64,000 nt of DNA from Pedobacter roseus (GTDB lineage Bacteria; Bacteroidota; Bacteroidia; Sphingobacteriales; Sphingobacteriaceae). Position numbers and translations under genes: made by a program. The notes under the pieces were generated by a model. It did not search any database and was not told the DNA's origin. It saw only the letters and a list, made by a program, of their open reading frames with translations. The DNA is taken from assembly GCF_014395225.1 (NCBI RefSeq), contig NZ_CP060723.1:4030001-4094000 (forward strand). Reading direction: 5' to 3'. Below, piece by piece: positions 1 to 64,000 of this stretch (positions are counted from its first letter, which is position 1; every line of letters begins with the position of its first letter).

Positions 1-69
1 GCTGTCGCAAGAAACTAATGTGGTGGCCAATAAGCCAACTACAGCGATTGATAAAATCTTGTATTTCAT
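1..69 (-). CDS. Lipoprotein, N-terminal fragment (runs off window)
   Basis: Only the first 23 codons are inside the window, reading leftward from an ATG at 69. They encode a basic start (MKYK), a hydrophobic stretch and a lipobox LVSC with the cysteine near residue 21, followed by Asp-Ser. This is a typical Bacteroidota lipoprotein signal peptide. The mature domain lies outside the window, so function cannot be assigned. Confidence 0.7.
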   Translation of the reverse strand, partial: MKYKILSIAVVGLLATTLVSCDS

Positions 70-117
70 TTTGATTTGGTTTTAGCCCGAAGATGACTAA
101 ATATTGTGCCAAATCAC

Positions 118-146
118 AAAAAATCCGGTTAAATACTCAACCGGAT
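118..146 (-). terminator. Rho-independent terminator after the pseudouridine synthase gene
   Basis: On the minus strand an 8-bp stem (ATCCGGTT paired with AACCGGAT, 8-nt loop) is followed directly by a run of six T. It begins about 34 bases after the stop codon of the leftward RluA-family gene and separates it from the lipoprotein gene at the window edge. Confidence 0.75.
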
Positions 147-179
147 CTCCTTTAATACTTAATGTATAGTGATTACTAC

Positions 180-866
180 TTATAAATCTTCAAAACGTTC
201 CCAAAAACCATCAACAGGTAATTTGGCAAATATATTTACAGGTTCCTTTTTAACAGGATGTATAAACTGCAACCGGCGGGCATGTAAACAGATACTTCCT
301 TTTCTACTCCCCCGGGGATAACCATATTTGTTATCGCCCATAATTGGGCAGCCCATTGAGGATAGCTGCACCCTGATCTGGTGCGAACGGCCCGTTAAAG
401 GATCTACCTCCAACAGATAATAATCGCCTACTTTTGCCTTTACTTTATAAGAAAGCTCAGCCCGCTGACTTCCGGTAACTTCGGTATTATAGTAAGATAC
501 CACATTCTTTTGTGGATTTTTAACCAGCCAGTGGATCAAAGTAGCTGATTCTTTTTCGGGCTTGTTCTTTACCACCGCCCAATAGGTTTTCTTTACTTCC
601 CTGTTTTTAAAAACAGCATTCATCCTTTCTAAAGCCTTACTGGTTTTAGCGAATAAGATTACACCACTTACAGGCCTGTCTAAACGGTGCACCACCCCTA
701 AAAAAGCACCATTAGGTTTATTATATTTTTTAGCGATATACTTTTTTACCTGTTCATCCAAAGGCTCATCACCTGTTTCATCAACCTGTACAATATCACC
801 CGCCCTTTTATTAATGGCGATTAAATGATTGTCTTCAAAAAGGATATCGTTATCGGTAATGGGCAT
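180..866 (-). CDS. RluA-family RNA pseudouridine synthase
   Basis: Isomerises specific uridines of rRNA or tRNA to pseudouridine in the cytoplasm. The 228-residue protein is a bare catalytic domain without an S4 domain. The family's catalytic motif is HRLDRPVSG at 60-68, with Asp63 as the expected nucleophile. The later GRSHQIRVQL segment (about 160-169) is the usual RluA-family substrate-binding motif, followed by GDNKYG. The short form resembles the RluC/RluD-related or TruC-type enzymes of Bacteroidota, and the exact target base cannot be read from sequence. It is followed by a terminator and preceded by a low-complexity tract, so it is probably monocistronic. Confidence 0.9.
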   Translation of the reverse strand: MPITDNDILFEDNHLIAINKRAGDIVQVDETGDEPLDEQVKKYIAKKYNKPNGAFLGVVHRLDRPVSGVILFAKTSKALERMNAVFKNREVKKTYWAVVKNKPEKESATLIHWLVKNPQKNVVSYYNTEVTGSQRAELSYKVKAKVGDYYLLEVDPLTGRSHQIRVQLSSMGCPIMGDNKYGYPRGSRKGSICLHARRLQFIHPVKKEPVNIFAKLPVDGFWERFEDL

Positions 867-867
867 T

Positions 868-1015
868 GTAATGGTTAACTGGTTAATTGTTTAAATTGGT
901 TAACTGAAAATAGTGAGCTTTCAATTATTGAATGACTAAATTGTTAAAGCAAATTGCCTAATGGGAAAGTTTATTGGTTAATTGTTTAACTGATGAGCAA
1001 TTTCAGACTCATGAC
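868..1015. repeat. Low-complexity intergenic tract 1 (GGTTAATTG words)
   Basis: The gap between the pseudouridine synthase gene and panB is built from variants of the word GGTTAA(C/T)TG separated by short spacers such as TTTAAA, then related words (TTCAATTATTGAATG, GGTTAATTGTTTAACTG). No ORF or hairpin terminator is visible. The same vocabulary recurs at 34665-34860. Confidence 0.7.
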
Positions 1016-1831
1016 TTAATATTGTTCTTTCTCATTCGGAAAATCATTTCCCTTTACATCGCGGATATAAGATTGCGCTGCGCCCAAAATTTCGTCGTAA
1101 AGGTTAATGTACTGGCGTAAAAAGCGTGGCTTAAACCCTTTGGTTAAACCGATCATATCATTTACCACCAACACCTGGCCATCGCATGCCTGACCCGCGC
1201 CAATACCAATGGTTGGAATATGTAAACTTTCTGTAACTTCTTTACCTAAAGAAGCCGGGATTTTCTCCAATACAATTGCAAAACAACCTGCTGCCTGTAA
1301 AGCCAGAACATCAGATTTTAACTTATTTGCTTCTTCTTCTTCTTTTGCACGAACGGTATAGGTTCCGAATTTATAAATAGATTGAGGGGTTAAACCTAAG
1401 TGCCCCATTACAGGTATACCTGCAGTAATGATGCGCTGAACCGACTCGATAATTTCTTCGCCACCTTCTAATTTAACACCATGTGCACCCGATTCTTTCA
1501 TGATCCTGATTGCTGAGTTCAAAGCTTCCTTTGAATTTCCCTGATAAGAACCAAAAGGCAGATCGACTACCACAAAAGCACGTTTAACCGCTCTGATTAC
1601 AGATGCAGCATGGTAAATCATCTGATCAAGGGTAATAGGCAAAGTCGTTTCGTGACCAGCCATTACATTAGAAGCAGAATCGCCAACCAATAAAACGTCT
1701 AAACCTGCATCATCCAAAATGGTTGCCATTGAATAATCGTAGGCCGTTAGCATTGATATTTTTTCACCACGTTGTTTCATTTCCTGTAAAATGTGCGTAG
1801 TGATGCGTTTAATTTCTTTATGTACCGACAT
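1016..1831 (-). CDS. panB: 3-methyl-2-oxobutanoate hydroxymethyltransferase
   Basis: Catalyses the first committed step of pantothenate synthesis, transferring a hydroxymethyl group from methylene-tetrahydrofolate to 2-oxoisovalerate to give ketopantoate. The 271-residue length is normal for PanB. Diagnostic segments are [10 protein letters not shown] (27-36), the metal-binding [10 protein letters not shown] around 48-57, VVDLPFGSY around 89-97, VKLEGG near 119-124, [10 protein letters not shown] near 142-151 and [14 protein letters not shown] near 209-222. No other pantothenate gene is adjacent. It is divergent from carA, and the shared upstream region contains low-complexity tract 2. Confidence 0.96.
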
Positions 1832-1871
1832 GGGATTTGTTTTGTGTTGCCAAAAGTATTGTTTTTTCTTT

Positions 1872-1958
1872 AAAAAGGTATAAGGTAAAAGGTTTAAGGA
1901 TTAGGGTGTGACATTCTATACCTTATACCCTACACCTTCAACCTTTACACCTTTTATT
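1872..1958. repeat. Low-complexity tract 2: purine arm plus complementary pyrimidine arm
   Basis: A purine-rich arm (AAGGTATAAGGTAAAAGG and variants, to about 1908) is followed after a short centre by a pyrimidine-rich arm (CCTTATACCCTACACCTTC and variants). The arms are roughly complementary, so the whole can fold as one long imperfect hairpin. It lies between the divergent panB and carA genes, just upstream of the carA promoter. Confidence 0.7.
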
Positions 1959-1969
1959 TGATTTTTCTC

Positions 1970-2000
1970 TTTACATTCCCAATCTTAAACCCTATCTTTG
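1970..2000 (+). promoter_or_regulatory. Predicted Bacteroidota-type promoter of carA
   Basis: A -33-like TTTA at 1970-1973 and a -7 element TATCTTTG at 1993-2000 are separated by 19 bases, matching the phylum consensus TTTG-N19-TAnnTTTG. The carA start lies about 119 bases downstream, leaving a 5' leader of roughly 110 bases. Confidence 0.55.
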
Positions 2001-2118
2001 TACCCCGAAATGGAAGGGATATATTCATCTTTTTTTGCACCCTGCAAATACGGCTTTAATGCCGAAAGCCATTCTTTTTTCAACTCTTTTTTAAATCAAA
2101 ATCCATATTGTAATTACC

Positions 2119-3231
2119 ATGACTAACTACACCAAGTTACCTGCGATTTTATTACTGGCCGATGGCACAGTTTTTTACGGCAAAGCGGCCGGAAAAATTG
2201 GAACCACTACTGGCGAAATTTGTTTTAATACCGGGATGACAGGTTACCAGGAAATTTTTACCGATCCAAGTTATTTTGGACAGATAATGGTTACTACCAA
2301 CGCCCATATTGGGAACTACGGTATCCACAAAGATGAAATCGAATCAGGTTCGATCAAAATTGCCGGTTTAGTGTGTAAAAATTACAACATCGTTTATAGC
2401 CGTAAAGAAGCAACAGAATCTATCCAGGATTATTTCCAAAATGATAATTTAGTTGCCATTTCGGATATCGACACCCGCGCATTAGTTCGCCACATCAGGG
2501 ATAAAGGCGCCATGAATGCCATTATTTCTTCAGAAATCACTGATTTAGAAGAATTGAAACAAAAACTGGCTGAAGTACCTTCAATGGAAGGCTTAGAACT
2601 TTCATCAAAAGTAAGTACAACAGAACCTTATTTCTATGGCAATCCTGAAGCGAGTTTAAAAGTAGCTGCTTTAGATTTAGGCATCAAGAAAAATATTTTG
2701 CGCAGTTTTGAAAACCGCGATATCTATGTTCAGGTTTTCCCGGCTAAAACTCCTTTTGCCGAAATGGAAAAATTCAGTCCGGATGGTTATTTTATTTCAA
2801 ACGGCCCTGGCGATCCATCGGTAATGCCTTATGCGGTAGAAACCATTAAAGATATATTAGCAGAAGACAAACCATTGTTCGGTATCTGTTTAGGTCACCA
2901 GTTATTGGCCGAAGCAAACGGTATCGGCACCATGAAAATGTTCAATGGTCACCGCGGATTAAACCACCCGGTTAAAAACATCATTAAAAATCACTGTGAA
3001 GTTACTTCACAGAACCACGGTTTTGGTGTAATTCCTGATGAGGTGAGAAACTCTGATAAAGTAGAAATTACGCACGTTAACCTGAACGATAAATCAATCG
3101 AAGGTATCCGTGTTAAAGGCAAAAAAGCATTCTCGGTTCAATACCACCCTGAGTCTTCTCCAGGCCCACACGATTCACGTTACTTATTCGACGATTTTGT
3201 TGAAGTAATGAAAGGCGAGTTAGTTTGGTAG
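2119..3231 (+). CDS. carA: Carbamoyl-phosphate synthase small (glutaminase) subunit
   Basis: Hydrolyses glutamine and channels ammonia to the large subunit CarB for carbamoyl phosphate, the precursor of arginine and pyrimidines. The 370-residue protein has the CPSase small-subunit N-domain and a C-terminal class I glutamine amidotransferase domain. Catalytic residues are Cys257 in FGICLGHQ and His343 and Glu345 in QYHPES. GPGDPS (about 229-234) is also typical. carB is not in the window, so the large subunit is encoded elsewhere or outside it. The gene stands alone between its own promoter and a downstream hairpin. Confidence 0.96.
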   Translation: MTNYTKLPAILLLADGTVFYGKAAGKIGTTTGEICFNTGMTGYQEIFTDPSYFGQIMVTTNAHIGNYGIHKDEIESGSIKIAGLVCKNYNIVYSRKEATESIQDYFQNDNLVAISDIDTRALVRHIRDKGAMNAIISSEITDLEELKQKLAEVPSMEGLELSSKVSTTEPYFYGNPEASLKVAALDLGIKKNILRSFENRDIYVQVFPAKTPFAEMEKFSPDGYFISNGPGDPSVMPYAVETIKDILAEDKPLFGICLGHQLLAEANGIGTMKMFNGHRGLNHPVKNIIKNHCEVTSQNHGFGVIPDEVRNSDKVEITHVNLNDKSIEGIRVKGKKAFSVQYHPESSPGPHDSRYLFDDFVEVMKGELVW

Positions 3232-3365
3232 ATTTGAGGTAGAAGGCCGGAAGGCAGAAGGTTTAGGGTGAAAGACTAAAGCTTAAAGACGAAGTCAGGT
3301 TGAGCTAGAAGGTTTGGGGCGAAAGCTTAAAAACCAATGACCAATGTACTAATGACCAATAAACA
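3232..3365. repeat. Low-complexity tract 3 (purine-rich words)
   Basis: Words such as GGTAGAAGGC, GGAAGGCAGAAGG, GGTTTAGGGTGAAAG and GGTTTGGGGCGAAAG recur, followed by ACCAATGACCAATGTACTAA. Only the purine-type arm is clear here. No gene is present. Confidence 0.6.
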
Positions 3366-3374
3366 GTAAAAACG

Positions 3375-3425
3375 ATCTGCGGATTTGCGGCAAAAATAAG
3401 CTGCTGATCCGCAGATTTCTTTTTT
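3375..3425 (+). terminator. Hairpin terminator after carA
   Basis: A 10-bp perfect stem (ATCTGCGGAT, 3375-3384, with ATCCGCAGAT, 3407-3416) is followed by a T-rich run from 3417. It sits about 140 bases after the carA stop codon. Confidence 0.65.
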
Positions 3426-3525
3426 CAAACTATTTCGCCTGCTCAAAACATCATTTTACCGACATTTTCGGCAATACCTGTTAAAATTCATTTTCAATTC
3501 ATTTAAAGCTCCTTACATTCGCAAT

Positions 3526-4290
3526 ATGGAAACAAAGAAAGCCATTATCAGCGTTAAAGACCTGGTAAAAAAGTACGATGATTTTGTGGCCGTTCAGGGC
3601 TTAAGTTTTGAAGTTTACGAAAACGAGATTTTTGGTTTGCTTGGCCCAAATGGCGCCGGAAAAACCACCACACTCGAAATTATTGAAACTTTAAGAGATA
3701 AAACTTCAGGAGAAATTATTGTTGATGGCTTTTCGGTTGACAAACAGGCACACAGCATTAAACAGATTATCGGCGTGCAGTTACAAGCCGCTGGTTATTA
3801 TCCAAATCTTAACCTGGTAGAACTGATCGAACTTTTTGCAGGTTTATATGGTGCCAACATCAAACCCATGGAAATGCTTGAAAAAGTAAATCTTCAGGAC
3901 AAGGCCAAAGCAAAATACAAAGCACTTTCGGGCGGACAAAAACAGCGTTTTTCCATCGCTACCACCCTGATTAACCAACCCAAAATCATTTTTCTTGATG
4001 AACCTACTACAGGTTTGGATCCTCAGGCCCGTAGAAATCTTTGGGACCTGATTACCGAAATCCGTGATGCAGGTACAACCGTGGTGATTACCACTCATTA
4101 TATGGACGAGGCTGAACAGCTCTGCGATCGCGTTGCTTTTGTAGAGCGCGGGCAGATCATCGCTTTGGATACTCCGGATAACCTGATTGATAAATTGGTA
4201 AGCAGTGGTTTTGAACGTAAAAAAGAAGTTAAAAAGGCTAATCTGGAAGATGTTTTCATTAACCTTACAGGCCAGGAATGGCGTGAATAG
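3526..4290 (+). CDS. ABC transporter ATP-binding protein (drug/export type)
   Basis: Cytoplasmic ATPase subunit of an ABC-2-type exporter. The 254-residue protein carries Walker A GPNGAGKTTT (about 40-49), signature LSGGQKQRF (about 135-143), Walker B IIFLDEP (about 155-161) and the switch segment TTHYMDEAEQLCD typical of the DrrA/CcmA-like drug and antibiotic exporter group. The C-terminal NLEDVFINLTG is the usual end of this subfamily. The partner permease starts 180 bases downstream and no terminator lies between, so the two probably form one transcript. The exported substrate is unknown. Confidence 0.92.
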   Translation: METKKAIISVKDLVKKYDDFVAVQGLSFEVYENEIFGLLGPNGAGKTTTLEIIETLRDKTSGEIIVDGFSVDKQAHSIKQIIGVQLQAAGYYPNLNLVELIELFAGLYGANIKPMEMLEKVNLQDKAKAKYKALSGGQKQRFSIATTLINQPKIIFLDEPTTGLDPQARRNLWDLITEIRDAGTTVVITTHYMDEAEQLCDRVAFVERGQIIALDTPDNLIDKLVSSGFERKKEVKKANLEDVFINLTGQEWRE

Positions 4291-4470
4291 TTTAAATTTC
4301 AAGATCTTTTGAAAAGCAAGTACAGCATTCCAATTAATGTTACTCCCGCTTTTCGTTGCAATCTTTTTGCAAATATTCATCAAGTAGTTAAAAGATACTC
4401 GGCAAAAAGGATTTACACTTCAATCGGGTTTAAAAACATGAAACAGTGCAACTATTAATCAAAATAGTAA

Positions 4471-5547
4471 ATGAAAAAATATAACAACCTTACAGCAACC
4501 CTAGCCCTTGCCAAAGCGAGTTTCCGGTCGATTATGCGAAGTCCTTCGGCAGTGGTTTTCACCCTTGCTTTCCCTTTGATATTTATCTTGGTTTTTGGCT
4601 TTTTGGGCGGCGGTGGAACACATATTGATGTGGGAGTAACACCTGGCTCAGATGTAAATAACCCGGTAATGGGTATGCTTGAAAAAACAGGTATGATCCG
4701 CCTGGTTAAAAATAAATCAAAAGCCGATTTTGATAAACTGTTAGAAAAAGGCAATGTTGATGCAATGATTGATGTACACAGAAAAGTAAATTCTGCTGCT
4801 TATTCGGTTAATGTTGTATATACCTCGGCATCAAGAGATAAAGGCGGCATTTTAAAATCAGTTTTAAACAACGTATTTTATGATAAAACCTTAAAGCCAA
4901 CCGTAGCAGAAATAAAAGAAAGTACTATAACTGGTCGTGAATATAAAACCATCGATTTTATCCTTCCAGGACAATTGGGTTTTTCATTGCTGAGCACAGG
5001 CGTTTTCGGAACAGCATTTGTTTTCTTAAGTCTGCGCCAAACTTTGGTAATTAAACGCTTTTTCGCTACACCCGTTAGGCGATCGAGTATTGTAATAGGC
5101 GAATGCCTTGCCCGTATTGGTTTTGCTTTAATAGGTGCTTTATTCATCATTTTAATCGGCCACTTCTTTTTTGGCTTTACACTCGTCCACGGGGCGCTCA
5201 CGGTCGTCAATATGCTTATACTGGCCACAATGGGTATTATCGTTTTTATGGGCTTTGGCTTTATTATCTCGGGCATTGCCAAAAACGAGAGCATGGTACC
5301 TCCAATATCCAATATTGTAACTTTACCACAGTTTTTACTTTCGGGCACATTCTTTTCAATAGAGGCTTTTCCAAGCTGGTTACAACCGATAAGCAGGGCC
5401 TTGCCCCTTACCTATTTAAACGATGCCATGCGCAAAGTAGCTTTCGAAGGTGTAGGCTTATGGGATGTTAAATTCCAGATTATGATCCTTTTACTTTGGG
5501 GATTAGGCATTTATGCTGTAGCCGTGAAGGTATTTAAGTGGGAATAA
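4471..5547 (+). CDS. ABC-2 type transporter permease
   Basis: Membrane subunit of the exporter whose ATPase is encoded upstream. The 358-residue protein has one N-terminal membrane helix (about 30-48, VVFTLAFPLIFILVFGFLGG), a large extracytoplasmic loop (about 50-165) and a block of about five helices from 170 to the end. This is the standard ABC-2 permease layout. The segment MVPPISNIVTLPQFLLSGTFF is the conserved pre-helix motif of the family. A terminator follows, so ATPase and permease appear to be the whole operon. Confidence 0.9.
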   Translation: MKKYNNLTATLALAKASFRSIMRSPSAVVFTLAFPLIFILVFGFLGGGGTHIDVGVTPGSDVNNPVMGMLEKTGMIRLVKNKSKADFDKLLEKGNVDAMIDVHRKVNSAAYSVNVVYTSASRDKGGILKSVLNNVFYDKTLKPTVAEIKESTITGREYKTIDFILPGQLGFSLLSTGVFGTAFVFLSLRQTLVIKRFFATPVRRSSIVIGECLARIGFALIGALFIILIGHFFFGFTLVHGALTVVNMLILATMGIIVFMGFGFIISGIAKNESMVPPISNIVTLPQFLLSGTFFSIEAFPSWLQPISRALPLTYLNDAMRKVAFEGVGLWDVKFQIMILLLWGLGIYAVAVKVFKWE

Positions 5548-5570
5548 CCAACATGATAAAAGAGAATTTA

Positions 5571-5601
5571 AAAGATAACTGATTGGTTATCTTTTTTTTT
5601 T
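5571..5601 (+). terminator. Rho-independent terminator after the ABC exporter
   Basis: A 9-bp stem (AAAGATAAC with GTTATCTTT, 6-nt loop) ends in an uninterrupted run of T. It closes the two-gene exporter operon. Confidence 0.85.
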
Positions 5602-5655
5602 AGAGAAGATTTTTAATATCGGATAGTATTACTTTTATATTTAACCGATAATTAG

Positions 5656-5663
5656 TACATTTG
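5656..5663 (+). promoter_or_regulatory. -7 promoter element abutting the Fic gene start
   Basis: TACATTTG matches TAnnTTTG exactly. A T-rich -33-like patch lies near 5633-5637. The element ends only three bases before the ATG at 5667, which implies a leaderless or near-leaderless mRNA, and it covers the in-frame TTG at 5661. Confidence 0.5.
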
Positions 5664-5666
5664 GGT

Positions 5667-6623
5667 ATGTGGGATTTTGATTTAGGGGATTTAGAAGAAC
5701 TACAACAACAAATAGATAGGTTGTACGATAAAAAGGCCAAATTGGAAAATTCGAGGCCCTTACACAATAGCGCCCTACACCGCATCAAAGAAGGCCTTAC
5801 CCTCGAGTGGACTTACAATTCCAACAGTATAGAAGGAAACACCCTAAGCCTAAAGGAAACCCAGATGGTTTTACAGGAAGGCATGACGGTTAAAGGCAAA
5901 TCGTTACGGGAGCATTTCGAAGCCTACAATCACGAAAAAGCAATCGATTACCTGTACACATTAATAAATAAAAACTACATATTAAGAAGCATTGATATCT
6001 TATCATTACACGGTTTGGTACTCCGGAGCATTGAAGATGATTACGCGGGCCGTTTAAGAAACGGTGGCGTACGTATTGTTGGCGCAAATTTTACGCCTCC
6101 TAATGCCAATAAGGTTTCTGATCTATTAGATCAGCTGATCACTTTTATTAACGATAATCCACTAAGGTTAAATGATATTGTATTGTCTACTATTTTCCAC
6201 CATAAACTGGTTTGGATCCATCCTTTTTTTGATGGTAATGGCCGTACAGTCAGGTTGGCCATGAACCTACTGCTCATGCGGAAAGGCTTCCCTCCTGCTA
6301 TTATCCTCAAAAATGACAGAAAGAAATACTACGAAGCACTTAACCAGGCCAATAAGGGTAAATACCATAAACTCTGTTTATTAATGCTGCAAGCTCTGGA
6401 GCGCTCGTTAAACATCTATATTAACGCATTACCTAACAATACTTACGGCGATTATGAACCAATCTCTCATATTGTTTCAGAACCCGATGTTCCTTATGGG
6501 CAGGAGTATGTGAGTTTATTGGCAAGGCAGGGCAAAATAGACGCCTACAAAGAAGGCAGGGATTGGCTTACTACAAAATCTGCAGTACAAAGCTACATTA
6601 AAACACGTAAGAGGAAACGTTAA
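5667..6623 (+). CDS. Fic-family protein (AMPylator-like) with C-terminal excisionase-like DNA-binding domain
   Basis: Fic enzymes transfer AMP or related groups from nucleotides to hydroxyl side chains. The 318-residue protein has an N-terminal coiled coil (about 5-28), an inhibitory helix of the S-x-x-E-G/N type (SIEGN at 54-58), the Fic core with the catalytic motif HPFFDGNGRT starting at 185, and a C-terminal segment from about 270. That segment (YGQEYVSLLARQGKIDAYKE, then WLTTKSAVQSYI) looks like the HTH of excisionase/MerR-type proteins. All Fic catalytic residues are present, so it should be active and self-inhibited. An in-frame TTG at 5661 is possible but falls in the -7 element, so I chose ATG 5667. 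It is monocistronic, and the HTH suggests autoregulation (inference). Confidence 0.88.
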   Translation: MWDFDLGDLEELQQQIDRLYDKKAKLENSRPLHNSALHRIKEGLTLEWTYNSNSIEGNTLSLKETQMVLQEGMTVKGKSLREHFEAYNHEKAIDYLYTLINKNYILRSIDILSLHGLVLRSIEDDYAGRLRNGGVRIVGANFTPPNANKVSDLLDQLITFINDNPLRLNDIVLSTIFHHKLVWIHPFFDGNGRTVRLAMNLLLMRKGFPPAIILKNDRKKYYEALNQANKGKYHKLCLLMLQALERSLNIYINALPNNTYGDYEPISHIVSEPDVPYGQEYVSLLARQGKIDAYKEGRDWLTTKSAVQSYIKTRKRKR

Positions 6624-6678
6624 CCTTTTTTAACTTTTTGACGGTTAACAATGACGTAATTTTACGGAAAAATATTTA

Positions 6679-7362
6679 ATGAAAAAATTGATCACCTTTT
6701 GCAGTATTTTATTGTTTGCCCTTACCTCAAAAGCGCAGTTTAAATTCCTCGCCAATAATAGCTCTAATCTATATAAGGCTAAAATTTTTGTCGATAAGTG
6801 CGAAAGCGGAACTTGCGATGGTAAAGCCACAATCATGATTTACGATAAGGCGACAGACCGTGAAATCGATACTTTTCATTCAGACGGTCTGGAGTTTGGC
6901 TTAACGGAAACACAAAATGCAAAACTGGGCTGGCTTGAATTAGGCAAATACCAAACGCCTTTAATTTTCGGTGATTTTAATTTCGACGGTCTTGAAGATC
7001 TTGCGATCAGAAATGGCAACAAAGGTGCTTATTCGAGCCCATCTTATGATATCTATCTGGCAGCAGCAGATAACAAGTTTCTAATAAACAACGAACTGAC
7101 TAAACTTGCCAGCGAAAACTTAGGAATGTTTGACGTAGATAAAAAATTAAAGCAGGTATCAATCCACCAAAAGGACGGATGCTGTTTTGATAAGACGATA
7201 AACTATAAATTTGACCCTAAAAAAGGGCTTTACGAGGATTCATCTGTAATTGAAGATTCGAGCATTGCCGACTATGTTACCGTAATTACCCAAAAACTGG
7301 TTGATGGCAAAATGAAAAGAACCGTTCAAAAATTTAAGATGAAAGATTATTATAATCAATAG
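6679..7362 (+). CDS. Secreted protein of unknown function with FG-GAP-like segment
   Basis: The 227-residue protein begins with a Sec signal peptide (MKKLITFCSILLFALTSKAQ, cleavage expected after SKA). The motif FGDFNFDGLEDLAIRNG near residues 94-110 looks like one calcium-binding FG-GAP blade, and YDIYLA follows. This layout resembles the XAC2610-type secreted proteins common in Bacteroidota, but I cannot assign an activity. Two nearby cysteine pairs (CESGTC near 48-53, CC near 168) could form disulfides. It follows Fic by 55 bases and may have its own promoter. Confidence 0.75.
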   Translation: MKKLITFCSILLFALTSKAQFKFLANNSSNLYKAKIFVDKCESGTCDGKATIMIYDKATDREIDTFHSDGLEFGLTETQNAKLGWLELGKYQTPLIFGDFNFDGLEDLAIRNGNKGAYSSPSYDIYLAAADNKFLINNELTKLASENLGMFDVDKKLKQVSIHQKDGCCFDKTINYKFDPKKGLYEDSSVIEDSSIADYVTVITQKLVDGKMKRTVQKFKMKDYYNQ

Positions 7363-7386
7363 CCGAGGTTAATAATATGCGTGATA

Positions 7387-7480
7387 GTCATTTTGAGCGA
7401 AGTGCAACGCAGCCGAGAAATCTATTAAGAGCACTTTTGATTTAGATCTCTCCATTTCGCTGCGCTTCAGTCGAGATGAC
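7387..7480. repeat. Palindromic dispersed element, family C, copy 1
   Basis: Starts GTCATTTTGAGCGAAGTGCA and ends GCTTCAGTCGAGATGAC. The ends are imperfect inverted repeats (GTCATTTTGAG / CTCGAGATGAC type). Two longer copies lie at 57743-57867 and 61161-61280. It sits between the convergent secreted-protein and TetR genes and may act as a bidirectional terminator. Confidence 0.8.
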
Positions 7481-7490
7481 GAATTTTTAT

Positions 7491-8066
7491 TTAAAGCGCT
7501 GCTTTTACCAAAAATGGCAATATCTCTTTCTGAAAGCTTACGAAGTTTTTACGCACATCTGAATCGCTTACCGAAGTAAATGCAAATGAAAATACGATGC
7601 TTTTACTGGCTTTAAGTAAAAATGCCAATCCTTCCCTTCTGGCCGGATTGTTCTTAAAGTTATCCAATTGCAGGTAAGCAGCCAATAACAAAGCCTCAAG
7701 CTGATCAGATAAGTGTTTCAAAAACTCCTGCGAGTTTGCATTTTCGCGCACAAAATCCCAGCCGATAAATTCGTTACAGGCCGTAAATGATAAACGGCTG
7801 GTTTTCATCACCAGGGCTTTTAAATGCTCTTCTTCTGAAGCGTAACTTACCTTATTGTTTAAAATCTCATGCAGGTTCTGATCCAGATAATCCATCAGGA
7901 TACTATCCAATACCTGCTCTTTACTTTCAAAATATTTATAAATCGTTGCTTTGGCAATGCGGGCCTTTTTTGCAATTTCGTTTACGCTGGTTTTATGATA
8001 ACCGTATTTTCTAAATAATTCTTTGGCAGCCTTTTTTACTGTTTCTTTTATTTTTTCAGCTTCCAT
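7491..8066 (-). CDS. TetR/AcrR-family transcriptional regulator
   Basis: DNA-binding repressor with an N-terminal HTH (about 8-55) containing the canonical SVNEIAKKARIAKATIYKYF at about 27-46, and an all-helical ligand-binding domain to residue 191. It is the last gene of a three-gene leftward run after pheS and the Rieske-like lipoprotein gene, starting one base after the lipoprotein gene's stop. It therefore probably shares the pheS transcript. No efflux genes are adjacent, so its target is unknown. Confidence 0.88.
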   Translation of the reverse strand: MEAEKIKETVKKAAKELFRKYGYHKTSVNEIAKKARIAKATIYKYFESKEQVLDSILMDYLDQNLHEILNNKVSYASEEEHLKALVMKTSRLSFTACNEFIGWDFVRENANSQEFLKHLSDQLEALLLAAYLQLDNFKNNPARREGLAFLLKASKSIVFSFAFTSVSDSDVRKNFVSFQKEILPFLVKAAL

Positions 8067-8067
8067 T

Positions 8068-8478
8068 TTAATTGCTTACGTGTAATAATGTATTGCCCTG
8101 TAACGAAATATTATATGCCCTTAAGCTTTTTTCGGCAGGTGCTTTTTGTGGACTACCATCAAGTAGCGAAAATTTCGCACCAGAGCAGGGATCGGTTGCG
8201 GTTACGCCGCTATCGTCAGGTGCTACTTTGCAAATCTTCTCAGGATTTACGGTACTGCAACGATCAAAAGCCGCAAAAGTACCAAGTGGTGTTTTAACAA
8301 TCAGTAATCCACCAACGCCAATGTTAGGCACCACCAGCACATTATTTACGGCTTTAATACTAAACTCGGTTAAAGTAACATTATAGTTTACCGGCACATC
8401 CGGGATGTAACCTTCATCTTTACCGCAGCCTGTGCTTAGTACCAGAACAAATAATATGCTGTATAAATATTTCATCAT
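8068..8478 (-). CDS. Rieske-fold-like lipoprotein lacking the cluster histidines
   Basis: The 136-residue protein has a lipoprotein signal (lipobox LSTGC, cysteine 18). Residues 58-128 follow the Rieske pattern. FDRCSTVNPEKICK at 71-84 and DPCSGAKFSLLDGSPQKAPA at 97-116 align in style with the two cluster-binding loops and the GxPxxP-like loop of Rieske proteins. The positions where the His ligands belong (CxH, CxxH) hold other residues (CST, CSGA), so a normal 2Fe-2S cluster is unlikely. The start overlaps the pheS stop (TAATG), indicating translational coupling. The role is unknown; the fold assignment is inference. Confidence 0.7.
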   Translation of the reverse strand: MMKYLYSILFVLVLSTGCGKDEGYIPDVPVNYNVTLTEFSIKAVNNVLVVPNIGVGGLLIVKTPLGTFAAFDRCSTVNPEKICKVAPDDSGVTATDPCSGAKFSLLDGSPQKAPAEKSLRAYNISLQGNTLLHVSN

Positions 8479-9518
8479 TAAATTAAAGCTGATTTAAATT
8501 GCTTTAAGAAACGTGCATCATTCTCAGAAAATAAACGCAAATCCTTAATTTCATATTTAAGGTTTGTAATACGCTCAATCCCCATTCCGAAAGCAAAACC
8601 ACTATATTTTTTAGCATCGATGCCACAGTTTTCCAAAACATTTGGATCTACCATACCACAGCCCAAAATTTCTACCCAACCACTATATTTGCAGAACTGG
8701 CATCCGGCACCTTTACAAATGGTACAAGAAATATCCATCTCTGCCGATGGTTCTGTAAAAGGGAAATATGAAGGACGGAAACGCACCTTGGTACCTTCTC
8801 CATATAACTCCTGTACAAAGTAGAACAAGGTTTGTTTTAAATCGGCGAATGAAACGTTTTCATCCACATATAAACCTTCTACCTGGTGGAAAAAGCAATG
8901 TGCCCTTGCCGAAATGGCTTCGTTACGGTAAACACGGCCTGGCATAATCGCCCTGAATGGCGGTTGACCCTGCTCCATCATACGCACTTGTACCGATGAA
9001 GTATGGGTACGTAAAGCAATATCACCTTTCTCGCCCCCTTTTTTAATGAAGAAGGTATCTTGCATGTCTCTTGCAGGATGTTCTTCCGGGAAGTTCAATG
9101 CAGAGAAGTTATGCCAGTCATCTTCAATTTCAGGTCCTTCTGCTACGGTAAAACCAAGTTTGGCAAAAATCTCCACAATTTCCCTGCGTACTAAAGCTAA
9201 AGGATGGCGTGAACCAATTTCAAAACCCTCGCCTGGTAAAGTTAAATCCAGTTCTGAATTTTCACTTTTGGTATCAATGCTTTCGGTTGATTCTTTTAAA
9301 GTCAGGTATTTTGATTCGGCAAGTTGTTTAAACTCGTTTAAAACCTTGCCTAACGACCTTTTTTCTTCAACAGAAACAGATTTGAATTCGTCGAAAATCT
9401 CTTTTATGATGCCTTTACTTCCTAAATATTTAATACGGAATTGCTCTAACTCGTCTGCTTTTTCAGTTACGAAAGCATTAATTTTTTCGGTATATTGTGT
9501 TATTTTGTCCTGTAACAT
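8478..9518 (-). CDS. pheS: Phenylalanine-tRNA ligase alpha subunit
   Basis: Class II aminoacyl-tRNA synthetase subunit that charges tRNA-Phe as an alpha2-beta2 enzyme. The 346-residue length is standard. It has the N-terminal coiled-coil domain (1-90) and the catalytic core with motif 2 (GRVYRNEAISARAHCFFHQV, about 194-213) and motif 3 (FAFGMGIERITNLKY, about 308-322). pheT is not in the window, as is usual in many Bacteroidota. The downstream lipoprotein gene is translationally coupled. Confidence 0.96.
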   Translation of the reverse strand: MLQDKITQYTEKINAFVTEKADELEQFRIKYLGSKGIIKEIFDEFKSVSVEEKRSLGKVLNEFKQLAESKYLTLKESTESIDTKSENSELDLTLPGEGFEIGSRHPLALVRREIVEIFAKLGFTVAEGPEIEDDWHNFSALNFPEEHPARDMQDTFFIKKGGEKGDIALRTHTSSVQVRMMEQGQPPFRAIMPGRVYRNEAISARAHCFFHQVEGLYVDENVSFADLKQTLFYFVQELYGEGTKVRFRPSYFPFTEPSAEMDISCTICKGAGCQFCKYSGWVEILGCGMVDPNVLENCGIDAKKYSGFAFGMGIERITNLKYEIKDLRLFSENDARFLKQFKSALI

Positions 9519-9523
9519 GGCTC

Positions 9524-9531
9524 CAAATATA
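9524..9531 (-). promoter_or_regulatory. Possible -7 element of the pheS promoter
   Basis: On the minus strand TATATTTG matches TAnnTTTG, ending six bases before the pheS ATG. No convincing -33 TTTG is seen at the right spacing. If real it would give an almost leaderless mRNA. Confidence 0.35.
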
Positions 9532-9618
9532 CAGCAAATTATCTAATAATTTTAAGGTAAGCGGGTTCAAATAATCTGTTTACAATATCATTATAAAAGA
9601 AAATGAACCCATAAAGCA

Positions 9619-9643
9619 CAAAAGCCGCTTAAAGCGGCTTTTG
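9619..9643 (-). terminator. Strong hairpin terminator between kbl and pheS
   Basis: A 12-bp perfect inverted repeat (CAAAAGCCGCTT / AAGCGGCTTTTG) has one central base. Its T-rich arms allow termination in either direction. It lies 24 bases after the kbl stop codon. Confidence 0.8.
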
Positions 9644-9666
9644 CAATTAAAGCAGATCTATAAGTT

Positions 9667-10854
9667 TTAAATTACGCCCAATTCTTTACCTACTTTGGTA
9701 AATGCCGCAATTGCTTTATCTAAGTGATGTTGCTCGTGCCCGGCTGATAACTGTACACGGATCCTTGCTTTGCCCTGTGGAACTACCGGATAAAAGAAAC
9801 CGATTACGTAAATGCCTTCTTCCAACATTTTCGCAGCAAATTGCTGGGCAATTTTAGCATCATATAACATTACCGGAACAATTGGGTGGAAACCTGGTTT
9901 AATATCAAAACCTGCCTCCGTCATCTTCTCACGGAAATATTTAGTATTACTTTCTAATTTATCTCTTAATGCGGTAGTTTCGCTCAACATATCCAATACT
10001 GCAATTGACGCACCTGCAATAGCCGGAGCTAAAGTATTAGAGAATAAATATGGACGTGAACGCTGACGTAACATATCGACAATTTCTTTCTTTCCAGAAG
10101 TAAAACCGCCAGATGCACCACCTAAAGCTTTACCTAAAGTACCTGTGATAATATCAATACGATCCATTACATTAAAATGCTCGTGTGTGCCGCGACCGTT
10201 TTTACCAATAAAACCTGTGCAATGTGATTCATCGATCATAATCAAGGCTTCATATTTATCAGCCAGGTCAGCAATTTTATCTAATGGAGCAACAGACCCA
10301 TCCATAGAGAAAGCACCATCGGTAACAATAATTCTATGTCTGCAGTCTTTGGCAGCAATCAGCTGTTTTTCCAGATCCTCCATATCCGCATTTTTATAAC
10401 GGAAACGTTGTGCTTTACACAAACGCACCCCATCAATAATAGATGCATGGTTTAACTCATCAGAAATAATCGCATCTTCAGCATTAAACAATGGTTCAAA
10501 AACACCTCCATTGGCATCAAATGCAGCTGCATATAAAATGGTATCCTCAGTACCTAAAAATTTAGAAATTTTCGCTTCTAATTCTTTGTGTACATCTTGC
10601 GTACCACAGATAAACCGCACTGAAGACATTCCATAGCCATGATCGTCAATTGCTTTTTTAGCTGCTTCAATCACTTTTGGGTGAGAAGAGAGACCTAAAT
10701 AATTATTTGCACAGAAGTTGATTACCTCAGCACCACCGCTCACTTTAATGTCGGCACCCTGCGGTGTTATAATGATCCTTTCGCGTTTAAATAATCCAGC
10801 GTTTTCGATTTCTTCAAGTTCTTTTTGAAGAACTGGTTGTAATGTTTTGTACAT
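9667..10854 (-). CDS. kbl: Glycine C-acetyltransferase (2-amino-3-ketobutyrate CoA ligase)
   Basis: PLP enzyme of the alpha-oxoamine synthase family. It cleaves 2-amino-3-ketobutyrate with CoA into glycine and acetyl-CoA, the second step of threonine breakdown. The protein is 395 residues. Features are [10 protein letters not shown] (46-55), the PLP-stacking segment [11 protein letters not shown] (132-142), IDESHCTG (207-214) and the PLP lysine K242 in [15 protein letters not shown]. It is distinguished from AONS and ALAS paralogues by overall similarity to Kbl; this is a judgement by eye. The partner dehydrogenase is about 23 kb away at 33676-34620. Confidence 0.93.
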
Positions 10855-10882
10855 GGCCTTTTTATATGGTTGATTTTACGCT

Positions 10883-10890
10883 CAAAGTTA
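10883..10890 (-). promoter_or_regulatory. Predicted -7 element of the kbl promoter
   Basis: Minus-strand TAACTTTG matches TAnnTTTG about 29 bases before the kbl start codon. The upstream region is T/A-rich, and I could not fix a clear -33 box. Confidence 0.45.
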
Positions 10891-11103
10891 TAAAAAAAAG
10901 TCTTTTTCGACCTAAAATGGCAATTTTAACAACATATTTACCAGACAAACGTTTGATTGATCTGGTAATGGTTATGATGGTTTTTATTTTTTCAAAAAAC
11001 GATTGCCTTTATTAATTTTTTTTCGTCCTTAACAAACTTTAACACCTGCCTGTGTGTATAGTGTTAAAAGTTATTCGATATTTATAGCTTACTAATCTAA
11101 CGT

Positions 11104-13551
11104 ATGATAAGAATTTGCGCACTCCTATTTTTTTGCGGCATCACCAATTTTGTATTTGCACAACATTTTACAGTTACCGGCATAGTTAAAGATACAAACG
11201 GACAACCGGTTCCATTTGCATCAGTTTATTTAAAAAGCACTACTACAGGAACCTCTGCAAATGTTGACGGAAAATATTCCATCAAGCTAAAAAGCGGTGA
11301 GCATACCTTAAGTTTCAGGGCTGTAGGTTATAAACAGCAAGAGAATATTGTAAATGCATCAGCAGATATTACGCTTAATGTAACGCTAACGGCAGAAAGT
11401 TATACTTTAGAAAACGTAAACATCAGGGCAAATGCCGAAGATCCGGCTTATGCCATTATCCGTAAGGCCATTAAACAAAGAAAAACCCACTTAGATGAGG
11501 TTAAGGCTTTTAGTTGCGATGTTTATATTAAAGGCGTACAGCGTTTAAGGGGCGCACCTAAAAAGTTTTTTGGGCGGGATATCCAGAAAGTTTTAGAACT
11601 CGACACCAACCGTAAAGGCATTATTTATTTATCAGAATCGCAGAGCAAGTTTAATTTCAGAAGGCCTAATGATGTGCATGAAGAAATGATTTCATCAAAA
11701 GTTGCGGGCAGAAACAATGCTTTCAGTTTCAATAAAGCATCTGACCTGATTATCAATTTCTATGATAACTATCTGCTCGAAAACAAATTAAGTGCAAGAG
11801 GTTTTATTTCTCCAATTGCAGATAATGCCCTTTTTTATTATAAATACAAGTTACTTGGCGAAAGCAAAGAAAACGGAGAAATTATCCATAAGATAGAGGT
11901 AATCCCACGTCGTGAGAATGACCCGGTTTTTAGGGGGATTATTTACATCGTTGATGATAGCTGGAGAATTTACAATACCGATGTATACCTTACTAAAAAC
12001 TCAGGCATCAATTTTATCGATACCTTAAACATCAGTCAACAATTTACAAAAGTGAATGAGGTGTATATGCCTACTTCTATTAATTTTCAGTTTGCAGGCA
12101 ATGTACTGGGCTTTAAAATTGCCGGTTATTTTGTAGGTATTTACAGCAATTACAACCTCGACCCTAAGTTTCCGAATAACTTTTTCAACGGCGAAATTTT
12201 AAAAGTAACCGAAATGGTGAACAAGAAAGATTCTGTTTATTGGAAAAACAACAGGCCTATCCCCTTAACGGAAGATGAAAAAATCAACTACGTTAAAAAA
12301 GATAGTGTTGCAAAGTTAAAAGAATCCAAAAAATACCTCGATTCGTTAGAAAAAGACAATAACAAGTTCGGGATAGGCAAATTGTTATTACACGGTTACA
12401 GCATTAACGATAGATATGATAAAGAATATTGGTCGTTCGACCCTGTACTTAGGGCTATATTTTATAACACAGTGGAAGGCTTTGCCATTAAATACGGTGT
12501 TACTTACAGAAAGGAATTTGAAAACAGAAGATCTTATTCTATCCGCCCTGAACTGCGGTATGGTTTTGCCAACCAAAAACTTACCGGAAGCTTAACCGGA
12601 AGCTATTATTACAACCCACTTAAACGGGCCAGTGTAGGTGCATCATTCGGAAACGGAATCTTCGACCTGAACAACCTCGGCTCAATGACAACCCTGGGTA
12701 ACTCAATCAACTCCCTGCTCTATGAGAAAAACTTCGCTAAGTTTTATGAGAAGAGTTTTGTTAACATCAATACCACCCGCGAGCTGGCTTCAGGATTACA
12801 GGGAAGTGTAAGCGTAGAGTATAGCAGAAACAAAACGTTGACTAATAACTCTACGTTTAAAATTATCGATGCCAAGGACAGGGAATTTACTTCAAACAAT
12901 CCTTTCAGCCCGGCTGTAGAAACACCGCTTTTCCCCACCTATAATTCTTTAAGTGCAACAGCAAGTGTAACCTATACTTTCGGACAGAAATACATTACCC
13001 GTCCGGACGGCAAATTTTACACAGAATCAAAATTCCCTAAAATTACGGTATTATATAAAAAAGGATTTAATGGTGTATTAAACAGTGATGTTGATTATGA
13101 TTTTGTAAAGCTTGAGGTTTCTCAGGACAGAATTGGATTAGGGTTATGGGGTTATACGTCATTTTTGGCAGGTGTAGGCAAGTTCCTGAACAACAAAAAT
13201 ATGTATTACCCTGATTTCAAACATTTTGCAGGTAATATTTCGACCATCTTCCCTCCTAATTTAAGGAAGTTTCAATATTTAGACTTTTATCAGTTTAGTA
13301 CCAACCAGCAATATTTCGAAGCCCATTTAGAGCATAATTTTGCCGGTTTCTTTATGAACAAGATCCCTTTACTGCGTAAAGCTAAACTCGAAGAATTTAT
13401 CGGTGGCGGTTATTTATCTTCACCTGAAAAAAGAAATTACAAAGAATTTTACTTTGGTATCCAACGCCTTGTATTAAGGGCCAGTTACGGTTTCGCTTAT
13501 GATGGTGCCACCAAGTTAACGCAAGGATTTAGGATATCGTACGGTTTCTAG
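11104..13551 (+). CDS. Outer-membrane DUF5686 family protein with carboxypeptidase-regulatory-like domain
   Basis: The 815-residue protein has a Sec signal (1-19, ends VFAQ), a CarboxypepD_reg-like beta-sandwich at about 22-105 (VTGIVKDTNGQPVPFASVYL, FRAVGYKQQE), then the DUF5686 region with repeated beta-strand patterns. It ends in an aromatic residue (GFRISYGF), as expected for a beta-barrel recognised by BamA. The family is widespread in Bacteroidota, and its exact role is unknown. It stands alone with a long upstream region of about 250 bases after the divergent kbl gene. Confidence 0.85.
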   Translation: MIRICALLFFCGITNFVFAQHFTVTGIVKDTNGQPVPFASVYLKSTTTGTSANVDGKYSIKLKSGEHTLSFRAVGYKQQENIVNASADITLNVTLTAESYTLENVNIRANAEDPAYAIIRKAIKQRKTHLDEVKAFSCDVYIKGVQRLRGAPKKFFGRDIQKVLELDTNRKGIIYLSESQSKFNFRRPNDVHEEMISSKVAGRNNAFSFNKASDLIINFYDNYLLENKLSARGFISPIADNALFYYKYKLLGESKENGEIIHKIEVIPRRENDPVFRGIIYIVDDSWRIYNTDVYLTKNSGINFIDTLNISQQFTKVNEVYMPTSINFQFAGNVLGFKIAGYFVGIYSNYNLDPKFPNNFFNGEILKVTEMVNKKDSVYWKNNRPIPLTEDEKINYVKKDSVAKLKESKKYLDSLEKDNNKFGIGKLLLHGYSINDRYDKEYWSFDPVLRAIFYNTVEGFAIKYGVTYRKEFENRRSYSIRPELRYGFANQKLTGSLTGSYYYNPLKRASVGASFGNGIFDLNNLGSMTTLGNSINSLLYEKNFAKFYEKSFVNINTTRELASGLQGSVSVEYSRNKTLTNNSTFKIIDAKDREFTSNNPFSPAVETPLFPTYNSLSATASVTYTFGQKYITRPDGKFYTESKFPKITVLYKKGFNGVLNSDVDYDFVKLEVSQDRIGLGLWGYTSFLAGVGKFLNNKNMYYPDFKHFAGNISTIFPPNLRKFQYLDFYQFSTNQQYFEAHLEHNFAGFFMNKIPLLRKAKLEEFIGGGYLSSPEKRNYKEFYFGIQRLVLRASYGFAYDGATKLTQGFRISYGF

Positions 13552-13626
13552 GATGGAAGATGTTTGATGTAAGATGGCTAGCATTACATTATCCATCTTA
13601 CATTTTCCATTTTTACATCTTACATA
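13552..13626. repeat. Low-complexity tract 4 (GATGTAAGATGG words with complementary arm)
   Basis: Words ATGGAAGATG and GATGTAAGATGG are followed by CATCTTACATTTTCCAT and ACATCTTACAT. The second half is the complement of the first, forming an imperfect hairpin with centre near 13578. It sits between the DUF5686 gene and trhO. Confidence 0.65.
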
Positions 13627-13633
13627 ATTCCCT

Positions 13634-13641
13634 TATCTTTG
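13634..13641 (+). promoter_or_regulatory. Predicted -7 element of the trhO promoter
   Basis: TATCTTTG matches TAnnTTTG 40 bases before the trhO ATG. The sequence at the -33 position is T-rich (within CATTTTTACAT) but is not a perfect TTTG. Confidence 0.5.
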
Positions 13642-13681
13642 CCCCGCTTTAAACGCCGTTTGCAACGGTATCAACAGCGTT

Positions 13682-14620
13682 ATGAAAAAATATCAAACAC
13701 TACTTTACTATTGCTATAGTTACATAGCGGAGGCAGAACAATTTGCTGCCGATCACCTTAAATTTTGTAAATCACTGGATTTAGTTGGCCGTATTATCGT
13801 TGCCGATGAAGGCTTAAATGGAACCGTATCTGGTACCGTTGAGGCTTGTGTAGCTTATATGGAAGCTATACATGCTGATGAGCGGTTTGCCAAAACAGAA
13901 TTTAAGATAGATGATGTTGAAGAGCCTTCTTTCCTGAAAATGCACTGCCGTTACAAATCGGAAATTGTACATTCTGGCTTAAGAGATACTTCGATTATTA
14001 ATCCTAACGAAAAAACAGGGAAACATTTAGAGCCGGTTGATTTCATGAAAATGAAAGATGATGAGGATGTAATCATCCTTGATGTTCGTTCTAATTATGA
14101 ACATAATCTGGGCAAATTTAAAAATGCAGTAACGCTTGATATCGAGAATTTCCGCGATTTTCCTGAGCAGATCAACCAGCTGGCCCAATATAAAGACAAA
14201 AAAATATTAACCTATTGCACTGGTGGTATTAAATGCGAAAAAGCATCTGCCCTATTGTTGCATCATGGCTTTAACGATGTATACCAGTTACATGGTGGCA
14301 TTATTAAATACGGAAAAGAAGCCGGAGGAAAAGATTTTGAAGGCAAATGTTATGTTTTCGACAACCGAATTGCTGTTGATGTAAACGAGGTAAACCCAAC
14401 TATTGTGTCAGTTTGTTATAACTGTGGCAAAACTACACCAAAGATGATCAACTGTGCCAATCCGGAATGTAACGAGCACATTACCCAGTGCGATGATTGC
14501 GGCGATGAACTTCAGGGCTGCTGCTCAACGGCATGTACTACTAATCCGCGCAAACGTCCTTATGATGGCACAGGTTATTATGTGAAGGTTCCGCAGCCGG
14601 TGGCGATGAAAATTGGTTAA
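13682..14620 (+). CDS. trhO: tRNA uridine-34 hydroxylase (rhodanese-related)
   Basis: TrhO (YceA) hydroxylates uridine 34 of certain tRNAs, the first step towards 5-methoxyuridine-type modifications. The 312-residue protein has an N-terminal acylphosphatase-like domain (1-95, with GLNGTVSG at 44-51) and a central rhodanese domain (115-215) whose active-site loop is CTGGIKCEKAS with Cys179 and Cys185. A cysteine-rich tail (about 240-290) has several CxxC pairs, probably binding zinc. Length and motifs match the family well. It has its own promoter and is followed by repeats. Confidence 0.92.
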   Translation: MKKYQTLLYYCYSYIAEAEQFAADHLKFCKSLDLVGRIIVADEGLNGTVSGTVEACVAYMEAIHADERFAKTEFKIDDVEEPSFLKMHCRYKSEIVHSGLRDTSIINPNEKTGKHLEPVDFMKMKDDEDVIILDVRSNYEHNLGKFKNAVTLDIENFRDFPEQINQLAQYKDKKILTYCTGGIKCEKASALLLHHGFNDVYQLHGGIIKYGKEAGGKDFEGKCYVFDNRIAVDVNEVNPTIVSVCYNCGKTTPKMINCANPECNEHITQCDDCGDELQGCCSTACTTNPRKRPYDGTGYYVKVPQPVAMKIG

Positions 14621-14755
14621 TGGTTCATAGTTTTATGGTTGATGGCCTATTGCCATAGTTAATTAGTCTATCGGTTAATGATGATCCATAGTTTTATGGT
14701 TGATGACCTATAGCCATACTTATATTGGTTCATGGCCCGTGGTTGATAGAACTAT
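14621..14755. repeat. Low-complexity tract 5, left arm (ATGGTTGATAG words)
   Basis: Repeated words CATAGTTTTATGGTTGATG (twice), GGCCTATTGCCATAG and GACCTATAGCCATA, then GGTTCATGGCCCGTGGTTGA. They run straight into, and supply, the 5' end of the four-helix-bundle ORF. Confidence 0.65.
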
Positions 14756-15006
14756 TTAGTCTCTCAAATCAAATTAAAAAAGCAGCAGATTCAGTAAATC
14801 TTAACATTGCTAAGGGCTGCATGGGCCAGTCAAAAGCCGAATTTAAAAGGCTTCTAACCTACTCTGTTCGTTCTGGTTTGGAGGTGGTAAGCTGTCTTTT
14901 TATGGCTTCATCAAGAAATTACATCACCGAACTTGAATTTAAAAGACTTTATTCTGAGTACGAGCAGCTTTGTAAGATGATATCCAAGTTGAAGGCTTCG
15001 CTATAA
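14725..15006 (+). pseudogene. S23-type four-helix-bundle protein, 5' end replaced by repeat sequence
   Basis: The 93-codon ORF opens only with TTG. From about residue 10 it matches the TIGR02436/S23 four-helix-bundle family pattern: FSLSNQIKKAADSVNLNIAKG (in two parts, 11-31), EFKRLLTYSVRSGLEV (helix 3), ELEFKRLYSEYEQLCKMISK (helix 4). The family normally has about 30 more N-terminal residues forming helix 1. Here that place is occupied by codons read from the low-complexity words, so the gene is probably a remnant. Related proteins are encoded in 23S rRNA intervening sequences or resemble the Avd accessory protein of diversity-generating retroelements. No reverse transcriptase is nearby. Confidence 0.7.
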
Positions 15007-15220
15007 GAATGGTATTTTGATGATCTATGGTTGATAGTCTGATAGTCATTTAGTATAAACATAGGTTTTAAACATTCATTATTTGGCTGGATAGCTCATG
15101 GTTTATAGTCAGATAGCTGTATTGTACAAATTCTGCCTACTCATAGAAATAGTCACTAAGCCATGAACGATTTGCCTGAGCAATTCGGCAATCAACCATG
15201 AACTAAAAAACCATCACCCT
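15007..15220. repeat. Low-complexity tract 5, right arm (complementary words)
   Basis: Begins with forward words (CTATGGTTGATAGTCTGATAG, in parts) and ends with their complements (CAATCAACCATGAACTA near 15190, GCCATGAACG near 15160). The four-helix-bundle remnant is thus bracketed by words in opposite orientation. Confidence 0.6.
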
Positions 15221-15278
15221 GGGTTAAGCTTTAAACTATCGCCCGTTTTAAACAATTTTTCATTTACTTTGTGTAATA

Positions 15279-18182
15279 ATGGCTTTATCCAGTAACCATT
15301 TTATGCTAAACTATTTCCGTTTTTTATTACTGCTTTCCTGTTTTACTATAAGCGCCTATGCATCAGAAATTAAAAGCATTGGCGTACCCTATATAGAAAA
15401 TTACCCTAAATCAGTTTATTCATCTGGTAATCAAAACTGGAGCATTACCAAAGATAAAAATGGTGTAATGTACTTTGGCAATGCGGAAGGACTTCTAACC
15501 TTTGATGGCCGTTACTGGCAGAAATACCAGCTCCCTAACCGGCAGATTGTCAGATCGGTAGCTACAGATAACAAAGGAAGGATTTATACCGGTGGTTTTG
15601 GAGAATTTGGCTTCTGGGCGATTAAAAATAATATATTAAGCTATAACTCGCTTATCAACTTACTGCCAAAAGGTATTAAAATAAATGATGAGGTATGGAA
15701 AATTTATGTCGATCAGGATCGCGTTATTTTCCAGTCTTTCTCCAAAATCTTTATTTATAAAAACAATAAAATCGAAGTGGTAAAATCGCCATCTTCCTTT
15801 TTGTTTTTACATAAAGTACGTAATAAATATATTATTGAAGTGTTGGAAAAAGGTTTATCCGAACTGGTTGGCAATAAATTGATCCACATCCCGAATAGCG
15901 AAAAACTGGGCAAAGAAGGCATTCTGTCCATCCTTCCCTATAAAACTGATGGTTTTATTATCGGTACCAGTAAAAACGGCTTATTTACCTATGATGGAAA
16001 AGAATTTACCCCTTTAAATACGCCAGCCAATAGTTATTTAAAAACCTATCAGCTTAACAACGGAGTAAGTTTACTCGGCAAATATTTCGCTTACGGCACC
16101 ATCCTTAATGGTTTAATTATTATTGATGAAAATGGAAGAGTGGTACAACGTATTAACAAATCGAGCGGTTTACAAAACAACACGGTTTTAAGTTTATATG
16201 CCGACAATGAACAAAACCTCTGGACAGGGCTTGACAATGGAATCGACAGAATAGAACTCAACTCTCCACTATATTTCTATTTTGATAAAACAGGCCAGTT
16301 TGGAACCGTGTATTCCAGTATTATTTTCAACAATAAAATTTACCTCGGCACCAATCAGGGTTTATTTTACAGCGAGTGGTCGCCTGATAACCTATTGCCA
16401 TTTAATTTTAGACTGATCCCAAATTCGCAGGGGCAGGTTTGGGAACTGGCCATTATTGATAACGAACTGATTTGTGGACACAATAGTGGCACATTCAAGG
16501 TAAATGGTGATCAAATTAACTGGCTATCAAGGTCTGCCGGCGGGTGGACAATCAAAAAGCTAAATTCCAATCCAAATTACCTGGTTCAAGGTACGTACAC
16601 AGGACTTTCGCTCTTTACAGAATCTCCGGGTTCGGGATTAAAATTTGTAACAAAAATTGCAGGATTTGATGCGCCATCGAGATATGTTGAGCAAGATAAT
16701 AAAGGTGATATTTGGGTAGCACATGCCTATAAGGGCTTATACAAATTGAGTTTAAGCCAAAATTACAGCAACGCAACCAGCGTTAAATATTTCGATGAAA
16801 AGAATGGTTTGCCTGGCAATTACAACATCAATATATTCAATTTAGAGAACAAAATTGTGTTTTCTTCTGATGCGGGTTTTTATACTTACGATGAGTTAAG
16901 CGATAAATTTACCAAGTACGCCGCATTGAATAAAGAGCTCGGTTCATTCCAATCGTCCAATAAAATTATTAATGCTGGCGTCAAAAAATACTGGTTTATC
17001 AACCATGGTAAAACGGCCCTGGTTAATTTTAGTGAACCTGGAAAGGTAGAAATCGATTCCAATCAATTTAGCATTCTGGATGGCCGCATGGTACAATATT
17101 ACGAAAACATCAGCCGCATCAGTAATGCCATTTACCTGATCAGTGTAGATGATGGTTTCGTAATTTATAACCCAACTGCGCAGCTCAACCAGCAGAAACA
17201 AAAACTCCCTGCCGTTTTGATCAGGCGCGTTGAAGATATTACCGATAAATTTTCGCTCATTAGTGAGGCCGGAAACAGCGAAGAAGCAACAGAGATCCAG
17301 AACAGCCGTAACAATATTCGCATTTCTTACGCACTTCCTTATTACCGCCAGGCCAAGGTTAAATACCAGATTTATCTGGAAGGTTATTCCCGTACCTGGT
17401 CTGACTGGAGTTATGCCACCCAAAAAGATTTCACCAATCTTAGTGCCGGGAACTATGTTTTCAAGGTCAGGGCAAAGATAGATGACAGTACGGTGAGTGA
17501 AGAAACCGTTTATAAGTTTACCATTTTGCGCCCATGGTACCTGAATAACTGGGCCATACTGCTTTATGCCATCCTTTTTGTGATCGTATTGATTATGGGC
17601 AAGAAAATTTATGAAAGGAAGCTGCAACGGGATAGTCAGAAAATAAGCGACCGGTTGCAGGCCGAGCAGGAAGAAATATTGAGGCAGGAAGCAGAAACCA
17701 ATGAGAAACAGATCATCAAACTTCAAACAGAGAAACTCCAGGCCGAACTGGCATCAAAAAACAGGGAACTAGCCAATTCTGCCATGACATTGGTATATAA
17801 GAATGAGCTCCTCCAAAAACTGAGCGACGAGATCACTAAGTTAAAGGATGAAAACGGCAAAAAACTTTCTGATGATCAAACCCGCAAAATCCAGAAGGTG
17901 ATCAATGATGGCATGAATGATGAACGCGACTGGCATCTTTTTGAGAATAGCTTTAATGAGGCACATGAAAGTTTCTTCAAGAAATTAAAAGCACAACATC
18001 CAGATCTTGTTCCGAACGATTTAAAACTTTGCGCCTATCTCAGGATGAACATGAGCAGTAAAGAAATGTCGTCGTTATTGAACATCAGTTTACGCGGGGT
18101 AGAGATCCGCAGGTACCGCTTACGTAAGAAGCTGGAAGTACCACACGACAAAAATTTAACTGAGTTTTTGATGGAGCTATAG
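15279..18182 (+). CDS. Membrane-spanning sensor/regulator: beta-propeller, Y_Y_Y domain and C-terminal HTH
   Basis: The 967-residue protein has a signal peptide (about 1-29), a periplasmic propeller region with repeated short strands such as GVMYFGNAEGLLTFDG and QNLWTGLDNGIDRI, and a Y_Y_Y (triple tyrosine) domain about 660-750. One membrane helix follows (about 757-775), then a charged coiled coil (780-870) and a C-terminal LuxR-like HTH (about 905-967, LKLCAYLRMNMSSKEMSSLL). There is no histidine-kinase or receiver domain, so sensing and DNA binding sit in one polypeptide. An alternative start is Met9 (15303). It lies directly upstream of the SusC gene in the same direction and is the obvious candidate activator of the glycan locus (inference). 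Confidence 0.88.
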   Translation: MALSSNHFMLNYFRFLLLLSCFTISAYASEIKSIGVPYIENYPKSVYSSGNQNWSITKDKNGVMYFGNAEGLLTFDGRYWQKYQLPNRQIVRSVATDNKGRIYTGGFGEFGFWAIKNNILSYNSLINLLPKGIKINDEVWKIYVDQDRVIFQSFSKIFIYKNNKIEVVKSPSSFLFLHKVRNKYIIEVLEKGLSELVGNKLIHIPNSEKLGKEGILSILPYKTDGFIIGTSKNGLFTYDGKEFTPLNTPANSYLKTYQLNNGVSLLGKYFAYGTILNGLIIIDENGRVVQRINKSSGLQNNTVLSLYADNEQNLWTGLDNGIDRIELNSPLYFYFDKTGQFGTVYSSIIFNNKIYLGTNQGLFYSEWSPDNLLPFNFRLIPNSQGQVWELAIIDNELICGHNSGTFKVNGDQINWLSRSAGGWTIKKLNSNPNYLVQGTYTGLSLFTESPGSGLKFVTKIAGFDAPSRYVEQDNKGDIWVAHAYKGLYKLSLSQNYSNATSVKYFDEKNGLPGNYNINIFNLENKIVFSSDAGFYTYDELSDKFTKYAALNKELGSFQSSNKIINAGVKKYWFINHGKTALVNFSEPGKVEIDSNQFSILDGRMVQYYENISRISNAIYLISVDDGFVIYNPTAQLNQQKQKLPAVLIRRVEDITDKFSLISEAGNSEEATEIQNSRNNIRISYALPYYRQAKVKYQIYLEGYSRTWSDWSYATQKDFTNLSAGNYVFKVRAKIDDSTVSEETVYKFTILRPWYLNNWAILLYAILFVIVLIMGKKIYERKLQRDSQKISDRLQAEQEEILRQEAETNEKQIIKLQTEKLQAELASKNRELANSAMTLVYKNELLQKLSDEITKLKDENGKKLSDDQTRKIQKVINDGMNDERDWHLFENSFNEAHESFFKKLKAQHPDLVPNDLKLCAYLRMNMSSKEMSSLLNISLRGVEIRRYRLRKKLEVPHDKNLTEFLMEL

Positions 18183-18557
18183 ATACTCATCTCATGTTCA
18201 ATTTCCTTCATTTTTCAGCTATAAAACTAAACAAAAGTAACGCTGATTAAACCTGCAAAAACCAGGAGTATGTCCTGATTGTATCCCACCATATAGAATT
18301 GGCACTACATCATTACCTCTCATAACCGTTTTTATAACCCCACAAAACACTTAGTGTTATTTGTACACTTGTGTATATGTTAAAATTATGTTAAAATCTC
18401 AAAAACTGCGTTTTTAGGCTAAAATCGCATTCGGTTTAGTTGGTTGAGATACCCCACAAAGCAATATGATGTATAAATGTAGAGGTACAAACACTTGCAC
18501 ATCAGCAAAAACAACCTCACATTTAACTAACAATTAAACTAAAATTTATAATAAAGC
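18183..18557 (+). promoter_or_regulatory. Upstream control region of the glycan utilisation operon
   Basis: A 375-base gap without an ORF precedes susC. It contains a small inverted repeat CAGGAGTATGTCCTG (about 18268-18282), a run of related short words (CACTTAGTGTTATTTGTACA, then CTTGTGTATATGTTAAAATT), and an AT-rich stretch before susC. Binding sites of the upstream regulator are expected here, but I cannot mark a confident promoter. Confidence 0.4.
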
Positions 18558-21500
18558 ATGAAAAGAATCTTTACAAGAATTTCTGTTCTCGCTGCATTTT
18601 GTTTGCTAACAATTAACGTAGCATTAGCGCAAAACATTACTGTAAAAGGTAAGGTAATTGATGGAGGTGACAAAACTCCATTACCAGGCGTATCTATTTT
18701 AATTAAGGGCACACAAACCGGCACCCAAACAGATGTAAATGGCGGCTATTCTCTTAGCGTACCAGCCAATGCCACATTGGTATTCAACTTTGTAGGCTAC
18801 ACAGCACTTGAGCAGGCTGTAAATAATCAAACCACCATTAATGTATCATTGGCATCATCAACACAACAGTTAGAGCAGGTTGTGGTTGTGGGTTATGGTA
18901 CGCAAAGAAAAATTGATGTTACAGGCGCGGTTGGAACGGTAAAAGGCGAGGATATTTCTAAGCAGGCATCGGTAAATGCAATTAGCGCTTTACAAGGTAA
19001 GGTAGCAGGTGTAACCATTACCAATAATGGTGCACCAGGTTCATCACCACAGATCACTATTCGTGGTACAGGAACAATTTATGGCAATACCGGTGTTTTA
19101 TATGTAGTTGATGGAGTATGGTATGATGATATCAGCTTTTTAAATCCTGCAGATATTGAAAATTTAAGCATTTTGAAAGATGCATCTTCACAATCCATTT
19201 ACGGTATTCGTGCAGCTAACGGAGTGGTGCTCATTACGACTAAAAGGGGCACTAAAGGCCAGGCAGCTATTACTTATAACGGATCAGTAGGTTACAAAGT
19301 TGTAACCAATCAAATAGAAATGGCCAATGCAACAGAATATGCTACACTAATCAATGAATTATCAGCATCGAGTGGCGCGGCAAAACTATTTACAAATCCA
19401 GAAAGCTATGGCGTAGGTACCAACTGGTACAATCAGGTATTTAGAAATGCATTGCAAACCAATCATCAATTATCTGTAAACGGTGGCGGTGATAAATCGA
19501 CATATAATTTCTCTTTAGGATATACCAATGAAGATGGAATTGTAAAAAAACAAAACTATCAACGTTATACCGCGAAATTATCTAACGATTTCCAAATATT
19601 GGCCCTTTAAAAATAGGTTATACTGTTTCCGGTACGGCTATCAAATCAAACGATATTCCATCAACTATATTCCGTCAATTATATGCTGCAGGTCCGGTTG
19701 TTCCAGTTTATTATGCTGATGGAACCTATGGCGATGCCAATGATTTTAGTTTAGGTGGCGGTAATAATTTTAATCCACAGGCAACAATTGATTTCTTTAA
19801 CCAAAAATCATTAAACTACAGGATTAATGGAAATGTATATGCAGAATTAACCATTGCAAAAAATTTCACATTTAAAACGAGTTTAGGTGGAGATTTTGGT
19901 CAAAATGAAGTAAGGGCTTATATTCCTGTTTACAAAGCTACCCAAGGTCAACAAAGTACACAAAGCCAATTGGATGTTAAACGCGATGAAACCAGAAACT
20001 GGATCATTGAAAATACATTGACTTATAAAAATACATTTGGATCGCATAATTTAACTGTTTTGGCGGGTCAAACTGCACAAAGAAGAAAATCTTACTTCCT
20101 AAATGCAACAGCATTTGATGTACCTTATTCAAGTGATGGCGATTTATATCTAACCTTAGGCAATGCAGATAAGCGCTCCGTTACAGATGGTGGTGCATTA
20201 ACAACATACGCTTCTTATTTCGGCAGGGTTAATTATTCTTTTAAAGACCGTTACTTATTAAATGCAACGCTTCGTGCTGATGCGGCTTCACAGTTTTTTG
20301 GCGGAGGCGATCTTTGGGGTTATTTCCCATCAGTAGGTGCTGGATGGGTAATTTCTCAAGAAGATTTTATGAAAGATCAAACTGTATTTAACAATTTAAA
20401 GTTAAAAGCCTCGTGGGGTAAAGTGGGTAACGCAGGTGTTCCGATAAATCCAACAACTTTAACAGTTACACAAAATGGCGGATATGTAGCTATTCTTAAT
20501 GGCGTAGCTTATACTGGTAAAAATGTAAGTACATTGGTTCCTTCGTTCTTAAATTGGGAGCGTACTACTGGAACAGATGTTGGTTTTGAAGCTGCATTCT
20601 TGAAAAACAGGTTAAACATCGAAGCTGGTTTTTACAATAAGAGAACCGAGCAGGCAATTTTCGAAATCCCTGTTCTAACATCAATCGGTACCAGTTCGGG
20701 TAACCAAATTGGTAACCAAGCAGATTTCCAAAACCGTGGTTTTGAATTTTCAGCAACTTGGAGAGATACAAACGAATCTGGTCTTGCTTACTCAATTAGT
20801 GGTAATCTTGGTTATAACAAAAATAAAGTTTTATCAGTTGTAACAGGTAACAACCCAATTTATGCAGGTGGTGCAGGTCTTTCAAATGGTGGCCTCGCTA
20901 CGCGTACTATTCAAGGCGGAGCAATAGGAGAGTTTTATGGCTATGAAGTTGCTGGTATTTTCCAAAATGCTACTGAAATCGCCGCTTCTGCACAAAAAGG
21001 TGCTAAGCCAGGAGACTTTAAATATGTTGATACAGATGGTAACGGTATTATTAATGGTAATGACCGTATTGTTTTAGGAAATCCAAACCCAACTTATTCT
21101 TATGGCTTAAGTGCAAATTTAGCTTATAAAAACTTCGATCTTACTGTTGACATTCAGGGTTTAGCCGGTGTTGATGTTTATAACGCTAACATTGCATCTC
21201 GTTTTGGTAACGAAAACTTCACTAAAGATTTTTATGATAACAGATGGCATGGTGAAGGTACTTCAACAACCTATCCTTCTGTAAATTTGGGAACAACTGC
21301 CAATTCTGCACCTAATTCATTTTATGTCGAGGACGGCTCCTATATCCGCTTAAGAAATGTACAGTTGGGCTACGCACTTCCTTCTTTATTAGTGAACAAA
21401 TGGAAGATGCAAAAACTCCGCTTTTTCCTTGATGCCCAAAATCCTGTAACGCTATTTGGCTACAAAGGTTTTACTCCTGAAGTAGGTGGCACCCCTACCA

Positions 21501-21571
21501 ACGCCGGTATAGATGCAAACGTTTATCCACTTCAGGCCACATACAGATTTGGTGTTCAAGTTACTTTTTAA
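18558..21571 (+). pseudogene. susC: SusC/RagA-family TonB-dependent outer-membrane transporter, one frameshift
   Basis: Imports oligosaccharides across the outer membrane with SusD. The first part (18558-19600) encodes a signal peptide, a CarboxypepD_reg domain (VKGKVIDGGDKTPLPGVSIL), the TonB-box-like VVVVGYGTQ and the plug (IRGTGTIYGNTGVLYVVDGV). Frame is lost at about 19600, where reading through meets TAA at 19608-19610. Moving to the next frame at 19601 continues the barrel (GPLKIGYTVSG) without a stop to the normal barrel end RFGVQVTF at 21571, for about 1004 residues. Restoring one G (TTGG to TTGGG) repairs it. It may be a real mutation or an assembly error. SusD follows 11 bases later. 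Confidence 0.9.
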
Positions 21572-21582
21572 TCACAACGAAA

Positions 21583-23067
21583 ATGAATTACAAAAATACT
21601 TATATACAAAAGATCGGGATTCTAACCATTTGCTCCTCTCTTTTAGTAATATCTGCATGTAAAAAAAGTTTTTTAGATGTAGATCCGCAAGCAAAACAAC
21701 CAGCAGTAACCTTCTGGAAAACAGCTGATGATGCAACAGCTGCAGTAAATTCTATTTATGGTAACTTAAGAAATTGGGCCAATACTGCATTTCCTGCCCT
21801 TGCAATCGAAAGTATAGGGAGCGATGAAGCCGAAAAAGGCAGTAGCCCGAACGATTCGAGTTATATGAATGAATATGATCAGTTTACAGCTTCTTCTACT
21901 ACCATTCAGTTAAATGGTTTTTGGGAAGGCCAGTATCAGAATATTAATTTGTGCAACCAGGTACTGGATAACGTTCCTGGAATAAGTATGGATGCCAGTC
22001 TTAAGGCACGTTACTTGGCAGAAGCAAAATTTGTTCGTGCCTATTCTTATTTCAGATTGGTACGTGCATTTGGCGATATTCCTCTACGCTTAAGTGTACC
22101 TAAAGATCCGTCTGAATTTAACATTCCAAGAACGCCTAAAGCACAGGTATATGCGGCGATTGAAAAAGATTTAGATGACGCAGCCGCAGCATTGCCGCAA
22201 TCTTATCCAGCTGCCGATTTAGGCAGGGCAACTAAAGGTGCAGCTTTAGCACTTCATGCTAAAGTGGCGATGTATCTTAAAAAATGGGATCAGGTATTAT
22301 CACTTACCAATACCGTTATGACTTTAGGATATGATTTATACCCTAATTTTGAACAGGGTTTTCGTTTAAATCACGAGAACAATATTGAATCTGTTTTCGA
22401 AATCCAATGTGAACTTTTGTTGAACAACAAAGACGCATCTAACTCACAATATAGCCAGGTACAGGGTGCCAGAGGAAATACTCCTGATACAGGTTGGGGC
22501 TTTAATGTACCAACTGCAGCATTAGAATCTGCCTACGAAGCTGGCGATGTACGTCGTGATGCAACTATCCTTTACAGAGGTGAAACTACTCCAGAAGGTG
22601 ATGCTATTTCTAATACAGCTGATAATCCTATGTATAATCAAAAAGCTTATGTACCATTTAATAAAATTGTTACCGGTTTTAATCAGGGAGCTGATCAAAA
22701 CGTAAGGGTAATGCGTTTTGCAGAGGTTTTATTAATGAATGCTGAGGCAGCAAACGAACAGGGAAATACAAGTTTAGCACAAACTTCGTTAAACCGTGTC
22801 CGTGCACGTGCAAGAGGCGGTGTAGCAGGTGTTGTGCCTGATGTAACTACAACAGACAAAGAGGCTTTACGTCAAGCTATCTGGAAAGAAAGATTTGTTG
22901 AATTGGCTATGGAATCTGATCGTTATTTCGATGTGATCCGTCAAGGACGGGCTGCTACAGTTTTTGGTCCTAAAGGCTGGAAAACCGGTAAAAACGAGGT
23001 TTGGCCAATTCCTTCACAGGAGATTGAAAAAAGTGCAGGTACGATTACACAAAATCCCGGTTATTAA
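21583..23067 (+). CDS. susD: SusD/RagB-family nutrient-binding outer-membrane lipoprotein
   Basis: Surface lipoprotein that caps the SusC barrel and binds glycan. The 494-residue protein has a lipobox ISAC (cysteine about 26) and the SusD N-terminal pattern FLDVDPQ. It carries the TPR-like helical segments with YLAEAKFVRAYSYFRLVRAF (about 144-163) and FGDIPLRL. The C-terminal block includes LMNAEAANEQGNTSLAQTSL and NRVRARA, and then LRQAIWKERFVELAMESDRY. Ends with the usual QNPGY. It is directly downstream of susC in the same operon. Confidence 0.95.
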   Translation: MNYKNTYIQKIGILTICSSLLVISACKKSFLDVDPQAKQPAVTFWKTADDATAAVNSIYGNLRNWANTAFPALAIESIGSDEAEKGSSPNDSSYMNEYDQFTASSTTIQLNGFWEGQYQNINLCNQVLDNVPGISMDASLKARYLAEAKFVRAYSYFRLVRAFGDIPLRLSVPKDPSEFNIPRTPKAQVYAAIEKDLDDAAAALPQSYPAADLGRATKGAALALHAKVAMYLKKWDQVLSLTNTVMTLGYDLYPNFEQGFRLNHENNIESVFEIQCELLLNNKDASNSQYSQVQGARGNTPDTGWGFNVPTAALESAYEAGDVRRDATILYRGETTPEGDAISNTADNPMYNQKAYVPFNKIVTGFNQGADQNVRVMRFAEVLLMNAEAANEQGNTSLAQTSLNRVRARARGGVAGVVPDVTTTDKEALRQAIWKERFVELAMESDRYFDVIRQGRAATVFGPKGWKTGKNEVWPIPSQEIEKSAGTITQNPGY

Positions 23068-23090
23068 TTGCTAACTTTTATAGAAAAGAA

Positions 23091-23915
23091 ATGAAAACAA
23101 AATATTTTTTATTGGTGGCAGCTGTAACTTTAGGGTTATCCTCTTGCCAGAAAAAATTTGATCCATCAAGCTATGCACCAGCATTAAATATCGGTGGCTA
23201 CACCAGCGCAAAACAAATTGCACCAAGTAATCTTGTTTCCTACTTTGCATTTGATGGCGGCTTGATTGACAGTGCTTCTAATACTGCTGGTGTAAATACG
23301 GGTACAACTTTTGGAACAGGTGTAAAAAAACAATCGTTACAAGGCGCCTTAAATAGTTACGTATTAGCAACACCATCAAACAAAGTTGCCGCTTTAAAAA
23401 GTTTTACCGTAAGTGAATGGTTTAATAGCCCAGCGCCAAGCACTGGTATTATCGGATTGTTTACCTTAGCCAATACCACCCAGTTTTGGGGTAATATTGA
23501 AATCTTTATCGAAAATGGTAGTACTGCCGCCAATGGATTATTAAGAATACACCTTAATCAGGGTGGGTCAGATAAGGAATATCAGGTAAATGGAGTTCAA
23601 AATCTATTTGGCAAATGGGTAAACTTAACAGTTTCTTACGATCAAACAACTTCTACTGTTAAAGTTTACATCAATGGTTCAAGAGTAGCAGCCATCGCTT
23701 CTACCGCTATGGGCCCTTTTGCGTTTACCAATACAGGAAAGTTTGTTTTTGGCACAGTTCAATTCCAAACTACCCCAAGTCAGACTACCGGAACAACCAA
23801 ACAGGATTGGGCTAGCTTTTTAACGGGACAGATTGATGAAGTTAGACTTTTTGATAAAGCCTTAACTGATGCAGAAGTAAGTGCACTTTCTATTTTAGAA
23901 GGCAGAGGGAAATAA
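23091..23915 (+). CDS. LamG/concanavalin-like domain surface lipoprotein
   Basis: The 274-residue lipoprotein (lipobox LSSC, cysteine about 19) has a LamG-like jelly-roll from about 45 to the end. FAFDGGLIDSASNTAG, FTVSEWFNSP, KVYINGSRVA and the closing GQIDEVRLFDKALTDAEVSA are the classic strands of the family. Coming straight after SusD, it is best read as a surface glycan-binding protein rather than an enzyme. No catalytic glutamate pair typical of GH16 is seen. A hairpin follows it. Confidence 0.82.
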   Translation: MKTKYFLLVAAVTLGLSSCQKKFDPSSYAPALNIGGYTSAKQIAPSNLVSYFAFDGGLIDSASNTAGVNTGTTFGTGVKKQSLQGALNSYVLATPSNKVAALKSFTVSEWFNSPAPSTGIIGLFTLANTTQFWGNIEIFIENGSTAANGLLRIHLNQGGSDKEYQVNGVQNLFGKWVNLTVSYDQTTSTVKVYINGSRVAAIASTAMGPFAFTNTGKFVFGTVQFQTTPSQTTGTTKQDWASFLTGQIDEVRLFDKALTDAEVSALSILEGRGK

Positions 23916-23950
23916 TCCTTTTCTAACGCTTAAATAGGCAATTAATAATA

Positions 23951-23979
23951 AAGGGTTGTCATTGCTGACAACCCTTTTT
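23951..23979 (+). terminator. Strong hairpin with T-run inside the glycan locus
   Basis: An 11-bp perfect stem (AAGGGTTGTCA / TGACAACCCTT, 4-nt loop) is followed by T residues. It separates SusC-SusD-LamG from the enzyme genes. It may partly terminate transcription so that surface proteins exceed enzymes, or end the operon there. Confidence 0.8.
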
Positions 23980-23990
23980 AACCTTGTGTA

Positions 23991-25655
23991 ATGACAAAAA
24001 TCTTCCCATATTTTTTAACTCTTGTCCTTTTTGTAACAGCCTGCAAAAAAGGTGATACACCTGCACCGGTTGATCCGCCTGTTACACCAACATCTTTCGC
24101 TTTTAGCGATTTAAAGGTAAACGACGCTTACAGTGGTTTTACCTATTATGGCTTAAACAGTAGCCCTATTATCAAAATAACATTCTCATCACCAATCAAT
24201 TCCACTTCTATAAGTGGCAATGTTACCCTCAGCGATGCCTCCGGAACTCCGGCCGCATTCACTTCCAAATTAGAGAACAACGATAATACGGTTGTAATTA
24301 CCACTACAGCATTGCAGCCCATTACTAAATATATTTTAAACATTAATAACAATCTTTCATCAAAAACCGGCGGCAAACTTCAATCGGCGGTTGCCGTAAA
24401 CCTGATTACTGCTGTAGATGATGCAGATAAATTTGCCCGCATCAGCGACGAGGAACTATTAACTTTAGTACAAAAACAGACTTTTAAATATTTCTGGGAT
24501 TTTGCCCACCCAACCAGTGGCCTCGCGAGGGAAAGAAATACATCAGGTAATACCGTAACTTCCGGTGGATCGGGTTTTGGGATTATGGCCCTGGTTACCG
24601 GTATCAGCAGGAATTTCATCAGCAGAACTGATGGATTGGCGAGGATCCAAAAGATGGTATCCTTTTTAAAAACCGCCGATCGCTTTCATGGCGCCTATCC
24701 ACATTGGTTGGATGGCAATAGCGGAAAAGTAATTCCGTTCAGTACCAAAGATAATGGTGGCGACCTTGTTGAAACTTCATTTTTAATGGCGGGCCTAATT
24801 ACGGCCCGTCAATATTTTAATGGAGCAGATGCAGCAGAAACTACATTACGAGCTGATATTAATGCCATTTATAATGGTGTAGAATGGAGTTGGTACAGAA
24901 AAGATAATAGTAATACGCTTTACTGGCATTGGAGCCCTAATTATAATTGGGACATGAACCTAACTATTAAAGGCTGGAACGAGTGCCTCATCACTTATGT
25001 AATGGCTGCAGCCTCTCCTACTTACTCCACCTCTAAAACCGTTTATGATACTGGTTGGGCACAAAATGGAGCAATGAAAAATGGGAATACTTACTACGGT
25101 GTTCAACTTCCTTTGGGCACAGCGAATGGCGGACCGTTATTTTTTTCGCATTATTCTTTCTTAGGGATTAATCCGATGGGTTTAAGCGATGCCTATGCCA
25201 ATTATGAAACGCAAACCAAAGCACATACTTTAATTAACTACAATTACTGTAAGGCAAACCCACTCGGGAACTATGGCTACAGTGAAAATTGCTGGGGCTT
25301 AACGGCAAGCGATATCCAAAATGGATACACAGCAAGTGCCCCTGGCAATGATGTTGGCGTAATTGCGCCTACGGCAGCCTTATCATCTTTCCCGTATACA
25401 CCAACGGAATCGATGCAGGCGTTAAAATATTTTTATTATAAACTGGGCAATAAAACCTGGGGAGAATATGGCTTTTATGATGCCTTTTCTTTAAAAGACC
25501 AGTGGTTTGCCTCTTCCACCTTAGCAATAGATCAGGGACCAATAGTTGTGATGATCGAAAATTATAGAACCAAATTAATCTGGAACTTATTTATGTCGGC
25601 CCCTGAAGTTAAAGCAGGCATGAAAAATCTTGGTTTTAGCAGCCCCAATCTTTAA
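23991..25655 (+). CDS. PF10091 (glycoamylase-like, GH144-type) lipoprotein with N-terminal Ig-like domain
   Basis: The 554-residue lipoprotein (lipobox VTAC, about residue 18) has a Big_5/SbsA-like Ig domain at about 35-140 (IKITFSSPINSTSISGNVTL, in part) and an alpha/alpha-barrel catalytic domain at 150-554. Key segments are QKQTFKYFWDFAHPTSGLAR, RFHGAYPHWLDG, DNGGDLVETSFLMAGL, LYWHWSPNYNWDMN, GWNECLITYVMAA and IDQGPIVVMIENYRTK. The family includes the GH144 endo-beta-1,2-glucanase of Chitinophaga. The acidic residues in DNGGDLVE and NECL are candidates for catalysis. A shorter paralogue is next door. Beta-1,2-glucan as substrate is inference. Confidence 0.82.
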   Translation: MTKIFPYFLTLVLFVTACKKGDTPAPVDPPVTPTSFAFSDLKVNDAYSGFTYYGLNSSPIIKITFSSPINSTSISGNVTLSDASGTPAAFTSKLENNDNTVVITTTALQPITKYILNINNNLSSKTGGKLQSAVAVNLITAVDDADKFARISDEELLTLVQKQTFKYFWDFAHPTSGLARERNTSGNTVTSGGSGFGIMALVTGISRNFISRTDGLARIQKMVSFLKTADRFHGAYPHWLDGNSGKVIPFSTKDNGGDLVETSFLMAGLITARQYFNGADAAETTLRADINAIYNGVEWSWYRKDNSNTLYWHWSPNYNWDMNLTIKGWNECLITYVMAAASPTYSTSKTVYDTGWAQNGAMKNGNTYYGVQLPLGTANGGPLFFSHYSFLGINPMGLSDAYANYETQTKAHTLINYNYCKANPLGNYGYSENCWGLTASDIQNGYTASAPGNDVGVIAPTAALSSFPYTPTESMQALKYFYYKLGNKTWGEYGFYDAFSLKDQWFASSTLAIDQGPIVVMIENYRTKLIWNLFMSAPEVKAGMKNLGFSSPNL

Positions 25656-25670
25656 CATTATACATCAGCA

Positions 25671-27029
25671 ATGAAATTTATATTCCGAAACTTCCTCTTA
25701 TTATCGTTTACCCTTTTTACGCTATCATCATGTGCACAGCGTGAAAAACAGACCTACAATCCAGATCTAACGATCAAAAAAAACCTTTCCGATATCGAAT
25801 TATTGGATCTGGTTCAAAAACAGACCTTCCAATATTTTTGGGATGGTGCCGAACCAACTTCTGGCGCAGGCAGGGAGCGTTTCCATGTAGATAACGTTTA
25901 TCCGGAAAATGATAAAAACACAGTAGCTACAGGTGCAACAGGTTTTGGTTTAATGGCCATTTTGAGTGGGATTGACAGGAATTATGTATCCAAAAAAGAA
26001 GGATTAGATCGTTTAAACAAAATATTGGATTTCCTATCCAAAGCCGATCGTTTTCATGGCGCATGGTCGCACTGGATAAATGGCGAAACAGGAAAAGTAC
26101 GCCCATTTGGACAAAAAGATAATGGAGGTGATTTAGTTGAAACCTCATTCGTTGCTCAGGCTTTAATCTGCATCAACGAGTATTATAAAAATGGTTCTGA
26201 ACCCGAAAAAGCTTTGGCAAAAAAAGCCGATGACCTTTGGAAGGGTATCGATTTTAACTGGTTCCGCAACGGACAAAATGTATTGTACTGGCATTGGTCG
26301 CCGGAGTACAACTGGGAAATGAACTTTCCGGTAAAAGGCTATAACGAATGTTTAATTATGTATGTAATGGCAGCTTCCTCCCCTACTCATACCATACCAG
26401 CCGAAGTTTACCACGAAGGTTGGGCAAGAGGAGGAGCAATTAAAGCAGATTTCGATCTTTATGGACATCATATTCCATTAGATTATCAAGGTGCAAAAAA
26501 TTCTGTGGGTCCATTATTTTGGGCACATTATTCATATTTAGGTTTAAATCCTAAGGGATTGAAAGACCGATATGCAAATTATTGGGAAAACAATGTAAAC
26601 CAAACTTTGGCCATACACGATTATTGTGTAGCCAATCCTAAAAAATTTAAAGGTTATGGCGAAAATAGCTGGGGTTTAACCGCGAGTTACTCGGTAAAAG
26701 GTTATGCTGCCCATAGCCTGCAGGAAGATTACGGCGTTATTTCTCCCACTGCAGCCATATCATCTATCCCTTACACGCCAAAAGAATCGATGAAGGTAAT
26801 CAGACACCTTTATGAAGATTTGGGTGATAAAGTTTGGGGTAAATACGGTTTTTATGATGCCTTTTCTGAAACCGATAACTGGTATCCGAAAAGGTATTTA
26901 GGCATCGATCAGGGACCAATGGTAGTGATGATCGAAAACTACAGATCAGGCCTGCTTTGGAAATTATTTATGGGAAATAAAGATGTTCAAAACGGATTAA
27001 AGAAACTGGATTTTCAGTTTCAGCCCTAG
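25671..27029 (+). CDS. PF10091 (glycoamylase-like, GH144-type) lipoprotein
   Basis: The 452-residue protein is a paralogue of the upstream gene without the Ig domain. The lipobox is LSSC (cysteine about 21), and the catalytic alpha/alpha barrel begins near residue 40 (LLDLVQKQTFQYFWDGAEPT). It shares RFHGAWSHWINGETGKVRPF, DNGGDLVETSFVAQAL, LYWHWSPEYNWEMNFPVKGY, NECLIMYVMAASSPTH, YGENSWGLTAS and IDQGPMVVMIENYRSG. The length is that of single-domain GH144-like enzymes. Two linked copies may divide endo-cleavage between cell surface and periplasm, or act on different chain lengths (inference). Confidence 0.85.
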   Translation: MKFIFRNFLLLSFTLFTLSSCAQREKQTYNPDLTIKKNLSDIELLDLVQKQTFQYFWDGAEPTSGAGRERFHVDNVYPENDKNTVATGATGFGLMAILSGIDRNYVSKKEGLDRLNKILDFLSKADRFHGAWSHWINGETGKVRPFGQKDNGGDLVETSFVAQALICINEYYKNGSEPEKALAKKADDLWKGIDFNWFRNGQNVLYWHWSPEYNWEMNFPVKGYNECLIMYVMAASSPTHTIPAEVYHEGWARGGAIKADFDLYGHHIPLDYQGAKNSVGPLFWAHYSYLGLNPKGLKDRYANYWENNVNQTLAIHDYCVANPKKFKGYGENSWGLTASYSVKGYAAHSLQEDYGVISPTAAISSIPYTPKESMKVIRHLYEDLGDKVWGKYGFYDAFSETDNWYPKRYLGIDQGPMVVMIENYRSGLLWKLFMGNKDVQNGLKKLDFQFQP

Positions 27030-27086
27030 TATTAGTTGCATATAAATGTTTAGCCATCATATATTTCAAATTAAATCTACAGAACC

Positions 27087-27488
27087 ATGAAAAGAATAAT
27101 TTTAGTATTAACAGCAATGATAGGATTTGTGACCTTAAATTCGGGCTTCACTGCCATACCGGGCACTAAACATAAAAGCATAAAAACAAAATTTGCAACC
27201 GTAAATGTAACCGCAACAAATTCCACCAGTGATGGCGTATATGTAAGGCTAGAAAACAATACCAGTGGTGGTGCTTATGTTTTCTTTATCCAGCCTAATT
27301 CTCCAAACGGAACAATTATAGGGCAGATACCAGAAAATGGAGACAGTTACACTGTAAAATTAACTTCAACAGGCGGCGCACATGATATGTGGGTTTACTG
27401 GGAACACCAATCACATGTTACCGGATTAAGCGTCAGCGGAATGTCGATAGGCTGTTCCAGTTGTGCCAGAATAAACATTTTTAATTAA
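27087..27488 (+). CDS. Small secreted protein of unknown function in the glycan locus
   Basis: The 133-residue protein has a signal peptide (1-25) and a mature part of alternating hydrophobic and polar strands (VYVRLENNTSGGAYVFFIQP; GDSYTVKLTSTGGAHDMWVY), suggesting a small beta-sandwich. A GCSSC motif sits just before the C-terminus (about 124-128). I do not recognise a family. Its position 57 bases after one enzyme gene and 12 bases before the next makes it part of the glycan operon. Carbohydrate binding is a guess. Confidence 0.65.
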   Translation: MKRIILVLTAMIGFVTLNSGFTAIPGTKHKSIKTKFATVNVTATNSTSDGVYVRLENNTSGGAYVFFIQPNSPNGTIIGQIPENGDSYTVKLTSTGGAHDMWVYWEHQSHVTGLSVSGMSIGCSSCARINIFN

Positions 27489-27500
27489 CCCTTACGAATA

Positions 27501-29255
27501 ATGGCTAAACATTTATTCAAAATATTTTTAATTACAGCCCTTTTTTGTGGTAGTTATGCTGTTTATGCGCAGCAAAAAACCTATTGCAACCCCATCAATA
27601 TAGATTATGGTTATACGCCTTTCGAATCTTTTACCGAATGGGGTAAACACCGTGCCACAGCCGATCCGGTAATTGTAAATTATAAAGGTGATTTTTACCT
27701 TTTCAGCACCAACCAATGGGGTTACTGGCACAGTGCCGATATGCTGAACTGGAAGTTCCACGAAAAGAAATTTCTTCGTCCCTGGAATAAAACCAAAGAT
27801 GAACTTTGTGCACCTGGAGTAGGCATCGTTGGCGATACCATGGTGGTTTTCGGGAGTACCTATACTAAAAACTTCACTTTGTGGGGAAGTACCGATCCTA
27901 AAGGCAACAAATGGTTTCCATTGGTCGATTCTTTAGAAATTGGTGGCTGGGATCCTGCATTTTTTACTGATGACGATGGCAAGTTTTACATGTACAATGG
28001 AAGCAGCAACAATTACCCGATGTATGGCGTAGAATTAGACCGCAAAACTTTTCAGCCAAAAGGTACCCGTATGCCAATGTACCTGCTCCAAAGCTGGAGA
28101 TATGGCTGGCAGCGTTTTGGCGAATATATGGACGATACTTTCCTCGATCCTTTTGCAGAAGGTGCCTGGATGACCAAACACAATGGCAAATATTATTTCC
28201 AGTATGGCGCACCGGGAACTGAATTTAGTGGTTATTCCGACGGCGTGGTAGTTGGTACCAAACCTTTGTTCTATGATACGCCTACAACTCCGCAGTCTGA
28301 TCCTTTGAGTTATAAAGGCGGTGGATTTTCACGGGGTGCAGGTCATGGTGCAACCTTTCAGGATAACAGCAAAAATTACTGGCATGTTTCTACCAGCATT
28401 ATCTGCGTAAAAAATACATGGGAACGTAGAATTGGTATCTGGCAAACTGGTTTCGATAAAGACGATGTCATGTGGACCAATACCGCCTTTGGCGATTATC
28501 CGCTTTATTTACCATCCGAAAGAAAAGAAGGTGGGCCTGCCGGACCAGGCTGGATGCTTATTAATTATAAAAAACCGGTAACCGTTTCCTCTACTTTAGG
28601 AAGCTTTAATGCCAATAATGCCGTTGATGAAAGTATTAAAACCTATTGGAGCGCAAAAACAGCTAATAATGGTGAATGGATCCAGACTGATCTGGGTAGC
28701 CTTGCAACCGTTAATGCCATACAGCTCAACTATGCTGATCAGGATGCTGAATTCTTAGGAAAACAGACGGGAATTTACCACCAATATAAAATCCTTTCCT
28801 CAACAGATGGGAAAAAATGGACTACTCTGATTGATAAAAGCCAAAACAAAACGGATGTTCCGCACGATTACATCGAACTCCAAAAACCAATAAAAACAAG
28901 GTTCATTAAATTGGTGAATATTCACATGCCTACCGGAAAATTCGCCATTAGTGGTCTACGCGTATTCGGGAACGGAAATGGAGAAAAACCAACAAAAGTG
29001 AAAAACCTGATCGTATTAAGGACAGAAAAAGATAAACGCAGCGCCTACATCAAATGGGAACCTGTTGATAATGCTTTTGCGTATAATCTTTATTACGGTA
29101 CAGCACCCGACAAGCTGTATAACTGCATCATGATCCACGATTTTAATGAATATTGGTTTAAAGCAATGGACAGTCAAAAGGCCTATTATTTTTCTATCGA
29201 GGCGATAAATGAGAACGGCGTATCGGTAAAAACCGAAGTGAAGAAGGTAGATTAA
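27501..29255 (+). CDS. GH43-like five-bladed propeller glycosidase with CBM32 and fibronectin type III domains
   Basis: The 584-residue secreted protein (signal 1-24, YAQQ) has an N-terminal five-bladed propeller (about 30-350). GH43-type acidic residues sit in TADPVIVNYKGDFYLF (Asp55 as likely base), GGWDPAFFTDDDGKFYMYNG (second Asp) and FAEGAWMTKHNGKYYFQYGA (Glu as likely acid). It is followed by a discoidin/CBM32 domain (about 360-490: NAVDESIKTYWSAKTANNGE, KTRFIKLVNIHMPTG) and an FN3 domain (about 497-584). The subfamily and sugar specificity cannot be told by eye. A GH43 in a beta-glucan locus is unexpected and may reflect branch removal. Confidence 0.78.
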   Translation: MAKHLFKIFLITALFCGSYAVYAQQKTYCNPINIDYGYTPFESFTEWGKHRATADPVIVNYKGDFYLFSTNQWGYWHSADMLNWKFHEKKFLRPWNKTKDELCAPGVGIVGDTMVVFGSTYTKNFTLWGSTDPKGNKWFPLVDSLEIGGWDPAFFTDDDGKFYMYNGSSNNYPMYGVELDRKTFQPKGTRMPMYLLQSWRYGWQRFGEYMDDTFLDPFAEGAWMTKHNGKYYFQYGAPGTEFSGYSDGVVVGTKPLFYDTPTTPQSDPLSYKGGGFSRGAGHGATFQDNSKNYWHVSTSIICVKNTWERRIGIWQTGFDKDDVMWTNTAFGDYPLYLPSERKEGGPAGPGWMLINYKKPVTVSSTLGSFNANNAVDESIKTYWSAKTANNGEWIQTDLGSLATVNAIQLNYADQDAEFLGKQTGIYHQYKILSSTDGKKWTTLIDKSQNKTDVPHDYIELQKPIKTRFIKLVNIHMPTGKFAISGLRVFGNGNGEKPTKVKNLIVLRTEKDKRSAYIKWEPVDNAFAYNLYYGTAPDKLYNCIMIHDFNEYWFKAMDSQKAYYFSIEAINENGVSVKTEVKKVD

Positions 29256-29353
29256 TATAAGCGCTCATGCTCATTTGTAATGAGTGTGAAAATAACCAAT
29301 CGTTTTTAACGATTACCACAAAACTGATTAATAAAGAATAAAACACATATATA

Positions 29354-31651
29354 ATGAAGAGAGCGAATATCCTGGTTGTTTTTTTAACACTGCTTGTACT
29401 GAACGGATCAGCACAAACCAAAAAACCTCTTTCGACAGAAGAGGCAAAGATGAATACTTTCATCAGCAACCTGATGGCGAAAATGACCGTTGACGAAAAA
29501 ATTGGTCAGCTGAACCTGCCAAGTTCTGGTGATATTACCACCGGACAGGCCAATAGCAGCGACATTTCTAAAAAAATAAAAGAAGGACAGGTTGGTGGTT
29601 TATTCAACATCAAAGGTGTAGATAAGATTAAAGCCGTTCAAAAAATCGCGGTAGAAAACAGCCGTATGAAAATTCCTTTACTTTTCGGAATGGACGTGAT
29701 CCACGGTTACAATACGGTATTCCCGATTCCTTTGGGCGTAAGCTGTATCTGGGATATGGCAACCGTACAAAAATCAGCGAGGATTGCGGCAATTGAAGCA
29801 AGTGCCAGTGGCATCAACTGGACCTTCTCTCCTATGGTAGATATTTCAAGAGATCCACGTTGGGGCCGCATTTCCGAAGGAAGTGGTGAAGATGCTTATT
29901 TAGGCTCGCAGATTGCAGCCGCTATGGTAAGAGGGTATCAAGGTAAACTTCAGGCCAATAACGAAATTTTAGCCTGTGTAAAACACTATGCCTTATATGG
30001 CGCAGCAGAAGCCGGTAGAGATTACAATACCACCGATATGAGTAAAGTGCGTATGTACAACGAATATTTCCCACCTTACAAAGCAGCTGTTGATGCCGGA
30101 GCGGCCAGCATAATGGCTTCTTTTAACGAAGTTGATGGCATTCCTGCAACCGGAAGCAAATGGTTAATGACTGATGTTTTACGTAATCAATGGGGCTTTA
30201 AAGGTTTTGTAGTAACCGATTACACGGGTATCCCTGAAATGATTGCACATGGCATGGGCGATTTACAAACTGTTTCTGCATTGGCACTAAATGCAGGAGT
30301 TGATATGGATATGGTTGGTGAAGGCTTTTTAGGAACCTTAAAAAAATCTTTAGCTGAGAAAAAAGTAGGTATCGCGCAAATAGACAGGGCTTGTAGATTA
30401 GTACTTCAGGCCAAATACAAACTGGGCTTATTTACCGATCCTTATAAATTCTGCAACGCTGAAAGAGCACAAAAAGAGGTTTTCAGTCCGGCTAACCGCC
30501 AGGTGGCACGCGAAGTTGCAGGCGAAAGCTTTGTATTGTTAAAAAACAACAACAATTTACTTCCGCTTAAAAAATCAGGAACTATTGGTTTAATCGGTCC
30601 ATTGGCCGATAATACCGCGAATATGTACGGTACCTGGAGTGTTGCAGCTCTTTTCGATCAATCGGTAACCGTGCTTCAAGGTTTAAAAAATGCTTTAGGT
30701 AACAATGCCAAAGTATTAACGGCCCGTGGTGCCAACTTCCTGGCCGATTCTACCATGGAACACCGTTATGTAAACATCCACAACCCTACTTATAAACGCG
30801 ATCCACGTACAGAAGCTGAAATGATCAAAGAAGCTTTAGAAGTAGCGAAAAAATCGGATGTAATTGTGGCTACTATTGGCGAAGGGTCTGAATTTACCGG
30901 CGAAAGCAGTAGTGTAACCGATATCCAGATTCCTGAAACACAGAAAAACTTATTAAAGGCATTGGCTAAAACAGGTAAACCAGTTGTATTGGTATTATTT
31001 ACAGGCCGTCCGCTGGCATTAAACTGGGAGCAGGAAAATATCCCGGCCATTTTAAATGTTTGGTTCCCGGGCAGCGAAGCAGGAAGTGCAATTGCCGATG
31101 TACTTTTTGGCGATGTTAACCCGTCAGGTAAATTGAGTACCACTTTTCCTCAAAATGTTGGTCAGGTACCATTATATTATGCACATAAAAATACCGGTCG
31201 CCCATTGGCAGAAGGTAAATGGTTCGAAAAATTCCGTTCCAATTATCTAGATGTAAGCAACGATCCGCTATACCCATTTGGATTCGGCTTAAGTTATACC
31301 ACTTTTAACTATGGTGATATTAAATTAAGTTCAAATACCTTAACCAAAGGAAAATCGATCACCGCATCGGTTACTTTAAACAATACAGGTAAGTACGATG
31401 GTAAAGAGGTGGTTCAGTTATACATCCAGGATCTTGTAGGTAGTATTACCCGTCCGGTTAAAGAATTAAAAGGTTTCCAAAAGGTGAATTTAAAGGCCGG
31501 AGAAAGTAAAACAATCACTTTTAACATTTCGGAGAACGACCTTAAATTTTACAATTCTGATCTAAAATTCGTGGCAGAACCAGGTGATTTTAAAGTATTT
31601 ATTGGTACCAACTCACGTGATGTAAAAGAAGCATCTTTTACACTGAAATAA
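29354..31651 (+). CDS. bglX: GH3 beta-glucosidase (BglX type)
   Basis: The 765-residue secreted enzyme (signal 1-21) hydrolyses terminal beta-glucosyl residues. Domains in order are the GH3 N-terminal TIM barrel (about 40-370), with DEKIGQLNLPSSGD, PLLFGMDVIHGY, VKHYALYGAAEAGRDY and the nucleophile Asp289 in GFVVTDYTGIP, then the GH3 C domain (about 395-620, IGEGSEFTGESSS carrying the likely acid/base glutamate), and a C-terminal FN3-like domain (about 670-757). In Bacteroides a related GH3 in a beta-1,2-glucan locus acts on sophoro-oligosaccharides. Whether this one does is inference. It is preceded by 98 bases without terminator, so it is probably in the same operon. Confidence 0.9.
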   Translation: MKRANILVVFLTLLVLNGSAQTKKPLSTEEAKMNTFISNLMAKMTVDEKIGQLNLPSSGDITTGQANSSDISKKIKEGQVGGLFNIKGVDKIKAVQKIAVENSRMKIPLLFGMDVIHGYNTVFPIPLGVSCIWDMATVQKSARIAAIEASASGINWTFSPMVDISRDPRWGRISEGSGEDAYLGSQIAAAMVRGYQGKLQANNEILACVKHYALYGAAEAGRDYNTTDMSKVRMYNEYFPPYKAAVDAGAASIMASFNEVDGIPATGSKWLMTDVLRNQWGFKGFVVTDYTGIPEMIAHGMGDLQTVSALALNAGVDMDMVGEGFLGTLKKSLAEKKVGIAQIDRACRLVLQAKYKLGLFTDPYKFCNAERAQKEVFSPANRQVAREVAGESFVLLKNNNNLLPLKKSGTIGLIGPLADNTANMYGTWSVAALFDQSVTVLQGLKNALGNNAKVLTARGANFLADSTMEHRYVNIHNPTYKRDPRTEAEMIKEALEVAKKSDVIVATIGEGSEFTGESSSVTDIQIPETQKNLLKALAKTGKPVVLVLFTGRPLALNWEQENIPAILNVWFPGSEAGSAIADVLFGDVNPSGKLSTTFPQNVGQVPLYYAHKNTGRPLAEGKWFEKFRSNYLDVSNDPLYPFGFGLSYTTFNYGDIKLSSNTLTKGKSITASVTLNNTGKYDGKEVVQLYIQDLVGSITRPVKELKGFQKVNLKAGESKTITFNISENDLKFYNSDLKFVAEPGDFKVFIGTNSRDVKEASFTLK

Positions 31652-31718
31652 AGACAATTAGGTTTGGTTATAAACCCTGTGCTATTGTAAAGTAGCCAGG
31701 GTTTTCTATTTTTGTTAG

Positions 31719-32501
31719 ATGAAAAAGATTTTATTTACAATCTGCACTCTTTTTTCGGTACTCTTTTTAAACGCTCAGGATTTTAAAAAATACGACAGGG
31801 GAAGCTATATCAAAGGAAAGGATTCTATCTACTACAGGATACTTTTCCCGGAGAATTTTAATCCCGACCAAAAATATCCGATCGTTTTCTTTTTACATGG
31901 AAGTGGAGAAAGAGGTAACGATAATGCCAGTCAACTGGTGCATGGCGGGAAATTATTTCTAAAGAGTGATGTACGCAAAAATTTCCCTGCAATTGTGGTT
32001 TTCCCTCAATGTCCGCAGAATGATTTTTGGGCCAATGCCAATTTTGAGAAAGATGCCAAAGGCAAAAGAAGAATCAGTTTTGTAGAAGGTGGCAAACCGA
32101 CCAAAGTGATGCATGCACTGCAAGGAATGGTTAAAAACTTTCTTAAAAAACCTTATGTAGATAAAAAACAGGTTTATATTGGCGGCTTATCAATGGGTGC
32201 AATGGGTACTTACGAACTGTTAAGAAGAGAACGTCGTAAATTTGCCGCTGCTATCGCCATCTGCGGTGGAGACAACACTAACAATATTAAAAAATACCAG
32301 AAAATTCCGCTATGGATCTTTCACGGTGCAAAGGATGACATTGTTGATCCGGCATTCTCAATTGCAATTGCTGAACGTTTAAAAACGGTTGGTGATGAAG
32401 TAAAGTTTACCCTTTATCCAAATGCAAACCACAACAGCTGGGACAGTGCATTTGCAGAGCCAGAATTATTGAGTTGGTTGTTTTCGCATAAGAGGCAATA
32501 G
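31719..32501 (+). CDS. Secreted alpha/beta-hydrolase (esterase/prolyl-oligopeptidase-like)
   Basis: The 260-residue protein has a signal peptide (1-19, LNAQ). The oxyanion segment is FFLHGSGERGNDN (about 55-67), the nucleophile Ser158 lies in GGLSMGAMG, the acid is likely the Asp of GAKDDIVDP (about 203-211), and the His is in NANHNSWD (about 234-241). This group is often annotated as phospholipase/carboxylesterase or LpqC/feruloyl-esterase-like. As the last gene of the glycan locus it probably removes ester groups from the substrate. The actual ester is unknown. Confidence 0.82.
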   Translation: MKKILFTICTLFSVLFLNAQDFKKYDRGSYIKGKDSIYYRILFPENFNPDQKYPIVFFLHGSGERGNDNASQLVHGGKLFLKSDVRKNFPAIVVFPQCPQNDFWANANFEKDAKGKRRISFVEGGKPTKVMHALQGMVKNFLKKPYVDKKQVYIGGLSMGAMGTYELLRRERRKFAAAIAICGGDNTNNIKKYQKIPLWIFHGAKDDIVDPAFSIAIAERLKTVGDEVKFTLYPNANHNSWDSAFAEPELLSWLFSHKRQ

Positions 32502-32551
32502 ATTGGTAGAATAGCTCAGCGGTGAAATTACCTAAGTATCACAACTCCATG

Positions 32552-32665
32552 TTAAATAAACCTGATAAAGCGTAAAGCCCGGATCCCGATTCTTCATCGG
32601 GAGAGGACTTGAAGCGATAGCAGGACTGCTGTAACCGAAAAGCGTCACACCATTGTTTTCCAAAA
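32552..32665. repeat. Dispersed structured element, family A/B, copy 1
   Basis: About 110 bases with the order TTAAATAAACCTGA, AGCCCGGA, the hairpin TCCCGATTCTTCATCGGGA (32584-32602), GAAGCGATAGCAGGACT, GTAACCGAAAAGCG and TTTTCCAAAA. The same series, with the hairpin 19-mer identical, occurs at 52586-52688. No ORF is present. Confidence 0.75.
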
Positions 32666-32747
32666 TAATATTGACCACCTAAGCCACCTCAGGGTATCTA
32701 AGTGATACGATTAAGTTGTATTATCTTTAGATTAAATAGAATAGTCC

Positions 32748-32807
32748 GTCATACTGAACTTGTTTCAGTATCTATCCGGAAAGACCCTGAAATAAATTCA
32801 GGGTGAC
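32748..32807. repeat. Palindromic dispersed element, family D (GTCATACTGAAC...GGGTGAC)
   Basis: Starts GTCATACTGAACTTGTTTCA and ends CTGAAATAAATTCAGGGTGAC. It holds two internal hairpins (ACTGAACTTGTTTCAGT and CCCTGAAATAAATTCAGGG) and the same outer GTCA...TGAC ends seen in family C. Confidence 0.65.
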
Positions 32808-32820
32808 GATCGGATGTAAA

Positions 32821-32854
32821 AAAAAGGTCCCGATGTTAGCACCGGGACCTTTTC
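32821..32854 (-). terminator. Bidirectional terminator between the glycan locus and yebC
   Basis: An 11-bp stem (AAAAGGTCCCG / CGGGACCTTTT, 10-nt loop) with T-rich flanks on both strands. It lies 20 bases after the yebC stop codon and also faces transcripts leaving the glycan locus. Confidence 0.8.
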
Positions 32855-32873
32855 TATAAATATCTGCTTACTC

Positions 32874-33602
32874 TTATTCAGCCATATTGTGATAAACGGC
32901 CTGCACATCATCATCTTCTTCCAGCTTATCAATCAGTTTAAGTACATCTGCAGCTTGCTCTTCTGTAACCTCGTGATGAGATAAAGCAATTCGCTCCAAT
33001 TTCGAGCTTTTTAATTCAATGCCTTTTTCTTCCAAGGCTTTTTGCAATGAACCAAAGTTTTCGAAAGCACCTTGTGCAACGGCAATATCGTTTCCTTCTT
33101 CATCAGCCTCTACGTAAAGTTCCTCTAAACCAGCATCAATCAGTTCGAACTCTAATTCTTCCAGATCTAAACCTTCAGCAGGTACAAAACGGAAAATAGA
33201 TTTGCGGTTAAAAACGAAGTCCAAAGAACCTGTTTTACCTAAAGAACCATCAGTTTTGTTAAAATAGCTACGAACATTGGCAACGGTACGGTTGGTATTA
33301 TCAGTAGCGGTTTCAATTAAAACTGCAACACCATGAGGCGCATAACCTTCGTATACAATCTCCTCGTAATTGGCCATCGATTTATCAGAAGCACGTTTAA
33401 TAGCCGCCTCTACCCTATCTTTTGGCATGTTTACCGCCTTCGCATTCTGCATCGCCGTACGTAAACGCGAGTTGGTTTCCGGATGAGGTCCGGATTCCTT
33501 TACTGCCATTACGATATCTTTACCGATACGCGTAAACTGAACCGCCATTTTGGCCCAACGCTTAAATTTTCTCTCTTTTCTAAATTCGAATGCTCTTCCC
33601 AT
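32874..33602 (-). CDS. yebC: YebC/PmpR-family protein (transcription or translation factor)
   Basis: The 242-residue protein matches the three-domain YebC fold: MGRAFEFRKERKFKRWAKMA start, TRIGKDIVMAVKESGPHPE (25-43), NMPKDRVEAAIKRAS (about 57-71), YEGYAPHGVAVLIETATDN (about 84-102) and KTGSLDFVF. Family members have been described both as DNA-binding regulators and as helpers of translation through difficult sequences. Sequence alone does not decide. It is followed by a terminator and preceded by tract 6. Confidence 0.93.
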   Translation of the reverse strand: MGRAFEFRKERKFKRWAKMAVQFTRIGKDIVMAVKESGPHPETNSRLRTAMQNAKAVNMPKDRVEAAIKRASDKSMANYEEIVYEGYAPHGVAVLIETATDNTNRTVANVRSYFNKTDGSLGKTGSLDFVFNRKSIFRFVPAEGLDLEELEFELIDAGLEELYVEADEEGNDIAVAQGAFENFGSLQKALEEKGIELKSSKLERIALSHHEVTEEQAADVLKLIDKLEEDDDVQAVYHNMAE

Positions 33603-33603
33603 T

Positions 33604-33670
33604 TTTGTTAGTATTGAGATATTAGTTATGAGATATGAGACCTTAGGCCTTCAACCTTCCAACCCTCTAC
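33604..33670. repeat. Low-complexity tract 6 (GAGATATTAG words)
   Basis: Contains TGAGATATTAGTTATGAGA, ATATGAGACC and then CCTTCAACCTTCCAACCC, another word vocabulary of the same style, in the gap between yebC and tdh. Confidence 0.5.
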
Positions 33671-33675
33671 CTTTA

Positions 33676-34620
33676 TTATTTCTTTAAATTATTTAACATA
33701 TCAATTGTCAGTTTCGATAAATCGAACTCTGGTTTCCATCCCCAATCTTTTGCAGCATAACTGTCGTCGATAGAACGTGGCCAGCTGTTTGCGATCTGCT
33801 GACGGGGATCATTAGCCGCGTAAGATAAGGTAAAATCCGGAATATGTTTTCTGATTTCCGCTGCCAATATCTCAGGCGTAAAACTTACCCCTCCAAAATT
33901 GTAACTGCTACGTACCGAAATCTGATCAGCCGGTGCATCCATTAATTCGATGGTTCCGCGGATCGCATCATCCATATACATCATTGGCAATTCCGTTTCT
34001 GCATTTAAGAAGCTTTGGTAGCTTCCTTTTTTTAAGGCATCGTGAAAAATGTGGATCGCATAATCGGTTGTACCACCACCTGGGGCAGCTTTCCAGCTGA
34101 TTAATCCCGGATAACGGATACTGCGTACATCCAATCCGTATTTTTGGTTGTAATACTCGCACCAACGTTCTCCGGCCAATTTACTGATTCCGTAAACGGT
34201 ATTCGGATCCATTACACAATATTGTGAAGTATTATCTTTTGGCGAATTCGGACCAAATACGGCAATAGAGCTTGGCCAATATACTTTTGCTGTTTTATAT
34301 TCTAATGCTAAATCTAAAACATTCAGCAAACCATTCATATTTAAATCCCATGCTAATTTAGGATTTTGCTCTCCTGTAGCCGATAATAAAGCTGCTAAAA
34401 GGTATACCTGTGTTGGTTTGTACTTATGAAAAATGCCATTGATCATTTCTTTATCCAGCACATTCACAAATTCAAACGGTGCAGAGTTTTTGATGTCGTA
34501 ATCCGGCCTGCGTATATCGCATGCAACTACGTGATCATCACCATATATTTTACGTAACATGGTTACCAACTCGGTACCAATTTGCCCGTTAGAGCCTAAA
34601 ACAACAATTTTTTCTTGCAT
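33676..34620 (-). CDS. tdh: L-threonine 3-dehydrogenase, SDR (GalE-like) type
   Basis: Oxidises L-threonine to 2-amino-3-ketobutyrate with NAD+; Kbl then splits the product. The 314-residue protein has the Rossmann motif GSNGQIG (9-15), the SDR pair Tyr143 and Lys147 (YGISK), and segments characteristic of the Flavobacterium/Cytophaga-type enzyme: PGLISWKAAPGGGTTDYA, LPMMYMDDAIRGTIELMDAP and SWPRSIDDS. An upstream in-frame TTG at 34641 would add seven residues. I prefer ATG 34620, from which the glycine motif starts at the normal distance. The zinc-type Tdh is not involved. kbl lies about 23 kb away. Confidence 0.87.
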   Translation of the reverse strand: MQEKIVVLGSNGQIGTELVTMLRKIYGDDHVVACDIRRPDYDIKNSAPFEFVNVLDKEMINGIFHKYKPTQVYLLAALLSATGEQNPKLAWDLNMNGLLNVLDLALEYKTAKVYWPSSIAVFGPNSPKDNTSQYCVMDPNTVYGISKLAGERWCEYYNQKYGLDVRSIRYPGLISWKAAPGGGTTDYAIHIFHDALKKGSYQSFLNAETELPMMYMDDAIRGTIELMDAPADQISVRSSYNFGGVSFTPEILAAEIRKHIPDFTLSYAANDPRQQIANSWPRSIDDSYAAKDWGWKPEFDLSKLTIDMLNNLKK

Positions 34621-34664
34621 AATTTTTTTGAGATTGAGCAAAGGTAAAAAAATGAGATAAAATG

Positions 34665-35025
34665 AAGAATGGTTAATCGGTTAATTGTATAAATTGGTTA
34701 ATTGAGAATTACTAATTGTTAATTAATAGTTGAATGGCTGAATTGTTAACTGGATTGGGTTAGTCGGTTAATTGTTTAAACTGGTTAATTGTGAATTGCA
34801 GACTGTCAACCGAAATTGGGTTAATTGGTTATTCGTATAAACTGGTTAATTGATTATTCAACTTTCCAATCAAAACATTCCAACTTTCTAACTTTCTAAC
34901 TTTCCAACTTTAAATCATTCTAACCTTCCAACTTTAAAACATTCCAACTTTCTAACCTTACAACATTAAAACATTCCGACTTTCCAACCTTAAAACATTT
35001 CAACTTTAAAACTTTAATTTTATAC
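34665..35025. repeat. Low-complexity tract 7 (largest; GGTTAATTG words then CTTTCCAAC words)
   Basis: About 360 bases without an ORF. The left half repeats GGTTAATTG, GGTTAATCGG and AAACTGGTTAATTG. The right half repeats ACATTCCAACTTTCTAAC, ACTTTCCAAC and AACCTTACAAC with TTAAAACATT spacers. It separates tdh from the divergent sigma-factor gene, whose promoter must lie within the last bases. Confidence 0.75.
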
Positions 35026-35059
35026 ATTTACTATACATACCGAATAACCAAATAAATAG

Positions 35060-35620
35060 ATGACTCCTTTTGAGCCTGACAGATCTGAAGATTTACTTAA
35101 CCGCCTAAAACAGGACGATAAGCAGGCTTACGAAAAAATATATTTTACTTTTAGCAAGGAGCTGCTTTATGCGGCCTACAAAAAAACAGGCGATCGGGTA
35201 ATTGCGGAAGAACTGGTACAGAATATTTTTATCTCCCTTTGGGAAAAACGGCAGGATTTGCAGATTAATAACCTGCAGGCCTATTTATTCGGTGCCCTAA
35301 AATTAAGTGTGATCAACCACATCCGCAGTTTGGTAATGGAAAACAAATACATGGAATACCAAATGCTCACCTATTCCGAAAATCACCAGGATACCGCCAA
35401 CCTGGTCGATCTGCATGATTTATCGTCGATTATAGAAGAAGGAATCAATTCCCTACCCGAAAAAACACAGGAAGTTTTCAGACTGAGTCGCTACCAACAT
35501 CAATCTACCAAAGATATTGCCACTGGCTTAAACATTACCGAAAAAGCGGTAGAGTACCACATTACCCGCTCAATTAAAAGAATAAAAGAATACATTAAAA
35601 ACTTTTACATCTTTTTATAG
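35060..35620 (+). CDS. FecI-like ECF RNA polymerase sigma factor
   Basis: The 186-residue ECF sigma factor has region 2 (about 25-90: YEKIYFTFSKELLYAAYKKT, AEELVQNIFISLWEKR) and region 4 (about 130-182: LPEKTQEVFRLSRYQHQSTK, GLNITEKAVEYHI). It is followed 105 bases later by a FecR anti-sigma gene and then an STN-domain TonB receptor, the standard Bacteroidota cell-surface signalling trio. It is expected to be held by FecR and released when the receptor binds ligand, and then to transcribe the receptor operon (family knowledge). Confidence 0.93.
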   Translation: MTPFEPDRSEDLLNRLKQDDKQAYEKIYFTFSKELLYAAYKKTGDRVIAEELVQNIFISLWEKRQDLQINNLQAYLFGALKLSVINHIRSLVMENKYMEYQMLTYSENHQDTANLVDLHDLSSIIEEGINSLPEKTQEVFRLSRYQHQSTKDIATGLNITEKAVEYHITRSIKRIKEYIKNFYIFL

Positions 35621-35725
35621 CTGAATATCAGTTAATTACAAATTATTTCCATTTTTTTCATGCCTTCCTTTAGGGGTTCACCCTTATTATGTTACTGGTA
35701 TATATAAAGCCAAATATTCTTTCTT

Positions 35726-36745
35726 ATGAATCAGAAATCATTCTACGATTTACTCAGCCGTTACGAAAGCGGAAATTGTACCGAAGCCGAAAAGCTTTGG
35801 GTTGATAAATGGTATCATAATTTAAACAGCAAGAATTTTAAAGACTTATCCTCAACTGCGTTAGAAGAAATGCAGACGAATGCCTGGCACAACATCAATA
35901 ATATTGAACGCAAACCAACACCTGTCCTAAAAGTTAAAAGGCTTTGGCCAAAATTTGCCATTGCGGCTTCCATTATGGTTGCTTTTTTTATTGCAGGATT
36001 ATATCTGGTGAATTATAACCACGCCGAGCAATCTTTTTTAGACGAAAATGCCGGTTTAAACCTGATCAGCAAAACCAACGAGAGTGATAGCACCATGGTA
36101 ATTGCGCTAAGCGACGCAAGTACCGTAACCCTTAAACCACAGGCAAACATTATTTACCCAAAAGTTTTTGCAGCCAATAAAAGAACCGTGTATTTAAAAG
36201 GAAGTGCTTTCTTTTCGGTGAGTAAAAATCCTCAGAAACCTTTTTACGTTTACAACCAAAAATTGGTGGTACGGGTGTTGGGCACCAGTTTTTGGGTGAA
36301 ATCGGCTACTGATAACATGCCTGCCCAGGTTGCCGTAAGAACGGGAAAAGTTCACGTAGAAGAAAATCAGAAAAGTTCGCTATTTGCTTTCTCTAAAGAA
36401 AAACTGGCGCAACCGATTTTGCTTACGCCCAATCAAAAAGGTGTTTTTTCTGAACATCATTTAAATAAAACATTGGTAAGCAAACCTATTCCTTTGGCCG
36501 AAGCTTACAACATACCAACCAGTTTGAGCTATAACTTTAAAGAGGAAAGCATCAGGGAAATTTTTAAAACCTTATCAGAGGCGTATGGCATCGAGATAAA
36601 ATCGGATAACGGGCAGATATCCACCTACACTTTCACCGGAGATTTAAGCAAAAAAGGGCTATATGAGCAACTCGACCTGATCTGCGGAACCATTTCAAGC
36701 AAATATTATATCCAGGGAACCAGCATTGTGGTTTCCAAAAACTAA
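35726..36745 (+). CDS. FecR-family anti-sigma factor
   Basis: Single-pass inner-membrane protein of 339 residues. It has a cytoplasmic N-terminus that binds the sigma factor (1-72, with the conserved W residues near 33 and 54), a membrane helix (about 75-95, FAIAASIMVAFFIAGLYLVN), a periplasmic FecR domain (about 125-225: SDASTVTLKPQANIIYPKVF, YLKGSAFFSVSKNPQKPFYV, VRVLGTSFWVKS) and a C-terminal DUF4974/STN-like domain (about 268-339). It couples the neighbouring receptor to the sigma factor. Confidence 0.93.
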   Translation: MNQKSFYDLLSRYESGNCTEAEKLWVDKWYHNLNSKNFKDLSSTALEEMQTNAWHNINNIERKPTPVLKVKRLWPKFAIAASIMVAFFIAGLYLVNYNHAEQSFLDENAGLNLISKTNESDSTMVIALSDASTVTLKPQANIIYPKVFAANKRTVYLKGSAFFSVSKNPQKPFYVYNQKLVVRVLGTSFWVKSATDNMPAQVAVRTGKVHVEENQKSSLFAFSKEKLAQPILLTPNQKGVFSEHHLNKTLVSKPIPLAEAYNIPTSLSYNFKEESIREIFKTLSEAYGIEIKSDNGQISTYTFTGDLSKKGLYEQLDLICGTISSKYYIQGTSIVVSKN

Positions 36746-36758
36746 CCAAATATAAAAT

Positions 36759-36794
36759 ATGATGAAGAAAAACTACAGCACCAACAGCCCATAA
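36759..36794 (+). CDS. Possible 11-residue leader peptide
   Basis: ATG ATG AAG AAA opens a short reading frame encoding MMKKNYSTNSP and ending TAA, 13 bases after the fecR stop. It is followed by the hairpin at 36835-36859 and then the receptor gene. The basic start resembles that of a secreted-protein signal. It may be a leader for attenuation, a remnant of an older receptor start, or chance. Confidence 0.3.
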   Translation: MMKKNYSTNSP

Positions 36795-36834
36795 GCGCGG
36801 CTCCATTTTCCATAATATTTTTCTAAAAAACAAA

Positions 36835-36859
36835 GCCGGCAATGTGGGGCATTGCCGGC
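36835..36859. promoter_or_regulatory. GC-rich hairpin in the fecR-receptor leader
   Basis: A 10-bp perfect stem (GCCGGCAATG / CATTGCCGGC) with 5-nt loop stands out in AT-rich DNA. On the plus strand it lacks a T-run, so it is not a plain terminator. On the minus strand it is followed by T-rich sequence. It may modulate receptor mRNA stability or read-through from fecR. Confidence 0.55.
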
Positions 36860-36939
36860 GAGTTAAATACATTAGAAATGTATTCATGGTATTTCTATGT
36901 CCAATAAATCCAATCATTTAATGAACAATAACCAAATTT

Positions 36940-39869
36940 ATGAAAAAAAATCAACTTATTTCGCTGGCGATATATGCAATGAGAGTTTCGATTTACCAAA
37001 TACTTGCAATAATAATTTTCACCTGTGCTGCATTTGCAAATAATGTAGGCGCACAAGACTTTTTGAATACACCCATTTCGATCAAGGCCGATCAAACCGA
37101 TATTAAAACCATTATTGAAAAAACAGAACACCTGGCCAATGTGAAGTTTGTTTACAGTCCGCAATTAATAAACTCAGGCCGTAAAGTTTCCATCAATGTA
37201 GTCAACCAAAAACTTAAATACTTTCTTGAGAATTCGCTAAAACGTTATGACGTGGGATATAGAATAGTTAAAGATCAGATTCTGCTCTATTCTATTCCCG
37301 CCAATAACAACCTCGAACTTTTAAAAGCTTTCGAAGGGATTGTAACCGGAAAAGTAACCGACAGTAAAGGCAATCCTATTCCAGGGTTTCTGTTACCGTA
37401 AAAGGAAAATCAATCGGCACCACCACTGATGAAAACGGTGCTTTTGCGCTAAAAGGACTAACAGTAGATAGTCGGGTGTTAGTTGTGCGTTACGTAGGTT
37501 TTATCTCCAAAGAAGTAAATCTTTCTCCGGGCAATGCCGACGAAAACCTGAACATCAGTTTATCAGAAGATAATCTTCAATTAGAAAGTGTGATGGTAAC
37601 CGGCGGTAACCCAAAGAAAAAATTAGAAAGTAGTGTGGCGTTAACATCAGTGAGCAATAAAGACATCACGAACAGGGCGCCATTAAACAGTACCGATTTA
37701 TTAAAAGCCATACCCGGCTTAACCGTAGAAAGTACAGGTGGCGATGGTCCGGGCAATGTTTGGGTAAGGGGCTTTCCACAACAGGGCGGTTATATTTTCT
37801 TGGGCATCCAGGAAGATGGCTTACCGCTTTTGCCAACAGGTTTCAACACCAATCCATCAGTAGATCAATATTACAAAACTGATTTAACCATCCAGAACAT
37901 CGAAGCGGTTAGAGGTGGCAATGCTTCCATTATCCAGTCCAATACACCGGGTGCTGTGGTAAACAATATCAGTTACGTTGGGGCAGATAAACAATACGGT
38001 CAGTTTAAATTTACCACAGGTTTTTCGCAGGGTTTATACCGTTTTGATGGAAACACCGGCGGAAAAATAAACGAAAACATTAAATACAACATTGGTGGTT
38101 TTTACCGTACCGATAACGGTGTGGTAGATCAGGGTTTCAATCCGGCCAATCAGGGTGGACAGATTAAAGGCAATATGACTTTTAATTTCAAAAACCATAA
38201 AGGTTTTGTCCGCGTGTATGGTAAATACCTCAATGATAAAGTTCAGTTCCTCTTAACCAGCTATTATCCTTACGATGGTACCGGGAAACCGACTACCTAC
38301 CGCGATTATGATATGGCTTCACAGTCCATTGTTCCACTACAAACCGAATGGAGTTATAACGACCCCGTAGCCGGCAACCACAATTTCAGTTTAACTGATG
38401 GTATCCATACCAAATTAGGATCAGGAGGCTTTCAGTTCAACTATTTAACCGATAGTGGCTGGCAGATTGTGAACAATTTCCGCTACCAGAACACCCATAC
38501 CAACTCAACTTATACCGTTCCTTCCGGAATTGCAGCCAGAACCGCAGCAACACCTTATTATTATCCTGGCGGCGCAGTTGCACCATTTGTTGCAGGTGAT
38601 TATGTAATTACTTCATCGGCCAACGGACAGATCAACAGCGATGTGCAGGTAGTAGATTATTTAGACCTGAAAAAAACCATTAAAAACCACAGTTTGGGTA
38701 TCGGTGCAGGCATCCACCAGTATAATCGTGATGATTTACGTTATGCTTTCCGTTCATTTTCTGAATTTAAAGAGCATCCGAGCATTATTTTACAGTCACC
38801 AATTGCAGCAGAGCGTACCATCCAGACCAAAAACACCTTTATTGGCGATACCAGAACCTTATCAGCCTATGCTTCAGATGAGATCAAAATTTCTGAACAA
38901 TGGCGTTTAGATATCGGTGCGAGGATTGACAACCAAAATGTAAAAGGCGACAGACCTTATTATGCGCTAAATACAGATGGAACGGTTAATACTACTGCAG
39001 CCGCCACTGCAACAATTTTAGGTTATACGCCTTACGATGAAACCTTAACCAATTGGGCGGCATCAGTTGGTGCCAACTATAAAATAAACTCCACTTCAAG
39101 CATTTTTGCAAGGGCTACCAAAGCTTATAATGCACCAACAATTGGCGATTACAATGCCTCGGCATATAATCCGGCCAACATCAAAAAACGTCCGGTTTAT
39201 TTAGGTGAGGTAGGTTTTAAATACGCGAAGAACAATCTCGCTATTTTTGCCTCAGGAAGTTACTCAGCCATTAAAAATGTATCGTTAACCATCAACGTAC
39301 CAACAACAGCAGCAGGAACACAAGCTTTAGTTGCATTCGGTTCTACCCGCACATTCAGTGCCGAATACGAAGTTTCTTACAAAATTGCCAAACCGCTTAG
39401 TTTACGTTTAACAGGAACATTACAGGATTCTAAATACACCGATTACGAAGCATCAACCAAAGGAAATGCAGCCGTACTGGCAGAATTTGGCGACCGTACC
39501 TATAGTTTCACTGGTAAAAGAACAGAACGCGTGCCGGTTTTAAATACCGAGCTTGGCGCTAACTACGATTACAAAAATTTCAACTTATATGTAGCGGCAA
39601 ATTATGTGGGTAGCCGTTTTACCTCTCCCAGCGACAGTTACAAACTACCTGCCTATGTGGTAATGAAAGCTGGAGCGGGATACAATTTCACTAAAAAAGT
39701 TTCAATAAGATTTTGGGCAGACAACTTGTTAAATGCAAAAGTGTTGACAGAGGGCGATGTTCGCGGAGACCAGTTCAGGGATTTCTCGACCGTTACCCCT
39801 GGCACATTAATGATTGGACGGACATTACTTCAACGTACTTTCTGGGGATCATTGGCTTATTCATTCTAA
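36940..39869 (+). pseudogene. FecA-like TonB-dependent receptor with STN domain, one frameshift
   Basis: Outer-membrane receptor of the surface-signalling trio. The first part (36940-37385) encodes a signal sequence, an STN signalling domain (SIKADQTDIKTIIEKTEHLA and onward, to about residue 115) and the start of a CarboxypepD_reg domain. The frame breaks at CCAGGGTTTC (37381-37390). Shifting by one base at 37386 restores VSVTVKGKSIGTTTDENG and continues through plug (RAPLNSTDLLKAIPGLTVES) and barrel to the final LAYSF at 39869, about 976 residues. One extra G repairs it. The downstream segment could otherwise only start at GTG 37476. Substrate unknown; no SusD follows. Confidence 0.88.
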
Positions 39870-39875
39870 CAAATC

Positions 39876-39904
39876 AAACCGGAGTTTACGCTCCGGTTTT
39901 TTTT
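39876..39904 (+). terminator. Rho-independent terminator after the TonB receptor
   Basis: A 9-bp stem (AAACCGGAG / CTCCGGTTT, 6-nt loop) is followed by eight T in total. It separates the receptor from the TIM-barrel gene 18 bases beyond. Confidence 0.88.
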
Positions 39905-39921
39905 ATTCTAAAAACATCATC

Positions 39922-40827
39922 ATGACAACAAGAAGAACATTTTTACAACAGGCAGGCTTAGCAGGTGCGGCAGCCTTTTTAAGTCCGGCTATCATTACTA
40001 CAGCTTTAGCTCAGTCGGCAAAAGTTTCAAAAATCGGAATCGGTCTTTTCACCCTCAGGGAACAGTTAACTGCTGATGTAAAAGCCACCATCCAACAGGT
40101 TGCCAAAATCGGCTATAACCAGGTAGAAACCTATTATGGTTATCCGGGCAAATACGAGGTGAAAGGTTTTTGGGGTTTGGAAGCCAAAGATTTCAATGCT
40201 TTATTGCAAGCAAACGGACTCACCTCCCCGAGCGGACATTACAATGTAACAGAGTTCTTATCTTCAGGAGACGATAAAGTATTAAAATCGCACATTGAAA
40301 CAGCAGCCACTGTAAACCAAAAATACTTTGTGATTCCGGCTTTGCCAACTGATATCAGGACCAACGGAAGCCTGGACGATTACAAACGTATGGCCGCCAA
40401 ATTTAACCAGGCGGCAGAACTTTGCCAAAAATCGGGTTTAAAACTGGCCTACCACAACCATAATTTCGAATTTAAAGATCAGGGAAATGGCGTTACAGGT
40501 TACGAAATCCTCTTAACAGAAACCGATGCCAAACTGGTAGGTTTTGAACTTGATATTTTTTGGGCAGTAAATGCAGGCTTAGATCCCGTAGCCATGTTCA
40601 GGAAAAATCCCGGCCGTTATAAAATGTTCCATGTTAAAGATATGGACAAAACAGACAAAGCCGTTTTTACCGAAGTAGGCGCTGGCAGAATCGATTTCAA
40701 AAGCATTTTTGCAGCTTCCAAACTGGCAGGTGTCGACTACATTTTCACAGAACAGGATATTATTAAAAAAGCACCTTATGAGAGTATAGCCGAAAGTTAT
40801 AATTACATCAAAAAGAACCAGCTTTAA
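39922..40827 (+). CDS. Tat-exported sugar isomerase/epimerase-like TIM-barrel protein (paralogue 1)
   Basis: The 301-residue protein starts MTTRRTFLQQAGLAGAAAF, a Tat signal. An upstream in-frame ATG at 39814 lies inside the receptor gene and across its terminator, so I rejected it. The mature domain is an AP-endonuclease-2/xylose-isomerase-like TIM barrel (PF01261). Likely metal-binding and catalytic segments are NQVETYYGYPG, GHYNVTEF, LAYHNHNFEFK, FELDIFWAVNAG and MFHVKDMDKT. It is closely similar to the tandem genes at 50669 and 51552, and thus probably acts in the same periplasmic keto-sugar pathway, as hydratase, isomerase or lyase (inference). Confidence 0.83.
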   Translation: MTTRRTFLQQAGLAGAAAFLSPAIITTALAQSAKVSKIGIGLFTLREQLTADVKATIQQVAKIGYNQVETYYGYPGKYEVKGFWGLEAKDFNALLQANGLTSPSGHYNVTEFLSSGDDKVLKSHIETAATVNQKYFVIPALPTDIRTNGSLDDYKRMAAKFNQAAELCQKSGLKLAYHNHNFEFKDQGNGVTGYEILLTETDAKLVGFELDIFWAVNAGLDPVAMFRKNPGRYKMFHVKDMDKTDKAVFTEVGAGRIDFKSIFAASKLAGVDYIFTEQDIIKKAPYESIAESYNYIKKNQL

Positions 40828-41106
40828 GCAGAATTTCTCTGAGAAATAGCCCGCTTCTGGGATTTATTAGTAAATAAGTTCCTCACCTATACTAAATGTA
40901 CTTTTTACACCAAGTAAAATACCAGTAAAAACCTACTCAAAATACCAACAGAGCAATAAAAAGCTATTTATTTAGAACAATTCTACGCGGTAACAATCGC
41001 ATTGCAGTCTGATAATTTAATCCAAAAAATTTATTCTTTCCGCTATATTTTTTCTAATATTACTAATTGAACACATAAATAACCAATATATAAAACCATA
41101 AAGACG
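40828..41106 (+). promoter_or_regulatory. Intergenic region ahead of the sugar-oxidation operon
   Basis: A 279-base AT-rich gap without an ORF between the first TIM-barrel gene and the dehydrogenase genes. A T-rich stretch (about 41030-41070) precedes the start at 41107. The promoter of the following cluster is expected here, but no confident -33/-7 pair was fixed. Confidence 0.3.
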
Positions 41107-41691
41107 ATGCACAGAAGAGAAGCACTCAAAAACGTTGCATTTTTGTTGGGAGGAGCAATCTCAGCAAGTACAATGGGCGTTTTATTTGAAAGTTTTACGC
41201 TCCCTGAAAACGAAAAAAAATTTGTGAATTATTCGGTGGAAGATGAAAAGATTTTTGCCGAGTTTGCTGACATTATTGTCCCGACTACCAAAACCTCTGC
41301 AGGTGCCAAAGCCGCAGGTTTAGGTAAGTTTATTCCGATGATGATGAAAGATTGTTACCCGGCCGAAATGCAAACCTCATTTTCGAAGGGCTTTAAAGAT
41401 CTTCAGGCAAAATCAATGAAAGATTTCGGTAAGAACTACCTGGCCTTAACACCAGCCGACCGCAAAAAATTAATGATCGATTTAAGAACAATCGCACTTG
41501 CTCAAAAAGATGGTAAATCAGAAGAAAACAAAGATCTGGCTTACTTTTTCATCACCGCAAGAGATTTAACCTTACTCGGCTATTATTCTTCAGAGATTGG
41601 TTGCACCAAAGCACGCGAATATGTGCTTATTCCGGGCCGATATGATGGTAATGCGCCTTTAAAACCAGGCCAAAAATCATGGGCAACCTAA
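41107..41691 (+). CDS. Gluconate 2-dehydrogenase subunit 3 family protein (small subunit of a GMC sugar dehydrogenase)
   Basis: The 194-residue protein has a Tat-like signal (HRREALKNVAFLLGGAI, residues 2-18) and the subunit-3 domain (about 45-175: FAEFADIIVPTTKTSAGAKA, AAGLGKFIPMMMKDCYP, YFFITARDLTLLGYYSSEIG). In characterised GMC-type sugar dehydrogenases this subunit is needed to mature and export the flavin subunit, which has no signal of its own. That is the arrangement here, as the GMC gene starts 25 bases downstream. It probably forms a periplasmic glucoside 3-dehydrogenase-like complex with the cytochrome c encoded at 45749. Confidence 0.9.
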   Translation: MHRREALKNVAFLLGGAISASTMGVLFESFTLPENEKKFVNYSVEDEKIFAEFADIIVPTTKTSAGAKAAGLGKFIPMMMKDCYPAEMQTSFSKGFKDLQAKSMKDFGKNYLALTPADRKKLMIDLRTIALAQKDGKSEENKDLAYFFITARDLTLLGYYSSEIGCTKAREYVLIPGRYDGNAPLKPGQKSWAT

Positions 41692-41716
41692 TTTCCAACC
41701 TCAATAACAAAACATC

Positions 41717-43417
41717 ATGAATTTAAATACAGATTTAAAAGCAGAAAATACTTACGATGCTATTGTAGTAGGATCGGGGATTAGTGGCGGCTGGGCTGCA
41801 AAAGAACTTACAGAGAAAGGCTTACGTGTACTGATGCTCGAAAGAGGAATGAACATTGAGCACATTACAGGTTACGAAACCGCCATGAAAAACCCATGGG
41901 ATTTTAAACATGCTGGTAAGTTAACCGAAGAGCAAAAACGTACCCACCCTGTACAAAAAAGAGATTACCCTTACCAGGAAGCAAACGAAAAATGGTGGGT
42001 AAACGATTTAGAATGCCCTTACACCGAAGATAAACGTTTCGATTGGTACCGTGGTTTCCACGTGGGTGGAAAATCCCTAATGTGGGGCCGTCAGAGTTAT
42101 CGTTTAAGCGATCACAACTTCGAAGACAATAAAAAAGATGGTCACGGTGCAGACTGGCCTATCCGTTACGCAGAGCTTTCGCCCTGGTACGATTATGCTG
42201 AGCGTTTTGCCGGCATCAGTGGATCAAAAGAAAACTGGCCTACTTGTCCTGATGGTGAGTTTTTACCTCCAATGGATTTAAACATTGTAGAAAAATCGGT
42301 AAAAGCACGCGTAGAAGAACATTATAAAAGAGAGCGTATCATCATGATTGGCCGTACCGCCAATTTAACAGTGCCTCACAAAGGTCGTGGCAATTGCCAA
42401 TACAGAAATTTATGTAGTCGTGGTTGCCCTTTTGGTGCTTATTTCAGTACGCAATCTTCTACCCTACCTGCGGCTATGGCTACCAAACGTTTAACTTTAC
42501 GCCCATACTCTATCGTAAACCACATCATTTATGATAAGGATACGAAAAAAGCAAAAGGGGTAATGGTTATCGATGCGCAGACCAACAAAACCATGGAATT
42601 TTATGCTAAAATCGTTTTTGTAAACGGTTCTACATTAGGTTCAACTTTCCTTTTATTAAACTCAACTTCAGAAGCACATCCAAATGGTTTGGGTAATGCC
42701 AGCGGACAATTGGGTCACAACTTGATGGATCACCATTTCCGTTGCGGCGCATCAGGCGAAGCCGAAGGTTTTGATGATAAATATACTTACGGACGCCGTG
42801 CAAACGGAATTTATGTACCTAGGTATCAGAACATTGGTAACGATAAACGTGATTATTTACGTGGTTTCGGTTATCAGGGCGGTGCAAGCAGGGCAAACTG
42901 GCAAAGTGATGTAGCCGAATTATCCTTCGGTGCAGACTTGAAAGAAAAAATGACCAAACCGGGCAAATGGACCATGGGATTGGGCGGTTTCGGAGAAATG
43001 CTTCCTTATTACGAAAACAAGGTCTACATCGACCATAGTAAAAAAGATAAATGGGGACAGCCGGTATTGGCCATTGATTGCGAATACAAGGAAAACGAGA
43101 AAAAAATGCGTGTGGATATGATGAACGATGCGGCCGAAATGTTAGAAAAAGCAGGCATGAAAAACATCAAAACCTATGATGCAGGTTGTTATCCAGGTAT
43201 GGCAATCCACGAAATGGGTACCGCGAGGATGGGTAACGATCCAAAAACTTCAGTACTGAACAAATGGAACCAGATGCACGAAGTAAACAACGTTTTTGTA
43301 ACTGATGGATCTTGTATGCCATCAATCGCCTGTCAAAATCCATCGTTAACATTTATGGCCTTAACTGCAAGAGCTTGCGATTATGCTGTAAAAGAATTAA
43401 AGAAAAAGAACATCTAG
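41717..43417 (+). CDS. GMC-family FAD sugar dehydrogenase, catalytic subunit (glucoside 3-dehydrogenase-like)
   Basis: Oxidises a sugar hydroxyl with FAD. The 566-residue protein has the FAD motif VVGSGISGGWAAKEL (17-31), an ERG loop, GGKSLMWGRQSYR (about 118-130), a cysteine cluster at C227, C233 and C237 in GNCQYRNLCSRGCPFGA, and the GMC C-terminal domain with IHEMGTARMG and the active-site region CQNPSLTFMAL. The cysteine cluster recalls the Fe-S site of bacterial FAD-glucose dehydrogenases. No signal peptide is present, so export would rely on the Tat signal of the small subunit. C3 specificity is inferred from Sphingobacterium and Agrobacterium enzymes and from the neighbours. Confidence 0.88.
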   Translation: MNLNTDLKAENTYDAIVVGSGISGGWAAKELTEKGLRVLMLERGMNIEHITGYETAMKNPWDFKHAGKLTEEQKRTHPVQKRDYPYQEANEKWWVNDLECPYTEDKRFDWYRGFHVGGKSLMWGRQSYRLSDHNFEDNKKDGHGADWPIRYAELSPWYDYAERFAGISGSKENWPTCPDGEFLPPMDLNIVEKSVKARVEEHYKRERIIMIGRTANLTVPHKGRGNCQYRNLCSRGCPFGAYFSTQSSTLPAAMATKRLTLRPYSIVNHIIYDKDTKKAKGVMVIDAQTNKTMEFYAKIVFVNGSTLGSTFLLLNSTSEAHPNGLGNASGQLGHNLMDHHFRCGASGEAEGFDDKYTYGRRANGIYVPRYQNIGNDKRDYLRGFGYQGGASRANWQSDVAELSFGADLKEKMTKPGKWTMGLGGFGEMLPYYENKVYIDHSKKDKWGQPVLAIDCEYKENEKKMRVDMMNDAAEMLEKAGMKNIKTYDAGCYPGMAIHEMGTARMGNDPKTSVLNKWNQMHEVNNVFVTDGSCMPSIACQNPSLTFMALTARACDYAVKELKKKNI

Positions 43418-43500
43418 AAAGGTTTAAGGTAGAAGGCTTAAGGTATAGGGTTCAATCTCCCTATGCCCTAAGCCTTTAGCCCTATGCCCCATACCTCAAA
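43418..43500. repeat. Low-complexity tract 8: AAGGTTTAAGG words with complementary arm
   Basis: A purine arm (GGTTTAAGGTAGAAGGC, TTAAGGTATAGGG) is followed by a complementary arm (CCCTATGCCCTAAGCC, TTTAGCCCTATGCCCC). It sits inside the sugar-oxidation operon between the GMC gene and the Gfo/Idh gene and could form a long hairpin in the mRNA. Confidence 0.7.
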
Positions 43501-43501
43501 A

Positions 43502-44659
43502 ATGAAAAGAAAATTAAGAATGGGCATGATAGGCGGTGGAAAAGACGCTTTTATCGGTGCCGTACACCGTTTGGCTGCCAATATGGATGGCCTGATCGAA
43601 TTATCTGCCGGAGCTTTAAGTGTAAACCCTGAAATCGGGTATGAATCTGGAAAACTACTTTTCCTTCCTGACAACAGGATCTACACCAATTACGAAGAAA
43701 TGCTGACCAGGGAAAGTGAATTGCCAGCAGACGAAAGAATCGATTTCGTAACCATCGTAACCCCAAATTTTGCCCACTTCGCCCCTGCCATGATGGCTTT
43801 GGAAAAAGGCTTCAACGTGGTAATCGAAAAACCAATGACCTTAACTTTAGAAGAAGCAAAACAGCTGAAAGCAAAAGTTGAAGAAACAGGTTTAACCTTA
43901 TGTTTAACCCATACCTATTCGGGTTATCCAATGGTTAAACAGGCAAAACAAATGGTTAGCGAAGGTGCTTTAGGTGCCATCAGAAAAATTGTGGTAGAAT
44001 ATCCTCAAGGTTGGTTAAGCACCCTTTCAGAACGCGAAGGCAATGCCCAGGCTGCCTGGCGTACCGACCCATCAAAAACCGGAAAAAGCGGTAGCATGGG
44101 CGATATTGGTACACATGCTGCACACCTGGCAGAATATATTTCTGGCTTAAAAATCACAAAAATCTGTGCCGATTTAAATATTGTGGTTCCTGGAAGAGCA
44201 ATTGATGATGATGGCAACGTATTGTTAAAATTCGATAACGGAAGTAACGGTGTGCTGGTAGCCTCTCAAATTGCTGCCGGAGAAGAAAACGCATTAAAAA
44301 TTAGGGTTTATGGCGAAAAAGGTGGTATAGAATGGCACCAGATGGAACCAAATACTTTAATTGCCAGATGGTTAAATGCACCTGCACAGATCTATAGAAC
44401 AGGTAATGGTTATATGGGGAGTTTCGCTCAGCATAATACCCGTACACCAGGCGGTCACCCTGAAGGTTACTTAGAGGCATTTGCAAATATTTATAGAAAC
44501 TTCGCCTTAACTGTAAATGCAAAACTTAACAATGAGCAACCTACTGCAGAAATGTTGGATTTTCCAGGTGCAGAAGACGGCGTAAGAGGAATGGCATTTA
44601 TTGAAAATGTAGTGGCTTCCAGCCAGTCTGATCAAAAGTGGCACGATTATAAACTATAA
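43502..44659 (+). CDS. Gfo/Idh/MocA-family oxidoreductase, cytoplasmic
   Basis: NAD(P)-dependent sugar oxidoreductase of 385 residues. It has an N-terminal Rossmann domain (MGMIGGGKDAFIGAVH, about 7-22) and the conserved EKPMT motif (about 116-120). The C-terminal substrate domain includes GSMGDIGTHAAHLAEYISG (about 196-214), with the likely catalytic His/Asp pair. No signal peptide. An earlier ATG at 43484 lies within tract 8, so the start at 43502 is preferred. A role in re-reducing or oxidising a keto-sugar after import is inference. The next gene starts nine bases after its stop. Confidence 0.88.
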   Translation: MKRKLRMGMIGGGKDAFIGAVHRLAANMDGLIELSAGALSVNPEIGYESGKLLFLPDNRIYTNYEEMLTRESELPADERIDFVTIVTPNFAHFAPAMMALEKGFNVVIEKPMTLTLEEAKQLKAKVEETGLTLCLTHTYSGYPMVKQAKQMVSEGALGAIRKIVVEYPQGWLSTLSEREGNAQAAWRTDPSKTGKSGSMGDIGTHAAHLAEYISGLKITKICADLNIVVPGRAIDDDGNVLLKFDNGSNGVLVASQIAAGEENALKIRVYGEKGGIEWHQMEPNTLIARWLNAPAQIYRTGNGYMGSFAQHNTRTPGGHPEGYLEAFANIYRNFALTVNAKLNNEQPTAEMLDFPGAEDGVRGMAFIENVVASSQSDQKWHDYKL

Positions 44660-44668
44660 CTATTCAGC

Positions 44669-45727
44669 ATGACAACAATAAAAGGACCAGCAGTATTTTT
44701 AGCACAATTTATAAGCGACGAGGCACCATTTAACACCTTAGAAAATATCTGCGAATGGGCAGCCGGATTAGGTTTTAAAGGTATTCAGATGCCAACACTG
44801 GATGCAAGGTTTATTGATCTTCAAAAAGCGGCTGAAAGTAAAACTTATGCCGATGAACTGAAAGGGAAAATTGCTTCTTATGGTTTAGAGATTACCGAGC
44901 TTTCTACCCACCTACAAGGTCAGTTGGTTGCCGTACATCCTGCTTACGATGATCTTTTTGATGCATTTGCACCAAAAGAAGTACATAAAAACCCCAAAGC
45001 CAGAACAGAATGGGCCGTGCAACAAATGAAATATGCAGCCAAAGCCTCTCAAAATTTAGGCTTAAATGCACATGCAACATTTAGTGGTTCGTTATTATGG
45101 CAATATTTCCACCCATGGCCGCAACGCCCTGCCGGATTAGTTGAAGAAGGTTTTGCAGAACTTGCAAAACGCTGGACACCAATTTTAAATGAGTTTGACC
45201 AATGTGGTGTTGATGTTTGCTACGAAATACACCCCGGAGAAGATTTATTTGATGGCGAAACTTACGAAATGTTCCTTGCCGCAGTAAATAATCACCCGCG
45301 GGCATGCTTATTGTATGATCCATCACACTTTGTGTTGCAACAATTGGATTACATTCAATACATCGATTTTTACCACGAACGCATTAAAGCTTTCCATGTT
45401 AAAGACGCAGAATTTAACCCTACGGGCAAACAAGGCACTTTTGGCGGCTACCAAAGTTGGGCAAACCGTGCCGGCCGTTACCGTTCGCCAGGAGATGGGC
45501 AGGTTGATTTTAAAACCATTTTTAGTAAATTGGCACAATATGATTTTAAAGGTTGGGCCGTTATGGAATGGGAATGCTGTATTAAAAACCAGGAAGATGG
45601 CGCCCGCGAAGGTGCCGAATTCATTAAAAAGAACATCATTAACGTAACAGATAAAGCATTTGATGATTTCGCTGCATCAGGCAGTGATAGCGCTTTCAAC
45701 AAAAGAATATTAGGATTACAAGATTAA
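44669..45727 (+). CDS. Sugar phosphate isomerase/epimerase-like TIM-barrel protein, cytoplasmic
   Basis: The 352-residue PF01261-type TIM barrel has no signal peptide. Recognisable segments are WAAGLGFKGIQMPTLDARFI, ITELSTHLQGQLVAVHPAYD, CYEIHPGEDLFDGETYEMFL, LLYDPSHFVLQQLDYI and AFHVKDAEFNPTGKQG. The E, D, H and E ligands expected for a metal site lie in these. It is longer than the other four barrels of this region and diverged from them. It is coupled closely to the Gfo/Idh gene before it, suggesting the two act one after the other in the cytoplasm. Confidence 0.85.
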   Translation: MTTIKGPAVFLAQFISDEAPFNTLENICEWAAGLGFKGIQMPTLDARFIDLQKAAESKTYADELKGKIASYGLEITELSTHLQGQLVAVHPAYDDLFDAFAPKEVHKNPKARTEWAVQQMKYAAKASQNLGLNAHATFSGSLLWQYFHPWPQRPAGLVEEGFAELAKRWTPILNEFDQCGVDVCYEIHPGEDLFDGETYEMFLAAVNNHPRACLLYDPSHFVLQQLDYIQYIDFYHERIKAFHVKDAEFNPTGKQGTFGGYQSWANRAGRYRSPGDGQVDFKTIFSKLAQYDFKGWAVMEWECCIKNQEDGAREGAEFIKKNIINVTDKAFDDFAASGSDSAFNKRILGLQD

Positions 45728-45748
45728 CAAACACAAAACACACACAAA

Positions 45749-46132
45749 ATGAAAAAGACATTTTTAATTTTAGGCGCTGTAGTCATCTTTATGGCTTCAT
45801 TTTCAAAGGCAGATTTAACCAGAGAAAAAACGGTAGTTGCAACAGCAACAATGACAAACCATGCTGCTTTCCAGTCAAATCCAGGCGAAAAACTGATCAA
45901 TAAATCAGATTGTTTAGGTTGCCATAACAAAACCAATAAAATTATTGGCCCTGCTTATGTAGAAATCGCTAAAAAATATCCGGCTACCGAGAAAAACATC
46001 AACATGTTAGCCGATAAAATTATTAAAGGTGGAACCGGGGTTTGGGGCAATATGCCAATGACTGCTCATGCTACACTTAAAAAAGACGATGCAAAATTGA
46101 TGGTAAAGTACATTTTATCCCTTAAAAAATAA
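45749..46132 (+). CDS. Periplasmic monohaem cytochrome c
   Basis: The 127-residue protein has a Sec signal (1-21), a haem-binding CLGCH at 55-59 preceded by LINKSDC, and the family segment TNKIIGPAYVEIAKKYP. The methionine of WGNMPMTAH (about 101-109) is the likely sixth haem ligand. Class I cytochromes of this kind accept electrons from GMC sugar dehydrogenases. Position in the same operon as the dehydrogenase supports that role. Confidence 0.92.
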   Translation: MKKTFLILGAVVIFMASFSKADLTREKTVVATATMTNHAAFQSNPGEKLINKSDCLGCHNKTNKIIGPAYVEIAKKYPATEKNINMLADKIIKGGTGVWGNMPMTAHATLKKDDAKLMVKYILSLKK

Positions 46133-46164
46133 TTTTAACCAAATTAGCAAATCGATTTACTAAT

Positions 46165-47622
46165 ATGAAAACAGAGCAAGAAAATAAAAACACGAGTAAC
46201 CGCCGTGATTTTATTAAAACTTCGGCAATCGCTGCCGCAGCTTTTATGATCGTGCCCCGCCATGTATTGGGCGGACCCGGTTATTTAGCACCAAGCGATC
46301 GCTTACTGGTTGCCGGCATTGGTGTCGGCGGAAAAGGCCAGAGCGATATAGATATGTTCAACAAAAGCGGAAAAGCAGATATTGCCTTTTTATGTGATGT
46401 TGACGATCGCCGCGCAGCCAATAGTGTGAAAGCTTTCCCTAAAGCCAAATACTATAAAGACTGGCGCGAAATGCTGGATAAAGAACATAAAAACTTCGAT
46501 GCGGTCTCTGTTTCCACTCCCGATCATAACCATGCCATACAGGCTTTGGCTGCCATGCAGCTGGGCAAACATGTTTACGTGCAAAAACCTTTAACACACG
46601 ATATTTATGAAGCGCGTATCTTAACCGCTGCTGCAAAAAAATATAAAGTGGTTACCCAAATGGGTAATCAGGGTGCATCAAACGATGGTCCACGCCAAAT
46701 GAAAGAATGGTATGAAGCGGGTTTAATTGGTGATGTACATACGGTTTATGCCTGGACAGATAGACCGGTTTGGCCACAGGGCATTCCACGACCAACAAAA
46801 AAAGCCGAAATTCCAAAAGAATTAGACTGGAATTTATGGTTGGGTACTGCTCCTGAAAAAGATTTTATAGACAAACTGGTTCCTTTTAACTGGCGTGGCT
46901 GGTGGGATTACGGAACCGGTGCCCTTGGGGATATGGGATGCCACTTAATCGAAGCTCCTTTTAGTGTATTAAACTTAAAATATGCAAAAGAAGTTGAAGC
47001 AAGCGTAGGCTCTGTTTATGTAGATGAATTTAAACGCGGTTATTTCCCTGAAAGCTGCCCTCCATCAAGTCACGTTACCTTAAAATTTCCTAAAACCAAT
47101 AAAACCAAAGGTGATGTAACCTTACATTGGATGGACGGTGGTATCCAGCCGGAACGCCCTGAAGAATTAGAAGCTGACGAAACTTTTGGTGATGGTGGTA
47201 ATGGTACCTTGTTCATCGGAACTAAAGGTAAAATGATGTCTGAAACCTATAGCGCAAACCCGAAATTGTTGCCTTTAAGTAAAAACAAAGACATTAAAGT
47301 TGCGCCAAAATACGCCCGCGTACCAAATGGTGCAAACGGCCACTATAAACAATGGGTTGAAGCCGCAATTGCAGGTTATGGCAAACAGGAAGTTAGTTCT
47401 CCTTTCGAAATTGCAGGACCGTTAACAGAAGCTTTATTAATGGCGAATTTGGCCATCAGAAGTTTCGATATCCAAAAAACAGTTAACGGCAAAACTACTT
47501 ATCCAGGCAGGTACACCAAAATGCTTTGGGATAACGACAACATGAAAGTTACCAATTTCGACGAAGCAAACCAGTTTGTAAAACGCGAATACCGCCAGGG
47601 CTGGAACAATTTAACTCTTTAA
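46165..47622 (+). CDS. Tat-exported Gfo/Idh/MocA-family oxidoreductase
   Basis: The 485-residue protein has a Tat signal (NRRDFIKTSAIAAAAFMIV, 12-30), a Rossmann domain (LLVAGIGVGGKGQSDIDMF, about 48-66) and the motif VQKPLTHD (about 139-146). The large C-terminal domain has WRGWWDYGTGALGDMGCHLI (about 235-254). A periplasmic Gfo/Idh cannot draw on free NAD, so it probably holds its cofactor tightly and cycles it within one substrate, as proposed for redox-neutral glycosidases of this superfamily. The gene ends the first half of the cluster at a terminator. Confidence 0.88.
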   Translation: MKTEQENKNTSNRRDFIKTSAIAAAAFMIVPRHVLGGPGYLAPSDRLLVAGIGVGGKGQSDIDMFNKSGKADIAFLCDVDDRRAANSVKAFPKAKYYKDWREMLDKEHKNFDAVSVSTPDHNHAIQALAAMQLGKHVYVQKPLTHDIYEARILTAAAKKYKVVTQMGNQGASNDGPRQMKEWYEAGLIGDVHTVYAWTDRPVWPQGIPRPTKKAEIPKELDWNLWLGTAPEKDFIDKLVPFNWRGWWDYGTGALGDMGCHLIEAPFSVLNLKYAKEVEASVGSVYVDEFKRGYFPESCPPSSHVTLKFPKTNKTKGDVTLHWMDGGIQPERPEELEADETFGDGGNGTLFIGTKGKMMSETYSANPKLLPLSKNKDIKVAPKYARVPNGANGHYKQWVEAAIAGYGKQEVSSPFEIAGPLTEALLMANLAIRSFDIQKTVNGKTTYPGRYTKMLWDNDNMKVTNFDEANQFVKREYRQGWNNLTL

Positions 47623-47629
47623 TTATCAT

Positions 47630-47664
47630 AAACCTCGCAGCAAAAAAACCTGCGAGGTTTTATT
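47630..47664 (+). terminator. Hairpin terminator with CCTCGCAG stem
   Basis: An 11-bp stem (AAACCTCGCAG / CTGCGAGGTTT, about 9-nt A-rich loop) is followed by a T-rich segment. The same stem sequence recurs in the palindrome at 52431-52463. Confidence 0.82.
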
Positions 47665-47673
47665 TAAAAAAAA

Positions 47674-48354
47674 ATGAAAAAAATCTTTCTTTCTGCTTGT
47701 ATTCTGTTAGCAGTTACACAAATATCAAAAGCTCAAAAGGGCTTCAAACCACTGTTTGATGGTAAAACCACTACAGGATGGCATACCTATAACAAAACTA
47801 CTGTTGGTAGTGGCTGGCAGGTTCAGGATGGTGCATTGCACCTGGATTTAGCCAAAAAAGGCACTGATGGCGGTGGTGATTTGGTTACAGACAAAGAATA
47901 TGGCGATTTCCATTTAAAATATGAGTGGAAAGTAGCTCCAAAAGCCAATAGTGGTTTAATTTTTTACGTTCACGAAGAGCCTAAATATCACGCTACCTAC
48001 TCTACAGGTTTAGAAATGCAGGTAATTGATAACGACGGTCACCCGGATGGAAAAATCACCAAACACCGTGCTGGCGATTTATACGACCTTGTAAAAAGCT
48101 CATCTGAGCCGGTTAAACCTGTTGGTCAATGGAATAAAGCAGAAATCATTAGTAAAAAAGGTAATTTAACTTTAATTTTAAACGGAGTTGAAGTGGTAAA
48201 AACCACCCTTTGGGATGATAACTGGAAAAAAATTGTTGCAGTCAGTAAATTTGCAACATGGGAAAACTGGGGAACGTTTAAAACCGGCAAAATTGCCCTG
48301 CAAGATCACGGAGATGAAGTTTGGTACAAAAACATCTCGATAAAAGAACTTTAA
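47674..48354 (+). CDS. DUF1080 (3-keto-disaccharide hydrolase domain) secreted protein
   Basis: The 226-residue secreted protein (signal 1-20, SKAQ) is a single PF06439 jelly-roll. Hallmarks are FKPLFDGKTTTGWHTY (24-39), SGWQVQDGALHLDLA, YGDFHLKYEWKVAPKANSGL, TYSTGLEMQVIDNDGH, AGDLYDL and the closing QDHGDEVWYKNISIKEL. Members of this family act on glycosides already oxidised at C3, cleaving the glycosidic bond. The placement between dehydrogenase genes and TIM-barrel genes fits that role. Hydrolysis versus beta-elimination cannot be told from sequence. Confidence 0.88.
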   Translation: MKKIFLSACILLAVTQISKAQKGFKPLFDGKTTTGWHTYNKTTVGSGWQVQDGALHLDLAKKGTDGGGDLVTDKEYGDFHLKYEWKVAPKANSGLIFYVHEEPKYHATYSTGLEMQVIDNDGHPDGKITKHRAGDLYDLVKSSSEPVKPVGQWNKAEIISKKGNLTLILNGVEVVKTTLWDDNWKKIVAVSKFATWENWGTFKTGKIALQDHGDEVWYKNISIKEL

Positions 48355-48355
48355 A

Positions 48356-48521
48356 ATAGGTTAAAGGTGTAAGGTAAAAGGATGAAGGTTTCCTTTCTTC
48401 CGATTTAACCATATATCTAAAACTTAAATATAATGAGGCTGAAGGCGTAAGGTAAATGTTGAGGATTATATCCTTCGTTTTAACCCTACGCCTTAAACCT
48501 TAAACCTAATAACCTTATATA
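48356..48521. repeat. Low-complexity tract 9: two hairpin-like word pairs
   Basis: GGTTAAAGGTGTAAGG and AAAAGGATGAAGG are followed by a T/C-rich stretch, then GGCTGAAGGCGTAAGG and TATCCTTCGTTTTAACCC, TACGCCTTAAACCTTAAACC. The last part is the complement of the earlier words. It lies between the DUF1080 and MFS genes. Confidence 0.68.
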
Positions 48522-48527
48522 AACCAA

Positions 48528-49766
48528 ATGAATAGCACTACTCGCTTTAAACTCTCTGCCATGATGTTCCTGGAATTTTTTATCTGGGGTGCATGGTTTG
48601 TAACTTTAGGAGCTTTCTTAAACAATAACCTAAAGGCAACCAATTCTGAAATTGGTTCTGTATTTTCAACACAATCCTGGGGCGCAATTATTGCTCCATT
48701 TATCATTGGCCTTATCGCCGACAGGTATTTTAACGCTGAAAGAATTTTAGGTGTTTTACACATTATTGGTGCTATTTTAATGTACCAGATGTATACTGCG
48801 CCAGATGTAAGCGTTTTTTACCCTTACGTTTTAGCTTACATGATTTTGTTCATGCCTACCCTTGCACTGGTAAATTCGGTTTCTTTTAACCAAATGAAAG
48901 ATGCTGAAAAAGAATTTGCAAACATCAGGGTATTCGGTACAATCGGGTGGATCATTGCTGGTTTACTGATCAGTTTTGCATTTCACTGGGATTCTCCGGA
49001 AGGAATTCAGGCGGGATTATTAAAAAGCACCTTTTTAATGGCTGGTATCGCTTCTTTGGTCTTAGGAATATTTAGTTTTACTTTACCTGCTACTCCTCCA
49101 AAGGTTGCCAAAGACGAAAAAATAAAAATTGGTGACATTTTAGGTCTGGATGCGTTAAAACTATTAAAAGATAAAAATTTTGCTGTTTTCTTCATCTCTT
49201 CCATCCTGATCTGTATCCCATTAGCCTTTTATTATCAAAATGCGGGCCTTTTCCTGGCAGATATTAAAGTTTCAAACCCAACAGGTAAAATGGCCATCGG
49301 TCAGGTTTCCGAAGCACTATTTTTATTGGCCATTCCGGTATTCTTTTCTAAATATGGTTTTAAGAAAACCATCATTGTGGGTATGTTGGCCTGGGCGGTA
49401 CGTTATGTGTTATTTGCTTATGGTAATGCCGGCAACTTAAGCTTTATGCTGATCATTGGAATTGCGCTCCACGGTGTTTGTTACGATTTCTTCTTTGTTT
49501 CTGGTCAGATTTATACCAACTCAAAAGCCGGAGAAAAATTTAAAAGTGCGGCACAGGGTATTATCACGCTTGCAACTTATGGCGTGGGTATGTTGATTGG
49601 CTTTAAAGTAGCCGGATTAATTACCGACATGTATAAAACCGGAGAGGTAACGGATTGGAAAATGGTTTGGATTATCCCGGCAGGAATTGCAGCGGCAGTG
49701 TTCTTATTGTTTGCCCTGCTGTTCAACGATAAAACTAAATCTGAAATAGAAGCTAAAGCAGTTTAA
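48528..49766 (+). CDS. MFS permease of the nucleoside:H+ symporter (NHS) type
   Basis: The 412-residue inner-membrane protein has about 12 predicted helices. Segments FLEFFIWGAWFVTLGAFLNN (15-34), the loop GLIADRYFNAERILGVLHI (about 61-79) and LIIGIALHGVCYDFFFVSGQ (about 308-327) match NupG/XapB-like symporters. In Bacteroidota such permeases often sit with Gfo/Idh, DUF1080 and TIM-barrel genes. Here import of a sugar or keto-sugar product is more likely than nucleosides (inference). The next gene starts one base after its stop codon. Confidence 0.88.
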   Translation: MNSTTRFKLSAMMFLEFFIWGAWFVTLGAFLNNNLKATNSEIGSVFSTQSWGAIIAPFIIGLIADRYFNAERILGVLHIIGAILMYQMYTAPDVSVFYPYVLAYMILFMPTLALVNSVSFNQMKDAEKEFANIRVFGTIGWIIAGLLISFAFHWDSPEGIQAGLLKSTFLMAGIASLVLGIFSFTLPATPPKVAKDEKIKIGDILGLDALKLLKDKNFAVFFISSILICIPLAFYYQNAGLFLADIKVSNPTGKMAIGQVSEALFLLAIPVFFSKYGFKKTIIVGMLAWAVRYVLFAYGNAGNLSFMLIIGIALHGVCYDFFFVSGQIYTNSKAGEKFKSAAQGIITLATYGVGMLIGFKVAGLITDMYKTGEVTDWKMVWIIPAGIAAAVFLLFALLFNDKTKSEIEAKAV

Positions 49767-49767
49767 T

Positions 49768-50658
49768 ATGGCCTCAAACGTAAATAGAAGAAATGCTTTA
49801 AAGAACATCATCGCAGGAACTGCTGCGATTAGTGTTTCTTCAGGATTTTCAGCATTAGCAATGGATAAAGCAGCATCAGATCAGCCGCTAAGGCTAAAAG
49901 GAAATATCAACCATGCAGTTTGCCGCTGGTGTTTTAGCAGTTTCGATGTAGAAACACTTTGCATCGAAGCTAAAAAAATCGGTATTAAAGGCATTGACCT
50001 CGTTGGCCCTAAAGATTGGCCGACCTTGAAAAAACATGGCCTGGAATCGACCATGTGCAATGGAGCAGAAATTAATCTGGTAGATGGTTTTAACGATGAA
50101 AAATTCCACGAAAAATTAATTCAGAACTATACAGCAATGATTCCGCTTGTAGCCGAAGCCGGATATAAATACCTCATCTGTTTTAGCGGAAACCGCCGTG
50201 GTAAAGATGATGAAACCGGTTGGAACAATTGTGTTAAAGGCCTGAAACAATTGATGCCATTGGCCGAAAAACACAATGTTGTTCTGGTAATGGAGTTATT
50301 AAACAGCAAGCTGAACCATAAAGATTACCAGTGCGACAGAACCTCGTGGGGAGCAGAGCTTTGCAAACGTTTAGGATCTGAAAACTTTAGGTTACTTTAT
50401 GACATTTACCACATGCAGATTGATGAAGGTGATGTGATCAGGAACATTAGAGATTACCATCAGTACATTGCCCATTACCACACTGCTGGTGTTCCGGGCA
50501 GAAACGAAATTGATGATACACAGGAACTTTATTACCCGGCCATTATGAAAGCCATTGCCGAAACCGGCTTTAAAGGTTTCGTTGCACAAGAATTTATACC
50601 TAAAAACGCTGATAAAATAGCCTCCTTAAAAAAGGCAATCTCAATTTGCGACATTTAA
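49768..50658 (+). CDS. Hydroxypyruvate-isomerase-like TIM-barrel protein with Tat signal
   Basis: The 296-residue protein has a Tat-like N-terminus (NRRNALKNIIAGTAAISVS, 6-24) and a PF01261 barrel. NHAVCRWCFSSFDVETLC, VVLVMELLNSKLNHKDYQCD, LLYDIYHMQIDEGDVI and the signature HYHTAGVPGRNEIDDTQELY resemble hydroxypyruvate isomerase (Hyi). It begins one base after the MFS stop codon, so the two are coupled. The real substrate is probably a sugar-derived keto compound rather than hydroxypyruvate (inference from context). Confidence 0.87.
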   Translation: MASNVNRRNALKNIIAGTAAISVSSGFSALAMDKAASDQPLRLKGNINHAVCRWCFSSFDVETLCIEAKKIGIKGIDLVGPKDWPTLKKHGLESTMCNGAEINLVDGFNDEKFHEKLIQNYTAMIPLVAEAGYKYLICFSGNRRGKDDETGWNNCVKGLKQLMPLAEKHNVVLVMELLNSKLNHKDYQCDRTSWGAELCKRLGSENFRLLYDIYHMQIDEGDVIRNIRDYHQYIAHYHTAGVPGRNEIDDTQELYYPAIMKAIAETGFKGFVAQEFIPKNADKIASLKKAISICDI

Positions 50659-50668
50659 AAATATACCT

Positions 50669-51541
50669 ATGATATCAAGAAGAAGTTTTATACTCAATAG
50701 TAGTATGGCTGCAGCGGCAGCACTTTTGGCGCCGTCGTTCGCTTTTGCTACCGATAAAAAAGCAGTAGGCTTACAATTATATTCTTTAAGGGACGAACTT
50801 CCTAAAGATGTAAAGGGAACCATTGCCAAGGTGGCAAAAGCTGGCTTCAAAGAAGTTGAAACCTATGGTTTTTCGATAAAAGATCAATTTTGGGGATTAA
50901 CGCCCAAAGAATTTAAAGCATTGTTGGATGCTAACAGATTAAAAGCACCAAGTGGCCATTACGGTTTAGGCACTTACCTGGCTGATGGAAATACCACAGA
51001 ACTTAAAGCGGCAATTGCAGCAGCAAAAGTACTGGGCAGCGAATACGTAACCATTCCCTGGTTAGACGGAAGCATCAGAAAAAATGCCGACGATTATAAA
51101 AAAATCGCATCCAGGATTAACGAAGCTGGAAAATTAACAAAAGCAGCCGGTATCAGATTAGCCTATCATAACCACAATTTCGAATTCGAAAAACAGGGTG
51201 ATACCACCGGTTACGAGATCCTGTTGAAAGGAACCGATAAAAAACTGGTTGATTTCGAACTTGACTTGTATTGGGTAGTACGCTCAGGCAACGATCCGAT
51301 TAAGTTATTCAAAGAAAATCCGGGCCGTTTTACCATGTGGCATGTTAAAGATATGGATAAAGCCAATCCGGCATTAAATGCTGAAGTAGGAACTGGTTCT
51401 ATTAACTTCAAACCTATTTTTGCCCAGGCTAAACTTTCGGGCATGAAACATTTCTTCGTAGAGCACGAAACCAATTATAAGCCAAATCCACTAGGTTCCG
51501 TTACCGCAAGCTGCGCATTTATAAAAAAAGAAATTATTTAA
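50669..51541 (+). CDS. Exported sugar isomerase-like TIM-barrel protein (paralogue 2)
   Basis: The 290-residue protein starts MISRRSFILNSSMAAAAALL, a Tat signal. The barrel carries VGLQLYSLRDELPKDVKGTI, FKEVETYGFS, RLAYHNHNFEFEKQ, DFELDLYWVVRSGNDP and MWHVKDMDKANP. It is the close tandem duplicate of the next gene (10 bases between them) and a more distant relative of the gene at 39922. The Glu, His, Asp and Glu residues in these motifs are the likely divalent-metal ligands. The reaction is unknown; hydration or isomerisation of a keto-sugar or enol fits the context. Confidence 0.85.
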   Translation: MISRRSFILNSSMAAAAALLAPSFAFATDKKAVGLQLYSLRDELPKDVKGTIAKVAKAGFKEVETYGFSIKDQFWGLTPKEFKALLDANRLKAPSGHYGLGTYLADGNTTELKAAIAAAKVLGSEYVTIPWLDGSIRKNADDYKKIASRINEAGKLTKAAGIRLAYHNHNFEFEKQGDTTGYEILLKGTDKKLVDFELDLYWVVRSGNDPIKLFKENPGRFTMWHVKDMDKANPALNAEVGTGSINFKPIFAQAKLSGMKHFFVEHETNYKPNPLGSVTASCAFIKKEII

Positions 51542-51551
51542 ATCTTAAGCA

Positions 51552-52421
51552 ATGAATTCAAGAAGAACATTCTTAAAACAAGCAGGATTAGCAGCCGGAG
51601 CGGCTTTGTTAATCCCATCATTTGCTTTTGATAAAGTAAGCAAAAATGTTGGCCTGCAATTATACACCCTACGCGATGAATTGCCAAAAGATGTAAAAGG
51701 CGTTATTGAAAAAGTAGCAAAAGCCGGATACAAAGAGGTCGAAACTTATGGTTTTGCAAATGGAAAATTTTGGGGTTTAACACCTAAAGAATTTAAAGCC
51801 TTACTTGATGCCAATGGCTTAAAAGCACCAAGTGGACATTACCACATGGATGATTTTGTAAAAACAGGAAATACCGATAGGTTAAAAGCAGATATCGAAT
51901 CATCAGCTGCAATTGGCGGTAAATATTTTACCATTGCCGGCGCACACGTTGATATGAGTAAAGGTGCAGATGGTTTCAAAAAAACAGCCAATGATTTTAA
52001 CAAAGTGGCAGAAATTGCAAAAGCCTCAGGATTAAAATTCGCTTATCATAACCACGATTTCGAATTTAAAAAATTAGGCGATACTACGGGTTACGATGTT
52101 TACTTAACTGAAACCGATAAAAACCTGGTTAATTTTGAAATGGATTTATACTGGGTAGTACGTTCAGGTAATGATCCGTTAGCATTATTTAAAAAATACC
52201 CAGGCCGTTTCCCAATGTGGCACGTAAAAGATATGGACAAAGCCAAACCTGAATTAAACACCGAGGTGGGTAAAGGATCAATTGATTTTAAATCGATTTT
52301 TGCTCAGGCAAAACTTTCAGGTATGCAACACTTTTTTGTGGAGCACGAAAATAACTATCAGCCAGATCCAATTGGCTCGATCAAAACAAGCTGCGATTAT
52401 ATCAAAGCAAGTTTAATTTAA
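51552..52421 (+). CDS. Exported sugar isomerase-like TIM-barrel protein (paralogue 3)
   Basis: The 289-residue tandem duplicate of the preceding gene has an N-terminus MNSRRTFLKQAGLAAGAALL (Tat). It shares QLYTLRDELPKDVKG, YKEVETYGFANG, FAYHNHDFEFKKLG, NFEMDLYWVVRSGNDPLALF and MWHVKDMDKAKPELN with its neighbour, with differences concentrated in the loops after GHY and around residues 95-130. Such loop changes suggest altered substrate choice. It is the last gene of the cluster and a long palindrome follows. Confidence 0.85.
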   Translation: MNSRRTFLKQAGLAAGAALLIPSFAFDKVSKNVGLQLYTLRDELPKDVKGVIEKVAKAGYKEVETYGFANGKFWGLTPKEFKALLDANGLKAPSGHYHMDDFVKTGNTDRLKADIESSAAIGGKYFTIAGAHVDMSKGADGFKKTANDFNKVAEIAKASGLKFAYHNHDFEFKKLGDTTGYDVYLTETDKNLVNFEMDLYWVVRSGNDPLALFKKYPGRFPMWHVKDMDKAKPELNTEVGKGSIDFKSIFAQAKLSGMQHFFVEHENNYQPDPIGSIKTSCDYIKASLI

Positions 52422-52430
52422 ATTTTCTCC

Positions 52431-52463
52431 AGACCTCGCAGGTTTTCAAAACCTGCGAGGTCT
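52431..52463. terminator. Perfect 16-bp palindrome closing the sugar-oxidation cluster
   Basis: Two 16-base complementary arms (AGACCTCGCAGGTTTT and its complement) flank one central base. The internal TTTT run of each arm lets it act in both directions. The stem core CCTCGCAG is shared with the terminator at 47630-47664. Confidence 0.7.
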
Positions 52464-52585
52464 AAACTAAAAAAGCACATAGAGGAAGAGATGCGTACAG
52501 CGATAAAATCGCTTTTCTCATACATCCTCTTTAAAAACGAGGACGATCCGTAAGGTTCGCACCATGCTAGAACGGCTGACCTAGG

Positions 52586-52688
52586 TTAATTAAACCTGAC
52601 AGTAGCGGGCATCCCGATTCTTCATCGGGATAAAGCGGATGGCAGGACTTTCGTAACCAATAAGCGCTGGAACCTGCTTTCCAAAAAA
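52586..52688. repeat. Dispersed structured element, family A/B, copy 2
   Basis: In order: GTTAATTAAACCTGA, AGCGGGCA, the hairpin TCCCGATTCTTCATCGGGA (52612-52630), AAAGCGGATGGCAGGACTT, CGTAACCAATAAGCGC and CTTTCCAAAA. It matches copy 1 at 32552-32665 block for block. The rest of the 52464-52880 gap holds no ORF. Confidence 0.75.
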
Positions 52689-52880
52689 AAGAAAGAAAGC
52701 CTCTCTTATCAAGTTTTACTAAATCGAATTAATGATTTATCTTCTACCCATATTTTCTATCGAAAACCCAAAATTTTAAACATTAAAAGCAAATTTAATT
52801 GGTAACAATAGGGATATAAGCTTAATTTTTAGCATATTTGGGCTTATATCAAATAATTAATAATATAAAAAAAATTTAAA

Positions 52881-53870
52881 ATGAAAGTAGCAGTAGTAGG
52901 TGCAACCGGATTGGTTGGCACTGTCATGTTAAAAGTATTGGAGGAAAGAAATTTCCCTTTAACAGAGTTAATTCCCGTAGCATCAGAAAAGAGCGTTGGT
53001 AAGGAAATTACTTTTAAGGGTAAGAAGTTCCCAATTGTTAGCATGGATACTGCAATCAGCATGAAGCCAGATATCGCTTTGTTTTCGGCTGGTGGAAATA
53101 CTTCATTAGAGCACGCGCCACGTTTTAAAGAGGCTGGAACAACGGTTATCGATAACTCTTCTGCCTGGAGAATGGATCCTGCAATTAAATTAATTGTACC
53201 GGAAGTTAATGCACACGAACTTTCTATCGATAACAAAATTATTGCTAACCCAAACTGTTCTACCATCCAGATGGTGGTGGTATTAAAGCCTCTACACGAT
53301 AAATACAAAATTAAACGTGTGGTGGTTTCTACCTACCAATCGGTTACCGGTACAGGTGTTAAAGCGGTTGAGCAGTTAATGAATGAGCGTAAAGGTATTG
53401 ATGGCCCGAAAGCTTATCCTTATGAAATCGATTTAAATGTTCTTCCTCATATTGATGTTTTCTTGGAAAACGGATATACCAAAGAAGAAATGAAAATGGT
53501 TAAGGAAACGAACAAAATCATGAGCGATGATAGCATTAAAGTTACCGCTACAACGGTTCGTATTCCGGTAATGGGTGGTCACTCAGAATCGGTAAATATC
53601 GAGTTTGAAAATGATTTCGATTTAGCCGAAGTGCGTAGTATTTTAGAAAAATCGCCTGGTATAATTGTTGTTGACGATGTGGCTAACTTAAAATACCCAA
53701 TGCCGAAAGATGCACACGAAAAAGATGAAGTTTTTGTAGGCCGTATCCGTAGGGATGAGTCGGCTCCTAAAGCCCTTAACCTTTGGATTGTTGCCGATAA
53801 CTTACGTAAAGGTGCAGCAACCAATGCAGTTCAGATTGCCGAATATCTGATTCAGAAAGAATTGGTTTAA
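52881..53870 (+). CDS. asd: Aspartate-semialdehyde dehydrogenase
   Basis: Reduces aspartyl phosphate to aspartate semialdehyde with NADPH, the branch point to lysine/diaminopimelate, threonine and methionine. The 329-residue protein has the NADP motif VVGATGLVG (5-13) and SAGGNTS (about 70-76). The catalytic cysteine is in ANPNCSTIQMV (about 122-132), and the substrate-binding region is VRIPVMGGHSESVNIEF (about 228-244), including the catalytic histidine. It is followed by a strong terminator, so the gene is probably monocistronic. Confidence 0.96.
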   Translation: MKVAVVGATGLVGTVMLKVLEERNFPLTELIPVASEKSVGKEITFKGKKFPIVSMDTAISMKPDIALFSAGGNTSLEHAPRFKEAGTTVIDNSSAWRMDPAIKLIVPEVNAHELSIDNKIIANPNCSTIQMVVVLKPLHDKYKIKRVVVSTYQSVTGTGVKAVEQLMNERKGIDGPKAYPYEIDLNVLPHIDVFLENGYTKEEMKMVKETNKIMSDDSIKVTATTVRIPVMGGHSESVNIEFENDFDLAEVRSILEKSPGIIVVDDVANLKYPMPKDAHEKDEVFVGRIRRDESAPKALNLWIVADNLRKGAATNAVQIAEYLIQKELV

Positions 53871-53882
53871 TCAATAAAACTC

Positions 53883-53920
53883 AAAAGCCTCCCGATGTAA
53901 AATCGGGAGGCTTTTTTTTT
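53883..53920 (+). terminator. Rho-independent terminator after asd
   Basis: A 14-bp stem (AAAAGCCTCCCGAT / ATCGGGAGGCTTTT, 5-nt loop) ends in nine T. One of the clearest terminators in the window. Confidence 0.93.
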
Positions 53921-53931
53921 GCGTTCCAACA

Positions 53932-54534
53932 ATGAAACATATTCCCATTGCGCTTATATATTCCAGATTACTTATCGGTTTTGGAATCATCCTGTTAAGC
54001 GTTTTCCATGTTAGCAATTATTCTTTTTTAGCCATCACCTTATTATCCATTGGTTTGTTAACCGATGTTTTTGATGGCATTATTGCCCGTAAGCTCAATA
54101 TCTCTTCCGAAAAGTTAAGGCGGCTTGATTCCGGAATCGATCAGGTATTTTTTATCTCGGTGGCAGTTGCCACTTATATCCAATGTCCTGATTTCTTTAA
54201 AACCAACCTGGTCAAATTAATTGTCCTTGGTGCTTTTGAAGCTTCAACTTATGCTTTAAGTTATATCAAATTCAAAAAAGAAATTGCCACACATTCAATT
54301 GGTGCTAAAATCTGGACGCTGACAATATTTGCTACTTTAGTCGAAATTATGGTGCATTGCGAATCGGTGGTGCTCTTTGAAATTTGTTTTTGGCTCTGCA
54401 TGGCCACCCGCTTGGAAATACTCGCCATTGTTTTTACCCTCAAAAAATGGACAAATGACGTACCCACTATTTATCATGCAATAAAACTGAGGCAGGGAAA
54501 GGAAATTAAGCGTAATAAGTTATTCAACGGGTAA
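53932..54534 (+). CDS. CDP-alcohol phosphatidyltransferase family membrane protein
   Basis: Integral membrane enzyme of 200 residues with about six helices. It carries the CDP-OH-P active-site motif DVFDGIIAR (45-53) with later Asp66 and Asp70 in LDSGID. The four metal-binding aspartates are all present, but the conserved glycine expected nine residues after Arg53 is Leu62. The acceptor alcohol (glycerol phosphate, inositol, serine or other) cannot be told. It starts 11 bases beyond the asd terminator. Confidence 0.82.
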   Translation: MKHIPIALIYSRLLIGFGIILLSVFHVSNYSFLAITLLSIGLLTDVFDGIIARKLNISSEKLRRLDSGIDQVFFISVAVATYIQCPDFFKTNLVKLIVLGAFEASTYALSYIKFKKEIATHSIGAKIWTLTIFATLVEIMVHCESVVLFEICFWLCMATRLEILAIVFTLKKWTNDVPTIYHAIKLRQGKEIKRNKLFNG

Positions 54535-54555
54535 GCTACATTCTTATAATTATGC

Positions 54556-54632
54556 AATTTAGCGATCGCAATCACTAAATTATATATAAAAAAGAGATCG
54601 TAATCACTAAATTATATATAATTTAGTGATTA
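54556..54632. promoter_or_regulatory. Paired palindromic operator-like sites upstream of the AAA/DUF4143 gene
   Basis: An imperfect palindrome (54556-54581, arms AATTTAGCGATCG and CAATCACTAAATT) and a perfect 32-base palindrome (54601-54632, half TAATCACTAAATTATA) share the half-site ATCACTAAAT. A 25-base direct repeat starting GATCG(C/T)AATCACTAAAT begins at 54564 and 54596. The perfect palindrome overlaps the -33 region of the predicted promoter, so a repressor site is likely. Confidence 0.65.
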
Positions 54633-54646
54633 GCACAGAATTTTGC

Positions 54647-54654
54647 TATATTTG
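54647..54654 (+). promoter_or_regulatory. Predicted -7 element for the AAA/DUF4143 gene
   Basis: TATATTTG matches TAnnTTTG 20 bases before the ATG at 54675. A TTTA at 54622-54625 within the palindrome could be the -33 box at 21-base spacing. Confidence 0.55.
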
Positions 54655-54674
54655 AGAGAAGTAAAATTTGTAAG

Positions 54675-55799
54675 ATGATTATAAGAAATCTGCAGAATCA
54701 CATCGAATCGAAATTTTTTAAACAAAAAGCCATTATTGTTACCGGTGCAAGGCAAGTGGGTAAAACCACTATGTTAAAGCAACTCGTAAAAAAAACAGAA
54801 TTGTCCTTTGTTTTCCTAAACTGTGACGAAGCTAATGTACGCACCACATTAACCGACATCAGTATTGAGCGGTTAAAATCAATTATCGGTGTTAACAAAA
54901 TCATTTTCATCGATGAAGCACAACGTGTTACCAATATTGGCTTAACGTTAAAACTGATCGTCGATAATTTTACTGATGTCCAGTTACTGGTTACAGGTTC
55001 CTCATCATTAGATCTGGCCGTTGGCATCAAAGAATCATTAACGGGAAGAAAATTCGAATATCACCTCTTCCCTTTTTCTGTTGCAGAACTTATTGAAGAC
55101 ACTAATGTGCTTATTGAAGAACAGGCTTTAGAAAAAAGGTTAATTTATGGTACTTATCCTGATGCGATCAATTATCCGGGTGAAGAAAAAGAGCTGTTAT
55201 TAAATTTGGCCAACAGTTATCTTTTTAAGGATATTTTATCCCTGACTGGCATCCGAAAACCTTTACAGCTCGAAAAATTGGTACAGGCATTAGCACTACA
55301 GATTGGTAACGAAGTTTCTTATACTGAACTTGGCCAAATGATTGAGGCCGATAAACTTACTGTTGAGCGTTACATCGATTTATTAGAACAATGTTTCGTT
55401 GTATTTAGGCTAGGTGCTTACAGCAGTAACCTGCGGAACGAAATTAAAAAGAGTAAAAAGATATACTTCTATGATACAGGAATTCGCAACGCGGTAATCG
55501 AAAATTTTAGTATGCTCGGCTTACGACAGGATGCTGGTCAGTTATTCGAAAATTACATCGTATCTGAATACATAAAGGCCAGTAATAATAAAAGAAAGCA
55601 TGCAAAATATTATTTTTGGCGCAGTTTTCAGCAACAGGAAATTGATTTAATAGAAGAAGTTGATGGAAAAGTAAATGCCATAGAGATCAAGTGGAACGCG
55701 AATAAAAAAGTAAAGTTTCCCTCAACATTTTTAGATGCATACCCCACCAACGAAACATACGTTATAAATAAAGCTAACTATACCAGTTTCCTGATGTAA
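54675..55799 (+). CDS. AAA ATPase with DUF4143 domain
   Basis: The 374-residue protein has Walker A GARQVGKTTM (20-29), Walker B IIFIDEAQRV (about 75-84) and sensor-like LLVTGSSSLDL (about 98-108) of the AAA_14 domain. The DUF4143 domain (about 190-340) has IGNEVSYTELGQMIEADKLT, YIDLLEQCFVVFRLGAY and the nuclease-like IDLIEEVDGKVNAIEIKW near the C-terminus, which recalls a PD-(D/E)XK fold. The family is patchily distributed in bacteria and its function is unresolved; a defence or toxin-antitoxin-like role is often supposed. The upstream palindromes suggest tight repression. Confidence 0.85.
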   Translation: MIIRNLQNHIESKFFKQKAIIVTGARQVGKTTMLKQLVKKTELSFVFLNCDEANVRTTLTDISIERLKSIIGVNKIIFIDEAQRVTNIGLTLKLIVDNFTDVQLLVTGSSSLDLAVGIKESLTGRKFEYHLFPFSVAELIEDTNVLIEEQALEKRLIYGTYPDAINYPGEEKELLLNLANSYLFKDILSLTGIRKPLQLEKLVQALALQIGNEVSYTELGQMIEADKLTVERYIDLLEQCFVVFRLGAYSSNLRNEIKKSKKIYFYDTGIRNAVIENFSMLGLRQDAGQLFENYIVSEYIKASNNKRKHAKYYFWRSFQQQEIDLIEEVDGKVNAIEIKWNANKKVKFPSTFLDAYPTNETYVINKANYTSFLM

Positions 55800-55819
55800 A
55801 ATAATCGCCCGCAAAAAAA

Positions 55820-57226
55820 ATGAAATTTTTCAAAATATTGTCCCTATCGCTGTGCTTAACAATTGCAGCAAATGCCCAAAACAGGATCCTAAACATCGAA
55901 AAAGCCTTTGATAATTTATTAAACGACGAACAGGCAAAACATGCCCTAGTATCTCTTTGCGTTTTGGATGCCAATACCGGTAAAACGCTATATGCTAAAA
56001 ATGAGCAGATCGGTTTAGCTACCGCTTCAACACTAAAAACCATTACGGCTGCAACAGCCTTTAGTATTTTAGGGAAAGATTTTCAGTTTCAGACTACTTT
56101 GGCCTATACCGGAACAATTACTACAGATGGAACATTAAAAGGTAACCTGATCATTATCGGTAGCGGCGACCCAACTTTAGGTTCGTGGCGTTATCAAAAC
56201 AAAGAAAGTGCCGTTTTAACCACTTGGGTTACGGCCATAAAAGCCGCAGGCATAAAAAAAATAGAAGGTTCTGTAATTGGTGATGACCGTATTTTTGGCA
56301 CACAAACCACACCTGAAGGCTGGGTTTGGCAGGATATCGGCAATTATTATGGTGCTGGTACTTCGGGTTTAGCCTGGCGCGAAAATCAGTTCGATATCCA
56401 TTTAAAGCCAGGGAGCAGTACAGCAGATGAAGTGAAAATTGTGAAAACAGTTCCGGCTACGCCTTATGTGCAGTTGGTTAATGAACTCAAAACCGGTGCA
56501 TCTGGTACGGGCGATAGAAGTTATGCTTTCCTTCCACCTTACAGTAATGTTGCTTACCTCCGCGGAAGCTGGGGAATGGGCATTGCCAAAACAGGCATTT
56601 CGGTTGCCCTCCCCGACCCTGCTTTTGATTGTGCTTACCGTTTACAGGATACTTTGAAGAGATTGGGGATTTCGACCGGTCAGCAGGCCACTACAGCAAG
56701 GTTAATGACCTTAAACAATCAGGTCATTCCTTCAGTTACACAAAAAATAAGCACCATTAGTTCGCCAAGTTTAAGCGAGATGACCTATTGGTTTTTAAAG
56801 AAAAGCATCAATTTATATGGCGAATCACTTTTAAAAACAATTGCGATAAAATCGGGGAAAGCAGGTACAACAAGTAAAGGTGCTGAAACTGAAATCAACT
56901 TTTGGGCTGATAAAGGAATTGATAGAACAGCATTGAATATTATCGACGGCAGCGGACTTTCTCCAGGCGACCGAATTACAACCTCGGCAATGGCAAATGT
57001 TCTTTTTCAGATTCAGAAAGAAAACTGGTTCACTGATTATTATAAAGCACTGCCTGAATACAATGGAATGAAAATTAAAAGTGGAACCATAAACGATGTT
57101 TCTGCCTTTTCAGGTTACCATACGGATGCTGCTGGTAACAAATATGTGGTGGTGATCAATATTAATAATTATAGCGGAAACAGTATTAACAAAAAGTTGT
57201 TTAAGGTATTAGACGAATTAAAATAA
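55820..57226 (+). CDS. dacB: D-alanyl-D-alanine carboxypeptidase/endopeptidase (PBP4, class C)
   Basis: Periplasmic peptidoglycan-trimming enzyme of 468 residues with signal peptide (1-19, ANAQ). Active-site motifs are SxxK as S70-TLK73, SxN as SIN in FLKKSINLYGESLL (about 330) and KSG in MKIKSGTINDVSAFSGY (about 418) in place of the usual KTG, which is allowed in this family. The long insertion between the first two motifs is typical of PBP4. It starts 20 bases after the DUF4143 gene with no terminator between, so it may be co-transcribed. Confidence 0.93.
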   Translation: MKFFKILSLSLCLTIAANAQNRILNIEKAFDNLLNDEQAKHALVSLCVLDANTGKTLYAKNEQIGLATASTLKTITAATAFSILGKDFQFQTTLAYTGTITTDGTLKGNLIIIGSGDPTLGSWRYQNKESAVLTTWVTAIKAAGIKKIEGSVIGDDRIFGTQTTPEGWVWQDIGNYYGAGTSGLAWRENQFDIHLKPGSSTADEVKIVKTVPATPYVQLVNELKTGASGTGDRSYAFLPPYSNVAYLRGSWGMGIAKTGISVALPDPAFDCAYRLQDTLKRLGISTGQQATTARLMTLNNQVIPSVTQKISTISSPSLSEMTYWFLKKSINLYGESLLKTIAIKSGKAGTTSKGAETEINFWADKGIDRTALNIIDGSGLSPGDRITTSAMANVLFQIQKENWFTDYYKALPEYNGMKIKSGTINDVSAFSGYHTDAAGNKYVVVININNYSGNSINKKLFKVLDELK

Positions 57227-57244
57227 AACATCCCTATAAATAAT

Positions 57245-57604
57245 ATGGCGCTTTTTGTAAAAAACCTTCAAGCCGTTGACGGACTGATTTCGAACCTATA
57301 TAAAGGTATTTCAGCAGATGAAATGACTAAAAAAGTTACCGAAGTGATGGAACAACAAGGATATCAGGTGACTAACGATCAATTTGGCAATTTAATATTA
57401 GAAAAAGGCAGCCGTATAAAACGACTTTTACTTGGTGCTTTTGTAATTTATTTTAAATTTAGCGTAACAATGGCTCCAGGCGTTAACAACGAACTTACAA
57501 TCAACATTTTTCAGCAATCAAGCGGCATGTCTGGCGGTTTAATTGGCATGAACCAGATCAAAACGGAACTTGCCAGGTTAAACTTTTTGTTTTCGAATAT
57601 TTAG
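57245..57604 (+). CDS. Conserved-looking hypothetical protein, 119 residues
   Basis: Unrecognised. The N-terminal half is helical (VKNLQAVDGLISNLYKGISA; DEMTKKVTEVMEQQGYQV). The middle has a basic patch then a short hydrophobic segment (IKRLLLGAFVIYFKFSVTM, about 58-76), and the end is polar. The pattern resembles small cytoplasmic proteins with a lipid-facing strand pair more than a true membrane protein. It begins 18 bases after dacB in the same direction, so it is probably the last gene of that transcript. Confidence 0.65.
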   Translation: MALFVKNLQAVDGLISNLYKGISADEMTKKVTEVMEQQGYQVTNDQFGNLILEKGSRIKRLLLGAFVIYFKFSVTMAPGVNNELTINIFQQSSGMSGGLIGMNQIKTELARLNFLFSNI

Positions 57605-57630
57605 GAAGTATTTAAAAATAATCCCATTCC

Positions 57631-57720
57631 GTGGTCTGTGTCCTCACAGAACACTCGTAAAATTAGTTATCACTTCCTACAATATCATATTCATAGATGG
57701 TCTGTGCGGACACAGACCAT
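57631..57720. repeat. Double hairpin repeat, family E (GGTCTGTG)
   Basis: Two related hairpins: an imperfect one at 57631-57654 (GTGGTCTGTGTCCTCACAGA, then ACAC) and a perfect 10-bp stem at 57697-57720 (ATGGTCTGTG, loop CGGA, CACAGACCAT). It lies between the hypothetical gene and repeat C copy 2. Confidence 0.65.
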
Positions 57721-57742
57721 GGATAAGGAGTCCTATAGAAAA

Positions 57743-57867
57743 GTCGTCATTTCGAGCGGACCCGATAGCTATTGGGTGCAACGCAGTCGAGAATCCGAAG
57801 GCTCTGCGAGGCAAAATCTGTCTCCATAGATCTCTCCATTCCGCTGCGCTTCAGTCGAGATGACGAC
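57743..57867. repeat. Palindromic dispersed element, family C, copy 2
   Basis: Starts GTCGTCATTTCGAGCGGACC, contains CCCGATAGCTATTGGG and AGATCTCTCCATTCCGCTGC, and ends CAGTCGAGATGACGAC. It ends five bases before the stop codon of the leftward transporter gene. Confidence 0.82.
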
Positions 57868-57871
57868 CTGT

Positions 57872-59002
57872 TCAAATATCAATGTAATTATCGTTCAAAC
57901 AATTTCTCCTGAATACCAACCAAGCCACAATAACGTTTAGTGGAATTAGCATTAAGCCTAAGCCAAACATGATAAACACATAAAAGAGGAAAAACAGACA
58001 AAAAACACCTATCAAAAATCCTTTAACCTGAATCTCATTCAGCAGAAGCAAATTTCTAAATAAAAGGATAGCGGAAAAAGCAAATGCGACTAATTCGAGT
58101 GAAATTAATGAGCCAAAACGCGTAGTCATCCAACATATTTCGGGCAATAATAAAATAAGATAGTTTAAACAGAAGCCAAAAAATACTTTTGCCCTTGAGA
58201 ATGGAAAATTTGGCAAAAAGGACAAATAACGATCATTGAAAATTTTCTCCTGATAAATGAGCACAACATGGGCCACAACAATGCAGGAGGTAATGAGCAT
58301 GAGTAACCTGAAATTATCTTCCAAATCAGAAAAAAGCACAAAAACACTTGAAATCAATACCCACGAAAGCATTTTGGTTAATAAATAGGCCAGTTTGGAT
58401 TGGTTAAAAACCTGAAAGCTATACAATAAAAACACAGGTTTACTCCATTTCCGGCTTACTCTGATTAGCCAGTTGGGTTTACTGCTTTCAATTAAACGAT
58501 TACTTTCTTTTAGAATGATATAAGCACCTGCAATAATCAGCAGCAGCTGAAAGAATAAAATTCCAATAGAAATAAGATAAAAACCAAATACGATCCCAAT
58601 CACTACGGCATACAAAGTATAACACCATACCGGAATAAATATATAAGCCAACACTACACACCAGCTATAAAACTGTTGTTTTTTTGAGGATGAGGTAAAA
58701 CTGTAGTATAAAAACTCCTGTTGAGGTAGAAAAAGCTGGTTGAGTAGATATTTTAAGCATTTATAGGTATATAATGCGCTTGCGATAAGATAAAAGGCCA
58801 TAATTAACGGATTGCTCACCAAACTGATGGTAAAGAAAAACTGCCAAAAATCAATCTGATCAGGCATAACCGTACCTAATGTATTGATGAACAAACAATA
58901 ACTGATCAACATCACAAAAACGAATAGCAGCATGCCCGCATGGGTCCGGTAAAACCCATCTACAAATATTTTTCTTAAAGCAATGTTCGAAAGCGGAAGC
59001 AT
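57872..59002 (-). CDS. Polytopic membrane protein, permease of an ABC transporter
   Basis: The 376-residue protein has about 10 hydrophobic segments (for example MLLFVFVMLISYCLFINTLG at 19-38, and FLIGVFCLFFLFYVFIMFGL near the C-terminus). I recognise no named family. Its start codon overlaps the end of the ABC ATPase gene (both at 59002), so it is almost certainly the membrane partner of that ATPase. Substrate unknown. The family appears specific to Bacteroidota (inference). Confidence 0.78.
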   Translation of the reverse strand: MLPLSNIALRKIFVDGFYRTHAGMLLFVFVMLISYCLFINTLGTVMPDQIDFWQFFFTISLVSNPLIMAFYLIASALYTYKCLKYLLNQLFLPQQEFLYYSFTSSSKKQQFYSWCVVLAYIFIPVWCYTLYAVVIGIVFGFYLISIGILFFQLLLIIAGAYIILKESNRLIESSKPNWLIRVSRKWSKPVFLLYSFQVFNQSKLAYLLTKMLSWVLISSVFVLFSDLEDNFRLLMLITSCIVVAHVVLIYQEKIFNDRYLSFLPNFPFSRAKVFFGFCLNYLILLLPEICWMTTRFGSLISLELVAFAFSAILLFRNLLLLNEIQVKGFLIGVFCLFFLFYVFIMFGLGLMLIPLNVIVAWLVFRRNCLNDNYIDI

Positions 59003-59634
59003 TAAAAGTTCAGGGTTAATTTTTTATCTTCGATATTAATCTGTTTAAGTCCGGGCAATTTTAATTCATCCAATGACTGGTGTGAGGATAAAAGAAAACT
59101 GATCCCTTCTTCTTTATGTTTTTTGTTGATCCAACGATACAACACCTCTAGAGATTCGGCATCGATGGTATTTAAAGGTTCATCCAATAAGATCAATTTG
59201 GGTTTGCCCAAAAAAGCCAGCACCAGCGAAAGTTTTTTAAGCATACCACTGGAATAAGAACCCAATGGATTATAAATGTAATCTTGCATTCCGATTTCAG
59301 CAAGTAATGCCTCCGCCTGTCCCGAACTTGCACCTTTAGCTTTCGCAAAAAGACCGATCATCTCCGCTCCGCTTAAAAATTCGGGAAATAATGGTTCGGT
59401 AGCGGCAAAATTGACCAGTTTTCTGTAGGCTACACCATGATTCTTCAGATAAACCGTTCCTATTGCGATATCACCCTTAAAAGACAATATCCCTGCAATC
59501 GCTTTCAATAAGGTACTTTTTCCTGTACCATTGCTTCCTTTTATCCAAAAAATGCCTTCAGGAAGCTTAATATTATCTATCTTTAAAACGAGATGATCGA
59601 AGTAAGATTTTTCAAATTGATTGAAGTGCAGCAT
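59002..59634 (-). CDS. ABC transporter ATP-binding protein, short form
   Basis: The 210-residue ATPase has Walker A IKGSNGTGKSTLLK (32-45), the signature SYSSGMLKKLSL (about 123-134) as a variant of LSGGQ, Walker B LILLDEP (about 145-151) and the switch histidine in LLSSHQS (about 181-187). The length and variant signature resemble CcmA-like single-domain ATPases. It overlaps the downstream permease gene by one base, forming a two-gene unit. It is divergent from the GNAT gene. Confidence 0.9.
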   Translation of the reverse strand: MLHFNQFEKSYFDHLVLKIDNIKLPEGIFWIKGSNGTGKSTLLKAIAGILSFKGDIAIGTVYLKNHGVAYRKLVNFAATEPLFPEFLSGAEMIGLFAKAKGASSGQAEALLAEIGMQDYIYNPLGSYSSGMLKKLSLVLAFLGKPKLILLDEPLNTIDAESLEVLYRWINKKHKEEGISFLLSSHQSLDELKLPGLKQINIEDKKLTLNF

Positions 59635-59709
59635 AAAACCATTTTATTTCTGACTTTATTTTTGTTGGAAAGTTACAACCGGACTTCATCTTGGTAAAAT
59701 CCTACATCA

Positions 59710-60219
59710 ATGCAACTAACTTTACGTCCTTACCAGCCCAGCGATGTTGAAAGTTTGGTTAAATACGCCAATAATTTCAATATTTCTAAATACCTGACCA
59801 ATAAATTCCCATTTCTTTACGAAAAAAAAGATGGGGAAGCTTTTATTCAACTGGCTTTAAGTCATGATCCCTTACAAATCAAAGCCATTGTATTAAATGG
59901 TGAAGTAATCGGATCGATAGGTGTGCATCAACTGTCCGATATTTATAGTAAAAGTGCAGAAATGGGTTACTGGATTGCTGAAGATTTTTGGGGAAGAGGA
60001 ATTGTTCCGCTTGCCATAAAAGAAATGCTTCAATATGGTTTCACTACCTTCGATATTGATAGAATTTTTGCACGGACAACACATACGAACCTGGCTTCGC
60101 AGCAGGTTTTAAAGAAATCGGGCTTTATTTTCGAAGCGGAATTAAAGGGTACCATTTTTAAAAATGACGAATATTTTGATGAGCTGATTTTTGGATTTAG
60201 AAAAAATCAACTCCGCTAG
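59710..60219 (+). CDS. GNAT-family N-acetyltransferase (RimJ/RimL-like)
   Basis: The 169-residue acetyl-CoA-dependent transferase begins MQLTLRPYQPSDVESLVKYA, typical of the RimJ/RimL group. IGSIGVHQLSDIYSKSAEMG is the core strand, and YWIAEDFWGRGIVPLAIKEM is the acetyl-CoA-binding R/QxxGxG/A region. FDIDRIFARTTHTNLASQQV and LKKSGF follow. The target may be a protein N-terminus, a small molecule or an antibiotic, and sequence does not tell. A -7-like TATTTTTG lies at 59657-59664. Confidence 0.9.
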   Translation: MQLTLRPYQPSDVESLVKYANNFNISKYLTNKFPFLYEKKDGEAFIQLALSHDPLQIKAIVLNGEVIGSIGVHQLSDIYSKSAEMGYWIAEDFWGRGIVPLAIKEMLQYGFTTFDIDRIFARTTHTNLASQQVLKKSGFIFEAELKGTIFKNDEYFDELIFGFRKNQLR

Positions 60220-60291
60220 CTGCAACATTAAATTTTTTGTTAAACCCGAAGCTTATTGCGTAAATTCGTGCAAACCAAAAACAACAAAGCA

Positions 60292-61140
60292 ATGAAATTA
60301 TCGATCAAATCAATAGTGCTGTTTGTAGCACTTTTGGGTGCAGCAGATTTTGCTAATGCCCAGGAAGCCAAATTCCCACAACCGAGTAGTGGTCAAACCA
60401 TCATCCAGGATTTTGGATTGGGAAAAATAACTTTAACTTATTCCCGTCCGAATGTTAAAGGCCGTAAAATTTTTGGCGGTATGGAACCTTTAGGCGTTGT
60501 TTGGCGTAACGGTGCAAATGCAGCCACACGCGTTAAATTTACCGATGCGGTTAAAATTGAAGGGAAAGATTTACCTGCTGGCGAATATGGCCTGTTCAGT
60601 ATTTCGGGTAAAAACGAATGGACCGTTATTTTTAATAAAATTGCCGATCAATGGGGTGCTTACGAGTATAAAGAAAGTGATGATGTGTTGCGCGTGAAAG
60701 TAAAAACAACAACTTTAAAGGATAAAGTAGAAACTTTAACCATGCAATTTTCGGCAGTTAGCGAAACTTCTGCAACTTTAAATATGATGTGGGAGAATAG
60801 TGCCTATGCCATCAATATCACTACTTCTATTGATGAAAAAGTAATGGCCAATATCGCCGAAGCAATGAAGGGTGAAAAGAAACCATATTTTGCTGCTGCA
60901 CAATATTATTTGCAAAACGGGAAAGATTTGAAACAAGCTTTAGCATGGATGACCGAAGCAGAAAAGTCAGATCCAAAAGCACCCTGGTTTAAATTGTGGA
61001 AAGGCCGTATCCAATTAAAAATGGGAGATAAAGCAGCCGCCGCCACTACTGCACAACAAGGTATCGACGTTGCAAAAGCACAAAAGGTTGATGAATATGT
61101 ACGCCTCAATTCTGAACTTTTGGCTGAAGCTAAAAAATAA
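60292..61140 (+). CDS. DUF2911 secreted protein
   Basis: The 282-residue protein has a signal peptide (1-23, FANAQ). The DUF2911 domain (about 28-165) includes KITLTYSRPNVKGRKIFGGM, WRNGANAATRVKFTDAV and LPAGEYGLFSI. A helical C-terminal part (about 190-280) is TPR-like: YFAAAQYYLQNGKDLKQALA, WMTEAEKSDPKAPWFKLWKG and MGDKAAAATTAQQGIDVAKA. Function unknown; common in Bacteroidota. An upstream in-frame TTG (60256) adds 12 residues but spoils the signal peptide, so I use ATG 60292. Confidence 0.85.
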   Translation: MKLSIKSIVLFVALLGAADFANAQEAKFPQPSSGQTIIQDFGLGKITLTYSRPNVKGRKIFGGMEPLGVVWRNGANAATRVKFTDAVKIEGKDLPAGEYGLFSISGKNEWTVIFNKIADQWGAYEYKESDDVLRVKVKTTTLKDKVETLTMQFSAVSETSATLNMMWENSAYAINITTSIDEKVMANIAEAMKGEKKPYFAAAQYYLQNGKDLKQALAWMTEAEKSDPKAPWFKLWKGRIQLKMGDKAAAATTAQQGIDVAKAQKVDEYVRLNSELLAEAKK

Positions 61141-61160
61141 GGAGATAATTACCCAGTGGT

Positions 61161-61280
61161 GTCGTCATTTCGAGCGGACCCGATAGCTATCGGGTGCAGC
61201 TAAGTCGAGAAATCTGTCTCGAGATAGATCTCTCCGCTTCACTGCGTTTCATCCGATAGCTTTCGGATCGAGATGACGGC
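61161..61280. repeat. Palindromic dispersed element, family C, copy 3
   Basis: Starts GTCGTCATTTCGAGCGGACC with an intact inner hairpin CCCGATAGCTATCGGG, then GTCGAGAAATCTGTC and AGATCTCTCCGCTTC. A second inner hairpin ATCCGATAGCTTTCGGAT lies near the end, before CGAGATGACGGC. Lies just after the DUF2911 gene. Confidence 0.82.
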
Positions 61281-62937
<1,657 letters not shown>

Positions 62938-63000
62938 TTTATAATATTGGGTTTAAACCCCAATGCTATAGTGTTAACAAGTTGAAAAACTAATTTGCGA

Positions 63001-63035
63001 AACATCCGGAGATTTTAAATCTTCGGATGTTTTTA
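63001..63035 (+). terminator. Terminator after eno
   Basis: A 15-bp stem with one G-T pair (AACATCCGGAGATTT / AAATCTTCGGATGTT) is followed by T-rich sequence, 64 bases beyond the eno stop codon. Confidence 0.82.
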
Positions 63036-63044
63036 TTTTAATAC

Positions 63045-63052
63045 TATATTTG
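63045..63052 (+). promoter_or_regulatory. Predicted -7 element for divIC
   Basis: TATATTTG matches TAnnTTTG 52 bases before the divIC start, just downstream of the eno terminator. A T-run about 20 bases upstream could serve as the -33 region. Confidence 0.5.
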
Positions 63053-63103
63053 TTTGTTGGATTTGATCTTCTCAAATCTCACATCTAAAATCTCATATCA
63101 TAT

Positions 63104-63403
63104 ATGAAACGTTTAATAGATCTTTTCCGCAATAAATATTTCCTTGCTACTGTCGCTTTTGCGATGTGGATGCTATTTTTCGACAAAAACGATATGATGT
63201 CGCAGTATGAGTATCGCAGTCAGGCAAATAAATTGCAGGAAGAAAAAGAATATTTCGAGAAAGAAACTGCCCAGGTTAAAAAAGACCTTAACGAACTAAA
63301 TACCAACCTGAATACAGCTGAAAAATTTGCCCGCGAAAAATACTTCATGAAAAAAGACAATGAAGATGTTTTTGTGATTATCCAGGAAGAGAAGAAGGAT
63401 TAG
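63104..63403 (+). CDS. divIC: Septum formation initiator (DivIC/FtsB family)
   Basis: Small bitopic division protein of 99 residues. It has a short cytoplasmic N-terminus, a membrane helix (about 12-27, FLATVAFAMWMLFFD) and a periplasmic coiled coil (about 38-78: YRSQANKLQEEKEYFEKETA; QVKKDLNELNTNLNTAEKFA). The closing AREKYFMKKDNEDVFVI is the usual DivIC/FtsB C-terminal motif. It is expected to join FtsL and FtsQ-like partners at the division site. Confidence 0.92.
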   Translation: MKRLIDLFRNKYFLATVAFAMWMLFFDKNDMMSQYEYRSQANKLQEEKEYFEKETAQVKKDLNELNTNLNTAEKFAREKYFMKKDNEDVFVIIQEEKKD

Positions 63404-63520
63404 TTTTCAGTTTGGAGTTTTGCGTTGGGAGTTTGGAGTCACCCAACAATTAAACAATCAAACCATAGAACAACTCCTCCGTCAGTTAACCGATTAAACA
63501 ATCAAACAGTTAATCATCTA
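63404..63520. repeat. Low-complexity tract 11 (GTTTGGAGTTT words and complements)
   Basis: CAGTTTGGAGTTTTGCGTTG and GGAGTTTGGAGTC are followed by CAACAATTAAACAATCAAACC and ACAACTCCTCC. GTTAACCGATTAAACAATC and AAACAGTTAATCATC complete the stretch. The second half is largely the complement of the first vocabulary plus the GGTTAATTG vocabulary of tracts 1 and 7. A short pyrimidine tract of the same style (tract 10) lies at about 63063-63103. Confidence 0.65.
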
Positions 63521-64000
63521 ATGCTCCACATTCTTTACATTATCGCCATAACAGCCGAAGCGATGACTGCTGCGCTTTCTGCAGGCAGACGTGATATGGA
63601 TTGGGTAGGTGTTTGTATTATTGCATGGGTAACTGCTTTGGGTGGTGGGACCGTTAGAAATGTATTATTCGGCCATTACCCGATGAGTTGGGTTGAACAT
63701 CCGGAATATTTAGTGATTACAGCGGTAGCGGCCTTACTCGCTGCATTTATCGCATCTATAATGACAAAACTTAAAAAGCTATTTCTTTACCTTGATGCTT
63801 TGGGTTTGGTGGTTTTCACCATAATTGGCTGCCAGGTTGCTCAGGAAATTCATCTACCCTATTTAATTGTACTGTTTAGCGGAATGATTACCGGTTGTGC
63901 AGGCGGCGTACTCCGTGATGTGCTCTGTAATGAAGTTCCATTTCTTTTTAGAAAAGAGATTTATGCGAGTGCAGCGATTGTAACAGGTGCTGTTTATATC
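63521..64000 (+). CDS. UPF0126/TRIC-like membrane protein (runs off window)
   Basis: The first 160 codons are present. Two symmetrical halves of three helices each carry the family's glycine motifs: ALGGGTVRNVLFGHYPMSWV (about 41-60) in the first half and MITGCAGGVLRDVLCNEVPF (about 123-142) in the second. These match the YadS/YicG (UPF0126) proteins related to trimeric intracellular cation channels. It starts with ATG right after tract 11. The C-terminal end lies outside the window. Confidence 0.9.
   Translation, partial: MLHILYIIAITAEAMTAALSAGRRDMDWVGVCIIAWVTALGGGTVRNVLFGHYPMSWVEHPEYLVITAVAALLAAFIASIMTKLKKLFLYLDALGLVVFTIIGCQVAQEIHLPYLIVLFSGMITGCAGGVLRDVLCNEVPFLFRKEIYASAAIVTGAVYI

Follow-up and report, generated by a model that had tools for sequence, protein, structure and literature searches.

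Flavo-1 (RF01705) has been listed by Rfam from 2010 onwards as a probable RNA of no assigned function, and it has been counted among the most abundant small RNAs. The closest described DNA systems are the REP, BIME and REPIN repeats, the ends of IS200/IS605 elements, and the attC sites of integrons. For IS200/IS605 and TnpA-REP, a guide/target mechanism of the Y1 HUH enzymes has been described, and the genes of TnpA-REP subclass 2.6 in Bacteroidetes are flanked by "atypical secondary structures" (PMC6006769). In the transcriptome of F. psychrophilum, Flavo-1 hits were found indistinctly sense or antisense to transcripts, and many were not transcribed (PMC9723704).

The stretch of DNA analysed here (64 kb, hereafter the window) belongs to a genome of 6.33 Mb assembled as a single contig (G000). 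The repeat unit is called an arm, and the features of the window are:

4307..4433, minus strand: copy 3, 62.5 bits, above the Rfam cut-off (Flavo-1 model match at 4338-4435)
32554..32665, plus strand: copy 1, whole arm (foot, hairpin, 32-nt tail and 3′ site), profile E=4.9e-16
32558..32560, plus strand: 5′ foot AAA of copy 1 (covarying foot columns 6-8)
32561..32624, plus strand: core hairpin of copy 1 (CCTG...CAGG), with apical part CCCGATTCTTCATCGGG
32657..32661, plus strand: 3′ site of copy 1, TTT+CC, complementary to the foot
52499..52547, plus strand: unrelated repeat adjoining copy 2 upstream, the positive control of the linkage test
52588..52687, plus strand: copy 2, whole arm, profile E=5.5e-23
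52592..52594, plus strand: 5′ foot AAA of copy 2 (covarying foot columns)
52595..52646, plus strand: core hairpin of copy 2 (CCTG...CAGG)
52678..52682, plus strand: 3′ site of copy 2, TTT+CC, at a hairpin-to-site distance of 31 nt
61323..61425, plus strand: copy 4, 44.5 bits, above the Rfam cut-off (Flavo-1 model match at 61323-61392)

The profile was made from about 130 copies, the E-values of copies 1 and 2 refer to the 64-kb window, and a reversed control of 400 kb contained no profile match with E <0.5. The initial annotation had paired copies 1 and 2 as a shared structured element, and they do match where it placed them, being alignable along the entire stretch of about 110 bases. Its statement that they belong to no named family was wrong: by cmscan both copies match the Flavo-1 covariance model over its full length (positions 1-76), copy 1 with 26.4 bits (E=0.0011) and copy 2 with 39.6 bits (E=2.8e-7). 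These scores miss the Rfam gathering cut-off of 42 bits, and the two copies are filed as diverged members because they are continuous with 46 over-cut-off copies of the same genome; the family assignment is firm and close to certain. The motif itself is known; what is new is the reading that both stretches are probably a REP/BIME-like dispersed DNA element, with a putative foot/site mechanism, rather than a small RNA.

The anatomy of the unit was derived from 130 distinct copies that were aligned by sequence only. From 5′ to 3′ it consists of T-AAA (the foot), CCYG-A-YN-GNA-GC-GNA-(apical hairpin)-...-GC-GNA-N-A-G-CRGG, a spacer of 29-33 nt and TTT-YC-AAA, and it is therefore longer than the Rfam model, comprising a 5′ foot, a hairpin, a spacer and a 3′ site. 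The helix has four base pairs, an A.G mismatch, two base pairs, a 3x3 GNA/GNA loop, two base pairs, a second, GNA-like loop and finally the apical stem, which is variable. In copy 1 the first GNA/GNA loop has one base fewer per side, making it a symmetric 2x2 loop instead of 3x3. The 19-base hairpin to which attention had been drawn is indeed identical in copies 1 and 2, but it lies in the apical stem, the most variable part of the family, and the apical hairpins of other copies are quite different; what the family conserves lies elsewhere, in the foot, the paired core beneath the apical part, the tail of fixed length and the 3′ site. Likewise, the supposed common block AGC.CGG consists of positions that are not homologous, because copy 1 carries an additional apical module (GCCCGG...GAGGACTT).

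The hairpin shows selection on its secondary structure and rich compensatory change, which the initial annotation had proposed to look for. Over 11 pairs in the 130 copies, Watson-Crick pairing is 97.2%; shuffling the partners lowers it to 70.6% (maximum 73.1%) and sliding them to 42% or less, and double-change cells number 286 versus a shuffle maximum of 93. The pair 15-87 shows all four Watson-Crick types, and the A.G mismatch at 13-89 is reversed to G.A in 17 copies; at one orthologous site (L034), G000 has A.G while G004, G009 and G011 have G.A. The foot and the 3′ site are also complementary and covary, being AAA and TTT in most copies and AGC and GCT in 20-21 copies. Related genomes contain subfamilies in which the core is retained and the foot is exchanged. 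A GC-foot group has five further foot types with fitting sites (GCGTG...CACGCCC, GCATG...CATGCCC, GCGTT...AACGCCC, GCGTC...GACGCCC and GCGTA...TACGCCC), the one exception being a wobble combination of GCGTG and TACGC, and Flavobacterium-like genomes have TAGC...GCTCC with a hairpin-to-site gap of just 4-5 bases. In both of these groups, a pyrimidine and C directly follow the site.

At least 89 Flavo-1 model matches were found in G000 (46 over the cut-off) when 150 of 1477 candidates were scored; those listed look unevenly spread, with 3.0-6.33 Mb richer than 0-3.0 Mb. Profile searches of 400 kb of G000 and 400 kb of a relative (G009) gave 30-31 copies per stretch (E<1e-3), a density of about 75-80 arms per Mb, from which roughly 500 arms are extrapolated for G000. 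Further copies in relatives are present, with matches in 54 of 101 genomes of the bacterial family; the copy number is patchy even inside one genus or family, from none to more than 40 detected, and phylum-wide, high counts are limited to a few genera. Copies are commonly solitary with sharp ends, and there are also BIME-like clusters that alternate in orientation, in which the arms stand 44-98 bp apart when head-to-head and 15-28 bp apart when tail-to-tail. An autonomous form, in which a gene would lie between two head-to-head arms, was considered and rejected, as the pairs examined enclose ordinary genes.

Two groups of copies have distinctive surroundings. AGC-foot copies at L031, L032, L041 and L057 have homologous flanks downstream of 5S rRNA genes, and were apparently duplicated together with the rRNA operons. 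A GCGTG-foot copy (L187-L194) is found almost unchanged, as a single copy, in several genera, mostly beside a topoisomerase-like gene, apparently on an ICE-like carrier; the idea that conserved single copies in other genera mark an ancestral locus was rejected, as most travel on one such topoisomerase-bearing region.

Compared with the Rfam family, the elements described here have the same core sequence and hairpin and the same Bacteroidota range, and copies 3 and 4 score above the gathering cut-off, but the unit reaches a 3′ site complementary to the foot that the Rfam model does not contain, and it appears to behave like DNA rather than RNA. Like REP, BIME and REPIN sequences, Flavo-1 arms are high-copy intergenic hairpins with a foot 5′ of the hairpin and clusters of alternating orientation; they differ in being larger (about 100-150 bp), in having the feet AAA, AGC and GCRTN and neither the canonical GT[AG]G foot nor GTAG or GGAG, in having GNA/GNA loops and a covarying distant 3′ site, and in that, unlike the REPs of TnpA-REP, they do not flank a cognate Y1 transposase gene. 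The foot resembles the guide of IS200/IS605 ends in being paired and covarying with a separate site, but Flavo-1 has no transposase, element body or TnpA linkage, and its partner site lies 3′ at a fixed spacing. An imperfect hairpin with a variable apical part is also a feature of integron attC sites, but neither cassettes nor a link to an integrase were seen, and the boxes RYYYAAC/GTTRRRY were not apparent by inspection.

The strong compensatory change would by itself suit a genuine functional RNA, either a small RNA that acts in trans or a structured element, which is how the discoverers (PMC2864571, "probable RNA") and Rfam (type sRNA) have regarded Flavo-1. The types of base pair do not suit it: core pair cells comprise 990 Watson-Crick, 13 G-U (1.3%) and 6 A-C pairs, and there is no G-U pair among 387 cells of the foot and site, whereas cobalamin riboswitches of the same genomes, folded to their consensus, have G-U at 10% of variable pairs and 15.6% of all pairs, a ratio of about tenfold that is rough because a single family, with 23 sequences, served as control. 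Nor does the placement of the copies follow transcription. Intergenic placement holds for 58 of 63 copies, and the remainder overlap short orfs of doubtful standing; between co-directional genes the sense and antisense counts are 20 and 23, and convergent and divergent gene pairs enclose 7 and 8 copies, respectively. A role as transcription terminator or untranslated region was rejected, the orientation bias being absent. Together with the F. psychrophilum transcriptome, in which consistent transcription was not seen, the low G-U and the strand neutrality favour selection on the DNA strand, although low G-U could instead come from a need for both RNA strands to fold. With hundreds of copies extrapolated per genome as a further point against it, the RNA interpretation is unlikely, and it is likely that Flavo-1 acts at the DNA level. 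Accordingly, the initial annotation was right in describing a selected structure and a dispersed repeat, which is also patchy and insertion-polymorphic, and its idea of possible mobility stands, while the "selected RNA" that it offered as an alternative is disfavoured because G-U pairs are nearly absent and the strand is unrelated to transcription.

If the arms are DNA, an obvious candidate enzyme would be a TnpA-REP (RAYT, HUH Y1) transposase, notably of the Bacteroidetes subclass 2.6, with which the arms share a common architecture class (a foot 5′ of the hairpin, BIME-like clusters) and whose genes have the atypical flanking structures mentioned above. However, at 81 Y1 loci (263 kb), only four arms were found and none formed flanking pairs; about 20 would be expected at the density of G000 and G009, a result to be read as no enrichment and not as measured depletion, because the density in other genomes is not exactly known. 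The unrelated repeat of window positions 52499-52547 behaved differently in the same test: at L314 of G004, with three copies, and at L315 of G011 it lies on the flanks of Y1 genes, and it is apparently the REP of a Bacteroidetes TnpA-REP. The five Y1 genes of G000 are each surrounded by other palindromes. Y1 presence and Flavo-1 copy number do not go together either: one genome with at least 34 Flavo-1 copies lacks Y1 genes altogether, and 0-1 Flavo-1 copies occur in genomes that carry 10-12 Y1 genes. Linkage was therefore rejected on the 81 loci, and the proposal that Flavo-1 arms are REPs of such transposases, largely refuted, is very improbable. Another possibility is that the host has domesticated the arms as DNA sites (cruciforms or binding sites for proteins, with nucleoid, replication or termination functions) that are immobile now; their intergenic placement and the absence of a linked transposase favour this. 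Conservation in orthologous copies agrees with this. Twenty of the 30 copies of the G000 stretch have a counterpart in G009, and these differ at 7.7% of stem positions, 29.7% of the N positions of GNA loops and 28.4% of spacer positions (p=9e-7 and 4e-17), so that stems change four times less than loops or spacer, and resident copies are therefore kept in shape. Eight pairs were replaced on both sides by another Watson-Crick pair, and a one-sided change made or removed a G-U pair in 4 cases and a mismatch in 8. Such strong conservation fits host function and a parasite equally. Domestication is harder to reconcile with the patchy copy number, the subfamilies with different feet and the insertion polymorphism: at one site (L053) an arm is present in G000 and G004 and missing in G001, G007, G009 and G011; four species have the copy at L034, and in G001 it is mostly deleted; copies 1 and 2 are both missing from the corresponding place in G009; and in G011 the place of copy 2 is occupied by a copy with a different apical module. 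Presence and absence were observed in empty-site comparisons with G009 (pairwise) and five relatives (joined flanks), but neither a target duplication nor a clean empty site, of the kind expected of a MITE (the derivative of a TIR transposon), was obtained from them, the flanks being too diverged. Domestication seems a doubtful, minority explanation.

The reading of Flavo-1 as a mobile or maintained DNA element can be given a tentative mechanism. The unit is 5′-foot-[imperfect hairpin, sheared GNA/GNA loops]-spacer-[site complementary to foot]-YC-3′. The GNA loops are present on one strand only, which suggests that this strand is recognized as single-stranded DNA, and a trans-acting protein might recognize the hairpin in that form, for example at a replication fork. 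The foot would then find the 3′ site by base pairing, in the manner of the guide and cleavage tetranucleotides of IS200/IS605, and cutting and rejoining at the 3′ site could spread or convert copies. No better mechanism can be offered than one in which single-stranded DNA is recognized and the foot and site pair as guide and target, though it falls somewhat short of being probable. More speculatively, Flavo-1 may represent a superfamily of single-stranded DNA elements of Bacteroidota, with an interchangeable guide (the foot) and target (the 3′ site), moved or maintained by an enzyme other than a Y1 REP transposase. Should Flavo-1 prove to be a DNA element, many genome annotations would be in error, Bacteroidota would possess their own large REP-like class of repeats, and the covarying foot and target site would point to a putative single-strand DNA enzyme; the G-U test could also tell DNA hairpins from RNAs in other motif collections.

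Other repeats were observed beside and within the arms. At window positions 52434-52466, a palindrome around GACCTCGCAGGTTTTCAAAACCTGCGAGGTC belongs to another repeat family with many dispersed copies in G000 and its relatives. A repeat-like stretch with inverted repeats, GTCATACTGAACTTGTTTCAGTATCT...TTCAGGGTGACGA, lies at window positions 32745-32812, and dispersed inverted repeats of the CCCTTCGACT..AGTCGAAG type are present within the apical loops of several Flavo-1 copies (L034, L045, L049).
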